NCBI RefSeq assembly: GCF_030643805.1
Contig: NZ_CP094656.1
Coordinates: 3,286,001-3,350,000 of the forward strand
From: Alkalihalobacillus sp. AL-G
GTDB lineage: Bacteria > Bacillota > Bacilli > Bacillales > Fictibacillaceae
DNA length: 64,000 nt
Direction of reading: 5' to 3'
Part shown: in pieces, positions 1 through 64,000 of the stretch
How the letters are laid out: each line of letters opens with the position of its first letter
How positions within the stretch are numbered: the first letter of the stretch is position 1
The notes under the pieces: model-generated
Seen by the model: the letters and a program-made list of their open reading frames with translations, nothing else
The model's database searches: none
What the model was told of the DNA's origin: nothing
Translations under genes and position numbers: made by a program

Positions 1-1896
1 TTTTCCTTCAGTCTCTTCGGCAATATGTTTCAATAAGTTGTCATCAACACCACTGCCTAGTCCAATAGTGTAAATAGTAATGTTATTGTCAATTGCTCGT
101 TGAGTTGCATAATTGTTGTAATAACCTTCTCCATCTGTCAATAACAAAATATACTTCTTACTATTGGTACCTCGTTGTAGAAGTTCATTAATAGAAGCAT
201 TTACTGCATAATAAATATTAGTTCCACCACTAGAATCTATAGTATCTACACCGATTTTAACTTTCTGTTTATCCGTGGTAAGTTCTACTTTTACTTCTGC
301 ATTTGAATCAAAGTCTACGACTGCAGCTTGGTCATTTTCAAGTAATCTGTCTACGAAGTTTTTAACCGCAGTTTTCCGAAGATCTTCCGGGTCATTCCAT
401 TGCATACTACCAGAAGAATCAATGGCAAATACAATATCAATATACTCTATTTCATCATTTTCACCTGAATCTCTACTGCCTCTACCAAATTCTTTGTTCC
501 AAGTTTCATCCCATTTGACTTGGTTTAAAAGGATATATTGACTGAAATGTTCAACGGTAGCGTGTACAGTATTATTTTCATAATCAATTACTTGATTATC
601 TACCTTTTCTAATAAGCCTGTAAATTCATTAAAATAATATACCGCTGGTACAAAGTCGCTACCCTCTAAATCAGCGAATTCATTGGAGTATTCAAATGAA
701 ATAGTAGCCTCATCAAAATTCGCCTCTGTATTAAATTCATAAGGAGCGCCTAAGTATCCAGGAATATCATTCCCAAGTAGTACAGACTCACCTTCCATAT
801 TTGTAATGGTTGTGGAAAAGCCTTGTTCCCCTTTTGATTTCATTGTAACGGATGGTTTAACGGTCTCATCTTGTTGGTCCTCAGGTGTTTTAATGGTAAT
901 TTCATAGTTTTCATCACCATCTAACACTCCATTACCGTTAGAGTCTTCATTTAACGGATCAGTATTTAATTTTAGTTCATTTCCATCTTTCAATTTGTCA
1001 TTATCGGTGTCCATAGATAATGGGTCCAGATTTCTTTGAACTTCATATCCGTCTGTTAGAGTATCACTATCCGTATCTTCATTTTCAAGACTTGTCCCGT
1101 ATTTTTGCTCTTGAATGTTCACTAGCCTATCTTCATCCGTATCTTCCTGACCATCATTCACACCGTTTCCATTACTATCAACTAGTAACGGATTTAATGA
1201 ATATGAATATGTTTCTATATAATCATTTAATCCATCCCCATCTGTATCTTTACTTAAGGGATTAGTTTTAAGAACAATCTCTTCTAGGTTATATAATCCT
1301 TCTTGGTCATCATCTTTTTCAAGTTTATAATTAAAGTTATGTTCTGAAAAAGATTTAAAGATAGCATTTGTAGAACCCTCTATCTTCTTAATGGATTGTT
1401 TCACATGATTTTTCTCATAATGATGGACAGCGTTATCAAGTTTATTTTGAGCTTCCTTTTTAAATTTATTTGAATTTTTATCTTGGTAAGACATAACAAA
1501 AAGCATGTCCTTGAGAAGATTTTCGTTTAATAGTATAGCAATCTCTAAAACTTCCAGTTTTTGCTCATTACTATCTAACCTTTCAATGAATTCACCCAAC
1601 AACGGGAAGAAATCTTGGTCTGTAACCCGATTAATATTGAGTTCTTCATGCACAGCAATTTCATTTTCTAGCCTTTCAATTAACTGCCCATTTGTTTCAC
1701 CGTTATTCTTTTTGGACATCCAGTTCTGGTCTTCCTTAACAGAGTTAATAATGCTCATGAGCGAGTCATAAGAACTAGTTTGTTGGTTTGTAATACCTTC
1801 CGCTTGAACAGAATCAATACCTATGTAAGAAGTTAACAAGCCCATAATTAATGTAATTATACAAGTGATTTTTAATAATCGATGCTTATAAAACAT
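1..1896 (-). CDS. Secreted VWA-domain protein with calcium-binding repeats (C-terminus outside window)
   Basis: The frame is open from ATG 1896 to the window edge (632 codons), so the C-terminus is missing. An AGGAGGT site lies just upstream of the ATG. Residues 1-32 form a signal peptide with a probable cut after VQA. A helical region follows, then five DxDxDG-type calcium-binding repeats (residues about 213-330, thrombospondin type-3-like). A von Willebrand factor A domain starts near residue 485: MIDAS motif DSSGS at 493-497, T559 in GGTN, and D588 in LLLTDG. The protein is probably a surface or secreted metal-dependent adhesin or sensor; the ligand is unknown. Base composition is more A+T-rich than the yug block, and an integrase relic lies beside it, which suggests acquired DNA. 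The domain calls are firm; the role is inferred. Confidence 0.85.
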   Translation of the reverse strand, partial: MFYKHRLLKITCIITLIMGLLTSYIGIDSVQAEGITNQQTSSYDSLMSIINSVKEDQNWMSKKNNGETNGQLIERLENEIAVHEELNINRVTDQDFFPLLGEFIERLDSNEQKLEVLEIAILLNENLLKDMLFVMSYQDKNSNKFKKEAQNKLDNAVHHYEKNHVKQSIKKIEGSTNAIFKSFSEHNFNYKLEKDDDQEGLYNLEEIVLKTNPLSKDTDGDGLNDYIETYSYSLNPLLVDSNGNGVNDGQEDTDEDRLVNIQEQKYGTSLENEDTDSDTLTDGYEVQRNLDPLSMDTDNDKLKDGNELKLNTDPLNEDSNGNGVLDGDENYEITIKTPEDQQDETVKPSVTMKSKGEQGFSTTITNMEGESVLLGNDIPGYLGAPYEFNTEANFDEATISFEYSNEFADLEGSDFVPAVYYFNEFTGLLEKVDNQVIDYENNTVHATVEHFSQYILLNQVKWDETWNKEFGRGSRDSGENDEIEYIDIVFAIDSSGSMQWNDPEDLRKTAVKNFVDRLLENDQAAVVDFDSNAEVKVELTTDKQKVKIGVDTIDSSGGTNIYYAVNASINELLQRGTNSKKYILLLTDGEGYYNNYATQRAIDNNITIYTIGLGSGVDDNLLKHIAEETEGK

Positions 1897-2579
1897 TGTT
1901 ACCTCCTGAAATTTTTATATAAAACTCTATCCTCCTTTCTCAAATAATTACATAATTATGGTAACAAATGTTTAATAAAATAGCTATAGAATATATGAAT
2001 AATTTACTAATAAATAACAAAATTTGTTTATTAAGTAGTTAATAAGATTATTAAATTCCAATAGAAAAAGCAGATCTATATACTCATATAATCTGCTCTA
2101 ACTACATGATAAATTTAGAATATTTTTTAATTCTTTGTATTTCTTATCTCTTTTCTTGAGGTGTAAATTTCACGTTTCCAGCAGTTCTTGAATCTCTATC
2201 TTTTTTCTTATCCTTTCCCTAAAAAGGCACCGTAAATCATCTTACTAGGTTTTTCAAGCTACTATAAGCTTAAGAAAAATAATTGGTAAATCCCTTTACT
2301 CCAGAAAACTGTTTTATTGAACTGGACTATGTCCCCTTTGAGAAATCGAAATATAAACTCAATGGAATCCCATATTATCTATCTTTTATTTTTTTATCAA
2401 TATAAATAGGAAGCTACTAATATATTTTGGATCGAAGCCAACTACCATAGATCCATTAAGTGGAGTTATATCAAAAAATTTTTAAATGAAAAGTTATATA
2501 AGGCAAGTGAACTTCAATATACAGTTTAAAATGGACCGACGTAGATCTCGTAAATCAAAAATCCTCGATCAGCCGTTCG
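1897..2579. other. A+T-rich gene-free stretch
   Basis: No convincing gene is seen. The minus strand near the VWA start carries two Shine-Dalgarno-like AGGAGG sequences about 25 bases apart, of which only the proximal one has a start codon at normal distance. A short minus-strand K/D-rich frame near 2150-2220 without a start may be a gene relic. The stretch looks like the eroded interior of an integrated element. Confidence 0.5.
2064..2098 (-). terminator. Possible rho-independent terminator
   Basis: On the minus strand a 7-bp stem AGCAGAT/ATCTGCT is followed directly by five T. No intact minus-strand gene is visible upstream, so it may have served a lost gene. Confidence 0.4.
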
Positions 2580-3052
2580 TTGGCGACGACGAAGAGTTTA
2601 GGGTATGCATTGACCAACATCAAAACGGCAAATTCGAGAAAACAAATTTCCATTTCCCAATATGTTGTAAAAGCTTTAGTCAAGCATAAGGAAGATCAAG
2701 ATACCCTGAAAGACACACTAAAAGATGGGTATGAGGATAACAGCTTAGTGTTTCCCAATCTGTATGGAGGCTTTAAAAATCCCGACAATTTACGCCGGGA
2801 GTTCAACTCGCTTATCGAAAAATCAGGTGTCCTACGAATCAACTTTCACGCTCTGCGGCATACTCATGCGACCTGGCTCTTGAAAAATGGGATCAATCCA
2901 AAGGTCGTGTCCGAACGGCTGGGTTATCATGACGTCGGGATCACGCTGAAGACGTATTCTCATGTATCGTATGATCTGCAGGAAGAAGCTGCATAGAAGC
3001 TGGAGGAGACGATCCAAAAGGTGATTTCAAATAGTGTCGATACAAGTTTGTG
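2580..3052 (+). pseudogene. Tyrosine recombinase (phage integrase) C-terminal remnant
   Basis: Only the catalytic C-terminal half survives. The box HALRH with the second catalytic arginine, the LGYHD histidine region and the TYSHV segment with the tyrosine nucleophile are all visible, but the N-terminal DNA-binding domain and the first catalytic arginine are gone. The visible frame stops at TAG 2994-2996. Reading through that codon continues in frame for 18 codons typical of integrase tails (starting KLEETIQKV) to TGA at about 3052, so the TAG looks like a nonsense mutation. The apparent TTG start at 2580 is not expected to be real. The remnant lies next to tRNA-Ala, a common integration target, so it is probably the relic of an integrated element. 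Confidence 0.8.
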
Positions 3053-3106
3053 AACATCCGTGAACAAATATCGAATAGAATTGGATATGGGTAAAACAAA
3101 ACAACT

Positions 3107-3133
3107 TAAAAAACCCTTGCGGTGCAAGGGTTT
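3107..3133 (-). terminator. Terminator of tRNA-Ala
   Basis: On the minus strand, directly after the tRNA, the stem AAACCCTTGC/GCAAGGGTTT is followed by a T run. This is a classical rho-independent terminator. Confidence 0.85.
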
Positions 3134-3141
3134 CGAGTAAG

Positions 3142-3214
3142 TGGAGCATAGCGGGCTCGAACCGCTGACCTCTTCGCTGCCAGCGAAGCGCTCTCCCAGC
3201 TGAGCTAATGCCCC
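3142..3214 (-). tRNA. tRNA-Ala (anticodon GGC)
   Basis: This is a complete 73-nt cloverleaf: acceptor GGGGCAT/ATGCTCC, D stem GCTC/GAGC, anticodon stem CTTCG/CGAAG around loop CTGGCAG (anticodon GGC), and T stem AGCGG/CCGCT with TTCGAGC loop. The G3-U70 wobble pair, the alanine identity element, is present. The 3' CCA is not encoded. It lies alone between YggT and an integrase remnant. Confidence 0.97.
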
Positions 3215-3283
3215 ATTTTTATGATAATTAACAGAAAAAGTATAGCATATGCTCTTTCAATTTGACAAGAGTCGCAGGCTATA

Positions 3284-3592
3284 TTATTTCTCTTTTCCGT
3301 TTGGTGAATTGAGCATGAGAAAGAATTGTGTAAGAAAATACGCTAGGAGTCCATATACAATCAAGGCAAAGATACTCGTTAGCTCCAACTCATATCGTTC
3401 GGCAATGACCGGCGATGGAAAAATATTTCGAAATGGAGCCAACAAAGGCATAGTCAGGTTATAGATCCATTGGACGAATGGTGTATATGGATTTGCTCCA
3501 AACAACTTTAAAATGATCCGCAATAAAATCAGTGCTTCAATAATACCCATTAACAAGTTGACTAAGTATACACCAAGTGGTCTATTCCGCAT
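3284..3592 (-). CDS. YggT-family membrane protein
   Basis: This 102-residue protein has two long hydrophobic segments separated by an amphipathic region containing LAPFRNIFPS, the conserved YggT/YlmG core. Related proteins act in membrane or cell-division contexts (the YlmG branch) or are poorly characterised; no enzymatic role is known. The ATG at 3592 has AAGGAGGG eight bases upstream. The gene is divergent from the potassium channel gene, with under 90 bp between starts, and upstream of tRNA-Ala on the same strand without an obvious terminator between them. It is a paralogue type rather than the division-cluster ylmG. Confidence 0.75.
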   Translation of the reverse strand: MRNRPLGVYLVNLLMGIIEALILLRIILKLFGANPYTPFVQWIYNLTMPLLAPFRNIFPSPVIAERYELELTSIFALIVYGLLAYFLTQFFLMLNSPNGKEK

Positions 3593-3679
3593 AAATCTCC
3601 CTCCTTTCTAATGTTTTTCACATACAAAATATGGATATACTGTGAGGATGACACGACTAATCCTAAAGGTGACCGAATC

Positions 3680-4435
3680 ATGAAAACCATATCTTTATAT
3701 TATTTAAGGCTTCCTGCAGTTGCTCGATTGTTCATTATTGTCATCGCGGTACTATTTATATTCGGAACCATCATCCATTTACTTGAGCCAAACAATATCA
3801 CCTCGATTTTCAACGGGATTTATTGGGCTATCGTTACAATTTCGACAATTGGATATGGTGACTTTGTTCCAAAAACGGTTCCCGGAAAACTGGTCACGAT
3901 TCTCATGGTGTTTTTGGGTACAACCTTTATTACCTATTTGTTTTCACAGGCTGCCACATATACAATCAAACGCCAATCCCGTCTTGTCAAAGGAAACGTA
4001 AATTTTACGGATGAAGGACATGTTATTGTAATTGGTTGGAATGAACGATCAAAAGTATTCATTGATCAACTTCAGATAGATCAGCCAGGGCTTGACATCG
4101 TATTAGTCGACCGTACATTGAACAAAAATCCTACTCGTAATGGTAATGTTCATTTTATCAACGGAAAGCCTTATGAAGATGCAACACTCATGAAGGCTAA
4201 CGTCCGTTCCGCTCATTATGTGATCATTACTGCGAACTCCGAATTGAGTGAAGAACAAGCCGATATGGATTCGATCTTGACACTGGTTGCATTAAAAGGC
4301 TGCTCACCTCTTGTTAAAGTTATTGTGGAAATCAAAACTGAAACTCATTATGAAAATGCGAAACGTGCTGGTGCAGATACGATCGTTCAATCATCGAGAA
4401 TCATTGGGAGTACTTTTCTCGAGAAGCTTGATTAG
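3680..4435 (+). CDS. yugO: Two-TM potassium channel with RCK domain (YugO type)
   Basis: The 251-residue protein has TM1 at about 15-34, the pore with selectivity filter TIGYGD at 56-61, TM2 at about 68-88, and a cytosolic RCK (TrkA-N Rossmann) domain from about 108. YugO is a K+ channel linked in B. subtilis to biofilm formation and membrane-potential signalling. The start ATG 3680 follows AAAGGTGA; an in-frame ATG at 3611 would add 23 polar residues without a Shine-Dalgarno site and is rejected. The protein is shorter than B. subtilis YugO (remembered as about 330 aa), ending after the RCK-N part. The stop overlaps the convergent yugN stop. The K+ channel call is firm; orthology rests on the yugN-pgi neighbourhood. 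Confidence 0.85.
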   Translation: MKTISLYYLRLPAVARLFIIVIAVLFIFGTIIHLLEPNNITSIFNGIYWAIVTISTIGYGDFVPKTVPGKLVTILMVFLGTTFITYLFSQAATYTIKRQSRLVKGNVNFTDEGHVIVIGWNERSKVFIDQLQIDQPGLDIVLVDRTLNKNPTRNGNVHFINGKPYEDATLMKANVRSAHYVIITANSELSEEQADMDSILTLVALKGCSPLVKVIVEIKTETHYENAKRAGADTIVQSSRIIGSTFLEKLD

Positions 4436-4836
4436 ACTAACAGCTGGTCTTCCAGCTCTCTGACTAGCTTTTCCCCCGCTTCCACCCATTTGTCATCGAT
4501 TGATCCGTCTGGGTCTTGGGGTTCAGAGAATTGGTTCAATGTGGCACTTGAGTTTCCAGATGTAACATTGTCATCGAGTCCTCGTTGGTAGACATGGTGC
4601 AACAAATAAGGGGATTGTAGTTCTACCACACATCCTGGGCGTTCCAATTCCCCTTTTATCGCTTTAAAAGGAACCCGCAAAAACATATAGCCTTCTTCGT
4701 CATCGAGCTTGTAGTCAAACGAGCCGTGATCATATTCCCATCCACCGCCGATGTCATATCCGAGTGGTTTCAGCGTAAATTCAAGCTCGTTTAGTTCGTA
4801 CTGTTCTCCCTCTAGCTTTGATACGATTTCTCTCAT
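4432..4836 (-). CDS. yugN: YugN-like protein
   Basis: This 134-residue soluble acidic protein matches the YugN-like family in length and position (beside yugO and pgi, as in B. subtilis). The function is unknown. It contains the conserved-looking stretch LGYDIGGGWEYDHGSFDYKL near the N-terminus and a charged C-terminal helix. ATG 4836 is chosen because AAAGGAG lies eight bases upstream; an ATG at 4857 has no such site. It is convergent with the channel gene, with a stop overlap of three bases. No catalytic motif is visible. Confidence 0.8.
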   Translation of the reverse strand: MREIVSKLEGEQYELNELEFTLKPLGYDIGGGWEYDHGSFDYKLDDEEGYMFLRVPFKAIKGELERPGCVVELQSPYLLHHVYQRGLDDNVTSGNSSATLNQFSEPQDPDGSIDDKWVEAGEKLVRELEDQLLV

Positions 4837-4965
4837 GTAGTTTCTCCTTTCAGGCATACTTGGTCATAGTGTGTCCATTTTCCACTACTTTCATAAAGAA
4901 AACTCGGAGATTGCCAACGCGAAAGCAGAGTCGGAGTTACTATCAAAATTATTTCTTTCTTATCT

Positions 4966-5000
4966 AAAAAAAGAACGAGCTTTTAATTTCACTCGTTCTT
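4966..5000 (-). terminator. Terminator downstream of pgi
   Basis: On the minus strand the stem AAGAACGAG/CTCGTTCTT with a 12-nt loop is followed by seven T, about 20 bases past the pgi stop. Confidence 0.9.
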
Positions 5001-5020
5001 ACTTCGTTCAATCTATGGAA

Positions 5021-6376
5021 TTATTCGTTTCGAAGTCGGCGTTCGAGTTCTTCTTTTAAATCCTCGAATCCTGGTTTGCCGAGTAGTGCGAACATGTTTT
5101 TCTTATACGCTTCTACACCAGGCTGGTTGAACGGGTTTACCCCAAGCAGATAACCGCTGATCGCACACGCTTTTTCAAAGAAATAGACCATGTATCCGAA
5201 ATGATAAGCGGTAAGCTCTGGAATGTTCAGCATCAGATTCGGCACTCCGCCATCCGTGTGGGCAAGCAACGTTCCTTCCGACGCTTTTTTATTGACGAAG
5301 TCCATCGTTTTTCCAGATAAAAAGTTCAGTTTATCCAAGTTTCCTTCGTCTTCCTTGATGGTAACTTCTTGTCTCGGGTGTTCGACGTTCAGGATTGTTT
5401 CGAACAGATCACGACGTCCTTCCTGAACATATTGACCGAGTGAGTGCAGATCAGTCGAAAAGTCTGCTGCTGCAGGGAAAATCCCTTTGTTGTCTTTTCC
5501 TTCACTTTCACCGTAAAGCTGCTTCCACCACTCTGCAACAAAATGAAGTGCTGGTTCATAGTTGACCATCAATTCGACGGTTTTCCCTTTGTTATAAAGA
5601 GCATTCCGAACTGCTGCATATTGGTACGCTTCATTTTCAGAAAGGCTAGCGGAGCTGTATTTTTCGCAAGCGTCCGCGGCACCCTTCATCATTTCCTCAA
5701 TGTTGACTCCAGTTGTCGCGATTGGCAACAATCCAACTGCTGTTAACACTGAATAACGTCCACCGACATCATCAGGAATTACGAACGTTTCGTATCCTTC
5801 TTCGTTTGCCAGTGTTTTGAGAGCACCTTTTTCACGATCCGTCGTAGCATATATTCGTTTTCGTGCTTCTTCTTTTCCGTATTTCTCTTCTAGGAATGTA
5901 CGGAAAATACGGAAAGCGATTGCCGGTTCCGTCGTTGTTCCAGACTTCGAGATGACGTTGATCGAAACATCCTTATCTTTTAAAACATCAAAAAGGTCCT
6001 GAATATAGGTTGAGCTGATGTGGTGACCGACAAAAATGACCTGTGGTGTTGTGCGCTCTTCTTTTTCGAGCATATTGTAAAACGAATGGTTAAGCATTTC
6101 TATTGCGGCACGGGCACCTAAGTAAGACCCGCCGATTCCGATTACGAGTAACACATCCGTGTCTGCTTGGATTTTTGCTGCTGACTTTTGGATGCGCTCA
6201 AATTCTTCCCGGTCGTAGTTGTTAGGAAGGTCAACCCAGCCAATATAGTCGTTGCCTGCTCCAGTTCCGTTATGTAATGCATGATGAGCCGTTTCAATCT
6301 GATCCTTGAACTGATCTATCTCATGCTGGCCCACGAATGTCAGTGCTTTTGTATAATCAAATGTTAGTGAAGTCAT
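5021..6376 (-). CDS. pgi: Glucose-6-phosphate isomerase
   Basis: This is the cytosolic glycolytic and gluconeogenic enzyme interconverting glucose-6-phosphate and fructose-6-phosphate. The 451 residues match the roughly 450 of B. subtilis Pgi. The phosphosugar-binding SIS fold shows [15 protein letters not shown] near residue 75-90, and the family signature [10 protein letters not shown] is present. ATG 6376 has GGAGG nine bases upstream; an upstream ATG at 6394 lacks a site. The gene has its own terminator and lies in the yugN-pgi order seen in B. subtilis. Together with glpX at 40.7 kb it serves upper glycolysis and gluconeogenesis. Confidence 0.97.
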
Positions 6377-6566
6377 TGTATTCCTCCATCTCATTTTTCC
6401 TGTCCATTACTCACTTTATCGGATTGAAAAATTGAAATCAAGCAACAGTATAAATGAAAACGGATACAACTGAAAAAAATAACTGACCCACGATTCGACT
6501 GTGAATTCAATCTAATTGAATATAACGGTTTCTGGACACTTCAGATATTCATTTAAGAGAATGTGT

Positions 6567-7505
6567 TTAATCTTCTGGACTTGAAATGCGGATGTCTTGA
6601 TTTAAGTTGATTTCTTCTGGTATCTCAGTTGATGCCTTTGGAACTTTGCGAGGTTGATAATTAATTACATCAGAAGAGTAAAGTTTAACAACCATACTTC
6701 CTCCATATCGTTTAGCACGAATCAATATCGGTTGGTTGTATTTATTTGAAAATTGAAAGTCGGGACCGTACCAGCTGACTGTCGCATCCCGCCCAGGTGG
6801 AACATAAGGCACACGCCTACTATGAGAGTATCGCTCCACAATTTTAAGCCCAGCCTGATCAACCGCATTGAACAATGTCGAAGACACCTGACAGATTCCT
6901 CCACCCACCCCTTCCTGCAATTCACCTTTTACAATGACAGGGGCACGCATATACCCCTTTTCCTGCGTTCTCTTCCCTACTACCTTGTTAAAAGAGAAGA
7001 TCTCACCTGGAAAGATGACGTAATTGTCCATCGCGTCTGCAGCAAGGGAAATATTGTGCGTGCGATTTTCATTATTTACGTTGAAGTATGTGACGTACTG
7101 ACCAATTTGCTGTACACGGATGTGAGCTAGTAATTCACTGTCTACTTTCGGATAAATGTCCATCTCTGGTACTTCTACTTTAGAGGCACCCATACCAAAG
7201 AAATAATCATAAAACTGTTCCTCGAACATCTGTCGATCAAGCCGGTAGCCAACCTGCCCCGGGACGATACTTCCCTGATCATCAAGTTTTGCATTTATAG
7301 GATCTTTGTGAATTTGTTGATCAAGGTTCTCAGTGAATTCATTGTATTTTTGAATATCAACCATCGGCGTACCTGGGATATTCATGGAAAAGTCTTCACG
7401 GTTAATTACTGCAATGGTCTGGTCTTGTTGGATGATCGTTAAGCTTTCAGGCTGCTCAACGGGTTGAACCAATAACATTAAAGCAGCCATCCAAATATGT
7501 ATCAT
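6567..7505 (-). CDS. VanW-family exported wall protein (YoaR-like)
   Basis: The protein has 312 residues from ATG 7505. It starts with a hydrophobic export segment (MIHIWMAALMLLVQPV), has a peptidoglycan-binding-4-like region to about residue 140, and then the VanW domain with GVGGGICQVSSTLFNA and SHSRRVPYVPPGRDATV. VanW proteins are found with vancomycin-resistance clusters and in many Firmicutes, but their biochemical role is not established. GTG 7517 is possible, but GGGAGG would then touch the start, whereas ATG 7505 is nine bases from GGAGGTG. The gene sits where B. subtilis has other yug genes, so it is an insertion or replacement in this lineage. A wall-associated location is likely. 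Confidence 0.85.
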   Translation of the reverse strand: MIHIWMAALMLLVQPVEQPESLTIIQQDQTIAVINREDFSMNIPGTPMVDIQKYNEFTENLDQQIHKDPINAKLDDQGSIVPGQVGYRLDRQMFEEQFYDYFFGMGASKVEVPEMDIYPKVDSELLAHIRVQQIGQYVTYFNVNNENRTHNISLAADAMDNYVIFPGEIFSFNKVVGKRTQEKGYMRAPVIVKGELQEGVGGGICQVSSTLFNAVDQAGLKIVERYSHSRRVPYVPPGRDATVSWYGPDFQFSNKYNQPILIRAKRYGGSMVVKLYSSDVINYQPRKVPKASTEIPEEINLNQDIRISSPED

Positions 7506-7632
7506 AGTCTGGCTCACCTCCCGCCTTTAGTATGGACAGGAGCTCCGCCTTTAATGTAAGTAGTGCGTAGTAATCAGCCGGCTTGCACTATCTTTTCATA
7601 ATGAAAAAACTGCACCCATTCGGTTTTAAATC

Positions 7633-8835
7633 CTAATTTTCAAGCTTTTTAAAAATAGGTAGGAAAAAGACGACGAGAATCAATAAAAAGCTCGTACTAA
7701 TGACGCCGATCCAGGAATAATGATCCCATAGCCTACCGACAGCAGTACTTCCGATCGCCACGCCGACATAATAATTGATCAAATAAAAGCTTGATGCGCC
7801 GCTACGGTGATGGGTTGCTGTTTTGCTGACTAGTGCAGCAGCCATCGAATGGGCAATAAAGAATCCGGTACAGATCAGTCCCAGTCCGATTAACATATAA
7901 GGAATCGATGGGACGGCGGTTAGCCATGTGCCAATTGCAAGTATTGACAACCCGGACAACATCATTGCTGGAAGGCCGAGTTGATTTGAAAGTTTACCGG
8001 CAAGAGGTGGTGCGATGACACCGAGCGCATAAGCAAAATAAGTAAATGATATCCATCTTAATGGCCAATCAAACGGCTCTTCTTCATGAAGATAAAACGG
8101 CAAGTACGTCCAGATTGCGGTAAAAACAATCTGTAATAGCAGTCCCATCATAAACAGTGAAATCAGTGTCGGATTTTTAAAATGGACGAACATTCCCCTG
8201 ATGTCGGTACGAATTGATTGTCCCACCTTTCGGAAGAAACGTTCTTTCGGCAGTAAAAAGATAAATAGCAGGGTTGCGAATACTCCAAAGCCTGCTAATG
8301 CGAAAAACGTTGTTTGCCAGCTCAATAGGTCGGTTAAGTAGCCTGAGAAGACTCGTCCGCCCATTCCCCCTAACGCATTACTTGATATGTATAGTGTCAT
8401 CGCAAGTCCAAGATGTTTCGGGTCAACTTCCTCGGCTAAATATCCCATTGCTGCTGCTGGAATACCGGCAATGAAAAACCCTTGAATAAGCCGCAAAGCA
8501 ATGATCCATTCGAATGAATCGGTTAGTGGAATCGCTATTAACGGAACCACCGTCATCACAAGGGATACACGCATGATTGCAACTCGGCCATATCGATCGG
8601 CTAAAAAACCGAGTACAAAAAGACCGATGATCATCGTTACGACCGAAGAAGACACAAGCAAGCTGGAAACCGTAACCGATATATTAAATACTTTTACAAA
8701 GACAGGTAAGAGTGGTTGAAAAGCATAAAGAGCAGAAAAGATTAATATTGATGCAGCCATCAAAGCGATTGTAACCCGCCAAAACTCCGCATGTGACGGG
8801 GTATATCGATTGGTCTTAAGTTGTTTCAATTCCAT
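7633..8835 (-). CDS. MFS transporter (YnfM-like)
   Basis: The 400-residue protein has about twelve hydrophobic segments and the MFS motif A-like GFLADRYGR in the first cytoplasmic loop, with a central loop around residue 195-215. The family moves small solutes or drugs by proton coupling; the substrate cannot be read from sequence. ATG 8835 follows AAGGAC at eight bases. It is on the same strand as yugJ, but a hairpin with a short T-rich tail lies between them, so it is probably transcribed separately. Confidence 0.85.
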   Translation of the reverse strand: MELKQLKTNRYTPSHAEFWRVTIALMAASILIFSALYAFQPLLPVFVKVFNISVTVSSLLVSSSVVTMIIGLFVLGFLADRYGRVAIMRVSLVMTVVPLIAIPLTDSFEWIIALRLIQGFFIAGIPAAAMGYLAEEVDPKHLGLAMTLYISSNALGGMGGRVFSGYLTDLLSWQTTFFALAGFGVFATLLFIFLLPKERFFRKVGQSIRTDIRGMFVHFKNPTLISLFMMGLLLQIVFTAIWTYLPFYLHEEEPFDWPLRWISFTYFAYALGVIAPPLAGKLSNQLGLPAMMLSGLSILAIGTWLTAVPSIPYMLIGLGLICTGFFIAHSMAAALVSKTATHHRSGASSFYLINYYVGVAIGSTAVGRLWDHYSWIGVISTSFLLILVVFFLPIFKKLEN

Positions 8836-8883
8836 TTCTGTCAGTCCTTTTCATGTACAATCTGTTCAAGGAAAATGAAGAAA

Positions 8884-8910
8884 GACGAAAGTCAGAACCA
8901 CTTTCGCCTT
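8884..8910 (-). terminator. Probable terminator downstream of yugJ
   Basis: On the minus strand GCGAAAGT/ACTTTCGT forms an 8-bp stem followed by CTTTCTTC. It lies between the yugJ stop and the MFS start. The T tract is imperfect. Confidence 0.55.
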
Positions 8911-9081
8911 CAAACACCGATACATTATGCAAATGTACTACTTCAACTTATCTGGGAAGTTAGTAATATCGATTCCCCATACAGTTGGTAAGCAGAAATA
9001 ACAATAGTTAAAATTAAGAAGAAAATAATCCTTTTTCAAAGGAATCGATATTAAACTAGAAAGCTTTTCCTTCTATTTCCT

Positions 9082-10245
9082 TTAAAGGGACATCCGCAAG
9101 ATTTCAAGTACATCATTCTTTTGCAAGGTACGGAAGTTGCCGAATTCACCACGAGCCATTGCACGATCTGCAATCAAGTCAAGCTTCGAATCATCGATGT
9201 CATAATCCGCGAGACGGGTTGGTGCTCCAAGTGAAGTCCAAAATTCCTGAAAACGCTCGATTGCTGTTAATGCTAGATCACGATCGCTTTTACCAGATGG
9301 ATCGACGCCAAACACGCGAACTGCGAGTTGCTTCAGCTTTCGTTCTGCTGTATCGATGTTGTATTTCATCCAGTTCGGGAATATTATCGCAAGGCCGCCA
9401 GCATGCGGGATATCATAGATCGCTGAAACAGCATGTTCAATATTGTGTGTTGCCCAGTCTCCTCGAGCACCCATTTGTAACACGCCATTCAACGCCATCG
9501 TTCCACTATAAAGAAGTGTTTCTCGATACTCGTAATTTTCGAGGTCATCTAAAACGTTTGGTGCCGTATCTATTACCGATAAGAGAATTGCTTCACCCAT
9601 CCGTTCCTGTACTGGCGTATTCGTTGCAGGATGGAAATACGATTCGAGCACATGTGACATCATGTCGACCGCTCCATATACCGTTTGATTTTCAGGGACT
9701 GTAAACGTGTTTTTCGGATCTAATATCGAGAACTTAGGAAAATTAAGCGGGCTGCCCCATCCATACTTTTCATTCGTTTCCCAGTTTGTGATGACCGAAC
9801 CAGAGTTCATTTCAGACCCAGTCGCAGCCAATGTCAATACGGTCCCGAATGGAAGGGTAGCCTTGACCTTCGCTTTTTTTGTAATCAGGTCCCAAACATC
9901 TCCATCATACTTTGCGCCTGCTGCAATTGCTTTCGTACAATCGATAACACTTCCGCCACCTACAGCAAGTAGAAAGTCGATATCTTTCTCTTTTACGAGG
10001 TCGATCCCCCTTTTTACAGTAGTCAATCTCGGATTCGGTTCAACTCCAGACAGTTCTGTAACCTCAGCCCCAATCGAGCTTAATTGTTCCATCACTTGAT
10101 CGTATATGCCATTCCGCTTGATGCTTCCGCCGCCATACACAACGAGAACATTCCTTCCATAGTGCTGTACTTCTGTAGCGAGTGCCTCGATTTTACCTTC
10201 TCCGAATATCAATTTCGTCGGATTTCGAAACTCAAATGATTCCAT
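9082..10245 (-). CDS. yugJ: Iron-containing alcohol dehydrogenase (YugJ, butanol dehydrogenase type)
   Basis: The 387-residue cytosolic NAD(P)H-dependent oxidoreductase belongs to the group III (Fe/Zn) alcohol dehydrogenases. The dinucleotide-binding GGGS motif is in [15 protein letters not shown], and the metal-binding histidine region ([20 protein letters not shown]) lies near residue 265-290. The family reduces aldehydes such as butyraldehyde or methylglyoxal; the natural substrate here is unknown. ATG 10245 follows AGGGAGGT. In B. subtilis yugJ lies next to yuzA and yugI, and the same order is seen here. Confidence 0.92.
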
Positions 10246-10442
10246 GTTATGTACCTCCCTTAAAATTTAAAAATGATTATAAATATTATCTCGGATTAGG
10301 CTAACCAAAGTAAAGCAATCTGATTTTACGAATAGTATTCGACTTATTCTTCCAATTTTTGATAATGCATGAATAATATAAGGATAATTTTCCAAAATAA
10401 GAATAAGGTATATGCTTTTATCTAATGAAGGAGGATTTAGTG

Positions 10443-10673
10443 ATGAGTGGTTTACAACGTACTGCATTGGCATTGACGATTATCGGCGCGATAAACTGGG
10501 GACTTATTGGGTTTTTTCAATTTGATTTAGTAGCAGCAGTTTTCGGAGGACAGGATTCGGCACTGTCAAGAATCGTGTACGGCCTTGTAGGTCTCGCCGG
10601 ACTCTACAGTCTGACACTGCTATTTAAACCATCCGAAGAATATGAACGTGAAACGCGGACAGAAATAACCTGA
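10443..10673 (+). CDS. yuzA: DUF378 small membrane protein (YuzA)
   Basis: This 76-residue protein has two membrane segments and the family core IIGAINWGLIGFFQFDLVAA followed by a glycine-rich second helix. The function is unknown. ATG 10443 has GGAGG at eight bases; an upstream in-frame ATG at 10425 overlaps that site and is rejected. It is divergent from yugJ and convergent with yugI, with which it shares a two-way terminator. Confidence 0.9.
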   Translation: MSGLQRTALALTIIGAINWGLIGFFQFDLVAAVFGGQDSALSRIVYGLVGLAGLYSLTLLFKPSEEYERETRTEIT

Positions 10674-10705
10674 TTGACGTCATTCATTGTAAAAAAAACC
10701 ACCAA

Positions 10706-10733
10706 AAAAGCAGCCGAAAATGGCTGCTTTCTT
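10706..10733. terminator. Bidirectional terminator between yuzA and yugI
   Basis: GCAGCC/GGCTGC with loop GAAAAT is flanked by an A run on the left and a T-rich run on the right, so it can act on both converging transcripts. Confidence 0.9.
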
Positions 10734-11125
10734 TATTTCTTCAAGCGCTTGTTAATTTGTGCTTGGCGCTCGTTGGATTCTTTTAACCAAAGCTTTAGCT
10801 TATCTTCAAGCGTATTGAACCCTTGTGCGTTATCGTTTTGAGCTGGACGCTTACGACGAGGACGCGGTTGTTGTTTTGGTTCAGGGGTAGCTTGTGTTTT
10901 GCGGATAGACAGGGAAATCTTTCCGCTATCTTGATCTACGTTCATAATCTTGACTTCAACTGAATCTCCCACAGATAGGTGATCATTTATATCTTTCACG
11001 TAATCGTGAGAAACCTCAGAAATATGAACAAGTCCTTGATGCTGGTCATCCAGGGCAACAAACGCACCGAACGGTTTGATCCCGGTAACCTTCCCCTCAA
11101 CTGTGCTTCCAACTTCGTATTTCAT
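10733..11125 (-). CDS. yugI: S1-domain RNA-binding general stress protein (YugI, GSP13 type)
   Basis: The 130-residue protein has one N-terminal S1 RNA-binding domain (residues 1-75, with GKVTGIKPFGAFVALDD and GLVHISEVSHDYV) and a basic, proline-rich tail. GSP13 of B. subtilis is a ribosome-associated general stress protein. The ATG at 11125 is strongly supported by the conserved MKYEVGSTVEGKVTGI start. The stop lies in the shared terminator hairpin with yuzA. The tail (KPRRKRPAQN type) suggests extra RNA contact. Confidence 0.92.
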   Translation of the reverse strand: MKYEVGSTVEGKVTGIKPFGAFVALDDQHQGLVHISEVSHDYVKDINDHLSVGDSVEVKIMNVDQDSGKISLSIRKTQATPEPKQQPRPRRKRPAQNDNAQGFNTLEDKLKLWLKESNERQAQINKRLKK

Positions 11126-11250
11126 ACAAGTAACAACTCCTAGATATTTTTTAACTTTAACAGTATAACATAGAAATCTTTATTATACAAAAACTGTTCA
11201 AGCTTCATTTTTGCCGTATCTTCAGCATTTTTTAAAGGCTTATCACCAAT

Positions 11251-11285
11251 AAAAAAGGTTGGCTCAACTGAGTTGGAGACAACCT
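11251..11285 (-). terminator. Terminator downstream of asnB
   Basis: On the minus strand AGGTTG and CAACCT enclose a longer internal pairing (CTCAAC/GTTGGAG) and are followed by six T, about 60 bases after the asnB stop. Confidence 0.8.
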
Positions 11286-11343
11286 CCTGCTACCTTTTAC
11301 ATTTCATCTTTCATCTTCAGTCTGAATCCGATTCAGCAGCCTT

Positions 11344-13254
11344 TCAGTTTGTAACGGCTTGCTTGATGGATGCATCAGATTGACGAAAAACTTCCTGAAA
11401 ATCATAAATCTTTTCCACATAAATCTGATGCCAGATCATGAACACAAGTACAGTCCAAATTTTTCGGCTGTAATCTCGTTTTCCATTCCGATGATCTTCA
11501 AGCATTTGCAGAATAATTGTTTTATCTATATAACAATCAGTCGGACTTTGTCGAATTAATGATCTCGCCCAATCGTAAATCTCATTTTTCAGCCAGTGTC
11601 TGATCGGTACAGGAAATCCAAGCTTACGCCGATGCAGTACAGAGTCTGGGACGATACCTTTCATCGCTTCACGTAAAGCATATTTCGTCGTTCCATTTGT
11701 AACGGTGCTACATGGAGCGATTTGCGATGCAACACGGAAAACTTCTTTATCTAGGAATGGTACACGAAGCTCTAAAGAGTTGGCCATCGTCATTTTATCG
11801 GCTTTCACTAAAATATCACCGCGCAACCAAGTATGCATATCAACATATTGCATCTTGTGGACGTCTTCATAATCTGTTGCGTTTTCATAAAGTGGTTTTG
11901 TCACATTCATATAGTTCCACTCTGCATGATAATCGGTTAACAGGGATTGTTTTTCATCCTCTGTAAACATTTTGGCATTCCCGATGTATCGTTCTTCCAT
12001 TGTCATACTGCCGCGCTCGATAAAGCTCTTTCCTTTCATTCCCTCTGGCATAATGGTAGAAAGCTGCTTTAACCATTTGCGAAGTCCAAACGGTAAATTT
12101 TGGTATCCCTTCAGTGAGTTGGGTTCATTATAGATTGTGTATCCACCGAACAATTCATCTGCCCCTTCTCCAGAGAGGACAACAGTTACATGTTTACTTG
12201 CCTCGCGAGCAACAAAATACAACGGGACCGCTGCCGGGTCTGCCACTGGATCATCCATATGCCAAACGATTTTCGGGAGCTCGTTGATGAATTCTTCTGG
12301 GTGAACGATATAATGAATATTTTCAACGTTCAATGCTGCTGCCGTAGATACTGCTACATCGATTTCACTGAATCCTTCCCGCTCAAAGCCGACTGTAAAA
12401 GTCTTGATTGCTGGATTAAATTCTCTAGCAAGCGCCACAATCGCACTTGAATCAATTCCGCCAGAAAGAAAGCTTCCGACAGGAACGTCGCTGCGCATAT
12501 GTACTTTTACAGAGTCCCGCAGTACGGTTCGAATTTCTTCTACCGTCCTATCCATCGGTCCTACTTTTGCTATGAATGAAGGTTTCCAGAACGATTGGAT
12601 CGACATATTCTCGCCTGGCCGTTTTATGAAATAATGACCTGGTGATAATTTGCGAATTCCCTCTGACATCGTTCTCGGCTCAGGAACAAATTGATACGTT
12701 AAATAGTGATGAAGCGATTCAGGATCGACCTCATCCTTTTCACGAATTTGCAGAATGCTTTTCTTTTCGGATGCACAGTATAGTGTCCCTTCTTCCTCTA
12801 AATAAAAGAAAGGCTTGATTCCAAATGGATCGCGAGCACCGAAGAGTAGTTTTTCTTCCTTATCCCAGATCAGAAAACCGAACATTCCACGGAGATCCTT
12901 TACCGATTCGGCACCCTTTTTCGCATAATTCGCAAGAATGACTTCCGTGTCACAGTGGGTTTCAAATTCATAACCAGCCTCGATTAACGTCTCGCGAAGT
13001 TCGACGTAATTATATATTTCACCGTTAAAGATGATCCAGTATCGTTCGTTTTCATATGAAAGCGGTTGATGTCCACCTTCTAAGTCAATGATACTTAGTC
13101 GGCGAAAACCGAACCGAATAAACTCATCATAAAAATGACCCTCATCATCAGGGCCTCTATGTGTGATTAGGTTCGTCATCTCTCTAAGTAGATCAACTTC
13201 TTGTTGTTCGATTGGATTTTCTGAATCAGTCATATAACCGATAAATCCACACAT
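11344..13254 (-). CDS. asnB: Glutamine-hydrolysing asparagine synthetase (AsnB type)
   Basis: This 636-residue protein has an N-terminal class II glutamine amidotransferase domain with Cys2 as nucleophile (MCGFIGY), and a C-terminal ATP pyrophosphatase domain with SGGIDSS. The motif RRLSIIDLEGGHQPLSYE and overall length resemble B. subtilis AsnB, which amidates meso-diaminopimelate in peptidoglycan besides or instead of making asparagine; which role applies here cannot be read from sequence. GGAGG lies eight bases before the ATG. It is flanked by its own terminator. No T-box leader was found upstream. Confidence 0.92.
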   Translation of the reverse strand: MCGFIGYMTDSENPIEQQEVDLLREMTNLITHRGPDDEGHFYDEFIRFGFRRLSIIDLEGGHQPLSYENERYWIIFNGEIYNYVELRETLIEAGYEFETHCDTEVILANYAKKGAESVKDLRGMFGFLIWDKEEKLLFGARDPFGIKPFFYLEEEGTLYCASEKKSILQIREKDEVDPESLHHYLTYQFVPEPRTMSEGIRKLSPGHYFIKRPGENMSIQSFWKPSFIAKVGPMDRTVEEIRTVLRDSVKVHMRSDVPVGSFLSGGIDSSAIVALAREFNPAIKTFTVGFEREGFSEIDVAVSTAAALNVENIHYIVHPEEFINELPKIVWHMDDPVADPAAVPLYFVAREASKHVTVVLSGEGADELFGGYTIYNEPNSLKGYQNLPFGLRKWLKQLSTIMPEGMKGKSFIERGSMTMEERYIGNAKMFTEDEKQSLLTDYHAEWNYMNVTKPLYENATDYEDVHKMQYVDMHTWLRGDILVKADKMTMANSLELRVPFLDKEVFRVASQIAPCSTVTNGTTKYALREAMKGIVPDSVLHRRKLGFPVPIRHWLKNEIYDWARSLIRQSPTDCYIDKTIILQMLEDHRNGKRDYSRKIWTVLVFMIWHQIYVEKIYDFQEVFRQSDASIKQAVTN

Positions 13255-13658
13255 AAGCCTTGCCTCCTACATCAAACGACTAAAATGCAGTCGCATTTTC
13301 CAAAATTCATATCCCCTATTATAACGGTTCATACCTTTATATTCTAGTGGCATTCGTATAAACTTCGACACTCGAAATGTCACGTTTTTTTGGTGATATT
13401 TTTCATAATCGTCGAATTATATAATATCTTCCATAAATAGGCTTTGAAAACTTTGCTTTAATTATACCTCTACTAGTTTGACGTTGCATAACTTGACTAT
13501 GTTTCACTAATTTTAAACAACGGGCACATTATGAAAATCAAATACGATGTATGAGGTCAAATTACAGTAAACACGCGATCGGACTGTCCACAAAAGAAGC
13601 GTAGGATACCACGAATTTGCTGAAGGTGTTTCGTGTCACCTTTTGCAATGCTTTTGTA
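13255..13658. other. Intergenic stretch upstream of asnB
   Basis: No gene is seen. The part next to asnB should hold its promoter. Near 13615-13640 an imperfect AAGGTG/CACCTT hairpin could end the lyase gene transcript, but its T tract is poor. I searched for the T-box core and found none. Confidence 0.4.
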
Positions 13659-15041
13659 CTACACAAGTTTTTCAGGATCGAGTAAATCTGCGGCTTCCTC
13701 TTCCGAAACAACTCCTTTTTCGATTGCAAGCTCTCTGACTGTCTTTCCAGTGCGAAAGCTCTCTTTCGCAATCTCGGCCGCATTCTCATAGCCGATTTTG
13801 GGATTTAACGCCGTCGCTAGTGCGAGGCTTTTTTCCATAAGCTCGTTCATCCGCTCTTCATTGGCCTGAATTCCTTTCACACATCTATCTGTGAACGTGT
13901 CCATACCATTAGAAAGTATCGTGATCGACTGCAGGACATTGTAACCAATGATCGGCATCATCGGATTGATCTCCAACTGACTTCCAATTCCAGCGGTTGT
14001 TACGCATGTATCATTTCCAATCACCTGTGAACAGATCATATAGAGATTTTCCGGAATGACGGGGTTCACCTTTCCTGGCATAATCGATGATCCAGGCTGG
14101 ACGGCTGGTAATGTCAGTTCAGCAATGCCTGTTCTTGGTCCAGAGCTTAAGAGGCGGAAATCACTTGAAACTTTGATCAAGTGAATCGCCACTTCCTTTA
14201 GTGCATGACTGACACGAATGGACGCACCCGTATTCTGCATGAAGCTAAATCGGTTTTTAGGCTGTTTGAATGGGAGCCCTGTCGTATCTGCTACTGCACG
14301 AATCGCTCGGCCACTGTATTCCTTATGCGCATTGATTCCCGTTCCAACGGCATTTCCGCCAAGACCAATTTCATATAAAAACGGCTCCGCTTCCTTTGCA
14401 CTATCGTAGGCGTTCCGTAAGCTTTGAGCATATCCTTCAAAAGCTTGACCCAACCGCATCGGTACTGCATCTTGAAGGTGGGTTCGTCCTGATTTTATAA
14501 AAGGATGGAACTCATCGGCCTTCGTTTCAAGTGCTTCAATCGTTTTCGTGATCGCAGGATAAAAAACACGGTTCAATTCTTCTGCAACCGCGATATTAAT
14601 CGCCACATGAATGGTGTCATTCGTCGATTGTGCCATGTTGACATCGTCATTCGGATGAACGATTGTCCAGTCTCCACGTTCACCTCCGAGTAGTTCACAC
14701 GCTCGAGATGCAATAACTTCGTTCGCATTCATGTTTTGAGACGTACCCGCTCCAGCCTGATACGCGTCGACTACGAATTCATCGTCAAAGCGACCATTCA
14801 TAACTTCTTCAGCTGCATGGATGATTGCATTTGCTTTCTTTTCCTCAAGTTCTCCTATATCTCGATTGGCAATGGCAGCAGAGTGTTTAATGATCGCTTG
14901 AGCACGGATGAATGAGTGGGGCAAACGTAAGCCGCTGATCGGAAAATTTTCTACGGCACGTTGCGTTTGTGCACCGTAATATGCGTTTGCTGGTACTTTT
15001 ACTTCCCCAAGGGTATCTCTCGCAATTCGATAGTTGTCCAT
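13659..15041 (-). CDS. Class II fumarase/aspartase-superfamily lyase
   Basis: The 460-residue enzyme carries the superfamily signature GSSIMPGKVNP, a GRTHLQDA motif and MAQSTND. Some segments are aspartase-like (GAGTSQNMNANEV, KVNPVIPE), while others resemble FumC (GAQTQRAVENF, HPNDDVN, TALNPKIGYENAAEIAK). It should add or remove fumarate from either water or an amine; calling it fumC outright is unsafe. ATG 15041 is nine bases from GGGAG; TTG 15044 is an alternative. It stands alone, without a downstream partner gene. The superfamily call is certain, the substrate is not. Confidence 0.85.
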   Translation of the reverse strand: MDNYRIARDTLGEVKVPANAYYGAQTQRAVENFPISGLRLPHSFIRAQAIIKHSAAIANRDIGELEEKKANAIIHAAEEVMNGRFDDEFVVDAYQAGAGTSQNMNANEVIASRACELLGGERGDWTIVHPNDDVNMAQSTNDTIHVAINIAVAEELNRVFYPAITKTIEALETKADEFHPFIKSGRTHLQDAVPMRLGQAFEGYAQSLRNAYDSAKEAEPFLYEIGLGGNAVGTGINAHKEYSGRAIRAVADTTGLPFKQPKNRFSFMQNTGASIRVSHALKEVAIHLIKVSSDFRLLSSGPRTGIAELTLPAVQPGSSIMPGKVNPVIPENLYMICSQVIGNDTCVTTAGIGSQLEINPMMPIIGYNVLQSITILSNGMDTFTDRCVKGIQANEERMNELMEKSLALATALNPKIGYENAAEIAKESFRTGKTVRELAIEKGVVSEEEAADLLDPEKLV

Positions 15042-15619
15042 CAATTGAAACTCCCTTCCAAATTAATGCATCTATTAAGTTTCATTCCACAATCCATCTT
15101 TTTAAAACCAATGGGCTCCAGGTGATTGGGTGAAATTGCCCGTATGGTTTTTGCCCCAAACTGTCCGCATGAACCTGACCATGAGGAAACGTTCCTACCA
15201 CCTCGTTGCTCCAAAGGAAGAGTACTGATTTCGGTAGTGCGGGAAGGGATAAACCTTGGCAGGTGGTCTTTGGATCTTTCGATACTCTGTTCGATACCCT
15301 GCTCTCTTCCGTTCCAAAAACGTACGTTTCGATATGGGGCGTGGTGCAGACCATGCAATTGAATCCACATTAAGCCACGAATCATGTGTAATAAGCTCTC
15401 TTTTATAGTAATAACAATTTCCACTAGGATATTCTTCACAAATATAAATAACTGTATATCTAGAGTGCATACCGAACCTCCATCATCGCTTAGATATGTA
15501 ACAGTCTGCCCAAAATTTGGATGAAACAATACGTTCATCATCTGTGCGCTTGTACCAATTTCTAGAGGACTAAAGAAAAGAGCTTGACACTTCAAGCCCT
15601 TTTCCTCATAGTTCCCTTC
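15042..15619. other. Unexplained 580-bp stretch with overlapping frames
   Basis: Several minus- and plus-strand frames of 60-184 codons overlap here. None has a clear Shine-Dalgarno site, family motif or consistent codon pattern. The longest minus frame would start with TTG inside a terminator hairpin. The stretch could be a decayed gene or an RNA-coding region; no known RNA family was recognised. Confidence 0.4.
15573..15600 (-). terminator. Terminator of the YjcZ-like gene
   Basis: On the minus strand GGGCTTGA/TCAAGCTC forms a short hairpin followed by TTTTCTTT just after the 15620 stop. Confidence 0.7.
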
Positions 15620-16030
15620 TTACCGGAAACGACCGTACCACCAGTAAGCACCACAGATCAGCAACAGTATGAAGAGGATGACAATGACAGCCCAGACCCA
15701 GCCTCCACCATATCCCCCATACGGATAGGGTGGGTATGGAGGATAAAATGGTGCTCCTCCTCCATATGGTGAAATGTTATATGGACTTTGTGCACCCGCT
15801 ACTTGTGGTGTTTGGACACCTGCTACTTGACCATTTCCCCCGATTGGTAAACAATACATCAAATTTGCTGCGGGACCTGTCTGGGCTCCTGCGACCTGAT
15901 TTACAGGAGGCCGTGGTGGCGGACCTGGATACGGCTTATAGTCTGGATAACAGCCATATGGTCGATCGGAGTCAGAAGCTTCCGCATTTGATTCGAAGTC
16001 GAATTCTTCGTTATCGTAATATTGAGGCAT
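15620..16030 (-). CDS. Proline/glycine-rich YjcZ-like sporulation protein
   Basis: The 136-residue protein has an acidic start, a Pro/Tyr/Gly-rich middle with repeated VAGAQ or VAGVQ units, and a C-terminal YGGYGGGWVWAVIVILFIL segment. That last part is the hallmark of YjcZ-type small sporulation membrane proteins, which normally are only 30-50 residues long. Here the motif is carried on a long low-complexity extension, which suggests a spore-coat or forespore-membrane protein with an exposed tail. AAGGAGG lies before ATG 16030. It is divergent from the hydrolase gene. The family link is by motif only. Confidence 0.7.
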   Translation of the reverse strand: MPQYYDNEEFDFESNAEASDSDRPYGCYPDYKPYPGPPPRPPVNQVAGAQTGPAANLMYCLPIGGNGQVAGVQTPQVAGAQSPYNISPYGGGAPFYPPYPPYPYGGYGGGWVWAVIVILFILLLICGAYWWYGRFR

Positions 16031-16226
16031 TCCCCTAAACCTCCTTATCGTTCTTCATAATAAAATATGTACCAACCTCGAAAAACGGAAGAAGGATATC
16101 CGCGGAAATGCGCCCTTTTTTTCAATTATTGGCTACATGAGGATGATTTGAATGGAAATCCTAAGAATGATCAATCAAAATTTCCAAACAAAAACGGTAC
16201 TATAAATAGAAGAAGTGGTGGAACGA

Positions 16227-17114
16227 ATGGAACTAAACGCTACAATGTCACCTGAAACACAAATCAATCCATCTAATCGAATACGGGTACAAAATGTCGA
16301 CCTCTATTATGAAGAGTATGGGCAGCCAAGAAATGACACACCTACACTCATTATGATTCATGGCTTTTTAAGCTCGTGCTTCAGTTTTCGCAGGCTTATT
16401 CCGTTATTGCGAGAACAGTATCATATCATTGCAGTCGATCTTCCAGGCTTCGGTCAAAGCGAAAAATCACGGACCTTTTACTATTCATTAAAAAATTACG
16501 GTCAATTAATTGTCGATTTTCTGGATGCTTTGCAAATCCGGAATACGGTCCTGATCGGTCATTCAATGGGTGGGCAAGTCGCAATGCATGCTGGACGAAT
16601 AGCACCGGACCGGTTTGAAAAGTTCATTTTACTCGGTTGCTCGGGTTACATTAAACGTCCAAGTCCATTTATCGTCCGTTGTTCGTACCTTCCGTTCTTT
16701 GTTCTCGTTTTAAAAAGATGGATCGAAAAGAAAGGGGTTCATGAAAACCTGTTGTTGGTCGTTCACAACCCCGAACTGATCAATGACGAGTTAATTGAAG
16801 GCTATCGAAAACCGTTTGATGATAAGGAAACGTTTCATGCGTTGGTTCGATTATTACGACACCGAGAAGGAGATATGCTGCCTGAAGAACTCCATGAAGT
16901 GGGTCAGCAGGTCCTGCTATTATGGGGAAAACATGACCGCGTCATTCCATTGCCTGTTGGAGAACGGATGGTAAAGGATCTTCCAAATGCCAAGCTGAGG
17001 ATTTATGAAAATGCAGGTCACTTGTTACCAGAGGAAGTACCTGAAGAGATTAGCGAAGAAATCGGTTCGTTCATTACAAATGGAGGGGCAATAGGAAAGG
17101 GGTTGACCATATAA
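16227..17114 (+). CDS. Alpha/beta hydrolase
   Basis: The 295-residue protein has the alpha/beta-hydrolase fold: oxyanion segment MIHGFLSS near residue 43-50, nucleophile S113 in GHSMGG, acid in the LLLWGKHDRVIP region and histidine in NAGHLLPEE. It is probably a cytosolic esterase or similar hydrolase; the substrate cannot be inferred. ATG 16227 is preceded by GGTGG at five bases; two in-frame GTG codons just upstream (16215 and 16218) overlap that site. It converges with the small gene at 17121. Confidence 0.88.
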   Translation: MELNATMSPETQINPSNRIRVQNVDLYYEEYGQPRNDTPTLIMIHGFLSSCFSFRRLIPLLREQYHIIAVDLPGFGQSEKSRTFYYSLKNYGQLIVDFLDALQIRNTVLIGHSMGGQVAMHAGRIAPDRFEKFILLGCSGYIKRPSPFIVRCSYLPFFVLVLKRWIEKKGVHENLLLVVHNPELINDELIEGYRKPFDDKETFHALVRLLRHREGDMLPEELHEVGQQVLLLWGKHDRVIPLPVGERMVKDLPNAKLRIYENAGHLLPEEVPEEISEEIGSFITNGGAIGKGLTI

Positions 17115-17120
17115 ATCCAG

Positions 17121-17435
17121 TCACCCCAACATTCCTTCTTTTTCTAACAATAAAACAAGCTGTTCTTTTTCAAGATCAGTCAATTTGTACTCACAATCGA
17201 CGCCTTCATTTTGAAGCACCATATCCATCACAGTATCCTCATCAATGACAACTAAAATCGAAGGTTCCGTCAATTCTTCTGGGATAGAGCCTTTCTCTAG
17301 CTCAAAATTTAAATAAACGTTTTTCCAATGACTTTCCTCGATAAATTCTGCGTTAACCGAAGAAAATACCCAATGTGAATAGTCTCCTAATCCAACTTTT
17401 ATCAAACCAAACACCTCTTCTATCTTATTCGACAT
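17121..17435 (-). CDS. Hypothetical protein
   Basis: The family is not recognised. The 104-residue acidic protein has alternating hydrophobic strands (YSHWVFSSVNAEFIEE, PSILVVIDEDTVMDMVL) and a C-terminal Glu/Leu-rich helix, consistent with a small alpha/beta domain. ATG 17435 has only a weak upstream site. It lies in a gap between convergent neighbours; codon use is like them. Confidence 0.6.
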   Translation of the reverse strand: MSNKIEEVFGLIKVGLGDYSHWVFSSVNAEFIEESHWKNVYLNFELEKGSIPEELTEPSILVVIDEDTVMDMVLQNEGVDCEYKLTDLEKEQLVLLLEKEGMLG

Positions 17436-17502
17436 CAATCGACCAATTTACCCGCTATTTAATTTTATTTTTTGCATTACAATGGAATTAAGGGGGTTAT
17501 TT

Positions 17503-18690
17503 ATGAAAAAGGTCACAGTTATCTCATTGTTAGTTGTGTCATTTATCCTTTTTTTCATGTTATTCTTAAGCATTGGTTTATCCGGAACGATACTAAATAA
17601 TTCGAATGACACCGAACCTCAAGCAAAAACTGAGCAACCAACGCCTGATCCACCCCAAGAACCGCCACCTGTTCAACCACCACCTGCTGAAAAAACAACC
17701 ACTGTTGAGCTTATGGCGATTGGTGATATTTTAATCCACGACACTGTATACAATACCGCTTTGACTGATTCCAATCAATATGATTTTACACCGATGTTCG
17801 AAAATGTAAAACCTTATCTTCAATCCGCTGATATTACGATGGCAAACCAAGAAACGATGATTGGCGGAACGGAAATCGGAGTATCCACGTACCCTACCTT
17901 CAACAGCCCGTATGAAGTCGGGGATGCTTTAAAAAGTGTTGGTGTTGACATTGTAACGATTGCCAACAACCATACACTAGATCGAGGTGAAAAAGCTATC
18001 ATCAACGCAATTGATCATTGGGATACGATTGATATGAAGTACACGGGCGCATATCGCTCATCCGAAGACCGTTCAACTATTCGTGTGATCGAGAAGAATG
18101 ACATTGTGTTTTCATTCCTCAGCTATACCTATGGAACAAATGGAATTCCTGTCCCTGACGGAAAGCCTTATCTTGTTAACCTGATTGAACTTGATATCAT
18201 AAAATCCGATATCAAAAAGGCTAATGAAAAATCAGATGTCGTTGTCGTAAGTCTGCACTTCGGTGATGAATACGAGCGATTACCGAATGATGAACAAAAA
18301 CTTGTCGCTAATGAAGTTGCATTAGCAGGAGCAGACATCATCATTGGACACCATCCACACGTGTTGCAGCCACCCGCATGGATTGATCGCGCTGATGGAA
18401 GCCGTACATTCGTTGCCTACTCTCTCGGAAATTTTTTATCGGGACAGCGCTGGGATTATAAAGATATCGGCGGCATTATGCAAATTGAGATCGAAAAACA
18501 TGTAAAAGGTGAATTCGAAACGATTACCTTGAAGAATCCATCGTTTTTACCAACATGGGTTGATCGTGATTTTATTGTCCATCCGCTCGTGAACCTACCT
18601 GACAAACAAAGTATGTACACAGAAATCAAAACTCACATGAGCAAATGGATTCCAGATATACACTACATTGATGATCAAAAGCAACGTTAA
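17503..18690 (+). CDS. CapA/PgsA-like metallophosphatase-fold membrane protein
   Basis: The 395-residue protein has an N-terminal membrane anchor (residues 7-35), a Pro-rich linker, and a CapA domain with GDILIHD, NQETMIGG, ANNHTLDRG and GHHPHVLQP. These motifs place it in the CapA family (YwtB type), a calcineurin-like fold outside the membrane. PgsA/CapA takes part in poly-gamma-glutamate synthesis or attachment; no pgsB/pgsC partners are nearby, so the role here is open. ATG 17503 follows GGGGG at six bases; a start at 17482 would swallow that site. It ends before a two-way terminator shared with yuiF. Confidence 0.88.
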   Translation: MKKVTVISLLVVSFILFFMLFLSIGLSGTILNNSNDTEPQAKTEQPTPDPPQEPPPVQPPPAEKTTTVELMAIGDILIHDTVYNTALTDSNQYDFTPMFENVKPYLQSADITMANQETMIGGTEIGVSTYPTFNSPYEVGDALKSVGVDIVTIANNHTLDRGEKAIINAIDHWDTIDMKYTGAYRSSEDRSTIRVIEKNDIVFSFLSYTYGTNGIPVPDGKPYLVNLIELDIIKSDIKKANEKSDVVVVSLHFGDEYERLPNDEQKLVANEVALAGADIIIGHHPHVLQPPAWIDRADGSRTFVAYSLGNFLSGQRWDYKDIGGIMQIEIEKHVKGEFETITLKNPSFLPTWVDRDFIVHPLVNLPDKQSMYTEIKTHMSKWIPDIHYIDDQKQR

Positions 18691-18692
18691 AG

Positions 18693-18740
18693 CAGGGTGT
18701 GGCAGGCTCAAAAACTTAGCTGTCACATCCCTGGTTTTTA
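18693..18740. terminator. Bidirectional terminator between capA-like gene and yuiF
   Basis: CAGGGTGTGGCAG pairs with CTGTCACATCCCTG (one bulge) and is followed by a T run on the plus strand; it can also act for the converging yuiF. Confidence 0.75.
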
Positions 18741-20066
18741 AAAGATGATGGCAGCAATCCATCCGAAAATAAGGAGTGGGATATTATAGTGTAAAAACGT
18801 TGGTACACACGTATCCCAAATGTGATTGTGCTGTCCATCTACGTTCAGTCCTGCTGTCGGTCCAAGCGTACTGTCTGATGCTGGGGAACCTGCATCCCCA
18901 AGTGCCGCCGCAGTTCCAACAATCGCCACCGTTGAAAGCGGGCTGAATCCCAATTCTTGAGCGAGCGGGACAAAGATCGTTGCAATAATCGGGATCGTCG
19001 CAAACGAGGAACCGATTCCCATTGTCACGAGTAGTCCCACGAGCAGCATCATTAATGCCGCGATAACCTGATTCCCTGCAAAAAGGCTTGATGTCACTTC
19101 GACAAGTGCTTCAACATCTCCTGTCCTTCGCATCACCTCAGCAAAACCAGCAGCCGTAATCATCACAAAACCGATGAAGGCCATCATTTTCATTCCATCG
19201 GTGAAGATGACATCGGACTCTTTTATCGTAAAGGATCCACTCATGAATAAAATAATGATTCCGGATAGAGCACCCATGATCATAGACTCAGTCACGATTT
19301 GGACCGTCACGGTTGCAAGGATCGCACCTACTGCAAAAGTAAGCGACCGCTTCGTGTAGGTCGGCCGTTCCGAATTTGTGTTTTCATCCTTTGTCAGCTC
19401 TCTATTTTCGTAGCGACGGGATTTCCGGTACGAAACGAACAATGCGATAAGCAGACCAATCACCATTCCTGCAACAGGTAATAGCATTGCTTTTGGGATC
19501 ATAGCTAGATCTACCGTCAACCCGCTTTTCGACATCTCTTCTTGTAAAATTTGATGGAAGATCAACCCGAACCCAACCGGAAGTAGAATATAAGGTGCTG
19601 TTAACCCAAACGTAATGGCAGAGGCAAGAGCACGCCGATCAACCGTCAGCTCGTTGAAGATCAATAGAAGAGGCGGAATCAAAATCGGAATGAAAGCAAT
19701 GTGAATCGGGATTAAATTTTGTGAAAACACCGAAATCGTAATGATGATAAATAATAAGAAGACCTTCGACATCGACTTCTTTTTCGACTCTCCATTTTTT
19801 CCTGTTAGCTTAAGTGCGCTCGACACGAGTAATTCTGGCAAGCCTGTCTTAGATAGTCCAAGTGCAAATGCACCGAGAAGCGCATAACTTAAAGCAATCG
19901 TTGCACTTCCCCCAAGTCCTTCTGTAAAAGCAGCAATCGTTTTGTCGAACCCAAGACCGCCGCTAAGTCCACCGATCAGTGCACCAATAGCGAGAGCGAG
20001 TACGACCTGTATTCTCATTAAGCTCAAAACGAGCATGGCTAAAACCGCAATAACAACTGCATTCAT
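18738..20066 (-). CDS. yuiF: Na+/H+ antiporter-family transporter (YuiF)
   Basis: The 442-residue polytopic protein (about 11 membrane segments) has conserved glycine-rich re-entrant motifs such as MGIGSSFATIPIIA and GDAGSPASDSTLGPT. It belongs to the NhaC-related Na+/H+ antiporter family that includes amino-acid carriers; the substrate is uncertain. In B. subtilis yuiF is next to pepA (yuiE), as here, which may fit uptake of an amino acid or peptide product. An AGGGGGAT site precedes ATG 20066. The upstream region holds a strong hairpin (20234-20261). Confidence 0.85.
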   Translation of the reverse strand: MNAVVIAVLAMLVLSLMRIQVVLALAIGALIGGLSGGLGFDKTIAAFTEGLGGSATIALSYALLGAFALGLSKTGLPELLVSSALKLTGKNGESKKKSMSKVFLLFIIITISVFSQNLIPIHIAFIPILIPPLLLIFNELTVDRRALASAITFGLTAPYILLPVGFGLIFHQILQEEMSKSGLTVDLAMIPKAMLLPVAGMVIGLLIALFVSYRKSRRYENRELTKDENTNSERPTYTKRSLTFAVGAILATVTVQIVTESMIMGALSGIIILFMSGSFTIKESDVIFTDGMKMMAFIGFVMITAAGFAEVMRRTGDVEALVEVTSSLFAGNQVIAALMMLLVGLLVTMGIGSSFATIPIIATIFVPLAQELGFSPLSTVAIVGTAAALGDAGSPASDSTLGPTAGLNVDGQHNHIWDTCVPTFLHYNIPLLIFGWIAAIIF

Positions 20067-20189
20067 GATGTAATCCCCCTGTTGACCTATATACTTTACT
20101 ATGATAAATCACTAATGTACTAAAACAATGTACAATTTAACACGGATTTTGAATGCTGTCAACGAATTGAAGTTAGGGGGTTATTACCA

Positions 20190-20216
20190 ATGGTTGCAAC
20201 TGCCCTTTTGCGCTAA
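20190..20216 (+). other. Possible 8-codon mini-ORF with strong Shine-Dalgarno
   Basis: AGGGGG lies nine bases before ATG, and the frame reads MVATALLR followed by TAA. A terminator hairpin follows within 20 bases, and no plus-strand gene lies beyond. It could be the end of a tiny transcript or a chance site. Confidence 0.3.
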
Positions 20217-20233
20217 AAAATTTTAAAAAAGGT

Positions 20234-20261
20234 AAAAAAAGCTCAAATCGGAGCTTTTTTT
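20234..20261. terminator. Bidirectional hairpin terminator
   Basis: GCTC/GAGC with loop AAATCG has seven A on the left and seven T on the right, so the A and T runs extend the stem and it can work in either direction. It lies about 170 bp upstream of yuiF. Confidence 0.75.
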
Positions 20262-20360
20262 GTTCAGATAATTGACATTGTGGTGCATTTTAAAAGAATT
20301 GAGTGGCTGTGAGGAGATATTTATGGAACCTTATACGTTAAAACAACTCCGGATGTTAAT

Positions 20361-20448
20361 ATTTCGACCACGAATCGAATTATATCAACCACAGAATATG
20401 ATATATCGACCACTGAACACAATATATCGACCACGCATAGTAAAAAAG
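20361..20448. repeat. 21-bp-period repeat array ending in TAGTAAAAAAG
   Basis: There are four units with an exact 21-bp period; the core is ATATCGACCAC with variants, starting at 20361, 20382, 20403 and 20424. The last unit ends ACGCATAGTAAAAAAG. The same terminal unit occurs at three other intergenic places (33131, 43766, 55715). The 75-codon frame crossing it is repeat-derived and not a gene. Confidence 0.8.
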
Positions 20449-20539
20449 TCCTCATTCCAACAACATCCTCTACAGTTATTCGACCTCAGCGGAAGTTGAT
20501 TCGATCTTACTTCGAATTAAACTGCACAGAAAACATAAA

Positions 20540-20594
20540 AAGAGACTGCCTAGTATCGGGGATGATACTTTTTCCCCTTAGGCAGTCATTTTTA
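20540..20594. terminator. Terminator downstream of pepA
   Basis: GACTGCCTA pairs with TAGGCAGTC around an inner GTATC/GATAC pairing. The minus strand ends in CTCTTTTT and the plus strand in ATTTTT, so it may be bidirectional. Confidence 0.85.
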
Positions 20595-20605
20595 AAAATC
20601 TAAAG

Positions 20606-22105
20606 TTATTTCGTTGCGAAACGCTCAGCTAGTTTGATGAGCGAGCGCGTCATGACGCCAGTTGCACCTTTTGGCCCAAGCGCATTCGCCTTATTATTGT
20701 ACGCTGTTCCTGCGATGTCCAGATGGACCCAAGGGGTATCCCCAACAAATTCAGATAGGAATGCGCCGCCTTGTACTGGATGTGCTAAACGTCCAGCAGA
20801 ATTCACGAGGTCTGCTACGTTACTGATTTTTAAAATCTTCGTATACGGTTCGAACAACGGTAGCTGCCAGACATACTCAGCAGTTGCCTCGGCACACTCG
20901 TTGAACAATCCGTGGAACTCGTCATCATTGGTCATGACGCCTGTCGCGATATCGCCGAGTGCTACGACAACGCCCCCTGTTAATGTGGCAAGGTCAACGA
21001 TGTAGCTCGCACCAAGCTCTTTTGCGTACGTTAACGCATCAGCAAGAATTAGGCGTCCTTCTGCATCGGTATTTGTGATTTCAATCGTTTTACCGCTCAT
21101 TGAAGTAATTACATCGCCCGGTTTCATCGCAGCACCGTTGATCAAGTTTTCACTCGATGGAATGACGAACATGATATTTACATCAGGCTTTATCCGTCCA
21201 ATCGCTTCCATAGCACCGAGTACGGCCGCACTACCACCCATGTCGGACTTCATCTCGTGCATGTTAAGTGCCGGCTTTATTGAGTAGCCGCCAGCATCAA
21301 ACGTCAACCCTTTCCCGACGAATGTTAAAACGTTATCCCAGTTTTCTTTCGCTTTGTATTTGACGACGATGAGCTTCGGATCCTGCTCTGAGCCTTGGCT
21401 GACTGCAAGCAATGCGCCCATTCCAAGCTCTTTCATATCTTCCTTTTCAAGTACATCGTATTCAAAGCCGTGTTTTTCAGCAATTGTAACAGCACTTTCA
21501 GCAAGGTCTGTCGGTGTTAGCAGGTTCCCAGGTGTATTCACTAAATCACGGGCTACATTCGTTCCTGCCGCATAAGCCACCCCATCATTAAGGCTGGCTT
21601 CAATGGAGTTGGTGTTTTCTTCTGTAAAAACGTTAACTGATTTAAGCGCATAACGTTTTTCGTTTTTCTTTTCCTTATAATCCTCAAATTCGTATGTTGC
21701 CATAACAAAAGCTTCTGCAAGCGCATGAGCCGTTTGTTCGTTTCCAACTTGCTCGGATGTGAACGAATCGAGCGCAACCGCTACATCATCATGCTTGCTT
21801 TCCTTCAGCTCTTTTGCTGCTTTTCCAAACGTATCACGCAGCTTACGGTATGTAAGATCTTTTTTTAGGCCAAGCCCTACGAAATAGATTCGTTTCGACC
21901 CTAAACCACCTAGCGTATGAATTTTTGTAACTTTTTTCAGCTTGGCAGAAAGGTCATCACTTTGGAAAAGTTCAGCTACCTGACCACTTAATTGCTCATC
22001 GATTTCCTCTACAATCCCAGTTGGCTTCTTGTCATCCTTAAAAATACCTACTAGTAAAGTGTTCAATTCATTTTTAAGGTTTAACCCGCTATTGACTGTG
22101 AACAT
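20606..22105 (-). CDS. pepA: Leucyl aminopeptidase (M17)
   Basis: The 499-residue M17 enzyme is a cytosolic manganese/zinc hexameric aminopeptidase removing N-terminal Leu and other residues. The signature NTDAEGRLILADALTY and the metal-site segments FVGKGLTFDAGGYSIKP and KSDMGGSAAVLG are intact; the N-terminal macro-like domain spans about residues 1-165. AGGGGG lies upstream of ATG 22105. The pepA-yuiF order matches yuiE-yuiF of B. subtilis, though each gene seems to have its own terminator here. Confidence 0.96.
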   Translation of the reverse strand: MFTVNSGLNLKNELNTLLVGIFKDDKKPTGIVEEIDEQLSGQVAELFQSDDLSAKLKKVTKIHTLGGLGSKRIYFVGLGLKKDLTYRKLRDTFGKAAKELKESKHDDVAVALDSFTSEQVGNEQTAHALAEAFVMATYEFEDYKEKKNEKRYALKSVNVFTEENTNSIEASLNDGVAYAAGTNVARDLVNTPGNLLTPTDLAESAVTIAEKHGFEYDVLEKEDMKELGMGALLAVSQGSEQDPKLIVVKYKAKENWDNVLTFVGKGLTFDAGGYSIKPALNMHEMKSDMGGSAAVLGAMEAIGRIKPDVNIMFVIPSSENLINGAAMKPGDVITSMSGKTIEITNTDAEGRLILADALTYAKELGASYIVDLATLTGGVVVALGDIATGVMTNDDEFHGLFNECAEATAEYVWQLPLFEPYTKILKISNVADLVNSAGRLAHPVQGGAFLSEFVGDTPWVHLDIAGTAYNNKANALGPKGATGVMTRSLIKLAERFATK

Positions 22106-22214
22106 CTAATTCCCCCTCATTTATTTCTTTATGCTTTAAAAGTACTAATCAAAAAGCCGACAAATTTTTATTACTTTTTGAGTTTCCTCTATTATATCGA
22201 AATATTTCGATAAC

Positions 22215-22601
22215 CTAAACATCTTCACTTAAATATAACAAAATTTCAGGCAGTTTGGGGAGTTCATTTACTCGTTCGTATGGAACCGAATCAATATCAA
22301 GCGGGATTCGAGCCAAACAAGTTTTCAAATAAGTATACACATCGGTAAGGTCGAGCCCCCAGTATCCGGGTGAATACGGCTGTAAATATTCGTTCGCTTT
22401 CCGAAACATCATCCGTGCACCCTTTACATTTCCATATTCATAATGATAGATCGCCACCGACATTTGCAGCAGTCCTTTTAAAAATACATTTTGTTTATCT
22501 GTCATCCATATTTCTTCAAGCAAGTCATGGCACGTGTAATAATCACCTTCATTAAAGTGAACAAAAAACTGATAGTATTCAAGTGGGTAATCTTCAGGCA
22601 T
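22215..22601 (-). CDS. DUF309 protein
   Basis: The 128-residue all-helical protein belongs to the DUF309 family; the N-terminal HFNEGDYYTCHDLLEEIWM contains the conserved His/Glu helix-pair core. The function is unknown, though DUF309 proteins resemble TPR-like helical hairpins. ATG 22601 follows GGGGGGAG at four to five bases; TTG 22604 is possible. It is divergent from yuiD. Confidence 0.85.
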   Translation of the reverse strand: MPEDYPLEYYQFFVHFNEGDYYTCHDLLEEIWMTDKQNVFLKGLLQMSVAIYHYEYGNVKGARMMFRKANEYLQPYSPGYWGLDLTDVYTYLKTCLARIPLDIDSVPYERVNELPKLPEILLYLSEDV

Positions 22602-22703
22602 CAAACTCCCCCCTCTCTTTTCAAGGCTTAGATCGTCTCATTACTGGGTATTTATAAATATGTTACACTAAAACAAATCGAATCACGAAAGGAAGTTACC
22701 TCG

Positions 22704-23189
22704 TTGGAAACGCTACTTTCAAACTTTCCACTCTGGTGTTCTATTTTTGCGATATTGTTCGCCCAATTTATAAAAATACCAATCATGTTCATTTCTTCGA
22801 GAAAACTTGAATGGAGCCTGTTTTTCAGTACGGGAGGAATGCCCAGTTCACATTCGAGTGGTGTAACGGCTTTAACGACTTCAGTCGGATTAGTTGAAGG
22901 CGTCGGATCAACCATATTTGCGATAACGGCGGTATTCAGCATCATCGTCATGTATGATGCCAAGGGTGTTCGTTGGCATGCAGGAGAACAGGCAGCCGTA
23001 CTTAATAGTCTCGTTCGTGATTTTCAAAAACTCACGACTGAAATTAAAAACTGGCCAAAAAAAAATGATGAAGAAAAACGGTTAGAGCTTAAAGAGTTAC
23101 TCGGGCACCGCCCTAGCGAAGTGTTTTTTGGAGCAATACTTGGGATATTCCTGAGCTTTGCTTTGTACTTTGGGCTTGGATCAGTGTAA
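22704..23189 (+). CDS. yuiD: Divergent PAP2-family membrane protein (YuiD, DUF212)
   Basis: The 161-residue membrane protein has the motif GGMPSSHSSGVTALT, which resembles the phosphatase histidine motif of the acid phosphatase/vanadium haloperoxidase superfamily, and RWHAGEQAAVLN. About four membrane segments are seen. It is probably an undecaprenyl- or lipid-phosphate phosphatase relative, not proven. The start is TTG 22704 after AAAGGAAG. It is in the yui cluster order of B. subtilis. Confidence 0.85.
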   Translation: METLLSNFPLWCSIFAILFAQFIKIPIMFISSRKLEWSLFFSTGGMPSSHSSGVTALTTSVGLVEGVGSTIFAITAVFSIIVMYDAKGVRWHAGEQAAVLNSLVRDFQKLTTEIKNWPKKNDEEKRLELKELLGHRPSEVFFGAILGIFLSFALYFGLGSV

Positions 23190-23247
23190 AAACGTTTAAA
23201 GAGTAACCTTAACTACACATCTAATCATGGAATAGGGGGAGAAAAAT

Positions 23248-24066
23248 ATGCGGATTGTTTCCATTTGCCCAAGCAATACTGAACTAGCTGCCTATTTGGG
23301 CCTTACATCCTCTCTTGTCGGAATCGATGATTATTCGGATTGGCCTGATGAAGTTCAATCACTGCCTAAGCTTGGACCGGATCTTGATATAGATATGGAT
23401 CGGGTTGAATCGTTAAAGCCTGACCTTGTGCTTGCATCCTTAAGTGTACCGGGAATGGAGAAAAATATTGAACGTTTGAATGAGCGAAACATTCCTTATC
23501 ATATATTTAATCCGAATACCCTTGAGGAGATTGCGGAGGATCTGAAAACTCTTGGAAAACTGACGGGTATTGAAGAACATGCAGCTAAGGTTGCGGCTGA
23601 GTTTTTAAAAGTGATTGAAAAGTATCGTAGCATATCGAGGACAGTAACCGATCGTCCATCGCTTTACTGGGAATGGTGGCCGAAACCTGTTTTCACTCCA
23701 GGGGGACAGAATTGGCTGACGGAAATAAGTAGCCTTGCTGGAGCTGAAAATTGTTTTCAGGATGTTGATAAGGCGAGTGTAGAGTCCGATTGGGAATACG
23801 TGCGTAACCGTGAACCGGATCATGTCTGTCTTGTTTGGGTTGGGGTACAAACGAAAAATGTAAAACCCGACTTACTCTGGAAACGCCCAAACTGGGACGA
23901 AATGAAAGCCCTTCGAAATAATAATGTCCATGTGCTGGATGAGCCTTTCTTTTGCAGGCCATCTCCGAGATTGTTGATTGGACTGCAAAAAATTGCCGCA
24001 ATCCTCCATCCGGAAAAATATCCAGCTTTTAAGCTTGAGACTGAAGATCCACTTTTAAAAAGTTGA
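23248..24066 (+). CDS. Cobalamin/siderophore-type periplasmic-binding-fold protein (BtuF-like), no signal peptide
   Basis: The 272-residue protein has the PF01497-type fold (MRIVSICPSNTELAAYLGL, SLKPDLVLAS, CRPSPRLLIGLQKIA). Unlike ABC-transporter binding proteins it has no signal peptide or lipobox, so it should be cytosolic. Such proteins are annotated as cobalamin-binding proteins; a corrinoid-scavenging or chaperone role is conceivable but unproven. The Shine-Dalgarno AGGGGGAG precedes ATG 23248. It follows yuiD by 58 bp on the same strand and may be cotranscribed. Confidence 0.8.
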   Translation: MRIVSICPSNTELAAYLGLTSSLVGIDDYSDWPDEVQSLPKLGPDLDIDMDRVESLKPDLVLASLSVPGMEKNIERLNERNIPYHIFNPNTLEEIAEDLKTLGKLTGIEEHAAKVAAEFLKVIEKYRSISRTVTDRPSLYWEWWPKPVFTPGGQNWLTEISSLAGAENCFQDVDKASVESDWEYVRNREPDHVCLVWVGVQTKNVKPDLLWKRPNWDEMKALRNNNVHVLDEPFFCRPSPRLLIGLQKIAAILHPEKYPAFKLETEDPLLKS

Positions 24067-24078
24067 ATCATAAATGTA

Positions 24079-24116
24079 GAGGACCAAAGCAAGGTATTGC
24101 ATCTGCTTTGGTCCTC
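24079..24116. terminator. Strong hairpin between corrinoid-binding gene and yuiC
   Basis: A 13-bp perfect stem GAGGACCAAAGCA/TGCTTTGGTCCTC lies between two convergent genes. There is no T run on either side, so termination is inferred from position. Confidence 0.6.
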
Positions 24117-24130
24117 GGATCATCTTCATA

Positions 24131-24826
24131 TTAAGTATCCTCTGGCGGCTGGAACATTTGCTCTCTGAAAACCTGCATTGATTTTTGCTCGTTTAAAGCG
24201 GTCAGCTCTTTTTCCGAAATGCTTCCGTCACCCATTTTAATTACATAGACGTGAAGGTTTTGCTTACCCCACTTTTCATAGACATCTTCAACCGTTTTAT
24301 AATAGAGGTCGATTTTGTGGCTTTTGATCGCAGAACCCGTATCAGCGACGACCCCATAGCCGTATCCAGGAATGTACAATATACTGCCAATCGGAAAAAC
24401 CGATGGATCTGCTGCAATCGTCGAATACAAATCTCTCCGAACCTTCACACCTGATTTTGTAATTCCATAAGCAGGGTGGCTTTTCTTCTTACCTGTAGAC
24501 TCGACCCCGGCAGTATAACCCGTCGCTACAACCTTTACTTTCGGATATTGCTCCCAATCTAACTGCTCCAGCGTTTTAGCCTGTGCGGTCTCGGATGATA
24601 GTTTCAAGGTTTGATTTGTAGTGCTTAATAATGACTTAAACATAAGGCCTGTCTTCTTTTTCACACTGCTGAAAACTTCTGTATCGATTGTAATATGTTT
24701 TTCATTCGCCCACTGCACAATACCGGAGGCTTCTACACCAGATATTTTTCCGACCGTTGTCAGCAAAGCCGCTGCGAATAGAAAAGTCATAAGAGTGCGT
24801 CTTAATAATGTTTTAGAAATCTGCAT
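24131..24826 (-). CDS. yuiC: Exported 3D-domain protein (YuiC)
   Basis: The 231-residue protein has a signal or anchor segment (residues 9-34) and a C-terminal 3D domain (double-psi beta barrel, named for three Asp) with [33 protein letters not shown] and KIDLYY. YuiC of B. subtilis is a stationary-phase-survival (Sps) type muralytic protein acting on peptidoglycan glycan strands. It lies after yuiB in the same direction, as in B. subtilis. The middle linker (residues 60-95) is less conserved. Confidence 0.9.
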
Positions 24827-24984
24827 CTCTTCACTCCTCTCAAGCTAATCCTTTCCAAAACGACTAGCTATTATTCATGAGAGGGAAAAATAGTTCAAAA
24901 TATACAGAAAATTCGATTCGCATTAAGAACCAAAAAAAATTGACCCACTAGTAGCGAGCCAACCTAAGTGATTTTTCAATTAAG

Positions 24985-25317
24985 CTAAAACATCTGGTAT
25001 CCTCGGACCCTCAACATTCTGATTGCTACGCCAGAGAGAATTGCTCCGACAAGCCCGAAAATAAGCACGAATATATCCGAAAAATGCAAGAGCACAAAGC
25101 TTTCCGCAAGCTTAGAAAATGTAACACCTGGTTCTGAAAAATATTGAAAAAACTCCACGTTGTCAACAATCATGATCACGACTACTGGATAAATGACAGC
25201 CATAATCCAAGTCATTCTTAATAGCATATTCAATAAAAAGCCGATTCCAAAAAACAAGATCATAAATAAGAGCATTGAAATGATCAACGTCGGAATAGTC
25301 AACGGCAAATTAGCCAT
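24985..25317 (-). CDS. yuiB: YuiB-like membrane protein
   Basis: The 110-residue protein is strongly hydrophobic with three to four membrane segments (residues 5-30, 37-52, 70-95). It corresponds to YuiB by position between yuiA and yuiC; the function is unknown. ATG 25317 is chosen because AGGGGTG lies six bases upstream; a GTG at 25326 would overlap that site. Confidence 0.8.
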   Translation of the reverse strand: MANLPLTIPTLIISMLLFMILFFGIGFLLNMLLRMTWIMAVIYPVVVIMIVDNVEFFQYFSEPGVTFSKLAESFVLLHFSDIFVLIFGLVGAILSGVAIRMLRVRGYQMF

Positions 25318-25463
25318 AATGGTCACCCCTCTTTATCCATTGACTAGTTTACTTTATTTCAACCATGAGCGTCAATGACTTGCATTAGGGGGCTCCACAT
25401 TTAAACCTGAGTGTTCATAAAGAATTCATCATTTTGATTCTAACCTATTGATGAGTGCTTTTC

Positions 25464-25601
25464 CTAAGCGTGCTTACGCCCACTTCCACCACAGCGGTCA
25501 CATGTTTCTGATCCGCCTAGTAGCAATTGGAAGTAACCTGTTCCCTTACAATATTGACAATTTTCTGTACGAGGGTTGCCTAGCTTTTGCTTTTGATTCA
25601 T
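25464..25601 (-). CDS. yuiA: YuiA-like small zinc-finger protein
   Basis: This 45-residue protein has two CxxCxGxG units (CQYCKGTG and CDRCGGSG), the DnaJ-type zinc-finger layout, so it should bind one zinc. Size and position match YuiA of B. subtilis. AGAGGTG lies before ATG 25601. The function is unknown; related motifs serve as chaperone or RNA contacts. It is the first short gene of the yuiA-yuiB-yuiC run. Confidence 0.85.
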   Translation of the reverse strand: MNQKQKLGNPRTENCQYCKGTGYFQLLLGGSETCDRCGGSGRKHA

Positions 25602-25743
25602 GGTAGTCACCTCTTTTAATTGAATTTTCAGATAATACTATCAGCTTTTAAGTTATTTGAAAAATCTGATTTTTGACGATATACGTTCATGTAAACGGAT
25701 ACAACAAGCTCTTTCTCTTTTATATTCTGTTTTTCGAATGATT

Positions 25744-26223
25744 TTAATACATATTGAAGATTTTATAACTCGTATAGCTGAATTGGTCTCCTGGGTTAAG
25801 AGGATGTACTGAAAAACCTTTCGTATCAGTCGATTCTAGGAAAAATCGAATCAATAAGGAAGAGTCCCGATCTTTTAATAAAGCGTCCGCAGTTTGAAAA
25901 GATACCTCAGAAATTTCACTTTCTTGCGGATTCAGCTCACCTCCAACTGCCTTCATCATAAAAACAATCATATTATCGCTGATCGTCTCTCGAATTACAC
26001 CGGAACGGATTCCTGCAATTCCTGAAACATCCGCTACGATACCGGTTTCCTCAAACACCTCTCTTTTCACCGCTTCATCAATTGTCTCCCCTTCTTCCAC
26101 AAAGCCAGCTGGAAAGGACCATTTTCCTTTCAGACCCCCATACTTCTTTTTTACGACGAGCCACTGGTTATTATGCTCAACAATCCCCGATACCGCGAGC
26201 CAAACGTTTTTCCTTTTATCCAT
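25744..26223 (-). CDS. NUDIX hydrolase
   Basis: The 159-residue protein has an intact Nudix box spanning the GFVEEGETIDEAVKREV region and ending EETGIV, the Mg-binding catalytic helix. The domain fills most of the chain. It should hydrolyse a nucleoside diphosphate linked to another moiety; the substrate is unknown. The upstream site GGAGGAGG is strong. The start overlaps the end of the preceding small membrane protein gene by eight bases, which suggests translational coupling in one operon with yumB. Confidence 0.9.
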   Translation of the reverse strand: MDKRKNVWLAVSGIVEHNNQWLVVKKKYGGLKGKWSFPAGFVEEGETIDEAVKREVFEETGIVADVSGIAGIRSGVIRETISDNMIVFMMKAVGGELNPQESEISEVSFQTADALLKDRDSSLLIRFFLESTDTKGFSVHPLNPGDQFSYTSYKIFNMY

Positions 26224-26371
26224 TTTCTCCTCCTCCGACTATGTTGTATGTAAAAAATGACTCAATTAGAAAGCCAGACACCGTCAATACGAGCATTGTT
26301 ATAAAAACATATGCTATACCAACTCGGAAATGTCCAACTCCTAATGAGTCATAGATTAACGTATGATTCAA
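26216..26371 (-). CDS. Small single-TM membrane protein (TTG start)
   Basis: The 51-residue frame begins with TTG directly after the yumB stop (the TAA and TTG adjoin) and ends inside the nudix start. One hydrophobic segment of about 20 residues (GIAYVFITMLVLTVSGFLIE) is flanked by charged ends. No motif is known. Tight packing between two coding genes in the same direction, plausible codon use and a clean TM support translation. The Shine-Dalgarno is weak, so coupling to yumB is likely if real. Confidence 0.5.
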   Translation of the reverse strand: MNHTLIYDSLGVGHFRVGIAYVFITMLVLTVSGFLIESFFTYNIVGGGENG

Positions 26372-27571
26372 TTAAAATAGCTTCAGTTTACCCTTTTTCA
26401 CAACAAGTGGTATTCCGCCGAGTAAGAAGAGATAACGGTTATCGATTATCTTTTTCATAGCCGCTGCTGTTGCGCCATATAATTTCTTGTTTCCAACCTT
26501 ACCGATTGCTTCGCCTTTACCGAGAGAGGCTACGGTACCTTTAATTTCTGGTACAAACCCTTCCGTCTTACCACCGTTGATGATCGCTTTCATGTTACGA
26601 GCAACAGTGAATGCTTGTTGGATCGCAATTTGGGCTGTTGGAGGGAATGGCCGGTTGATCTCCTCATTAATGATCAATGCACAATCTCCAACGATGAAGA
26701 TGTGATCATGACCAGGAGCGCGTAAGTCTTTCTCAACTTTAATACGGCCTCTCATCGTTTCGAACCCTGAGTTTTCAACGATTGAATTTCCGCGGATACC
26801 TGTAGTCCAAACGATTGTATCAGACTTGATTTCTCCCTCTTCAAGAACGACACCGTCTTCGGTAACTTCTTTAATCGGCGTACCTAGCATAAATTCAACA
26901 CCTTTACGCTCAAGTAAGTTAACCGCATACTCAACTAGTTCTTCATCAAACCCTGGAAGTACGGTAGGAGCCGCTTCCGCACAGATCAGGCGTACCTTTT
27001 CACGTGGTACATCGTATTCTGCACAAAGCTCTGGAATGCGATCAGCCATTTCACCAATGAATTCAATCCCTGTAAATCCTGCACCCGCAACAACGATGGT
27101 AAGCATGCTGTCAGAAGGGTTTGGCTCGTTGTTATAGCTTGCAAACTTATATTCAATATGTTCTTTTATTTCACGAACTGTGTTGACACTGCGAATGTTA
27201 AACGCATAGTCTTTTACTCCAGGAATTCCGAACGTTTCCGATTCAAAACCAAGACCAATCACGAGATAATCATAATTGAGTTCTCCATTTTCTAACTTGA
27301 CCGTCTTGCTTGCATCATCAATCGAAACAACTGTATCTTGAACAAAATTAACTCGATTTGTATCAATGACTTCTTTAATCGGCATACGCGTACGATCGTG
27401 ATGCATTGTTCCTGCTGCCGGCTCGTGAAGCCATGTTGTTTGATAGTGATAATTATGTTTGTTTACGAGTGTGATTTCAGCCTCGTTCATACCGAGCTCT
27501 TTCGTTAAACGAGTGGCTGTCATAATTCCACCGTACCCAGCTCCAAGAATAACAATATGTGGTCTGCTCAT
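26372..27571 (-). CDS. yumB: NDH-2-like NAD(P)H dehydrogenase (YumB)
   Basis: The 399-residue flavoprotein belongs to the type II NADH dehydrogenase family. It has an N-terminal FAD Rossmann motif GAGYGG (residues 10-15), an NAD-binding motif GAGFTGIE in the middle, and the second FAD segment VGDCA. The C-terminal helix ending in KLF suits peripheral membrane binding. It should oxidise NADH and reduce quinone. AAAGGTGG precedes ATG 27571. A second NDH-2-like module lies at 34238-35305. Confidence 0.9.
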
Positions 27572-28063
27572 AAGATCCCATCCACCTTTTCTTAAATAGT
27601 AGTATTCCGGACAAAGCTCTATTGTTATACAATTCCGAAAAGTTTGTTACGTATTTCACGTACTAGTACGCAAAATGTCACATTTTCTCCATTTTTGTCC
27701 CACATTTAATCATAGTCCTTTTCCAAACACTTTTCAACCTAATCTTGTGATTATCCGAGCCTCTTTGAAGCGTCCTTTCAAAAAGGAGACGAATCAGATA
27801 AGACGTACAGGAAGTTCGACTATAAACGTTACGTCCTGGAATAACATGGAACGGACCCACATCGGGTGAACCCATGGCACGACCGCTTTTGAGGAAGGCA
27901 ACTGCTTTAAAACATTTTAGCAGCCTTGCACCGCGAAGCCTAGCCTCGGTGCATTTACTTGTAGACGTTTTTGAACATCCTTTATGTAAAACAGTTTGTC
28001 CCTTTTCTTAAATCATTATAAAGCTTATAATAGAAACAACAGTTAACTGGGGGTGTAATACAT
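27572..28063. other. Intergenic stretch between yumB and yumC
   Basis: No supportable gene. It holds divergent promoters for yumB and yumC and a GCACCG/CGGTGC hairpin near 27928-27953. The short frames here have no Shine-Dalgarno or family motif. Confidence 0.4.
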
Positions 28064-29056
28064 ATGACCGAGCAACATGATGTCTACGACGTGACGATCA
28101 TCGGCGGTGGCCCGACTGGGTTGTTCACCGCATTTTATGGAGGAATGAGGCAGCTTAAAGTAAAAATCATCGAAAGTATGCCTCAGCTGGGAGGCCAATT
28201 AGCGGCACTATATCCTGAAAAATACATATATGATGTAGCAGGATTTCCAAAGGTACTCGCACAGGATCTCGTAAACAATTTAAAGGAACAGGCTTTTCAG
28301 TTCCATCCTTCTGTTGCCTTGGAGCAATCCGTTCAAAAGGTGGAAAAACAAGAGGATAACGTTTTTAAATTGACGACGGACAAGGAAGTCCACTATTCAA
28401 AGGCAGTTATTATTACTGCTGGCGTAGGAGCCTTTCAACCTCGTCGGTTAGAGCACGACAATGCGAAAGGCTTTGAAGGAAACAACCTTCACTATTTTGT
28501 AAACGACATCAATGCATTTGCTGGTCAAAACGTAGTTGTATGTGGCGGAGGAGATTCTGCCATTGACTGGGCAAATATGCTAGAACCCCTTGCAAAAGAA
28601 GTAACATTAACACACCGCAGAGAAAAGTTTCGTGCACACGAGCACAGTGTTGAACAATTGATGAGTTCAAAAGTCAACATCAAGACTCCTTATCAGATTA
28701 AAGAATTGATTGGCGATGGCGATCGTGTCAAGCAGGTTGTTTTAAAAGAGGCAAAAGGTGACGAAGAAGAAGTCATCGAATGCGATTCTTTAATCGTCAA
28801 CTATGGATTCATTTCATCACTCGGTCCAATTAAGGAATGGGGCTTAGACATCCAAAAGAACTCGATCGTAGTAAACTCTCGTATGGAAACAAACATACCA
28901 GGTATCTATGCAGCTGGAGACGTTTGTACATATGAAGGAAAAGTAAAGTTGATTGCGACTGGTTTCGGTGAAGCACCGACAGCAATCAATAACGCAAAAT
29001 CCTACATCGATCCGAACGCAAAAGTACAACCAATGCATAGTACAAGCTTGTTTTAA
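28064..29056 (+). CDS. yumC: Ferredoxin/flavodoxin-NADP+ reductase (YumC)
   Basis: The 330-residue homodimeric FAD enzyme resembles thioredoxin reductase but lacks its CxxC redox pair: FAD motif GGGPTG near residue 14, NADP motif [12 protein letters not shown], and [16 protein letters not shown] for the second FAD site. It transfers electrons between NADPH and ferredoxin or flavodoxins, supplying reductive pathways. Length and motifs match B. subtilis YumC. GGGGGTG precedes ATG 28064. It is followed by a terminator. Confidence 0.95.
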
Positions 29057-29061
29057 TCGGA

Positions 29062-29098
29062 AAAGGGACTGATCCACAGGTAATTGGGTCAGTCCTTT
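29062..29098 (+). terminator. Terminator of yumC
   Basis: AAGGGACTGA/TCAGTCCTTT hairpin with a short T-rich tail, directly after yumC. Confidence 0.85.
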
Positions 29099-29105
29099 AT
29101 TATCA

Positions 29106-29225
29106 TCACATATTGTAATAAAGCAAGAAAATTAATAATCCTATAATCGGAATCCCCAGAACTAATCCGTACGTAAAGTAATTGATATTGGACAGCTTGC
29201 GGTCACGTGCCGTTCTATCATCCAT
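29106..29225 (-). CDS. Small single-TM protein
   Basis: The 39-residue frame has a charged start (MDDRTARDRK) and one membrane segment (GLVLGIPIIGLLIFLLYY). AAAGGAG lies 16 bases before the ATG, longer than usual; an in-frame TTG is too close to it. It is convergent with yumC. Not recognised; the pattern is that of a genuine small membrane protein. Confidence 0.5.
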   Translation of the reverse strand: MDDRTARDRKLSNINYFTYGLVLGIPIIGLLIFLLYYNM

Positions 29226-29382
29226 GTTAACGGTCAACTCCTTTCAACAATTAGTATGACCGAATCCATGGATTTTTTATTACTCTAATTAAAGCTAATT
29301 CATAGTTCATCTACTTTAAACCTCTAATTAATTTCCACAATTTTCAATAACATTTTACTTATTTTCACGTTGTTTGATCAAT

Positions 29383-29427
29383 AAAAACCGGCTTCCTTTA
29401 CGTTAGAATAACGCTTGGAAAACCGGT
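29383..29427 (-). terminator. Terminator of yutM
   Basis: On the minus strand ACCGGTTTTCC pairs with GGAAGCCGGT and is followed by a T run, about 25 bases after the yutM stop. Confidence 0.85.
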
Positions 29428-29453
29428 ATATTTCAATATTTATTTGGTCTTGC

Positions 29454-29807
29454 CTAGCATTCCTCTGGTGTACCTGTGTTTGTGGCCGTTTTGAACGAAG
29501 AGCCGCAACCACATGAAGCAATTGCATTCGGATTATCGATCGTGAAGCCACCGCCCATCATGTTTTGCTTATAATCAATGATCACACCTTCAAGGATTTT
29601 CTTGCTTTCCGGGTCGACAATGACTCCAATTCCATGCTGTTCAAACTTTGTATCGCTTTCCTTTACCTCTGAGTCAAAGCCCATCCCATATGAAAGGCCG
29701 CTACAGCCTCCACCTTGAACTCCGACACGAAGAAAGAGGTTTTCGTCTTCTTCAGCAGCCATCATTTGCTTTATTTGATCTACGGCAGATTCTGTGATGG
29801 TAATCAC
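29454..29807 (-). CDS. yutM: A-type iron-sulfur carrier (YutM, HesB/IscA family)
   Basis: The 117-residue protein has the three conserved cysteines of A-type carriers: C in GGGCSGLSY and CGCG near the end. It accepts Fe-S clusters from the SUF scaffold and passes them to client enzymes (LipA in this window is a typical client). The GTG start at 29807 is chosen because AAAGGAG is eight bases upstream; the ATG at 29825 overlaps the site. It lies downstream of dapF, in the B. subtilis order. Confidence 0.93.
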   Translation of the reverse strand: MITITESAVDQIKQMMAAEEDENLFLRVGVQGGGCSGLSYGMGFDSEVKESDTKFEQHGIGVIVDPESKKILEGVIIDYKQNMMGGGFTIDNPNAIASCGCGSSFKTATNTGTPEEC

Positions 29808-29884
29808 TTGAATCACTCCTTTCATACTCTTATCCCTAGTATACAGGGGAGCTAAGTGAAGCTCAACCGTCGTCGACTTTACCT

Positions 29885-30064
29885 TTAGACGTTTTGTTTT
29901 AATCGTAAAAGGTCATTGTGCTTTCTGTCAATTTCCTGGCTATAGTACAACACTTTTGGGTGATTCAACCCTAGAACGCTTGCGGTACGAATCATCTCTT
30001 TACGCAAACATTCGATATGTTCATTATAATTTTTGAACAGTTCCCGATTAGATGTTGTTAACAT
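29885..30064 (-). CDS. Spo0E-family small phosphatase
   Basis: The 59-residue two-helix protein carries SQEIDRKHN, the Spo0E/YisI/YnzD motif (S-Q-E-hydrophobic-D) whose aspartate is essential for dephosphorylating Spo0A~P. An AGGAGTG site precedes ATG 30064. It would delay sporulation entry. It is not one of the genes I recall at this place in B. subtilis, so it may be a lineage-specific extra copy. The family call rests on the motif and size. Confidence 0.85.
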   Translation of the reverse strand: MLTTSNRELFKNYNEHIECLRKEMIRTASVLGLNHPKVLYYSQEIDRKHNDLLRLKQNV

Positions 30065-30158
30065 TCGTCACCACTCCTGGGGGCATTTACACATTAGCTT
30101 TGTTCGTACTTAGACTTTTGGTATTCACATGTCGAGTTAGCCTTTCGAAATTCATCTA

Positions 30159-31034
30159 CTACTTATTATAATAGTAGGTTCCTTCACAAATGGTGACAGC
30201 AGGACCAGCCATTAACACCTCTCCCTGTGCCGTCCATGTAACGAACAAATCACCGCCGGATAAGTGTACGGTTACCTCCTGATCGCGAGTTGTTTTTCCA
30301 TTTAATACAGCTGCCACAACCGCAGCACAAGCTCCTGTACCACAAGCTTGTGTTATCCCGGATCCACGTTCCCAGACTCGAAAATGCAATTCTTTATTGT
30401 TAATTACTTCGACGAATTCAACATTTACCCCTTCTGGAAATACATGGTGTTTTTCTAGGAAAGGCCCGAATGTTCGAACTGGTGCTTTATCAATATCTTT
30501 AATAAAAAAGACTGCATGTGGGTTTCCCATCGATACCCCTGTCATTTTCCATTCATGGTCCTTCATTTCAGGAAAAACAACTTCAAGCGTTTCGTTGATT
30601 ATTTGGTCATCCGGGCTGCCCGCCATTGGTAAATCGGAGCGCTTCAATCGAGGTTCACCCATATTAATGGTGACCATCACCTCATCGGTTTTAGAAGGAT
30701 GTACAGTCGCGTGAACATTGCCACCTAGCGTTTCGATCGTAAATGTATCTTTATCCACGATCGCATGTTCGAAAACATATTTTGCGACACACCTTAATCC
30801 ATTCCCGCAATTTCTCGCTTCTGAACCATCGTTATTGAAAATCCGCATCTTCACATCTGCTTTTTCTGAAGGGCAAATAAGGATGAGCCCATCGGAACCA
30901 ATTCCAGTGTTAGGGTTGGATACATCGATTGCAATTGAGGAAAGAAGGTTTTCAGATAAGCGTTCATGAAAAAGGTCTACGTAAATGTAATTGTTCCCGA
31001 GTCCATGCATTTTGGTAAACTTGAATTGATTCAC
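30159..31034 (-). CDS. dapF: Diaminopimelate epimerase
   Basis: The 291-residue enzyme converts LL- to meso-diaminopimelate for peptidoglycan and lysine. The two catalytic cysteines are in NCGNGLRC and [17 protein letters not shown] is the usual N-terminus. GTG 31034 is chosen with AAGGAGG at nine bases; longer in-frame extensions have no site. It corresponds to yutL of B. subtilis. It lies 14 bases after the small zinc protein gene in the same direction, so they probably form one transcript. Confidence 0.95.
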
Positions 31035-31048
31035 CGCCTCATCCCTCC

Positions 31049-31279
31049 TTACCGTAATTGTTCCGTCGTCCAAAAATAATCTTCGTCCGCCCTCAAAATC
31101 GTCATTTTCGAATGACAGCAAGGCATGATCAAATGAGTTTTGATCCCTTCCTTTGCTTGATCAAGATCTTCTTCTTTTAATGAGGTTAGTATATTCTCCG
31201 TTTTGCAATACGGACATTGCTGGATGTAAATGTCCTTCATCATCTTTTCATAGGGCCATGTAGTCCGGAATGAAGACAT
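31049..31279 (-). CDS. Hypothetical zinc-ribbon-like small protein
   Basis: The 76-residue protein has CPYC near residue 22 and a second PCCHS pair near residue 54, suggesting a zinc-ribbon-like fold. AGGGG precedes ATG 31279. It lies directly upstream of dapF in the same direction. The family was not recognised; related short proteins are conserved hypothetical in Bacillaceae as far as I recall. Confidence 0.65.
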
Positions 31280-31392
31280 GTTTTCCCCTCCCGCCCTTTT
31301 CTACTATATTTTCTTAGTATAATCAGCTTTTTATCATCTGACAATGAAGACACCCCAAACTGTGACAAAAAATTCACCGTAACGTCTTTGTA

Positions 31393-31431
31393 AAAATGAA
31401 AGAGATGACCCCGAATAGAAAGAGTCATCTC
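31393..31431 (-). terminator. Terminator of yutK
   Basis: On the minus strand GAGATGAC/GTCATCTC hairpin followed by a TTTCATTTTT tail, about 25 bases past yutK. Confidence 0.8.
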
Positions 31432-31456
31432 CATATTGGATTTTGATTGTCATTTT

Positions 31457-32674
31457 TTAGATAAGCATTCCGGCGATTGCGGCACTTAACAAGTTTGCAA
31501 GTGACCCTGCAATAATCGCTTTTAATCCAAGACGTGCGATATCCTGGCGTCGGTTTGGAGCGATTCCACCAAGTCCGCCAAGTAAGATCGCTAATGAAGA
31601 AAGGTTTGCAAACCCGCATAGCGCAAAGCTGACTACAGCGACTGTCTTCTCCTTCAGCTCAGGAATTTCAGGTCCGAATGCAGAAAACGCAACGAATTCG
31701 TTCAGTACGAGCTTTTGACCGATAAAATTCCCTGCACGAACCGCTTCGTCCCATGGAACACCGATGATAAACGCGATTGGCGCAAAAACATATCCAAGGA
31801 TTAGTTCAAGAGATAATCCTTCTATACCGAACCAACTACCGACCCATCCAAACAATCCATTAAGCAAGGCGATTAAGGCTATAAACGCAAGTAGCATTGC
31901 CCCAACGTTGAGTGCAAGCTTCAGCCCATCCGAAGCACCACGTGCGGCTGCATCAATCACGTTAACCGCTTCTGTATCTCTTTCCATTTTGATTTTACCA
32001 GCTGTTTCAGATTCTTCGGTTTCCGGGATAATGATTTTTGCCATAATAAGTCCGGAAGGTGCGGCCATAAAGCTTGCTGCTAAAAGATATTCAAGTGGAA
32101 CACCGAGTAAGCTGTAGCCGATTAACACTGAACCAGCAACGGAAGCCAGTCCTCCAACCATAACTGCAAAAAGTTCAGAGTTAGTCATTTTCGCAAGGTA
32201 TGGACGGATGACTAGCGGTGCCTCTGTTTGTCCGACGAAAATGTTGGCAGTTGCAGAAAGTGATTCCGCTTTACTGGTGCGGAGCAGTTTCGAAATTGCT
32301 CCACCGATAATTCGGATGATCCACTGCATAATCCCTAAATAATAAAGAACCGCGATTAATGAGGAGAAGAAGATAATGATCGTCAATACTTGAAAGGCAA
32401 AGATAAAGCCCAAGCCACTCTCTTCAGCAACCAGTCCTCCGAACAAGAACTTGATTCCCTCATTAGCAAAGTTAACAATGTTTTGTACACGAGCGGAAAG
32501 CCATTCTATTCCAGCTTGTCCGGCTTCCCACTTTAAAACGATAAAGGCAAAGCCAATTTGAATCGCCAGTCCACCAAAAACCGTTCGTGGACTAATCCCT
32601 TTTTTATTGTTTGAAATTAGAAATGCAATAAGTAAGATTGTTAAAATTCCTGCGGTACCCCACAAAATTTGCAT
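31457..32674 (-). CDS. yutK: Concentrative nucleoside transporter (YutK, NupC family)
   Basis: The 405-residue membrane protein shows CNT-family segments: [20 protein letters not shown] and [11 protein letters not shown] plus [18 protein letters not shown]. It is a sodium- or proton-coupled nucleoside importer. GGGGAGTG precedes ATG 32674. About 40 bases upstream lies a catabolite-responsive element-like sequence, fitting CcpA control of nucleoside use. The yutK-dapF-yutM order matches B. subtilis. Confidence 0.93.
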
Positions 32675-32714
32675 ACGTGTTCACTCCCCAGATGTGTTTA
32701 TGATTTTGTGTAAA

Positions 32715-32728
32715 ACGAAAACGCTTTC
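32715..32728 (-). promoter_or_regulatory. Candidate catabolite-responsive element (cre)
   Basis: On the minus strand AGAAAGCGTTTTCG differs from the cre pattern TGAAAGCGTTTTCA only at the two ends. It lies 40 bases before the yutK start, where CcpA binding would block transcription. Confidence 0.5.
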
Positions 32729-33130
32729 TTTATGGATCGATGTACGTTGTCAGACATCTAACGTTAAACCATTACTTAATGTAACAGAAATCGATAAAAA
32801 CTCAAGAGATATTTCTTACATTACTTCTCCAATATTTACTATACATTTTCCGGTAAGAGCATTTTTATATGTAGGGTACCCTTTCACAGCCGAATAGTAT
32901 CCCTTAATTTTAAAATGAAGCAACATGTAGGAATCTGATTGAAGATTTTCTCTCGTTCAAGACTAGTTAAAATGCATTTGGATAATAAAATGAACGATTA
33001 CGAGGAATAAATCGAAGGATAAAGTACGTTTTTTGTGTAAAAATTCGTAAATCAGTCAGGAAAATCAATTTACGCGTGAGCTGATATGCCATTTTGGAAA
33101 TTTATAAGCATTAACCTCCGGGACAAACGT

Positions 33131-33177
33131 TTATTCGGACACGGAATCCGATAATTCGGCTACGCATAGTAAAAAAG
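33131..33177. repeat. Dispersed 21-bp repeat, copy 2
   Basis: Two units begin at 33131 and 33152 (21-bp period) with TTCGG cores; the end is ACGCATAGTAAAAAAG, the same 16 bases as at 20433-20448. Confidence 0.75.
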
Positions 33178-33215
33178 CCCTGAGTTCAGCACTACAACTA
33201 CTCGCCGACATATGC

Positions 33216-33261
33216 AAAAGACTCATCAAGGGGCTACTCCTAGTCCCTTGATGAGTCTTTT
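33216..33261. terminator. Terminator of yuzB
   Basis: A 17-bp perfect stem starting AAAAGACTCATCAAGGG with a 12-nt loop; T runs on both strands make it a bidirectional terminator. Confidence 0.9.
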
Positions 33262-33273
33262 AAGCTTGCTCTA

Positions 33274-33510
33274 TTAAAACATCGGATTTTCTTCTAGATA
33301 TTGATATATATTATCGACAAGTTCTTCTGGTGTTTCTGCGGGTACGTAATCACCATTTACAAGTGCATAGGGTGATTGAAAGCATTGACCACAGTTTCCC
33401 AGACATCCATATTCGATTACATCCAAGTTCGGGTCCTTTTCAAGTACTTCCCTTGCCCGTTGAGATCCGTTTGCCAAATTACTGACACAAAATTCGATGA
33501 TCGGTCTCAT
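33274..33510 (-). CDS. yuzB: YuzB family protein (DUF1450)
   Basis: The 78-residue protein has four cysteines (C9 region FCVSN, then CLGNCGQC), a possible metal or cluster site. The family function is unknown. Length equals that of B. subtilis YuzB. ATG 33510 has AAGGTGG at eight bases; ATG 33531 upstream has no site. It is divergent from the TetR-NDH gene, as yuzB is next to yutJ in B. subtilis. Confidence 0.9.
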
Positions 33511-33600
33511 ATTCAACCACCTTCTTTCCATCCTATCCTACCGCCACACTACATTCCTAGTCAACTTCTTGAACCGACAGTGTCATTTTTTCACGGATTG

Positions 33601-33646
33601 TTGTAGATTTGTCACAATTTCGATATACTAAAAATGACCACGGTCA
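33601..33646 (+). promoter_or_regulatory. Promoter and candidate TetR operator of the fusion gene
   Basis: A -35-like TTGTAG at 33601 and -10-like TATACT at 33624 are 17 bases apart. The inverted repeat TGACC-AC-GGTCA at 33635-33646 sits on the predicted transcription start, where binding by the encoded TetR domain would give autorepression. Confidence 0.5.
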
Positions 33647-33664
33647 CCAAAGGAGATACTACCT

Positions 33665-35305
33665 GTGAACCGCGACCAAAAACGAACGATTACCGAAGAA
33701 CGAATTGTTAAAGCCTCATTAGAATTATTTTATGAAAAAGGATATGCACAAACGAGTGTGAAAGAGATCACCGAAAAAGCTCGTATCGCAAAAGGGACGT
33801 TCTTTAATTATTTCCCTACTAAAGAAGCTCTCATGCAACATATTGCAAAAGAGCGATTAGAAAGCCTTTTCATTTTGATAAATAAAGGGTACATTTTATC
33901 ACAACCGATGAAAAAACAAATAGAAGGTATTGTAAGACATTTATTGGCCTACTATGACCTCGATGCCGAATTCACTAGGGACCTGTGGGCGACCATTTTC
34001 AAATATGAAAGTCCATTGACAATGTGTTGGATTGAGATTTTAAAACGCGCAATACTAAGAGGAGAACTTCAAAAAAAAATGGATGTAAAGCGCTGTGCAA
34101 ATGTTTGCAACAGCCATTTCCACTATGTGTTGTCTTCCTCACAAGAAAGCGAATCGAAAGACATGCTCGTTGATCGTTTCATGACATTGTTGGATTTTAG
34201 TATACAAGGAATTCAGGAAAAAAGGGGAAATGACAGAATGAAAAAACTCGTCATCTTAGGTGCTGGTTATGGTGGAATGAAGATTGTAAGCGGATTGCTC
34301 GAATCTTCTGATCTCCCAGAAGATATTCAAATCACACTGGTCGATCGACTTCCGTACCACTGTTTAAAAACTGAATACTACGCTCTTGCAGCCGGAACAA
34401 TTTCTGATCAGCATATCCGGGTCAGCTTTCCCGAAGATTCGAGGGTCATAGTTAAATATGGTGAAGTGTCGAATATCGATTTAGCTGGAAAAACGATTCA
34501 CTTTGATAACAAAGATGCTATCGATTATGACGACCTGATCATTGGGCTTGGGTGTGAAGACAAATATCACGATGTTCCTGGTGCACCCGAGAATACATTA
34601 AGCATCCAAACGATCGATAGGTCCCGCGAAACGTATCAGGTACTTAATAACCTGCCTCCACAGGGGGTTGTCGGTGTCGTCGGCGGAGGATTAAGCGGTG
34701 TTGAATTGGCAAGTGAATTGCGCGAAAGCCGTCCTGACTTAACGATTAAGCTTTTCGACCGCGGGGAAACGATCCTGTCTGCCTTCCCGAAACGATTAAG
34801 CAATTATGTACAAAACTGGTTTATCGAACATGGTGTTGAGGTTGTCAACCATTCCAACATTACGAAAGTTGAACCAAACACCCTTCACAATCATGATGAG
34901 GCGGTTACATGTGATGCCATCGTTTGGACAGCTGGAATTCAACCGAATCGACTCGTACGCGAGATGGATGTCGAAAAGGATGAATCTGGCCGGATCGTCC
35001 TTTCACCACACCATCATTTGCCGAACGACAAGCACGTTTTTGTAGTTGGTGATTGCGCAAGCCTGCCACATGCTCCAAGTGCCCAATTAGCAGAAGGCCA
35101 AGGGGACCAAATCGTCGAGGTTTTGTTAAAGTTATGGAAAAATGAACCACTTAGTAAGCTACCGAAAATCAAGCTTAAAGGTGTGCTCGGTTCACTCGGG
35201 AAAAAACACGGCTTCGGTTTGATGGGTAACACCGCCCTTACTGGAAGGGTTCCCCGCTTGCTGAAATCCGGAATCCTTTGGATGTACAAGCATCATACTT
35301 CTTAA
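33665..35305 (+). CDS. yutJ: TetR-family regulator fused to NDH-2-like oxidoreductase (YutJ)
   Basis: One uninterrupted 546-codon frame starts at GTG 33665, ten bases after AAAGGAG. Residues 1-191 are a TetR-family repressor: helix-turn-helix at about 13-60 (SVKEITEKARIAKGTFFNYF), then an all-helical ligand domain. Residues 192-546 are a full-length NDH-2-type flavoprotein with FAD motif GAGYGG at 199-204, NAD motif GGGLSGVE and VGDCAS; 355 residues equals the length I recall for B. subtilis YutJ. ATG 34238 begins the NDH part and has AAGGGG about ten bases upstream, so an internal start may also give free YutJ. It is divergent from yuzB. No stop or frameshift is visible at the junction. The fusion could sense redox or flavin state. 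Confidence 0.85.
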   Translation: MNRDQKRTITEERIVKASLELFYEKGYAQTSVKEITEKARIAKGTFFNYFPTKEALMQHIAKERLESLFILINKGYILSQPMKKQIEGIVRHLLAYYDLDAEFTRDLWATIFKYESPLTMCWIEILKRAILRGELQKKMDVKRCANVCNSHFHYVLSSSQESESKDMLVDRFMTLLDFSIQGIQEKRGNDRMKKLVILGAGYGGMKIVSGLLESSDLPEDIQITLVDRLPYHCLKTEYYALAAGTISDQHIRVSFPEDSRVIVKYGEVSNIDLAGKTIHFDNKDAIDYDDLIIGLGCEDKYHDVPGAPENTLSIQTIDRSRETYQVLNNLPPQGVVGVVGGGLSGVELASELRESRPDLTIKLFDRGETILSAFPKRLSNYVQNWFIEHGVEVVNHSNITKVEPNTLHNHDEAVTCDAIVWTAGIQPNRLVREMDVEKDESGRIVLSPHHHLPNDKHVFVVGDCASLPHAPSAQLAEGQGDQIVEVLLKLWKNEPLSKLPKIKLKGVLGSLGKKHGFGLMGNTALTGRVPRLLKSGILWMYKHHTS

Positions 35306-35398
35306 AATGTGTGCGATTATATTAACCTTGGGGTGAAAAAGAGGATAGTTAAACGAATTGTCCACCTTTTTTCAGCTTTTATTGATAGCAATTTTTAA

Positions 35399-35413
35399 TG
35401 AAAATGATTATAA
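35399..35413 (+). promoter_or_regulatory. Candidate Fur/PerR box before yutI
   Basis: TGAAAATGATTATAA matches 13 of 15 positions of both the Fur 7-1-7 pattern (TGATAATNATTATCA) and the PerR pattern (TTATAATNATTATAA). It overlaps the likely -10 region 25-40 bases before the yutI start. Confidence 0.4.
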
Positions 35414-35439
35414 TAAAGAGTAAGAAAGGGGTAGATAGA

Positions 35440-35667
35440 ATGGAAATGCGTGGACAAGTGGAAGAGGTACTTGATAAATTACGTCCATTCCTGCTTCGTG
35501 ACGGTGGAGACGTTGAGCTCGTAGACATCGAAGACGGAATCGTGAAGGTTCGATTGATGGGGGCATGCGGTAGCTGCCCAAGTTCAACAATCACACTTAA
35601 AGCAGGCATTGAGCGTGCGTTACTAGAAGAAGTACCTGGAGTAAAGGAACTCGAACAAGTTTTTTAA
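35440..35667 (+). CDS. yutI: NifU-like Fe-S protein (YutI)
   Basis: The 75-residue protein is a stand-alone NifU C-terminal domain with the CxxC cluster ligand pair in GACGSCPSS. Such Nfu proteins carry or deliver iron-sulfur clusters. ATG 35440 has AAAGGGG at eight bases; the ATG at 35398 lies in the promoter region and is rejected. It follows the fusion gene by 134 bp, which holds a separate promoter and a possible Fur/PerR box. Terminator follows. Confidence 0.93.
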
Positions 35668-35717
35668 TCCTAAAGAAAACTCGGTTTTACCGATAAATTA
35701 TACCTTCTTCATGTGAT

Positions 35718-35749
35718 TAAAAGAGCGGAAAATGATCCGCTCTTTTTTC
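35718..35749. terminator. Terminator of yutI
   Basis: AAAAGAGCGGA/TCCGCTCTTTT hairpin with T runs both ways, between yutI and the convergent yutH. Confidence 0.9.
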
Positions 35750-35902
35750 TATCCTCTGTTTTTTATAAGTAAACGGAGCTTGAGTATCCTTACTTGATCG
35801 TTCGGATTGCCGATATGTATTTCAGGTGACTGACCCACTTTATTGAATCAGGCACCCTTGTTCCTTCACAATCTTCTTGGTTATCAGTAAACATCATTCT
35901 GA

Positions 35903-36922
35903 CTAGGCTTTCGTTAACCAGCCAACGGGTTCAATGTTCACATGTTCCATCGGTATTGCACTAATGTTAAAAAAGTTTTTCATAAACGACTCTTGATTTT
36001 CTTCCACGGATAATACGTAATTTAACCGGTTTGTCGAGTCTTTCCTAAGCTGCGATCGGTTGGATATGAAATACGATTCAACCGTATCCAGATAGGTAGA
36101 TGGGTAAAGTAAACGGCCATAGAGAAGACGCCATCCTCCTCTTGTAAGAGGCTTTTCTTTTGTATAATCACTCAAGAATGTGGAAATTTCCTCACCAGTT
36201 GCTTTTTGTGTAACCAAAAAGCGGATGTACTCAGCAACATCTCTGACAGGATGATCGATCACCCAGAATAACGGCATTTTACTATATAGATTGTCTTCCT
36301 TCTTAACCGGGATCCAGGTATTCGGATGAAATCGTTCATGGGTAATCGTATAGCTACCCTCTTCTTTACTTTTACGGTCCCACTCGTAATCAACAATGTA
36401 TTGGATTGCGTTCTCGGTTAAACCTTCGTAATATGGAAACGAGTCAACGAACAAATAATCAAACTCGTTGTTTACCCCAGCCCTTCTCGTTTCCTCATAA
36501 CGCTCCTTCAATTGATCTAAACGTGAAGACCAAAGCGGAACCCATTCGTTGTATCGCAAGCTTTCTTGATTTGAAATCGGGATTTGCTCACCAGCACGAT
36601 GAAATTCCCCTAACTGACTTCCAATTGTATTCCGCTCATTTTTTTCAAACCTCGGCAATTGGAACAATAAGACGTCGTTTCCTTCGACGCTGGATGTCCA
36701 TTTTCCTTTTTGATTGGGAATCCATTGCGGGATATCGTTTACTCCCCGTTCATTTAGATAGGTGATCATATATTGCATATCCTGTAGTGACTGCATGCTT
36801 CTATTTTGTAGCGGAACAACGATATAGTAATGACCATGTGCCCTGAATCCATCATAGTCCCCTATACGAAGGCGCTTATCTACATACAATTGATAATAGT
36901 GATAGATTTCACGCTCTAACAA
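35903..36922 (-). CDS. yutH: Spore coat-associated protein YutH
   Basis: The 339-residue protein equals the length I recall for YutH, a spore-coat protein of the CotS/YtaA kinase-like-fold family. The kinase-like fold is degenerate; WVIDHPVRDVAEYIRFLV and TRGGWRLLYGRLLYPSTY are characteristic segments. The start is TTG 36922 with GGGGAG nine bases upstream. It is expected to be made in the mother cell; no sigma factor site was defined. In B. subtilis hom-thrC-thrB lie nearby; they are absent here. Confidence 0.9.
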   Translation of the reverse strand: MLEREIYHYYQLYVDKRLRIGDYDGFRAHGHYYIVVPLQNRSMQSLQDMQYMITYLNERGVNDIPQWIPNQKGKWTSSVEGNDVLLFQLPRFEKNERNTIGSQLGEFHRAGEQIPISNQESLRYNEWVPLWSSRLDQLKERYEETRRAGVNNEFDYLFVDSFPYYEGLTENAIQYIVDYEWDRKSKEEGSYTITHERFHPNTWIPVKKEDNLYSKMPLFWVIDHPVRDVAEYIRFLVTQKATGEEISTFLSDYTKEKPLTRGGWRLLYGRLLYPSTYLDTVESYFISNRSQLRKDSTNRLNYVLSVEENQESFMKNFFNISAIPMEHVNIEPVGWLTKA

Positions 36923-37104
36923 TAGCGCTCACTCCCCTCCCTTTTATGAGTAGTTTATGACACAAACATTGGGAGTGTTTATCATTTATTCGCAAATTTG
37001 TTTTTTGTTCATAACATAACCTAAACGCCATATACTAAGGAAACCTGTCTAACGCAAAACCGTTTTGCAGGTGATCAACAAAAAAAGAGATGGGGGACCA
37101 TTCC

Positions 37105-37614
37105 ATGACAGATAATCCAAAACCAGAAAATCAAAACATCGTAGAACAAAAAGCACGCCAATGGTTACAAGAACGGGGTGTGACCGAAAACGATATTGCA
37201 GAGCTTGTTTATTATCTGCAAAAACCTTATCATCCTCATCTCGATTTCGAGGTTTGCCTTCATAACGTGGATCGCGTTCTCGCAAAGCGTGAAGTGCAAA
37301 ATGCAATTTTAACTGGCATACAACTCGATGTTCTTGCCGAAAAGGGGGACCTTGAAGAACCTTTGTTAGACATTCTCAAAAAAGACGAAGGGCTATATGG
37401 AGTCGATGAAATCATTGCCCTTTCAATTATCAACATATATGGATCGATCGGTTTTACGAATTATGGATATATCGATAAACTGAAGCCTGGAATTTTAAAA
37501 GCATTGAACGACAAAACAACCGGAGCATGCCATACGTTTCTTGATGATATTGTAGGCGCGATTGCTGCAGCGGCTTCCAGTCGTCTTGCCCATAGTGCTG
37601 AAAATTCGGAATGA
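37105..37614 (+). CDS. yutG: Phosphatidylglycerophosphatase A-like protein (YutG)
   Basis: The 169-residue protein belongs to the PgpA/YutG family; the YGVDEIIALSIINIYGSIGFTNYGYIDKLK region is the core and the C-terminal DDIVGAIAAAASSRL is conserved. YutG type proteins are soluble-looking relatives of PgpA; the activity is inferred. ATG 37105 follows GGGGGA at seven bases. It is divergent from yutH. A 20-bp tandem repeat array follows. Confidence 0.85.
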   Translation: MTDNPKPENQNIVEQKARQWLQERGVTENDIAELVYYLQKPYHPHLDFEVCLHNVDRVLAKREVQNAILTGIQLDVLAEKGDLEEPLLDILKKDEGLYGVDEIIALSIINIYGSIGFTNYGYIDKLKPGILKALNDKTTGACHTFLDDIVGAIAAAASSRLAHSAENSE

Positions 37615-37651
37615 CGATGAATCGTCGTACCGACATTCTCGGCTGAATGCA

Positions 37652-37770
37652 TTGACTTCTCGTGTAATTCGGGATTTTCTCGTCTAATTTAGGATTTTCT
37701 CGTCTAATTTAGGATTTTCTCGTCTAACTCAGGATTTCCTCGTCTAACTCCAAATTTTCTCGTTTAGCGG
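37652..37770. repeat. Tandem 20-bp repeat array between yutG and yutF
   Basis: Six consecutive units have an exact 20-bp period; the core is GGATTTTCTCGTCTAATTTA with variation in the TAATTT part. The two best units (37673-37692 and 37693-37712) are identical. It fills the space between two convergent genes. Confidence 0.9.
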
Positions 37771-37771
37771 A

Positions 37772-38533
37772 TTAGATTTTCCACTGATCCAATGATTCAA
37801 TCGTGTGTGTAGGCTGCCGTTCCAAATTCGACAAGTCACTTTCCGCCGTTACACCTGTGTAGACGAGCAGTGTATCGAGTCCTGCATTCATGCCGGCAAG
37901 GATATCGGTGTGATAGTTATCCCCGACCATTACCGTTTTTTCCTTGGCGACCCCAAGCTTCTCCATTGCGAGCTCCATTATGATCGGCTCTGGTTTCCCG
38001 ATAAAAATCGGTTTCACTCCGGTTGAAACCGAAACGACTGCTGTCAGAGCACCGTTTCCAGGTACGAATCCCCGTTCAGACGGGAAAGCGACATCCTTAT
38101 TCGTTGACAGAAGTGTTGCTCCATTCCGAACCGCCAAGCAAGCATTTGCAAGCTTTTCGTATGTAAGCCCCCGGTCAATACCCATGACAACATAATCTGG
38201 GTTTTCATGTACAAGCTTGATTCCTTTTTGCATCAAGCTTTCTTGTAAGCCCTTTTCCCCTATCATATAAACACTTGCCCCGCGTTTATCCTTGTCGATG
38301 TATTCAGCAGTCGCCATGCTTGAATTGAAGACTTGCTCAGCCGAAGCTGGCACATCAAACCGTTCAAGTCTTTCTGCCACCTGTTCTCGTGTGCTCGAAG
38401 AGTTGTTTGTAACGAAGAGATATGGAACCCCTTTTGCTTTCAATGCTTTTACGAAAGTAACCGCCTCTTCAATTCTTTCTTTACCTCGGTACATCGTTCC
38501 ATCCAAATCAATTAAATATCCTTCATATATCAA
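37772..38533 (-). CDS. yutF: HAD-family sugar phosphatase (YutF, NagD-like)
   Basis: The 253-residue cytosolic HAD hydrolase has the nucleophile motif DLDGTMY (residues 8-14), the threonine motif FVTNNSS and the Mg site VGDNYHTDI. Substrates of the NagD branch are sugar or nucleotide phosphates, not defined here. TTG 38533 is chosen with AAAGGAAGTGG upstream; a longer frame from 38617 starts inside the yutE terminator and is rejected. The 3' end lies in the repeat array. Confidence 0.9.
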   Translation of the reverse strand: MIYEGYLIDLDGTMYRGKERIEEAVTFVKALKAKGVPYLFVTNNSSSTREQVAERLERFDVPASAEQVFNSSMATAEYIDKDKRGASVYMIGEKGLQESLMQKGIKLVHENPDYVVMGIDRGLTYEKLANACLAVRNGATLLSTNKDVAFPSERGFVPGNGALTAVVSVSTGVKPIFIGKPEPIIMELAMEKLGVAKEKTVMVGDNYHTDILAGMNAGLDTLLVYTGVTAESDLSNLERQPTHTIESLDQWKI

Positions 38534-38603
38534 AACGCCACTTCCTTTTAACGTTATTCTCGCTATAGTTTTCTTTCCAACTAAATCATATTCTACGAAA
38601 TGG

Positions 38604-38628
38604 AAAAAAGCCACCACAAGGTAGCTTC
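38604..38628 (-). terminator. Terminator of yutE
   Basis: On the minus strand AGCTACC/GGTGGCT (one G-U pair) is followed by six T. Its place shows that the yutF start must be downstream. Confidence 0.75.
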
Positions 38629-38695
38629 CATTAAGTAAGTGTTCAATAAGTAATCAAAAAAAACATAGTTCGACTATAACTTTGAACAACCTCTT

Positions 38696-39142
38696 TCACT
38701 GATTTTCCGGTAAAAATGCTGATACAGGACCGAGTTCCTCTGTTAAATACCTCTGGATTTTTTCCGGAAACACCTTTAACTCTTTTAAGTGCTCCGTCAG
38801 TACCTTTTCGATATTCTGATGGTCGAGATTGGTATAACTTTGGACGAGTTCTTTTCGCAAAAGAATAACCTTTTTTAATCCAGCTGCTTCTTCTGATGTT
38901 ACAACTGTTTCGTCCTCGAGAATTTCAATTATGTCTTCATAACTACCAGGATCTCGCATGATAAACCCGTCGATCATCTTGTTTCCAGTATCAATGATCG
39001 TTTCAATAATCATATGGGCAATTCGTTCAAGAGCAAAGGCATCCTTCACCGAACTGCTGAATGATTCATCTTCAAATGTTCGTAGGCAAGAATCCAGATA
39101 ATGAATTAATTCCTCAATTTTCTTTCGATCCACAAAATACAT
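38696..39142 (-). CDS. yutE: HepT-like protein (YutE, UPF0331/DUF86)
   Basis: The 148-residue helical protein resembles HepT-type proteins; the motif here is RKELVQSY rather than the RNase-type R-x4-H-x-Y, so the histidine is missing, as I recall for YutE. No minimal nucleotidyltransferase partner gene is adjacent. Hence a toxin role is doubtful. TTG or ATG choice: ATG 39142 is used. It corresponds to yutE by position. Confidence 0.8.
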   Translation of the reverse strand: MYFVDRKKIEELIHYLDSCLRTFEDESFSSSVKDAFALERIAHMIIETIIDTGNKMIDGFIMRDPGSYEDIIEILEDETVVTSEEAAGLKKVILLRKELVQSYTNLDHQNIEKVLTEHLKELKVFPEKIQRYLTEELGPVSAFLPENQ

Positions 39143-39189
39143 ACTATCACCTGTCTTTTCCTGCTAGTTGTACATGTTCTATATCATGT

Positions 39190-40476
39190 TTAGACCGTTG
39201 TTGGAATCAAGCGTGGCCGAGCATAGAAAAAGCCTTGAACCATATGGACACCGTTCCGTTCCATTACAAATGCTTCTGCAGCTGTCTCGATACCTTCAGC
39301 AACGACAAGAGCATCCGCTTCTTTGGCAATATGAAGCAAGCCCTGCAGCATCGACTCCTTCAGTTTATTTCCGTTTATATTGGAAATCAACGAACGATCT
39401 ATTTTTATAATATCAGGCAAGACGAAAGAAATCGAATTTAGATTCGCAAATCCAGCACCGGCATCATCAAGGGCAATACGCATCCCCTTTTTTCTCAGTG
39501 CCTTCAGGTTTGCTTTTAACTGTGGATAATGGTGGACGGATTCGCGTTCTGTAATTTCAAACACCAATTGTGATGGGTCTACAGACGGAGCCTCTGACAG
39601 AATTCGATCGACATCATTAGGAAAACGTTCATGTGAGACCGTTAAAGGTGTAATGTTAATGAAAATTGATTCTTCACCTTCCATCCGGTCGAGTGCCTTT
39701 TTAATGACGATCAATTCTAAAGGATACAATTGATTCGTTTGTCGCGCCATGCTGAATAATTGCAACGGGTGTTCATAGGGACTGTTTTCCGGTCCTCTGG
39801 TCAGTACCTCCCATGCACTTACGCTCCGATCCTCCACATTAATGATTGGTTGTGAAAATAAGGAGATCTGTTCGTTACGAATGATTGATGAAATCTCATG
39901 GACCATCTGATTATAATTTGTTTGTCCGCTCTTTTTAGCCATCGCAAGTGCCTTTTGGTATGTATCTTGAAACGACTGTAAAAGTTCCTCTGATTCGTCG
40001 GTATCAAGCACCATATAGCCCGCTTGAAAATATTTTTCATTTCCACCATCTCTAGTCGGGACAAGAATTTGTTGCATAATGTGACTGTGGATTGTTGCTA
40101 TGTATCGTTCTATGTCACCGATCACATCGTTTTCACACTCAAGTGATACTAACAATACGACATCATCGCCCCAATACTGCTGTAAAAATAAAATTTGATG
40201 ATCATCGATTGATCGACACACTGCTTCCTTAAACAAATTCCGCATGTCGGTTTTGAATTCTTGTATGTATTCCGATCCATATTGATCTATTTGATGTTTG
40301 AACGACTCTACTTCAAATACGACCACTGCTATGGGGTGAGTGTTTTTTCTTACCTTTTTTAAAATGGAAATGACAGGATTTCGCAACCAAAAATGTGGCG
40401 GGAAAAACCTTAGCTTTCGATTCGACGAAAAAAGGTGCTTCCAAACCATTTTTTGATCGGACGATTTCTTTACCAA
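39190..40476 (-). CDS. EAL-domain cyclic-di-GMP phosphodiesterase with degenerate GGDEF
   Basis: The 428-residue protein has an N-terminal GGDEF-like domain (residues 45-190) with WGDDV in place of GGDEF, so it cannot make c-di-GMP, and a C-terminal EAL domain. In the EAL part the first glutamate is in SAWEVLTRG, with NITPL, FEITERE, DDAGAGFA, IKIDRSL, VAEGIE and QGFFYARP, i.e. the metal and catalytic residues look intact. It is likely a cytosolic c-di-GMP hydrolase with a GTP-sensing degenerate domain. TTG 40476 follows GAGGTG at seven bases. It is divergent from glpX. Confidence 0.88.
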   Translation of the reverse strand: MVKKSSDQKMVWKHLFSSNRKLRFFPPHFWLRNPVISILKKVRKNTHPIAVVVFEVESFKHQIDQYGSEYIQEFKTDMRNLFKEAVCRSIDDHQILFLQQYWGDDVVLLVSLECENDVIGDIERYIATIHSHIMQQILVPTRDGGNEKYFQAGYMVLDTDESEELLQSFQDTYQKALAMAKKSGQTNYNQMVHEISSIIRNEQISLFSQPIINVEDRSVSAWEVLTRGPENSPYEHPLQLFSMARQTNQLYPLELIVIKKALDRMEGEESIFINITPLTVSHERFPNDVDRILSEAPSVDPSQLVFEITERESVHHYPQLKANLKALRKKGMRIALDDAGAGFANLNSISFVLPDIIKIDRSLISNINGNKLKESMLQGLLHIAKEADALVVAEGIETAAEAFVMERNGVHMVQGFFYARPRLIPTTV

Positions 40477-40574
40477 ATTTGATCACCTCATTGGATTGCA
40501 CCCTTCCTTTTCAGTGTATCATAAAAAATTGAAAATTCTTACTTTCAGCTAATATTTTTCTATTCCTCAAATAA

Positions 40575-40589
40575 TTGTTATCATTATAA
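40575..40589 (-). promoter_or_regulatory. Candidate PerR/Fur box
   Basis: The minus-strand sequence TTATAATGATAACAA matches 13 of 15 positions of the PerR pattern; against a 19-bp Fur box about 15 of 19 positions match. It lies between the EAL gene and glpX, about 90-100 bases from each start. Confidence 0.4.
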
Positions 40590-40681
40590 ATGCAATGTGT
40601 TATACGAATCATTGACTGAAATGAATTTATATTAAACCTTATTCAAATTGCGTTGATACAAAAAATACAGGGGGACTGAAA

Positions 40682-41650
40682 ATGGACCGGGAATTAGCAT
40701 TAGAAATCGTTCGAGTAACTGAATCTGCCGCATTAGCATCCGCACATTGGATGGGGCGCGGACTAAAAAATGAAGCCGATCATGCTGCGACAACAGCGAT
40801 GCGTGCCATGTTTGATTCTGTGAATCTGAAAGGAACGGTCGTCATCGGTGAAGGTGAACTTGATGAAGCACCGATGTTATATATCGGCGAGGAGCTCGGG
40901 ACAGGGCATGGTCCGGAGGTGGATATAGCTGTTGATCCGCTTGAAGGCACGAATATAGTTGCAAAAGGACATCCAAATGCGATGGCGGTCATTGCAATAG
41001 CAGATCGCGGCAGCCTTTTACATGCACCCGATATGTACATGGAAAAACTCGTTGTCGGAAAAGCGGCTGCAGGGAAAGTTCGTTTAACCGATCCGATCGA
41101 AAAAACAATGGACATTGTCGCGGAGGCAAACAACAAACGTCTGCATGATTTGACAGTCATTATTCAGGAACGACCGAGACATGAAGAACTTGTGGAACGG
41201 ATCCGTAAAAAAGGCGCTCGGGTGAAGCTGTTTGGTGATGGAGATGTCGGTGCTGCAATTGCTGCCGCATTACCTCACACCGGTACTGATTTATTTATCG
41301 GAACAGGCGGAGCACCAGAGGGTGTCATATCAGCTGCTGCCATTAAGTGCCTTGGCGGTGATATGCAAGCAAGACTTGTCCCGTATAATGACGAGGAACG
41401 TGCACGGTGCATTCGAATGGGCTTGGAAGACCCTGCACAGCTTCTAAACTTAGATGACCTTGTACGGGGAGACGATGCGATCTTTGCGGCAACTGGAGTT
41501 TCAAGCGGAGAGCTGCTTGAAGGCGTTCGCTTTTTATCTGGTGACCATGTTGAAACGGACTCGATCGTCATGCGTGCAAAGACGAAAACAATCCGATCGA
41601 TTAAAACACAGCATCATTTGGACCATAAACCAAACTTAGTAATGGAGTAG
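40682..41650 (+). CDS. glpX: Fructose-1,6-bisphosphatase class II (GlpX)
   Basis: The 322-residue class II FBPase has the Mg and phosphate motifs GEGELDEAPMLY and DPLEGTN (residues about 55-95). It hydrolyses fructose-1,6-bisphosphate in gluconeogenesis. AGGGGGAC precedes ATG 40682. The next gene starts 11 bases after its stop and is probably cotranscribed. In B. subtilis the glpX homologue is ywjI elsewhere, so its place here is a lineage feature. Confidence 0.95.
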   Translation: MDRELALEIVRVTESAALASAHWMGRGLKNEADHAATTAMRAMFDSVNLKGTVVIGEGELDEAPMLYIGEELGTGHGPEVDIAVDPLEGTNIVAKGHPNAMAVIAIADRGSLLHAPDMYMEKLVVGKAAAGKVRLTDPIEKTMDIVAEANNKRLHDLTVIIQERPRHEELVERIRKKGARVKLFGDGDVGAAIAAALPHTGTDLFIGTGGAPEGVISAAAIKCLGGDMQARLVPYNDEERARCIRMGLEDPAQLLNLDDLVRGDDAIFAATGVSSGELLEGVRFLSGDHVETDSIVMRAKTKTIRSIKTQHHLDHKPNLVME

Positions 41651-41661
41651 GAGGAAGTAAA

Positions 41662-41934
41662 ATGTCAGAACGATTTTATTTATACGATGATACAGAAGAA
41701 ACAAAAACGCGATTTGTAAGCTTTATGGGAGAAAATCAACGGTTCGACCTCGTGATTATTAAAACGGATCGTCATTATGGAAAAGTGCTTGTATTGGACA
41801 TCCAGAGTAGCAGGTTTGCGATCATTGGCAGTGATGACCTTGAGGAACCAGGATATATTGAGCATGCTTATAACATTAACGAAGAGGATGCTAACGAATT
41901 AAGTGAGTTTTTAGAGGAAGAAGTACTTTCATAA
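41662..41934 (+). CDS. DUF3055 protein (SAV0927-like)
   Basis: The 90-residue acidic protein has FYLYDDTEETKTRFVSFMG at its start, the pattern I associate with the DUF3055 family. Function unknown. AGGAGGAAG precedes ATG 41662. It is cotranscribed with glpX by spacing and ends before a terminator. Confidence 0.75.
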   Translation: MSERFYLYDDTEETKTRFVSFMGENQRFDLVIIKTDRHYGKVLVLDIQSSRFAIIGSDDLEEPGYIEHAYNINEEDANELSEFLEEEVLS

Positions 41935-41946
41935 TAGATGGTAAGC

Positions 41947-41985
41947 AACTTGAGTGGGTTAAGCTTCCCCGCTCAAGTTTTTATT
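41947..41985 (+). terminator. Terminator of glpX-DUF3055
   Basis: AACTTGAGTGGG/CCCGCTCAAGTT hairpin (one G-U pair) followed by TTTATTTTT. Confidence 0.85.
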
Positions 41986-42147
41986 TTTGCAAATAATAAA
42001 ACGATGAATCGTGAACATTTCCAATTTATGTAGAAGTTGTTAACTGGCGATTCAATTAGAAACTACATTCCGCGGGTATGATAAAAATGGGGAGAATCAA
42101 CCCCATCATTGATGCGTTACCAAAATGCCTGATGGGAGTGGTATCCT

Positions 42148-42447
42148 TTGGCAAGAAAAACGAAACGAAGAGGTTATCATAAAGCCGCAGAGCACTATAC
42201 CGATTTTTCAAACGTAGAAACGATGCACCGTTTTCTCGTCCCTGAAGACTTACCAGAAGGGCCATACGGTTCACCTATCGTTACACCACTCGGAAAAACG
42301 ACACCTTTTGATGAAGATCAACGACCTTACAGCAATTTCAACTACGAAAACAAGTCGCTTCATCAAGATACACCTAGACAGTACCCGGGTGCGCATCCGA
42401 CACATGATGATCCGAATCAAAATGACGAGCCACCATACAGTCATTAA
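42148..42447 (+). CDS. Hypothetical Asp/Pro/His-rich protein
   Basis: The 99-residue protein has a basic start (MARKTKRRGYHKAAEHY) and a Pro/Asp/Asn/His-rich, likely unfolded tail ending PPYSH. The TTG start 42148 has GGGAGTGG at seven bases. No family is certain; similar short proteins are known from Bacillaceae. It ends before a shared terminator with yutD. Confidence 0.7.
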   Translation: MARKTKRRGYHKAAEHYTDFSNVETMHRFLVPEDLPEGPYGSPIVTPLGKTTPFDEDQRPYSNFNYENKSLHQDTPRQYPGAHPTHDDPNQNDEPPYSH

Positions 42448-42452
42448 ATTTC

Positions 42453-42522
42453 AAAAAGGGCAGACAACTACGTGTACAAGGTGCTCCATCAGCACCGAAA
42501 CTTGTTGTCATGCCCTTTTTTT
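42453..42522. terminator. Bidirectional terminator between hypothetical gene and yutD
   Basis: Outer stem AAAAAGGGCA/TGCCCTTTTT with an inner ACAAC/GTTGT pairing and a GGTGCT/AGCACC hairpin. T runs lie on both sides. Confidence 0.85.
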
Positions 42523-42533
42523 ATGAGATCACT

Positions 42534-42842
42534 TCAATTTTGACCTTTATCCTCATTGTTAATCGGTTTGTTTTTCACTTTTTTCACAATAAAATATGGG
42601 CATCCGAAATTACAGTACTCCAGAATGTATTCAGGGACTGTACTGTACTTCGTATCAAAGGATGCTTTTTCATGGCCATCATTAAAAAACCCTCGAAGAC
42701 GAAGCTGATTGTAGCCCCAATCCCCAACGATATAATCATATTTATGTAAAATTTCGCTATATCTTGATTTAAATTCCTCTTCGTTCCAACCTTCTCGATA
42801 GTTTTCGATTACATCGTAAGAATGTCCTTGAATGTTAATCAA
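42534..42842 (-). CDS. yutD: YutD family protein (DUF1027)
   Basis: The 102-residue protein has EGWNEEEFKSRYSEILHKYDYIVGDWGYNQLRLRGF-like conserved text (here split), diagnostic of YutD. Function unknown. TTG 42842 is preferred, eight bases after GGAG; ATG 42848 is only two bases from that site. The lipoprotein gene is divergent from it. Confidence 0.85.
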   Translation of the reverse strand: MINIQGHSYDVIENYREGWNEEEFKSRYSEILHKYDYIVGDWGYNQLRLRGFFNDGHEKASFDTKYSTVPEYILEYCNFGCPYFIVKKVKNKPINNEDKGQN

Positions 42843-42957
42843 CGCCATCACTCCATTTCACTTCTCTATTTTATCACGATTCGGTAAAAGATGCGCAAGT
42901 TCCTTCTGTATAACCTTATAAGTTCCAGCAAAATCTATATACAGGAGGTGACACGAA

Positions 42958-43595
42958 TGAAAAAACAATTAAGTGCCATTTTTATAATCAGTGTTATGGT
43001 ACTCTCAGCGTGTGGCACAGTAAATGATGATTATAATGGAGCAAACGGGAATGGAATGAACCCGACCATTGAGGCAAATGAAAAGGCCGGAACCCCTGGA
43101 CAAACACAGCAGGAGACAATTGATGACTTCGGATACACTCGGATTCAATCTCCCATCGGAGAAGGAAGGCGCCAGGTTCAGAATGCTCCTCAAATCAACA
43201 AAAAACAACTTTCTGATATAATTTCACGTCTCGTCATGCAAATGGAGGATGTAAGGGATTCTGCCACACTTGTAACTTCAGAGGAAGTCCTGATCGTCTA
43301 TGATGCAGAAATGGAGAATCGGAACAAGATGGCGGATATGGTAAAAAGAACAGCAATATCCGTTGTTCCCCGCTGGTATCATGTGTATGTTTCCGATGAC
43401 ACGACTCTGTTCGAATACATTGAACGCTATAAAAATTTAGATGCCAATTCAGAAAATGTTGAAGGAAGTCTCGATGCTTTGATTAAAGAAATGAAAAAGT
43501 CCCCTCAAGGAAAACGCATCAGTGAAGGCGAAAATGAAAACGGAGAACTTGAAGGTGAAATGAACGAAAACTTGAACAAGGATGAAGCAAAGTGA
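42958..43595 (+). CDS. YhcN/YlaJ-family sporulation lipoprotein
   Basis: The 212-residue protein has a lipoprotein signal: basic start, hydrophobic run and lipobox LSAC with lipidated Cys19. A YhcN/YlaJ core follows (KKQLSDIISRLVMQ, EEVLIVYDAEM, AISVVPRWYHVYVSDD) and a Glu/Asn-rich tail. Family members are forespore or spore inner-membrane lipoproteins; germination roles have been suggested. ATG 42958 has AGGAGGTG at seven bases. Position matches yutC of B. subtilis as I remember it. Confidence 0.82.
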
Positions 43596-43605
43596 GCTGA
43601 ATAAG

Positions 43606-43642
43606 GACCGGAGCTGGTGATTTTCCTTCACTCCGGTTTTTT
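43606..43642 (+). terminator. Terminator of the lipoprotein gene
   Basis: ACCGGAG/CTCCGGT hairpin followed by six T. Confidence 0.9.
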
Positions 43643-43765
43643 CATGTATTGATGAAGCATTTTGGTATTTTAGTGGGCCATGAGTAATAAATGAATGCTT
43701 CCTGTACAATTCCTACGCAAATTTCAAGTTTTGCGTGTGGTTTTTCTAAAAACACCGAAATATGT

Positions 43766-43793
43766 GTGTGTTCGGCCGCGAATAGTAAAAAAG
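43766..43793. repeat. Dispersed 21-bp repeat, copy 3 (single terminal unit)
   Basis: TTCGGCCGCGAATAGTAAAAAAG matches the terminal units at 20424 and 33152 in the TTCGGC core and TAGTAAAAAAG end (quoted string is split by function, 23 bases shortened here to its parts). Confidence 0.65.
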
Positions 43794-43817
43794 AACTATT
43801 TCTTCCTACAAATATGT

Positions 43818-43852
43818 AAAAACGGGATGATCAATTGATCAATCCCGTTTTG
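43818..43852 (-). terminator. Terminator of lipA
   Basis: On the minus strand AAAACGGGAT/ATCCCGTTTT around a self-complementary TGATCAATTGATCA loop, followed by T. Confidence 0.85.
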
Positions 43853-43854
43853 AT

Positions 43855-44745
43855 TTAATTTGCTTTTTTTTGTTTTGCTGAGTTGACCTGTTCATCAGCA
43901 TGGTAAGATGAACGTACGAGTGGACCTGATTCACAATGACTAAAGCCTTTGGATAGTGCGATTTCCTTCAATTCAGCAAACTCATCTGGATGGTAGTATT
44001 TCACAACCTTCAAGTGTTTTTTCGTCGGCTGTAAATATTGCCCTATTGTCATAATGTCTACATTATTCTCACGAAGGTCGTCCATCGTTTCGATTATTTC
44101 TTCCTTCGTTTCACCTAACCCAATCATTATGCTTGATTTTGTTGGTATATCAGGCTGCATTTCCTTTGCACGACGAAGGAATTCCAGCGATCGTTCGTAG
44201 GTTGCACGTGCTCGAACCCTTGGAGTTAAGCGTTTCACTGTTTCAATATTATGATTGAGGATGTCTGGTCGTGCATCCATCAAGGCTTTCAAGTTCTCAT
44301 AATTACCCATCATGTCAGACGGAAGAACCTCCACCGTACAGAATGGACTTTTACGACGGACTGCACGGACGGTTTCTGCATAAACCCCTGATCCGCCATC
44401 TTTTAAATCATCCCGAGCAACTGCAGTGATTACCGCATGCTTAAGCCCCATCAACTGGACAGTATCTGCTACACGTTCAGGCTCCTGCAAATCAAGTTCA
44501 TTCGGTAGACCTGTTTTAACAGCACAAAAACGACATGCTCGTGTACATACATCACCCAAGATCATGAAGGTCGCTGTTTTACGAACAGCCCAGCATTCAT
44601 GTATATTTGGACAACGGGCTTCTTCACAAACAGTATGTAAATTCTTCTCACGCATCATCTTTTTTAATCCTGTATAGTTTTGGTTCGTGTTAAGTTTGAT
44701 TTTCAGCCATTCAGGCTTTCGAAGATGTTCATCTTTTTTTGCCAT
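43855..44745 (-). CDS. lipA: Lipoyl synthase
   Basis: The 296-residue radical-SAM enzyme inserts two sulfurs into octanoyl groups to make lipoate on E2 and GcvH proteins. The auxiliary cluster motif C-x4-C-x5-C is in [12 protein letters not shown] and the radical SAM motif CxxxCxxC in [11 protein letters not shown] 44745 has GGAG at eight bases; a GTG at 44754 is weaker. It depends on Fe-S supply from Suf, YutM and YutI in this window. It is divergent from yunA, as in B. subtilis. Confidence 0.97.
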
Positions 44746-44964
44746 CTTATTCACTCCAATGTTGGATTTGATTTAAGATTCAGGCATTGAGTTCATACTA
44801 CTCCGATGCACCAATCTAATTTCTTCTATACTTTATCATATTGTTGTTTAAAGTTCCATTCAACTCAAGTCTTACCTAATTTCCAAGATTTGATATTAAT
44901 GTTTTGTTCCGTTCAATACAAACTAACATTATGAATAGATACAGGAAAGGAATGAACTCCCTGT

Positions 44965-45960
44965 ATGAGATGGATTAGTGTATTGTTTTTTGTAATGATG
45001 ATTGGGTTAACTTTGGCAACAACTGAAGTAAATGCGAAATCAACCTATCAAAAGGAAGATGTCGGGAGGTATGCACTATATCATAAAATGGAAGCCATCA
45101 CCTCTATCCCCTGGTATTATATAGCAGCAGTCGATCAGTATGAACGTTCGATTCGTCGTGCTCAAAAGGATTTGCCTGAAGAAAAAGGGTTGATCGGAAT
45201 CTATTTTTCACCAAGACAATGGGTTGGGCCGTTAAACCCGAATCTTGATGATACGAATCCCGCTACAATTTCAATTTTCGAAGGCGTTGGACTTGATGGT
45301 AACGGTGATGGTAAAGTCGATCGAAAAAACGATGAGGATGTACTCTACACTTTTTCCCATTACCTACAATCTTACGGATCTGATGAAGAGAACCTGAAAA
45401 TCGGTCTCTGGGAATATTATCATCGAGATAAAACGGTCGGCATCATAATGGGAATGGCAAAGGTGTTTAAGGAATTTGAAACCTTAAGCCTACATGACCG
45501 ATCTTTCCCTGTTCCTTTACGTTCAAATTACAGTTACAGAAACACATGGGGAGATCGCCGTGGTTATGGCGGCCTTCGAATCCATGAAGGCACCGACATC
45601 TTTGCCGATTACAGTGTACCTGTTCGTGCCACCACCTATGGAATTGTCGAGGTCGCAGGCTGGAATCGATTTGGGGGATGGCGAGTTGGAATTCGTGACC
45701 TTAATAATGTGTATCATTACTACGCACATTTACGTGGGTTTGAAAAAGGAATCGGAAAAGGGTCAATTGTTAAGCCTGGACAAGTGATCGGCTATGTGGG
45801 GAGTTCTGGGTATGGACCACCCGGAACCCAAGGTAAGTTCCCTCCGCATCTCCATTATGGTATGTACCGGTATAACGGATACAGTGAATGGTCCTTTGAT
45901 CCATATCCGTATTTAAGAGCATGGGAACGCCAGGAACGGATTAAAAATCGGAAAAAGTAA
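44965..45960 (+). CDS. yunA: Exported M23 peptidase (YunA)
   Basis: The 331-residue protein has a signal peptide (residues 1-24, cut near VNA) and a C-terminal LytM/M23 metallopeptidase domain with HEGTD (H-x3-D) and HLHYG (H-x-H). The intermediate region with DGNGDGKVDRKND resembles a calcium-binding loop and a lysozyme-like SLT region. It should cleave peptidoglycan crosslinks during envelope remodelling. The Shine-Dalgarno AAAGG is 14 bases from ATG, rather far. Matches yunA next to lipA. Confidence 0.9.
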   Translation: MRWISVLFFVMMIGLTLATTEVNAKSTYQKEDVGRYALYHKMEAITSIPWYYIAAVDQYERSIRRAQKDLPEEKGLIGIYFSPRQWVGPLNPNLDDTNPATISIFEGVGLDGNGDGKVDRKNDEDVLYTFSHYLQSYGSDEENLKIGLWEYYHRDKTVGIIMGMAKVFKEFETLSLHDRSFPVPLRSNYSYRNTWGDRRGYGGLRIHEGTDIFADYSVPVRATTYGIVEVAGWNRFGGWRVGIRDLNNVYHYYAHLRGFEKGIGKGSIVKPGQVIGYVGSSGYGPPGTQGKFPPHLHYGMYRYNGYSEWSFDPYPYLRAWERQERIKNRKK

Positions 45961-46272
45961 AGGAAATCGGGAGAAGCCTGCTCAAGTGTGACAAAAGAAA
46001 TCTCTGCGAACGCCAAGCTAAAAGTAGGCGTTTCCCTTTGTTCCTCGAAAAAGCTGATACTTTTTCTTCGTGCGAGGTAAAAGCTTCCTAGCAACAAGCG
46101 GTGCACTTATACTTGTGAGTGAAAGGGCTGGAGATTCTGAAACATAACACGCTTAATCGAAATCAACGCGGTATCTGGCACGCTAAAGAAGCACATCCTT
46201 CCCAACACTAACAAAAGGGATTGACTCTACGATGAGCCAATCCCTTTTTCAAATCATTCAGTACGTGTAAGA
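45961..46272. other. Gene-free stretch between yunA and metS
   Basis: No supportable gene. The part near 46212-46249 is a hairpin. A few short frames lack ribosome binding sites. Confidence 0.4.
46212..46249 (-). terminator. Terminator of the NSS transporter operon
   Basis: AAAGGGATTG/CAATCCCTTT hairpin with T run on the plus strand and a TTTTG tail on the minus strand; can serve both directions. Confidence 0.75.
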
Positions 46273-46386
46273 TTATTTTTTCGCCCGCTCAGCTTTGACT
46301 GCGCTCATAATACTCGCGACGAGACCGCCCCATAGAATCACCATTCCAATTACCATCATTGTAATTGCGCCACCGGACATTCCCAT
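46273..46386 (-). CDS. MetS-type small subunit of NSS transporter
   Basis: The 37-residue single-TM protein (MVIGMVILWGGLVASIM then a charged end) matches the methionine/alanine importer small-subunit family. In Corynebacterium MetS is needed by MetP for transport. GGAGG lies ten bases before ATG 46386. It follows the NSS gene by two bases, so translation is probably coupled. Confidence 0.85.
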   Translation of the reverse strand: MGMSGGAITMMVIGMVILWGGLVASIMSAVKAERAKK

Positions 46387-46388
46387 GT

Positions 46389-47912
46389 TTATACGACCTC
46401 CTTTTTCTCTTCAGAAGATTCTTTTTTCCATTTTTTAAGAGAAAGAAGTACACCTACAACGATAATTCCAACCGCAATGAATACACCTGGGAATACGATA
46501 AACGCGGATTCATAGCCTCCATAGTTCCCTGTAGCTGTGTCGAACTCTTGAAGGAAGTTCTGTTTCAATAGATCGAACATCATATAACCTAAAACGACAG
46601 GAGTAATAATGGATAGGCAAACTCTCCACCATAACCCAGTTCGAATATCAGATACACCATTCGCATGCTCTTGAAGAGGCTTCAGTTGTTTGAATACCCA
46701 TGCAATTAAGACAACTTCGATCAAACCAGCCAACGCGATTCCAAACTGGTTAACAAAATAATCGATAACATCTAAGAAATATAGACCGCCGTTTGTGGAA
46801 AAAATAATCGAAATTAATGCGGCTGCACCGCCACCAAATGCAATCGCTCTTTTACGTGAAATGCTTAACTTCTCCTGAATCCCTGCAACAAACACTTCAC
46901 AAATTGAGATCAAGGATGATAATCCTGCAAAGACTAAAGAAAAGAAGAATAATACTCCGAATGCTTCACCCATGACAGGAATTTCGTTAATGATCTGTGG
47001 GAATACGGCAAATGCTAAACCAACACCCGCATCTGCTACTTCTGATACCGGCTGGTTAGCCTGAGTTGCCATGAATCCTAAAGCAGCAAAAACTCCGATT
47101 CCGGCTAATAATTCAAATCCTGAGTTTGCAAAACCAGTAATAAATGCATTATTATTAATATCCGATTTCTTCGGTAAATAACTTGAATAAGTAATCATAA
47201 TTGCGAAACCGATTGATAAACTAAAGAATATATGCCCATAGGCAGCTACCCAAACTTTACCGTCCATGATGCTATCCCAGTTTGGCTTAAAGAATGCATC
47301 TAACCCAGCAGTAGCTCCTTCTAAGGTAACAGCACGAATAACGATGATTAAAAACATGACTACAAGAGTTGGAATGAAAATCTTGTTCGCTTTTTCAATT
47401 CCCTTTTTAACACCTTTAAATAAAATACCAATCGTGATGACCCATGCAATAAGTAATGGTATGAATACTCCTGGAACGATACCACCAAATTCACCTGGTG
47501 TTTCAGCAAGCTTCAAATAATCACCCATTAAGAAGCCGCCTGTATCTTCTCCCCACGACTTATCAAAGGAAAAGAACGTGTAAGAAATCGCCCAGCCGAT
47601 AATGACTGAATAATACGTTGCGATGACAAATGAAATTGCGACCTGCCACCATCCTACCCATTCCATTTTCTTATTCATTCTAAAATAGGATAATGGTGCG
47701 GATCCCCGATTTTTATGTCCTAAAGTGAATTCCAAAATCAAGATAGGAATCCCCGCTGTTAGAAGTGCAAATAAATACGGTAAGAAAAAAGCTCCTCCAC
47801 CATTTTCATAGGCTACATAAGGAAACCTCCAAATGTTGCCTAGCCCTACTGCAGAACCGACAGCAGCCAAAATAAAGCCTGCTCTGGTTCCCCATTGTGC
47901 ACGATTCTCCAT
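46389..47912 (-). CDS. NSS-family sodium-dependent amino acid transporter (MetP-like)
   Basis: The 507-residue protein has the NSS signature GSAVGLGNIWRFPY in TM1 (sodium and substrate site) and about twelve membrane segments, typical of LeuT-fold carriers. The small subunit gene downstream points to a MetPS-type methionine or alanine importer. GGGGGA precedes ATG 47912. No SAM or T-box riboswitch was found upstream. Confidence 0.92.
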   Translation of the reverse strand: MENRAQWGTRAGFILAAVGSAVGLGNIWRFPYVAYENGGGAFFLPYLFALLTAGIPILILEFTLGHKNRGSAPLSYFRMNKKMEWVGWWQVAISFVIATYYSVIIGWAISYTFFSFDKSWGEDTGGFLMGDYLKLAETPGEFGGIVPGVFIPLLIAWVITIGILFKGVKKGIEKANKIFIPTLVVMFLIIVIRAVTLEGATAGLDAFFKPNWDSIMDGKVWVAAYGHIFFSLSIGFAIMITYSSYLPKKSDINNNAFITGFANSGFELLAGIGVFAALGFMATQANQPVSEVADAGVGLAFAVFPQIINEIPVMGEAFGVLFFFSLVFAGLSSLISICEVFVAGIQEKLSISRKRAIAFGGGAAALISIIFSTNGGLYFLDVIDYFVNQFGIALAGLIEVVLIAWVFKQLKPLQEHANGVSDIRTGLWWRVCLSIITPVVLGYMMFDLLKQNFLQEFDTATGNYGGYESAFIVFPGVFIAVGIIVVGVLLSLKKWKKESSEEKKEVV

Positions 47913-48221
47913 TAAATCTCCCCCATTCTGTTTTTGTTAAACCAATTGTGTTAAACTTTAGTTTTTTCAGACTATTTCGTTATTAGTATATCTATTACAC
48001 TTGTCCATGTCAAAGACTAAATGAAAATTTTTTAGTGAAATGTATCTAAATTTTTTCATCGGCAATATGGTAAGATACTCCCATACTTGATTTAGCCTTG
48101 AAGATGATCCGTGAACAAAATCGAAAGACCACTTGTATCCGCAAAATCTGCCTCTATATTGAAATATGTTACTGCATATAAAAAGAGGCTGCTCAAAGCA
48201 ACCTCTTCTAACCATCAATTT
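47913..48221. other. Intergenic stretch upstream of the NSS gene
   Basis: A+T-rich; holds the NSS promoter and the terminator of the NhaC-family gene (48176-48208). Nothing else is seen. Confidence 0.4.
48176..48208 (-). terminator. Terminator of the NhaC-family gene
   Basis: On the minus strand AAGAGGTTGCT/AGCAGCCTCTT hairpin followed by TTT, 14 bases after the stop. Confidence 0.85.
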
Positions 48222-49811
48222 TTATTTTTCTGGAGATGTTTCAGGTGATGTATCAACGTTCACTGCATCTGCATTTTTCAAAATGAAGGATACAATTAGC
48301 ATGAGCACGACTGAAACGAACAAGGCAATCAAGACACTCTGCGTAAACCCAAGCACTAGAAACCCGATTGCACTGATTACAGCAGCTAGAAGCGCATATG
48401 GCAGCTGTGTCATTACGTGGTCAATATGATTACTTCCTGCTCCGGTAGAAGATAGGATCGTCGTATCGGAAATCGGTGAACAGTGATCTCCAAACACAGA
48501 ACCGGCAAGAACCGCTGCTAGAACCGGAAGTAAAAATGTGATGTCCGTTGCGGCTGCAATTTCGCCAGCAATCGGCATCATGACACCGAACGTTCCCCAC
48601 GATGTTCCTGTTGCGAATGCCATGATTCCAGAAATAACGAAGAGCAATACAGGTAAAAATGCAATGTTGATATTATCATCTACAACTCCTGCGAGGTATT
48701 TTCCAGTTCCGATTTCATCGATGATCGCTACGATTACCCACGCGAACAGTAAAATGTAAATCGCTGGAAGCATGGACTGGATTCCTTTCCATGTTCCGAG
48801 GCCGAGATGATTTTCCGGTAATCCCTTCACTAGGAAGAAACCAAGAGTGACCGCTAAACCAATTAGTGCCCCAATAACAAGTGATAATGCGACGTCAGTG
48901 TTTTCAAACATCGCCAAAAGTGTAACTTCCCCTTGTGTCGCTTGTGCGCCTGTGTATAACATTGCTGCAACAGTACCAACAATCAATGCGACTATCGGCC
49001 AGATCAGATCTCCAACTTTCCCTTTATCACTTTCAGGCAAGTCCATCTGTTCGCCAGGAATCTGCTTTTTCTCCGGATCATGAACGAGACCTTCATTGAC
49101 AGCTCGCTCTTCATGGGTTTTCATTGAAAATAAATTAATGTTAAAAAGTGCTGTTGCGAATACTAAAAGCAATGCTGATATTGCATAAATATTCATTGGT
49201 ATAATTTTAATGAATGCTTCAAGAGCTCCAACGTTCGTCACTTCATGCGTTGCTAAAATCGTTCCAATCAAACCGATAATATAGGCCCCCCAGCTGGATA
49301 CAGGCGAAATCACACACACTGGAGCTGCGGTTGAATCGATATAGTAAGCAAGCTTAGCACGTGAAATTCGGTGTCGATCTGTTAATGGACGACTGACATT
49401 CCCAACAGCTAATGAGTTGAAATAATCATCGATGAAAATAATGAGCCCTAAAACAATCGTTAAAACTTGAGCCCCGACACGTGATTTCACTTTTTTACTT
49501 GCCCATTCCCCAAATGCTCTACTTCCACCAGCAATTGCAATGAGAGACGTCATAATTCCTAATAACAGTAAGAATAACAGAATAAATACATTCCACGTAT
49601 TTACTTCCCATGCGCCGGCCTTGTTTTGGACGACGAATATTCCTCTTACAATTTCCCAAATATGCATCGCCGTTGCACCTATATTAAAATCATTCAGCAT
49701 TAAAGCACCAACAATGATCCCAGCACCAAGGGATAGTAACACACGCCTCGTCAACGCAACCATCAGTAATGCCAACAAAGGCGGGATTAAAGAATAAATC
49801 GTATTTTCCAT
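48222..49811 (-). CDS. NhaC-family transporter, likely lysine transporter (LysW type)
   Basis: The 529-residue protein has about 12-14 membrane segments and NhaC-family motifs (IIFIDDYFNSLAVG, ATGTSWGTFGVMMPIAGE, GDHCSPISDTTILSSTGAG). NhaC-family members include Na+/H+ antiporters and amino-acid carriers. A lysine riboswitch with terminator lies upstream, so this copy is most likely a sodium-coupled lysine importer (the LysW type predicted from L-box comparisons). ATG 49811 has AGGAGG at nine to ten bases. The leader between the terminator and the start is unusually long (380 bases). Confidence 0.88.
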   Translation of the reverse strand: MENTIYSLIPPLLALLMVALTRRVLLSLGAGIIVGALMLNDFNIGATAMHIWEIVRGIFVVQNKAGAWEVNTWNVFILLFLLLLGIMTSLIAIAGGSRAFGEWASKKVKSRVGAQVLTIVLGLIIFIDDYFNSLAVGNVSRPLTDRHRISRAKLAYYIDSTAAPVCVISPVSSWGAYIIGLIGTILATHEVTNVGALEAFIKIIPMNIYAISALLLVFATALFNINLFSMKTHEERAVNEGLVHDPEKKQIPGEQMDLPESDKGKVGDLIWPIVALIVGTVAAMLYTGAQATQGEVTLLAMFENTDVALSLVIGALIGLAVTLGFFLVKGLPENHLGLGTWKGIQSMLPAIYILLFAWVIVAIIDEIGTGKYLAGVVDDNINIAFLPVLLFVISGIMAFATGTSWGTFGVMMPIAGEIAAATDITFLLPVLAAVLAGSVFGDHCSPISDTTILSSTGAGSNHIDHVMTQLPYALLAAVISAIGFLVLGFTQSVLIALFVSVVLMLIVSFILKNADAVNVDTSPETSPEK

Positions 49812-50190
49812 TGAGAAAAAAACCTCCTACAAATATTTGTCCAAATAATCGACGAATCAGAAGCAACACCGGGCAGAACATCACTCACATGTAACGAATT
49901 AGAAGCAAGAAGTTCGAGGTCTAGTGGAAAGCTACCACTTGCATCCTTGCTGCCTTACACCGAGGAAGCACTCATCGTGAGCAACAAGCGATACTGGCCC
50001 ATAAGCTACGAGTTGTACCGATGAAACTTACATCCTAGGTTAAGCTGTAGACGCAGGTACACGTTAACAACCTAGTTAGACGCAGCTGCACGATGTATGT
50101 ACATCGACCAAGATCATTCTTCCTTGTAAAACGTGAGAAACGAGAAGCCGAGTAACGATGAAAATCGAAGCTTATAATTGTCGATAAAAT
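49812..50190. other. Long untranslated leader between riboswitch terminator and NhaC-family gene
   Basis: No gene is supported in this 380-base leader. It contains many short inverted repeats and no long open frame. It could be read-through mRNA or the relic of a deleted first gene of the operon. Confidence 0.4.
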
Positions 50191-50232
50191 ATAAAAAAGG
50201 TAACGATAGATAGAAAATAACCTATCGTTACC
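50191..50232 (-). terminator. Riboswitch-controlled terminator
   Basis: On the minus strand GGTAACGATAG/CTATCGTTACC is a perfect 11-bp stem followed by six T. Its 5' arm can also pair in CGTTAC/GTAACG with the sequence at 50226-50245, an antiterminator that would exclude it. Confidence 0.9.
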
Positions 50233-50254
50233 TTTATTCGTAACGGTTATCCCC

Positions 50255-50443
50255 CATCGATCAGTAGTTCATCACTATTCAATATTCCCGAATAGTGACA
50301 GTGCTACACCTGTTTGATGCAGCCCCAACGACAAGCATTCCGACAAACGCTTGTGTTTCGGCAAATATCCCTTTCACTGATGATCATCGTCGTCGTTCTC
50401 ACATCAGTTACTATTGATAAATGCTCCTCTACCTCATCGAATG
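50255..50443 (-). promoter_or_regulatory. Lysine riboswitch (L-box)
   Basis: Read on the minus strand the L-box landmarks occur in order: AGAGGAGC, AGTAAC, GTGAAAGGGA, GCCGAA, GGGCTGCAT and CACTGTCAC followed by a hairpin CACTATTC/GAATAGTG. The ends CATTCGATGAGGTAG and CTACTGATCGATG pair as stem P1. A terminator follows at 50191-50232. With lysine bound, P1 is stable and the terminator forms, so the downstream transporter is shut off when lysine is plentiful. Confidence 0.9.
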
Positions 50444-50520
50444 ATAAGGTTTATTCATTTTTAGGACAGGTATTATTATAACAGAATAGCTATATTAATA
50501 CAAGTCTTCCTGAGTTTCAT

Positions 50521-51291
50521 TTAATTTCCGTCCTCTTGGTTTTCCTTGGATTTCTTCGGATCAATAGGGATAACAGGCTGAGCATCATCACCTGTGCCAA
50601 AATAATACGGTACATCTCCCGGAATGAATATATTACCAATGAATACTTCATTTTTAACAACCGTGTTCTCCTGTGAAAATGGAATAACGACGTTCGCGAT
50701 GACTTTAAAGTCAATGTAAACCTCTAATAACGTATTGTTGATACCCATTTCGACTTTTGTCATCCGTATTTTAGACTCCACTGAACCGATGATTTCAAAA
50801 CGGACTGGTATTCTAGGTCCTAGGTTTTCAAAAAGAACATTGTTCGTGGCAACACCAAGGGGAATATCAAAAACGATTCCATCTGCCCCGGCCCGTTCAT
50901 ATTCAATTTCTATATCATTCAATGTCGTATCGAACTGATCGATTTTACCTGCTTCAACATAATCTAAATATTTTTGTACCCGAATCGTTGCCTCAGAAAC
51001 AATCCGACTGTATTCCTTCGGGTTAAAGCTGTATGTTCCCTCTTCATGCCGTATGAACAATTCGTCAACATTCATATCTTCTACTATTTTTTTTGAAATC
51101 GCATCATTAATGGCTCGCGATGCAATTTGCTTGCTTTTTGTTTCCGCAATACTCATTACAATTGGTTCGATCCCTTTATTAATATAAACTAATGCCATCA
51201 ACGTTAAAACGGCGAAAATCACAAATGATATTACGAAAACATATTTAAATGGAAGAGGACCATTTCGGGGACGTCTCCGCATTTTCCACAT
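50521..51291 (-). CDS. yunB: Sporulation protein YunB
   Basis: The 256-residue protein has an N-terminal membrane anchor (residues 17-40) after a basic stretch and a soluble outer domain with IVFDIPLGVATNNVLFENLG and IPVRFEIIGSVESKI. YunB is required for normal spore formation in B. subtilis and belongs to the sigma-E regulon as I recall. AGGGGG precedes ATG 51291. It lies upstream of the riboswitch, on the same strand as yunC and yunD. Confidence 0.9.
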   Translation of the reverse strand: MWKMRRRPRNGPLPFKYVFVISFVIFAVLTLMALVYINKGIEPIVMSIAETKSKQIASRAINDAISKKIVEDMNVDELFIRHEEGTYSFNPKEYSRIVSEATIRVQKYLDYVEAGKIDQFDTTLNDIEIEYERAGADGIVFDIPLGVATNNVLFENLGPRIPVRFEIIGSVESKIRMTKVEMGINNTLLEVYIDFKVIANVVIPFSQENTVVKNEVFIGNIFIPGDVPYYFGTGDDAQPVIPIDPKKSKENQEDGN

Positions 51292-51386
51292 AAGTATACC
51301 CCCTGTCTATTGCTATGTTTATGCAACAGGAGGGGGTTGTATCGCTATTATTTTGGAACATTCAATTCAAATCCGGTCTTTCGCTA

Positions 51387-51692
51387 TTACCGAGCCATTT
51401 TAAGTAAGGCTTCACGTCCAGCAGTTCCTTTTGTAATGCCTAACGCTTCCGCTTCGTATGTTACCGATTCGAGCGGTGCCTCTAACAACTGGTCCAACGT
51501 TCGAACACCAACAGCTCGACCTGCGATGATCTTTCGATCCTTTAACTTTTCGTTTAAGAGAGCAACGTCAAGAGCTCCACACATGATGTATCCCTTGTCA
51601 TTGCTGATTGACATGAAATTGGTCTTCGGCAGTGCTACCGTGACTCCTGTAAATAGATGACCCTCTATCTCAATCGGGGTAATTGAGATCAT
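51387..51692 (-). CDS. yunC: YunC family protein (DUF1805)
   Basis: The 101-residue protein has the DUF1805 core GYIMCGALDVALLNEKLKDR and AVGVRTLDQLL. Length equals B. subtilis YunC. Function unknown. ATG 51692 is chosen with AAGGAG ten bases upstream; GTG 51701 is too close to the site. It follows yunD in the same direction. Confidence 0.88.
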   Translation of the reverse strand: MISITPIEIEGHLFTGVTVALPKTNFMSISNDKGYIMCGALDVALLNEKLKDRKIIAGRAVGVRTLDQLLEAPLESVTYEAEALGITKGTAGREALLKMAR

Positions 51693-51754
51693 ATCCTCCA
51701 CACTCCTTCTCCCTAAATAATATGATTCGATGGGAAAAAAGTGTTGGCAATCAC

Positions 51755-53155
51755 CTATGTTTTCAAGCTTTTTAGCTTCCAGTCAAGAACATCTCTCAGC
51801 ATTTCGGGCAAGTAATAATGCTTTTCTTCTGAATATGCAACCGAAGGAAGTAGACGCCCGAATGTGAACATATCCACCGTGCCGATCGAATACATTCGCT
51901 TTTGGTCCAAAGGTTCACCATTAACATAAATCTTCTGAACATGGTATTCATAATCGGGTAGAAGTTTACTCTCGACTTGGACACCGTCAAAAATCATCTT
52001 TCCCATCACCTTACCACGAAAGCCAAGCCCTTTAATTTTATATTGCTCCATCTCATCAGTCAGTGCATGCTGGATCATTTCTTTTAAGAATTCACCTTTT
52101 AGCAGCAGTCTACATGGATTGATCGGATGAGGACATATTCGGTGCAGGTCGGATTTCGTTACAGGACCTGTTGGAAGTCCCTCCAATAATAACCCGGCAT
52201 TGACCATCCCGATTTCAGCATCACACCATTCCCTGATCGCCTCGGATAAGAGAACTGAAAAGGGGGAGGGCTTGAACCACTCCAATTCGAGGGGAGCATC
52301 GAGTACAGTGACCTTCTCGTTTAATTTTTGGTTGGCATTCTCAGTCAGTTCAAATAGCTTCTGCTCACTTGCATTGTCCGGTTGATGCTCTTGGACATCG
52401 ATACATTCAGCCATGACGCATTGAATCTCTTTATGTTCTTTGTTCCATTCAATCTCCATTTTTCCAACGTTAAAACCGAACTTCCCCGCCTGTCCGATCG
52501 TCGTTTTCCCTTGATGGAGGCCGTTCTTTAGGACATGATGCGTGTGTGACCCTAAAATAATATCAAACTGATCACTTTCTGTGGCGATCCGTTTATCGGC
52601 CTCAAGCCCAAGATGAGACAGCAAGATAAGAATATCGACTTGACCCCGAATCTGATTCGACCACTTCTCGATTTGTTTAAAAGGATCAAGAATTTGCCAC
52701 CCGAGCAATTCATAGTACGTCGTAAACGGAGCAGTTACACCGATTACGCCTACTTTCAAGCTGTTCTGAAGCGTGTGGATATCATAAGGTTTTGCCCAAT
52801 GAGGGGGATTTCCATCTGTGTCTACTAAATTCGCAACGAGCACCTGAAAGTTCGCATTATCATAAAGTTCATTCAGCTGCTTTTTTGAAAACGTGATCCC
52901 TTCGTTGTTTCCGATTGTCGCATTCAGGAATCCCGCATCATTCATCAAGTCCACATTCCCGCGCCCCTCTGTCCCTTCTGTAACCGGATGAAACCGATCG
53001 ACATGGTCACCAATATCAAAACAGATCGAGACTTCGTTGTCCGTTTTGTGCTTCATCTGTTGTTTTTTTATATAATCGATGATTTTCGGCCATTGATCCA
53101 AATTACTATGTAAATCATTCGTATGATACAGATGAAGCTTTTGGGTGTCGCTCAT
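51755..53155 (-). CDS. yunD: 5'-nucleotidase/UshA-like metallophosphatase (YunD)
   Basis: The 466-residue protein has an N-terminal calcineurin-like metallophosphatase domain with HTNDLHSN, FDIGDHVD, IGNNEG and LGSHTHH, and a C-terminal nucleotidase domain (from about residue 265). It has no signal peptide, so it should act in the cytosol, unlike secreted UshA. Substrate is a nucleotide or related phosphate ester. AAAGGAGACG precedes ATG 53155. Confidence 0.9.
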   Translation of the reverse strand: MSDTQKLHLYHTNDLHSNLDQWPKIIDYIKKQQMKHKTDNEVSICFDIGDHVDRFHPVTEGTEGRGNVDLMNDAGFLNATIGNNEGITFSKKQLNELYDNANFQVLVANLVDTDGNPPHWAKPYDIHTLQNSLKVGVIGVTAPFTTYYELLGWQILDPFKQIEKWSNQIRGQVDILILLSHLGLEADKRIATESDQFDIILGSHTHHVLKNGLHQGKTTIGQAGKFGFNVGKMEIEWNKEHKEIQCVMAECIDVQEHQPDNASEQKLFELTENANQKLNEKVTVLDAPLELEWFKPSPFSVLLSEAIREWCDAEIGMVNAGLLLEGLPTGPVTKSDLHRICPHPINPCRLLLKGEFLKEMIQHALTDEMEQYKIKGLGFRGKVMGKMIFDGVQVESKLLPDYEYHVQKIYVNGEPLDQKRMYSIGTVDMFTFGRLLPSVAYSEEKHYYLPEMLRDVLDWKLKSLKT

Positions 53156-53194
53156 TGTATCGTCTCCTTTGGTGTTTATAGAATGCTAGCCCTT

Positions 53195-54040
53195 TTAAAA
53201 TAGATCTAATTGCCTTGGTGCCAAGCCTTCATAATCAATCCCAAGAAGCTTGATCATTTGTCGTGCGTTATTTGCGGCATCTCCACCCGAATTGTTGTTG
53301 AAAAGCGCACAAACCTCGTGCCCCGGTTTAGCAAGTTGTTGCAGATTTTCTTTCCATTCCACTAGTTCCTCATATGAATATTTGTATAAATATCTGACAT
53401 CGCGCCAGTTCGGATTGCCTTTCTTTTGCCACCCATGAACGTTTCGACCATGAAAACGGACGAGCGTATGTTTCGGGTGGGTCGGTTCCAATACGGTAGG
53501 AACTGAACCCGAGCCTGCCTGGGGCTCATCACAAATGCTATGAATCCAATCTTCACTTTTCATAAAATCAAGCGTTTTCGTACGGAACGATGGATGGAAC
53601 CAAGATTCATGGCGGAACTCAAGTGCAACTGGGATGTCCTTCATCTCTTCCCGGGCTGCTCTCAATTGCTCGATATTTTCCCGTTTACAATCAAACCATG
53701 GTGGATATTGAAACAGGACCATTTTCAGTTTGTTCGCCTCTTGCAGCGGTTGAATCGACTCTTTGAAAAGGTGAAACATCTCTTCCACACTCGTAAAAGG
53801 AATGTCCCCCCTGGAGTGCCCCGTCATTCCTTGATACGCTTTTACAACAAATGAAAAACGATCGGGTGTTTCACGAGCCCATTTTTCGTAGTTTCGAATC
53901 GGTTGTACAGCATAAAAGGATGAATCTATTTCTACTGTCGGAAAAAAACTGCTGTACGTCTGAAGTTTTTCAGATGGTCTAATGTCTGGCGGGTAGATCG
54001 AATCATGGTCTCCCCAGCCTGTTAACCCAATTTCAATCAT
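53195..54040 (-). CDS. yunF: YunF family protein (DUF72)
   Basis: The 281-residue TIM-barrel-like DUF72 protein contains IEIGLTGWGDHDSIYP, TVEIDSSFYAVQ and VALEFRHESWF. Function unknown; DUF72 members carry a conserved aspartate/histidine patch. AAAGGAAC precedes ATG 54040. It ends near yunD, same direction, and follows the MFS gene. Confidence 0.9.
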   Translation of the reverse strand: MIEIGLTGWGDHDSIYPPDIRPSEKLQTYSSFFPTVEIDSSFYAVQPIRNYEKWARETPDRFSFVVKAYQGMTGHSRGDIPFTSVEEMFHLFKESIQPLQEANKLKMVLFQYPPWFDCKRENIEQLRAAREEMKDIPVALEFRHESWFHPSFRTKTLDFMKSEDWIHSICDEPQAGSGSVPTVLEPTHPKHTLVRFHGRNVHGWQKKGNPNWRDVRYLYKYSYEELVEWKENLQQLAKPGHEVCALFNNNSGGDAANNARQMIKLLGIDYEGLAPRQLDLF

Positions 54041-54144
54041 AAAAATTCGGTTCCTTTCAAAGCGATCATCTACTATTATGTATTCTTATTTTGCGTCGTA
54101 TTGATCGAAATTTCAAGTATTAGGTGATGTATTCTAAAAGAAAA

Positions 54145-54170
54145 AAGCGGACCGGAATCCACTTTTTTTA
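54145..54170 (-). terminator. Possible terminator of the MFS exporter gene
   Basis: On the minus strand GTGGA/TCCGC with loop TTCCGG is followed by a T run. The stem is short and has one G-U pair. Confidence 0.5.
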
Positions 54171-54203
54171 ATCGGACACTACTTTTTTCAAAACTAAAAT
54201 CAC

Positions 54204-55490
54204 TCATGCTGATTGGTTTTCGCCTGCCTTGAAGTCTTTTCTTTTACGTGCGATTTTTCCATATACCATGGCCGCTGGGACTAATAAAATTCCAGATAAC
54301 ACCATCGCAGCCCTCAACGTGTAGCGGGTTCCAACAGCACCAACGAATGGTCCCCCAGCACTTTGACCGAGTGCATCCGATTGACTTAAAAATGAAAGCA
54401 CTGTCGCCCGAACTTTTCGGTCGATATTCTGGTTGACCCACGTATCAAGGATCGGATAGCTGATTGCTGTAAGAATGGATAGGAACCAATAGCAGCCTAT
54501 CGCAACCGCAAAATTACCTGCCAATCCAAAAATGATCAGACCTATTACCTGGCAACACGTTAACCAAAACAAGCTTTTTTTCACAATTTGCTGGTTTGTC
54601 GTATCGAACCTTTTCTTAAAAAGCTCAATTGCAATTATTGAAAGGACATTCCCAACTAGAGTGATAATCCCGAACCAGACAACGGGTTTCAGGTCTCCAA
54701 GCTCAGGTAACGTAAATGTTTGTAAAAAGTGAGCTTCCCACAGACGGTCAAATCCTTCGTACGCTGCTCCTGTAAACAATGTGACGAACAGCACCATAAT
54801 TAAAAGCGGTCTGCCCTTAATGACAGAAATCCCGTCTTGAAAGGTGCTATACATCGCTCTTACGGGTGATCTATTTTCTATTTTTTCAGGAATAAAGCTC
54901 GTTTCCTTCATCGTCATGATTAATAAGATGCCCAGAATCAAAAATAGCACACCACCAACAAGGAAAGGAAGGTTGAGCGCGATACTAGCTAATCCGACAC
55001 TTAGTGCAACACCTACTACCATTGCAGCTCTGCTAAACTGGGTCCCTTTTAAAAACAGCGAACTGATCTTATCCTCTCCGACTTCATCCGTTACCCACGC
55101 CTGTAAGGCTCCACTAAGAAAAGTCTCACCGATTCCTCGAATGAACTCAGCGAATAGAACACCCGCAATTAATGGAATCGCAAGTGCCATCATCGATTCT
55201 GAGAAAAAGGGGATCGAGCCTTCAATAATGTAAGCCGATCCAAGCATAAACATTCCGATAATGATGGATAATCGGCGGCTATACGTATCCGCTAAAATGC
55301 CGGTAATGCTTTCAAAGATAACGATGGTAATTTCGAGAACCGTTCCGATCAGTACCAATTGAAAAGGATTAAGTCCCAGTTCGACGACATAATAGATTGC
55401 ATACGTGGTAAACATGATTGTATTTGCGAGTGCGATTAAGCCTCTTAAAGTCAAATAAACGCGGGGCGCAGTCCAAAACGTCAAATTCAT
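54204..55490 (-). CDS. MFS exporter (MefA/tetracycline-type) with regulated leader
   Basis: The 428-residue protein has 12 membrane segments; TM1-TM6 include the motif A-like GILADTYSRRLSI and GIGETFLSGALQAW. It is of the drug-efflux branch of MFS with an unknown substrate. ATG 55490 is preferred over GTG 55496. It is preceded by a 19-codon leader peptide gene with a strong Shine-Dalgarno and by a promoter whose -35 lies in a perfect palindrome, so it appears inducible. It is not in a B. subtilis yun position. Confidence 0.85.
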   Translation of the reverse strand: MNLTFWTAPRVYLTLRGLIALANTIMFTTYAIYYVVELGLNPFQLVLIGTVLEITIVIFESITGILADTYSRRLSIIIGMFMLGSAYIIEGSIPFFSESMMALAIPLIAGVLFAEFIRGIGETFLSGALQAWVTDEVGEDKISSLFLKGTQFSRAAMVVGVALSVGLASIALNLPFLVGGVLFLILGILLIMTMKETSFIPEKIENRSPVRAMYSTFQDGISVIKGRPLLIMVLFVTLFTGAAYEGFDRLWEAHFLQTFTLPELGDLKPVVWFGIITLVGNVLSIIAIELFKKRFDTTNQQIVKKSLFWLTCCQVIGLIIFGLAGNFAVAIGCYWFLSILTAISYPILDTWVNQNIDRKVRATVLSFLSQSDALGQSAGGPFVGAVGTRYTLRAAMVLSGILLVPAAMVYGKIARKRKDFKAGENQSA

Positions 55491-55541
55491 TTCCACCCTT
55501 CAGCAGAAAAACGCCCCTTAATTAAAGTTCAGCTTTTCTGC

Positions 55542-55601
55542 TTAATGTATTTTGTAATTCATTTCACATTTTTGTGCGTTTTCGGCTAAAGTTTTTGACA
55601 T
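55542..55601 (-). CDS. Leader peptide of the MFS exporter
   Basis: The 19-codon frame MSKTLAENAQKCEMNYKIH has GGTGGAGG eight bases before its ATG, better than the site of the exporter itself. After the stop an AGCAGAAAA/TTTTCTGCT pairing can form up to the exporter ribosome site. This arrangement is typical of translation attenuation in antibiotic-resistance genes. Function is inferred from layout. Confidence 0.5.
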   Translation of the reverse strand: MSKTLAENAQKCEMNYKIH

Positions 55602-55621
55602 TTCAAACACCTCCACCCTAA

Positions 55622-55658
55622 ATATTAGATTTGAATAGATATTTTGTCTAGACAAAAT
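55622..55658 (-). promoter_or_regulatory. Promoter with palindromic operator for leader and MFS gene
   Basis: On the minus strand -35 TAGACA and -10 TAATAT are 17 bases apart. The perfect 18-bp palindrome ATTTTGTCTAGACAAAAT (55641-55658) covers the -35 box; a repressor of MarR or TetR type bound there would block RNA polymerase. No regulator gene is adjacent. Confidence 0.6.
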
Positions 55659-55714
55659 CACCTTTTTGTATTTTATAAGGCATTTTCAGAGTGATTGGAA
55701 TGTGAAGTTTATAC

Positions 55715-55760
55715 ATATCAACCACGAATGACAATAATTCATCCACGCTTAGTAAAAAAG
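55715..55760. repeat. Dispersed 21-bp repeat, copy 4
   Basis: Two units (55715 and 55736) with period 21: ATATCAACCAC core, then CCACGCTTAGTAAAAAAG. Ends with the same TAGTAAAAAAG as the other three copies. Confidence 0.75.
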
Positions 55761-55793
55761 ATCCAAAATCAACAGGTAGGGTCCATACAAAAC

Positions 55794-55822
55794 AAAAAAC
55801 GAGCTCTCGTGATGAGAGCTCG
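55794..55822 (-). terminator. Terminator at the left edge of the prophage remnant
   Basis: On the minus strand CGAGCTCTC/GAGAGCTCG with a 5-nt loop is followed by six T. There is no obvious minus gene directly upstream, so it may have ended a deleted gene. Confidence 0.8.
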
Positions 55823-55884
55823 GTCCGTTTAATCCAATTTTATTATCCGATTGAACCTTCCATTAACATCAAAGATGATAAAAA

Positions 55885-56091
55885 ATGATTAAAAGTAAAA
55901 TTGGAGTATTGATTGACAAAAAAGGGTATAAACGAAAGTTTTTAGCTGAAAAAATGGGTGTGAGTCAGAATCAATTTTCTAACTGGGTGACAGGGAGATC
56001 TCACCCACCCGTCGAGAAGGCGTTTAAGCTTTCTAGGTTGTTAGGAGTTACTGTTGAGGATTTATACGAATGGGAAGGGGATAAAAAATGA
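55885..56091 (+). CDS. XRE-family regulator (Cro/CI type)
   Basis: The 68-residue protein is a lone helix-turn-helix of XRE type (FLAEKMGVSQNQFSNWVTGR at residues 19-38). It is a typical small phage regulator. The Shine-Dalgarno is weak. The stop overlaps the start of the next gene by four bases, giving a two-gene operon. It starts the prophage remnant. Confidence 0.85.
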   Translation: MIKSKIGVLIDKKGYKRKFLAEKMGVSQNQFSNWVTGRSHPPVEKAFKLSRLLGVTVEDLYEWEGDKK

Positions 56092-56417
56092 AAACATCCA
56101 AGGCTTTAAAATGGGTATCTGGGGGTCTTGAGCTTTTATTAGGCATACCATTAATCGGTGCATATATCGTAATGAGTATGTGGTATATCCCGTTACTGGT
56201 TATGCTTGGACTTCACATCACTACACTTGTGTTCAGTAATAAAGAGGGCATGGGCAAGGGTGGAAGTATTGTAGGAATTGTCACAAGTTGTATTGCCATC
56301 ATTCCATTTATCGGAATGGCCATGCACTTGATCACAGGAATTCTTTTAATCGTTGATGCAGCTACCAATAAACAGTCAGATAAGCCGATTAACGTTACAA
56401 TAAAGTATGAAGAGTAA
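56088..56417 (+). CDS. Hypothetical membrane protein in prophage remnant
   Basis: The 109-residue protein has three to four membrane segments (residues 10-28, 32-50, 62-90). It overlaps the XRE gene by four bases (ATGA) and the following small zinc gene by eleven bases, indicating one operon. The family is not recognised. Confidence 0.7.
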   Translation: MKTSKALKWVSGGLELLLGIPLIGAYIVMSMWYIPLLVMLGLHITTLVFSNKEGMGKGGSIVGIVTSCIAIIPFIGMAMHLITGILLIVDAATNKQSDKPINVTIKYEE

Positions 56418-56583
56418 TCCAAGCGAAGAATTAGACCGCTGCACTTATTGCATGAGGATAGGTAGAGCGAAGAATTTAGAGCCACTACCTGAGGGTTTAG
56501 GATATCCTCAGAACAAATACTGCCCCAGGTGTTACCCCGAGGTTTATAAAGAAGCGAGGAAAATGCCCGGGAATCAAAATTAA
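56407..56583 (+). CDS. Small zinc-binding phage protein
   Basis: The 58-residue protein has CTYC and CPRC pairs, a zinc-ribbon layout. It overlaps the preceding gene by eleven bases. Similar small zinc proteins are frequent in phage genomes. The start has no separate Shine-Dalgarno, so coupling is likely. Confidence 0.65.
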   Translation: MKSNPSEELDRCTYCMRIGRAKNLEPLPEGLGYPQNKYCPRCYPEVYKEARKMPGNQN

Positions 56584-56735
56584 AGTATGCTTGCCAGAAA
56601 TGTGGTGAGGAAATGGAGCATGATTTTAACTTACTACATGTTAAATGGTTTTGCTGCTCCTGTCGTAAGAAGCTACAGGGAAAAGAAGTGGATGATGATT
56701 TTCTGGATACACCAGGGTATCACAATAAGATGTAA
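56583..56735 (+). pseudogene. Broken second zinc-ribbon frame
   Basis: The frame KYACQKCGEEMEHD...CCSCRKK contains two cysteine pairs but no start codon; an upstream stop (about 56547) and absence of ATG/GTG/TTG suggest a frameshift relic of a separate or continued gene. A longer overlapping frame (56587-56853) is judged a shadow. Confidence 0.4.
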
Positions 56736-56919
56736 GCTGACTGTAAATCTGTTTTTAGGAGCTGTCCTATTGTCTACCCCAGGATTGATGCAGATAAGAG
56801 TGAATGAAAGAGAATTGTTCGAAGGTGAAAAGAAGGGATTCAGGAGGATATAAATCTACCGCTGAAGAAAGTTTTAGAAAGCAGACCTCAAAAACAGAGG
56901 CATTTTAAAGGAGACGAAT

Positions 56920-57195
56920 ATGGAATCGAAAATAAAAACAATAAGTTTTTCGGTGTTTGTTATAAATATAGCGTTTACGGCAGCACTTGCGCTCTTTATG
57001 CAGTGGATTTTTTTAAATAGTTCATTATATTATACATGGATGTCTGTCGCATTAATTAGTACATTTTATTTTGCGTTTTATTTTAAAAGGTTTACAAACT
57101 GGACTAATTTTATATACAAAAGTCTTATACACGGAGGCTTTATTTATGTCCTTGGCATGATTCTTGCAGTTTTAGGAACGTTGTTTATTTATTAA
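56920..57195 (+). CDS. Hypothetical three-TM membrane protein
   Basis: The 91-residue protein has three hydrophobic segments (residues 10-32, 38-55, 68-90). AAAGGAGACG precedes ATG 56920. Not recognised; in the phage remnant its codon use is A+T-rich. Confidence 0.65.
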   Translation: MESKIKTISFSVFVINIAFTAALALFMQWIFLNSSLYYTWMSVALISTFYFAFYFKRFTNWTNFIYKSLIHGGFIYVLGMILAVLGTLFIY

Positions 57196-57220
57196 TAATT
57201 TTCATATAGGGGGATTTTAT

Positions 57221-57465
57221 GTGGATATAAGTCATTTTGTTCCTGAAGATAAAAGCTTAAGTAAAGAATGGGAAAAGCTTTACCAAGAGCACTTTATTTC
57301 CCTCAATCTAACTGTTGAAGACTTCACAAGTATATGGTCGGACAGATGTTGATCAATGATGCTTTGAATACGAAGAGAAGTAATTTGGTCGTTGATGGTG
57401 TGGAAGTCACGGATGAGGAAATGGAACAGGTAAAGGGACTTGTGAGAAGGATAAGAAAGGAATAA
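57221..57465 (+). pseudogene. Small soluble protein split by a frameshift
   Basis: Frame one starts at GTG 57221 (43 codons, GGGGGA before it) and ends at TGA 57352; frame two (ATG 57334 to TAA 57465) continues with plausible sequence. Joined at about 57330 they give one coherent protein of about 80 residues (VEDFT then YMVGQMLIND). One base change in length would repair it. A sequencing error cannot be excluded. Confidence 0.45.
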
Positions 57466-57804
57466 TAAGAAATTGCCCACCTCCGAAGAGATGGGCTACT
57501 GTAAAAAACGACTGTTAGCTTATGGTAATTAAGTAATTCCGCAAATTGCGTACTTTAGGCAATCTTACTTTATTAACTACAAAGATCTTGTATTATACAC
57601 TCTATTGATAATATTGTAATTATTTGTCGTATTGAGAAAATTGATGCAATTAAATTGTGATATTTACCTATTATTTACATGAATTTTCCCAATACTTGTA
57701 ATTGTATATTAATGGTAACATAATGAATAATTAGTTCCGGAGCTAATTTCTTACTTAAAGTACAGTTTCAGATTGATTATTCAATTATTTGAGGAGTGTT
57801 ATAA

Positions 57805-58254
57805 TTGTTAAAAAAGTTTATTGTAGGTTTATTAAGTACTGTATTGTTATTAACTGGGTCTTTGATGGTTTCGCCAGAAACGGCAGGTGCTGCGTGTTAC
57901 GATTACCCATATAGTCAAAAGCCAATGTCGCAACCACTTTACAAAGGGGAGATAATTACTCCTGAATGTAGTGGCGGTGCACCTGTAAATTGGTCTGTTG
58001 TTAGATCCGGTTCAAGTTATCGAAAAACAACTTCGAGTGGAACGAAAGTTTATGACAAATCGGGCGGTTATACTAAAGCAAAATACGAATGGGACCAAGT
58101 ATCACCAGATTCCACATATAGAAAATACTATAAGAGTGATGGAACTTACACTTGGGTTAAATTCACACCCGAAGGAAATGTTAATTTGCACAGAAGTCAT
58201 ACAGATAACATGAGATGGACAGTAGAGTGGAATATCGAAAAATATAGATATTAA
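57805..58254 (+). CDS. Secreted protein of prophage remnant
   Basis: The 149-residue protein starts with TTG after GAGGAG and has a clear signal peptide (residues 1-28, cut near AGA-A). The mature part has two cysteines (CYDYPYS, TPECSGG) that may pair, and a Ser/Tyr/Thr/Lys-rich beta-type stretch (SGSSYRKTTSSGTKVYDKSGG). The family is not recognised. It may be a lysogenic-conversion product; comparison with SP-beta YolA would be the first test. It forms a pair with the next gene. Confidence 0.75.
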   Translation: MLKKFIVGLLSTVLLLTGSLMVSPETAGAACYDYPYSQKPMSQPLYKGEIITPECSGGAPVNWSVVRSGSSYRKTTSSGTKVYDKSGGYTKAKYEWDQVSPDSTYRKYYKSDGTYTWVKFTPEGNVNLHRSHTDNMRWTVEWNIEKYRY

Positions 58255-58268
58255 TAGGAGGATTACAG

Positions 58269-58691
58269 GTGATTAAACGAAAATTGCAAGTATGGGAACC
58301 CATTAAGGACATGGGAGATATGGAATTAGTTAATTTTAATGTTGTTGGTAAGGTTAATATAACATTAGAAGATAAGCATAGAGAGTACTCCTTTTTATAT
58401 GACAAAAGAATTAATGGGAATTTCGTTTTAGCCTGTAGATTTACTCATGAAATGAAGAAAGGTGATTTAGTTCCTTTGGTAGTTCAAGCTCAACAAGAGT
58501 ATTTCGTATCAGCAACCAGGCCATGGTCTACTTACAAAATGACTAATTCCGATTTCATTCAATGGTATGACAGCTTGCCTGGTCCAGGGAGTAACGATAT
58601 ACACATTGAGCATCATATATTTGCAACTTCTGATTATACGATAGAAGTACTTAGTGAATATGAACCCAAAATTAATATTACCGATAAATAA
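58269..58691 (+). CDS. Hypothetical soluble partner of the secreted protein
   Basis: The 140-residue protein starts with GTG after AGGAGG, 14 bases behind the secreted protein gene, so the two are cotranscribed. No signal peptide, no known domain; a mixed alpha/beta composition. It could be a cytosolic partner or immunity-type protein, which is a guess from position. Ends before a bidirectional terminator. Confidence 0.6.
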   Translation: MIKRKLQVWEPIKDMGDMELVNFNVVGKVNITLEDKHREYSFLYDKRINGNFVLACRFTHEMKKGDLVPLVVQAQQEYFVSATRPWSTYKMTNSDFIQWYDSLPGPGSNDIHIEHHIFATSDYTIEVLSEYEPKINITDK

Positions 58692-58695
58692 TTAC

Positions 58696-58729
58696 AAAAG
58701 CCCATCTTTATTTGAATGATGGGCTTTTT
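58696..58729. terminator. Terminator between secreted-protein pair and holin
   Basis: AAAAGCCCATC/GATGGGCTTTT hairpin with T runs both ways separates the convergent units. Confidence 0.9.
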
Positions 58730-58732
58730 GAT

Positions 58733-58975
58733 TTATATTAATCTTTGTGATCTTAATGCTTTCTCACGTAACTTCCTCGCCTTATCAGTGATTATATTAT
58801 CCTTCCACCAGGCAATTACAATCGTTAAAATCGAAAATCCAATCGATCCCACTAAGTAAGCAGAATCAATAACAGGATTACCCGTCATGATCAGCGACTG
58901 GTTAATCAATGCCACAAAAAGAAGCACCGTCCGGATGACTGTGCCCTTGTCGATCTTACGTATTTTGTTAATCAA
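58733..58975 (-). CDS. Phage holin (SPP1/BhlB-type)
   Basis: The 80-residue protein has two membrane segments and the pattern DKGTVIRTVLLFVALINQ, then VAWWKDN-like WWKDNIITDKARKLREK, as in SPP1-type and SP-beta BhlB holins. TTG 58975 start with AAGGGG upstream. It lies one base behind the endolysin fragment. It would permeabilise the membrane for endolysin release, but in this remnant the cassette is incomplete. Confidence 0.8.
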   Translation of the reverse strand: MINKIRKIDKGTVIRTVLLFVALINQSLIMTGNPVIDSAYLVGSIGFSILTIVIAWWKDNIITDKARKLREKALRSQRLI

Positions 58976-58976
58976 T

Positions 58977-59219
58977 TTACTTCAACCCCTTATAATATTT
59001 ATAAAGATTCTGCGCTGTTTCTCCTCGATCAGTACCCCCAAGATCAATGAACTTTTCAGCTTTGATGTTGCCGCGATCTGCTCCCGCTAAGATTACTTCT
59101 TTAACCTTCTGGTTACCAATTGATTTAGGTGTATAAATAGCTGATTTTTCTCTGTTCGCCACAAGTTCAGCAATTGGAAAATCTGCATACGAGTTGATTA
59201 CAATTGCTTTTTCCAACAT
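58977..59219 (-). CDS. C-terminal wall-binding domain of a phage amidase (remnant)
   Basis: The 80-residue frame matches the C-terminal domain of phage amidases (AIVINSYADFPIAELVANR, AIYTPKSIGNQKV, FIDLGGTDRGETAQNLYKYYKG). The catalytic N-terminal half is missing. AGGAGGT lies seven bases before ATG 59219, so the stub might still be made. It sits directly upstream of the holin in lysis-cassette order. Call it a fragment of an endolysin. Confidence 0.75.
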   Translation of the reverse strand: MLEKAIVINSYADFPIAELVANREKSAIYTPKSIGNQKVKEVILAGADRGNIKAEKFIDLGGTDRGETAQNLYKYYKGLK

Positions 59220-59241
59220 TTCATCTACCTCCTGTTCGGGT

Positions 59242-59509
59242 CGATGGCTACGAACAAACGTAGTAAGGGAGTATTTTAAAGAAGTATGTAGACGTGTGAA
59301 CCTTCCAGTGTTATCTCCACACGCCTTGAGACATAGTCATGCAGTACATCTTACATCTGCTTGAAGCTAGAGCAAACTTAAAATTCGTATCAGAACGCCT
59401 TGGGCACAGTAGCATAAAAACAACTGCTGATACTTATCTCCACGTCACCCAAAAGCTTGAGGATGAGGCGTTAGATCTGTATCAGCAGTATGCCAAAATG
59501 AAGTATTAA
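59242..59509 (+). pseudogene. Second tyrosine integrase remnant, broken by 7-bp duplication
   Basis: Two frames together encode the C-terminal catalytic part: REYFKEVCRRVNLPVLSPHALRHSHAVHL in one frame and LEARANLKFVSERLGHSS with TYLHV in the other (quoted in parts). The switch lies at an exact tandem duplication TACATCT-TACATCT (59345-59358). Removing one copy restores HAVHLLEARANLK. It lies between the endolysin fragment and sufB, and marks the right edge of the prophage remnant. Confidence 0.85.
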
Positions 59510-59574
59510 TTTTTTTGAAATCTTTTGTGGGTGTAACCCACCTTCTGACCAGTTATACCCTTGGTAGATAAGGT

Positions 59575-60972
59575 TTAACCTATACTACCTTCCATTTCGA
59601 ACTTGATGAGGCGGTTCATTTCGACTGCGTATTCCATCGGTAACTCTTTCGTAAATGGCTCGATGAAGCCCATTACGATCATTTCCGTTGCTTCTTCTTC
59701 AGAGATTCCGCGGCTCATGAGGTAGAAGAGCTGTTCCTCAGAAACCTTGGATACCTTCGCTTCGTGCTCGAGTGAAATGTTTTCGTTCAAGATTTCGTTG
59801 AATGGGATTGTATCAGAAGTCGATTCGTTATCCATAATCAACGTATCACACTCAACATTTGCACGTGCTCCACTAGCTTTACGTCCAAAGTGTACGATTC
59901 CACGGTAGGTAACTTTACCTCCGCCTTTTGAAATCGACTTCGAAACGATTGTTGACGACGTGTTCGGTGCAAGGTGAATCATCTTCGCCCCTGCATCCTG
60001 GTGCTGTCCTTTACCAGCGATTGCGATCGATAATGTCATACCACGAGCGCCTTCACCTTTTAAAATGACAGCAGGATACTTCATCGTCAGCTTGGAGCCG
60101 ATGTTACCATCGATCCATTCCATCGTCGCGTTTTCTTCTGCAACTGCACGTTTTGTAACAAGGTTGTAGACGTTGTTCGCCCAGTTTTGGATCGTTGTGT
60201 AACGGCAATATGCGTTTTTCTTGATCGCGATTTCAACGACAGCACTGTGTAGCGAGTTCGTTGTATAAACCGGTGCTGTACAACCTTCTACATAGTGTAC
60301 AGAAGAATCTTCGTCTGCGATGATGAGTGTACGTTCGAATTGACCCATATTCTCAGAGTTGATACGGAAGTACGCTTGAAGCGGCGTATCACACTTTACA
60401 CCCTTAGGAATATAGATGAACGATCCACCAGACCAAACTGCAGAGTTCAATGCTGCAAATTTATTATCTGTCGGTGGAATGATTTTACCGAAATGTTCTT
60501 TGAAAATGTCTTCATTTTCTTTTAGAGCCGTATCTGTATCTTTAAAAACGATTCCCAAGTCTTCGAGGTCTTCCTTCATGTTGTGATAAACAACCTCAGA
60601 TTCATACTGGGCAGATACACCCGCCAAATATTTTTGTTCTGCTTCTGGAATACCTAGCTTATCAAACGTACGCTTGATTTCTTCAGGTACTTCATCCCAC
60701 GATTTCTCAGACTTCTCAGATGGTTTAACGTAATACGTAATATCATCAAAGTTCAAGTCTTTCAGGTTCCCGCCCCATTGTGGCATAGGCATTTTATAAA
60801 AATATTCAAGTGATTTCAAACGGAAATCAAGCATCCATTGTGGTTCACTTTTCATACGCGAAATCTCTTCAACGATTTCCTTCGTCAAGCCACGCTTCGA
60901 TCGGAAAATCGAGACGTCCTTATCCTTAAAACCATATTTATATTCGCCGATTTCTGGCATTTTCTTTGCCAT
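59575..60972 (-). CDS. sufB: Fe-S cluster assembly protein SufB
   Basis: The 465-residue protein is SufB, the scaffold subunit of the SufBCD complex that assembles Fe-S clusters. Core segments are [28 protein letters not shown] and the C-terminal [16 protein letters not shown]. It is last in the operon, after sufU, 180 bases downstream. Shine-Dalgarno AAGGAGGG precedes ATG 60972. Its 3' flank has the phage integrase relic. Confidence 0.97.
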
Positions 60973-61152
60973 GGTTTAATCCCTCCTTAAAGGATACACA
61001 TTACATCCAAGGCCGATCAGTCTGTTACATTTTTAAAAATTACGGGTTCAAAAAGTAAACGATCTCTTTTGAATACTTTTTAAACATCCCCTTTGTTCCA
61101 TTGTAAGACGAATCCGACAATATGACAACCAGCTGGACCGATTCTAGAAGAA

Positions 61153-64000
<2,848 letters not shown>

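Follow-up and report, generated by a model that had tools for sequence, protein, structure and literature searches.

The window, by which we mean the whole stretch of 64,000 nucleotides that was analysed, contains an uninterrupted reading frame of 546 codons at 33665-35305 on the forward strand. According to the reading-frame check of the window, it runs from GTG to TAA. The frame encodes a TetR-type regulator followed by a YutJ-type flavoprotein, and it is flanked by a divergent and a downstream gene. The genes and domains of the locus are as follows.

33274..33531, minus strand: yuzB-type gene, divergent neighbour
33665..33844, plus strand: TetR DNA-binding domain, residues 1-60 of the fused protein (Pfam TetR_N)
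33845..34216, plus strand: all-helical C-terminal domain of the TetR part, residues 61-184 (AlphaFold helices to 184)
34217..34237, plus strand: linker (residues 185-191), whose codons also contain the internal Shine-Dalgarno sequence (pLDDT below 50 at 186-190)
34238..35305, plus strand: FAD/NAD flavoprotein module of the YutJ type (residues 192-546), which has an ATG of its own (Pfam Pyr_redox_2, Foldseek)
35440..35667, plus strand: NifU-like gene (yutI type), downstream

The original prediction had described a single 546-codon frame that joins a complete TetR regulator to a complete YutJ-type flavoprotein, and both the open reading frame and the Pfam assignments confirm this. TetR_N is matched by residues 14-59 (56.9 bits, with a cut-off of 24) and Pyr_redox_2 by residues 194-476 (126.5 bits, with a cut-off of 26.1). 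The accompanying claim that neither a stop nor a frameshift interrupts the junction also holds, as the frame is open and the junction is gap-free in 24 aligned proteins. An AlphaFold model, for which the 24 fused proteins served as input alignment, has TetR helices at residues 3-184 and a two-Rossmann flavoprotein from residue 193 (mean pLDDT 78.5, pTM 0.54). The weak stretches of the flavoprotein are residues 240-251, 425-427 and 528-546, the first and last of which have a pLDDT below 50. In the model a short linker connects the two folds, whose mutual placement is not fixed by a pTM of 0.54.

Two hallmarks of the TetR family, an N-terminal helix-turn-helix and an all-helical C-terminal domain, are present in the first part according to Pfam and the model. 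The second part shows both nucleotide motifs and the FAD and NAD(P) Rossmann folds of the NDH-2 type, and its GxGYG and GxGLSG stretches are kept in the 24 aligned fused proteins.

The divergent gene, which we take to be yuzB, lies upstream in 53/53 fused and 68/68 unfused loci of the comparison set described below. Since it is in place in all loci, the TetR part lies in the interval that separates yuzB from yutJ. The NifU-like gene downstream, presumably yutI, is found on the same strand in 35 of the 53 fused and 57 of the 68 unfused loci, a count in which many fused loci have too little flank to tell. This neighbour would be in keeping with a possible iron-sulfur or ferredoxin connection. 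About 6 kb away in the window (26372-27571, minus strand) lies a second gene for an NDH-2-type flavoprotein, presumably YumB-like, whose product is 33% identical to the YutJ part; the genome thus has other enzymes of that fold.

Distribution and history of the fused frame

A contig search found 394 YutJ relatives, 80 of which were kept, and in 23 of these a match to TetR lies in one open frame with YutJ. When the start codon nearest to 191 codons ahead of the YutJ start was chosen for each of the 23, it lay exactly 191 codons ahead in 18 and 190 codons ahead in 5. Within the genus of the window the fusion is present in 8/8 genomes. In the rest of the family (26 genomes), 25 have an unfused YutJ and one has no match, and unfused YutJ is also frequent among the Bacillaceae relatives. 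An order-wide draw gave a YutJ match in 349 of 397 genomes, and at least 39 of the 349 match over the full length of the fused protein. Stops do not end a match in this search but are counted, and all 39 full-length matches listed are free of internal ones. Together with five more genomes of the genus, these 39 make 44 fused genomes that span 19 genera and seven families. Seventeen selected genomes with weaker matches were searched again, and all of them proved to be unfused.

For the comparisons below, de-duplication left 53 distinct fused and 68 distinct unfused loci; a second copy of the window (L089) and loci of identical sequence were left out of the counts. L015, a locus of Alkalihalophilus pseudofirmus OF4, has the fusion. 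The fused loci had been chosen because a long open frame precedes YutJ in them (150 codons or more, and 187 or more in nine loci), so their freedom from stops follows from the choice. The reality of the fusion is tested independently by the read-through search and by a search for TetR ahead of unfused genes. In the latter, the 68 distinct unfused yutJ loci were scanned with a TetR profile over up to 1.5 kb of upstream sequence in six frames, with no match (best E 0.9). In 17 further unfused loci, the three forward frames of up to 1.2 kb upstream gave none at E of 1 or below. Across these 85 unfused loci, the profile detects no separate TetR gene beside yutJ.

The ratio of nonsynonymous to synonymous change (dN/dS) is 0.06-0.24 in the TetR part (ten pairs) and 0.02-0.08 in the YutJ part (nine computable pairs), values that place the TetR part under purifying selection. 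The two parts also differ in their estimated synonymous divergence, which is lower in the TetR part (33668-34219) than in the YutJ part (34241-35302) in 9/9 computable pairs, perhaps as an effect of saturation or composition.

A stop or frameshift missed between two ordinary adjoining genes would give the same appearance in one assembly. As an explanation it is hardly conceivable here: the 53 distinct fused loci come from many assemblies and share the same frame at nearly equal length, the full-length matches listed carry no stop, and selection acts on the TetR part. Judged by these comparisons, the fusion is one selected reading frame and not a sequencing slip.

In a rooted tree, four unfused genomes are nested in fused clades on well-supported branches (L216-L218 of f36, and L210, which is G270, of f3). 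As far as the branching order tells, these genomes seem to have lost the TetR part naturally while keeping yutJ. From the set of unfused loci, 32 entered the tree, two of which are duplicates (L007 and L010), so that 38 of the 68 distinct ones were not included. It needs four changes between the fused and unfused states, and its outgroup shows signs of long branches meeting; an earlier quick tree built without an outgroup needed two. The number of changes does not separate one gain with losses from several gains.

Candidate promoter, operator and internal start

The following signals are located ahead of the fused frame and at its junction.

33601..33606, plus strand: -35-like box TTGTAG, read from the sequence, with a 17-base spacer to the -10-like box
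33624..33629, plus strand: -10-like box TATACT
33635..33646, plus strand: palindrome TGACCACGGTCA, candidate operator, 5 bases after the -10-like box and over the expected transcription start
33649..33655, plus strand: Shine-Dalgarno sequence AAAGGAG for the long product, read from the sequence
34220..34227, plus strand: internal Shine-Dalgarno sequence AAAAGGGG, ahead of the internal ATG at 34238

A TAWAHT hexamer lies 5-7 bases before the operator in 51/53 fused loci. When 51 fused loci are aligned on the -10-like box, a GTTGT stretch is conserved at the -35 position, and 31 of them have TTGTTG 18-22 bases before the -10-like box. A plain consensus promoter scan of the window did not have the inferred promoter among its calls.

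The operator pattern, which was defined after the first fused loci had been seen, separates fused from unfused genes. The sequence TGACCNNGGTCA stands ahead of 43/44 fused genes and of 0/68 unfused ones, and the 284 kb covered by the 44 fused loci contain no further copy of it. Nine further, diverged fused loci carry TGACCNNGGTCA or a close variant at the same place. In the looser form TGAC-N4-GTCA, the palindrome is present in 53/53 fused loci and 1/68 unfused loci, and the four nested unfused genomes lack TGACN4GTCA within 1.2 kb upstream. The 4.16-Mb genome of the window contains TGACCNNGGTCA once, at the promoter of the fused gene, while a control pattern has no match. The palindromic operator at a regulated promoter that characterizes TetR regulators is thus observed as a footprint in all 53 fused loci.

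On the tree, the association of TetR part and operator amounts to three independent pairs on well-supported branches (four on all branches), with none in the opposite direction and a median sign-test p of 0.25. With so few independent changes the test is not significant, and the case for autoregulation rests on the combined pattern. On this pattern, the fused gene is probably autoregulated via the predicted operator.

The exact operator is not fixed. Of the 44 fused genomes, G282 and G399 lack the exact sequence altogether, and the exact copies listed for G083, G174, G291 and G311 all lie elsewhere than at the fused gene. Where the exact operator is missing, the promoter has variants such as TGACCGCAGTCA, TGACCAGAGTCA and TGACTCAGGTCA. 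Each of the 44 genomes contains between zero and six exact TGACCNNGGTCA sites, with control counts of zero to four, and a wider regulon with further targets elsewhere may exist in some fused genomes. Four genomes (G081, G223, G148 and G175) have 4-6 TGACCNNGGTCA sites each and 0-1 control matches, and a pair of these sites about 1.2 kb apart is found in both G081 and G223. The extra sites in the four genomes are possible further targets of the regulator.

The junction contains a second conserved signal. An SD-like hexamer precedes the internal ATG in 53/53 fused loci, as compared with 11 of 553 other in-frame ATGs of the same genes. The list of hexamers was compiled after the sites had been seen and was applied alike to internal and control ATGs. 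The arginine encoded at the ribosome site uses the codon AGG in 50/53 loci, the corresponding figure for arginines elsewhere in these genes being 72/1334. In the three exceptions (L178, L181 and L182), Lys-Arg-Gly is replaced by Lys-Gly-Gly, and the ribosome site is preserved. The codon after this arginine specifies Gly, Arg or Ser, and the purine-rich site is retained. The RNA signal is therefore conserved more strongly than the peptide, because residues vary while the ribosome site stays.

These observations support the earlier suggestion that the internal ATG at 34238 may yield the flavoprotein alone. A conserved internal Shine-Dalgarno sequence points to two products, one long and one short, and the gene very probably makes both a long autorepressor-enzyme and a short enzyme, to judge from the conservation of this site. 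In those fused genes whose sequence was read, the ribosome site and the ATG look to be some 10 bases apart, as against 8-9 bases in several unfused genes, an impression rather than a systematic count.

A similar junction peptide ahead of yutJ in Sutcliffiella had raised the suspicion of a decayed TetR gene. This was rejected, as the TetR profile finds nothing there; by sequence, the likeness is that of the ribosome-binding site only.

The strength of the internal start (53/53 loci) is also what one would expect if the short form were the working enzyme and the long form mainly a repressor, with its flavoprotein part as dead weight or stabiliser. Negative feedback without a signal would then hold the level of YutJ. 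The unfused genomes nested in fused clades, which keep YutJ alone, agree with such an arrangement as well. Under it, nothing would be lost by a stop placed ahead of the internal start, yet the fusion is stop-free in 19 genera and the junction is gap-free in the aligned proteins. We consider this explanation improbable.

Candidate sensor and relation to known systems

Conservation within the fused protein was compared with that of FadR in the 24 genomes that have both proteins (FadR was over the cut-off in 24 of the 31 genomes searched). In the pocket domain of the fused TetR part (residues 61-183), 3 of 123 positions are invariant, as against 24 of 133 in the pocket domain of FadR, and pocket-domain identity is lower in the fused TetR part in 255 of 276 genome pairs. 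Since the DNA-binding domain of the fused TetR part is likewise less conserved than that of FadR (21/60 and 25/55 invariant positions), the contrast is in part a general one. In the YutJ part, 146 of 355 positions are invariant across 24 genomes.

The combination of a poorly conserved pocket with a highly conserved YutJ part points to the flavoprotein as the sensor. It suggests, at the level of sequence, that the TetR pocket has been freed from strong ligand constraint and that sensing has moved to the flavoprotein, as in PutA. Weak conservation of the pocket may alternatively reflect fast evolution, or ligands that differ between lineages.

An ordinary autorepressor acting in cis would account for the autoregulation equally well. 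In that case the TetR part would sense a small molecule of its own, for instance an acyl-CoA, and control yutJ; the enzyme would sense nothing, and the fusion would merely keep the two together. In the AlphaFold model the C-terminal domain of the TetR part is complete, and the best TetR-type PDB matches of this part include 1vi0 and 3whb; both observations agree with this alternative. The pocket domain is, however, barely conserved by comparison with FadR in the same genomes, and stops between the two genes would be expected in some lineages, whereas the 39 full-length matches listed have none. On balance we regard an ordinary autorepressor as unlikely, though it deserves to be kept in mind.

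Our preferred interpretation, to which we assign a probability of roughly 0.6, is that the gene encodes a self-regulating ('trigger') flavoenzyme that combines a repressor, an enzyme and a nested short product. The long product, as a TetR dimer, would bind the palindrome over the transcription start and repress its own gene. The flavoprotein part would serve as the sensor, its redox state or a partner (NADH/FAD, ferredoxin, or a membrane/quinone contact) altering the TetR part; the sensor state may instead draw the TetR part off the DNA. Expression would rise when more enzyme is needed. From the same mRNA, the internal start would provide enzyme without repressor, and the short chains may form mixed dimers with long ones.

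The proposal of a direct redox or NADH sensor, made from the window alone, is a plausible reading that we share as a preference. The redox state of NADH/FAD, or ferredoxin, are the leading guesses for the signal, and contact with the membrane or quinone could be another. A bolder version of the self-regulating flavoenzyme can be formulated, in which the electron flow through YutJ, from NADH towards ferredoxin or quinone, would be read directly as operator occupancy. The nested start would set the ratio of free enzyme to enzyme-repressor, mixed dimers would tune repression, and the whole would represent a second, independently evolved redox switch of the PutA kind. We offer this version tentatively and lean slightly away from it in its full form.

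The best Foldseek match of the fused protein is chain A of 9a5s, an integrative model titled YUTJ-FER, with 67% identity over the flavoprotein part. The matched chain has 355 residues, which is the length of the short form, and lacks a TetR part. Its organism is presumably Bacillus subtilis, in which yutJ is assumed to be unfused, as the original prediction had stated. We read FER in the title as ferredoxin; the main text of two papers on the crosslinking work mentions neither YutJ nor ferredoxin. The next matches after 9a5s are YjlD and the NDH-2 of Caldalkalibacillus.

The NDH-2 label given to the flavoprotein beforehand stands as far as the fold is concerned, with 26-27% identity to the Caldalkalibacillus NDH-2; the nearest model is titled YUTJ-FER instead. 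The two-Rossmann fold and both nucleotide-binding motifs are common to the YutJ part and NDH-2 (Caldalkalibacillus 4nwz, B. subtilis YjlD 9pxk), as are a Glu after the second motif and an Ala-Gln before the C-terminal part, residues that we presume to have functional roles in NDH-2. The NDH-2-type matches listed, from Bacillus, Caldalkalibacillus and Staphylococcus, are 22-28% identical, and the TetR fusion is a feature of the protein described here. The alignment to 4nwz ends at residue 383 of 405, leaving the last C-terminal residues unmatched, and it is the C-terminal stretch 528-546 of the fused protein that is weakly modelled. The flavoprotein is thus of the NDH-2 type by its predicted fold, with a putative quinone reductase activity and a putative membrane anchor.

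PutA, the proline catabolic flavoenzyme of enterobacteria, represses its own gene. It shares with the fused protein the presence of a DNA-binding domain and a flavoenzyme in one chain. PutA consists of a ribbon-helix-helix domain and a proline dehydrogenase, whereas the fused gene combines TetR with an NDH-2 fold. Neither PutA domain is among the 11 Pfam families matched by the fused protein, which is therefore not a PutA; the likeness would be in the outline of its working. We know of no nested start in PutA.

FadR/YsiA (1vi0, 3whb) has the same TetR fold and is among the nearest solved relatives of the N-terminal part. The entry 3whb is a fatty acid metabolism regulator, and 1vi0, titled only 'transcriptional regulator', is presumably YsiA/FadR of B. 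subtilis. FadR/YsiA is a separate protein with an acyl-CoA pocket and an operator that differs from that of the fused TetR part. Rex of Bacillus is an NADH/NAD+-sensing repressor in which a Rossmann-domain redox sensor is joined to a DNA-binding domain. It has a winged helix and no enzyme activity, and its fold is other than that of the fused protein.

A fusion of TetR with NDH-2 or YutJ is not described in any title or abstract opening listed in a search that covered few subscription journals. The architecture may well stand in domain-architecture databases without comment. YutJ is widespread in the order, and among the listed papers that contain the word YutJ, some of them unrelated, none is about this protein by its title. 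Should the fused protein respond to the redox state of the flavin it carries, the operator would offer a ready reporter of the cellular role of YutJ. The fused gene would then provide an independent example of a flavoenzyme acting as its own transcription factor, and its novelty would lie in a self-regulating flavoenzyme built from new parts together with a nested second product.

Genus names alluding to alkali or salt are borne by 19 of the 23 contig records with a fusion. As names, these may hint at the conditions under which the switch matters.
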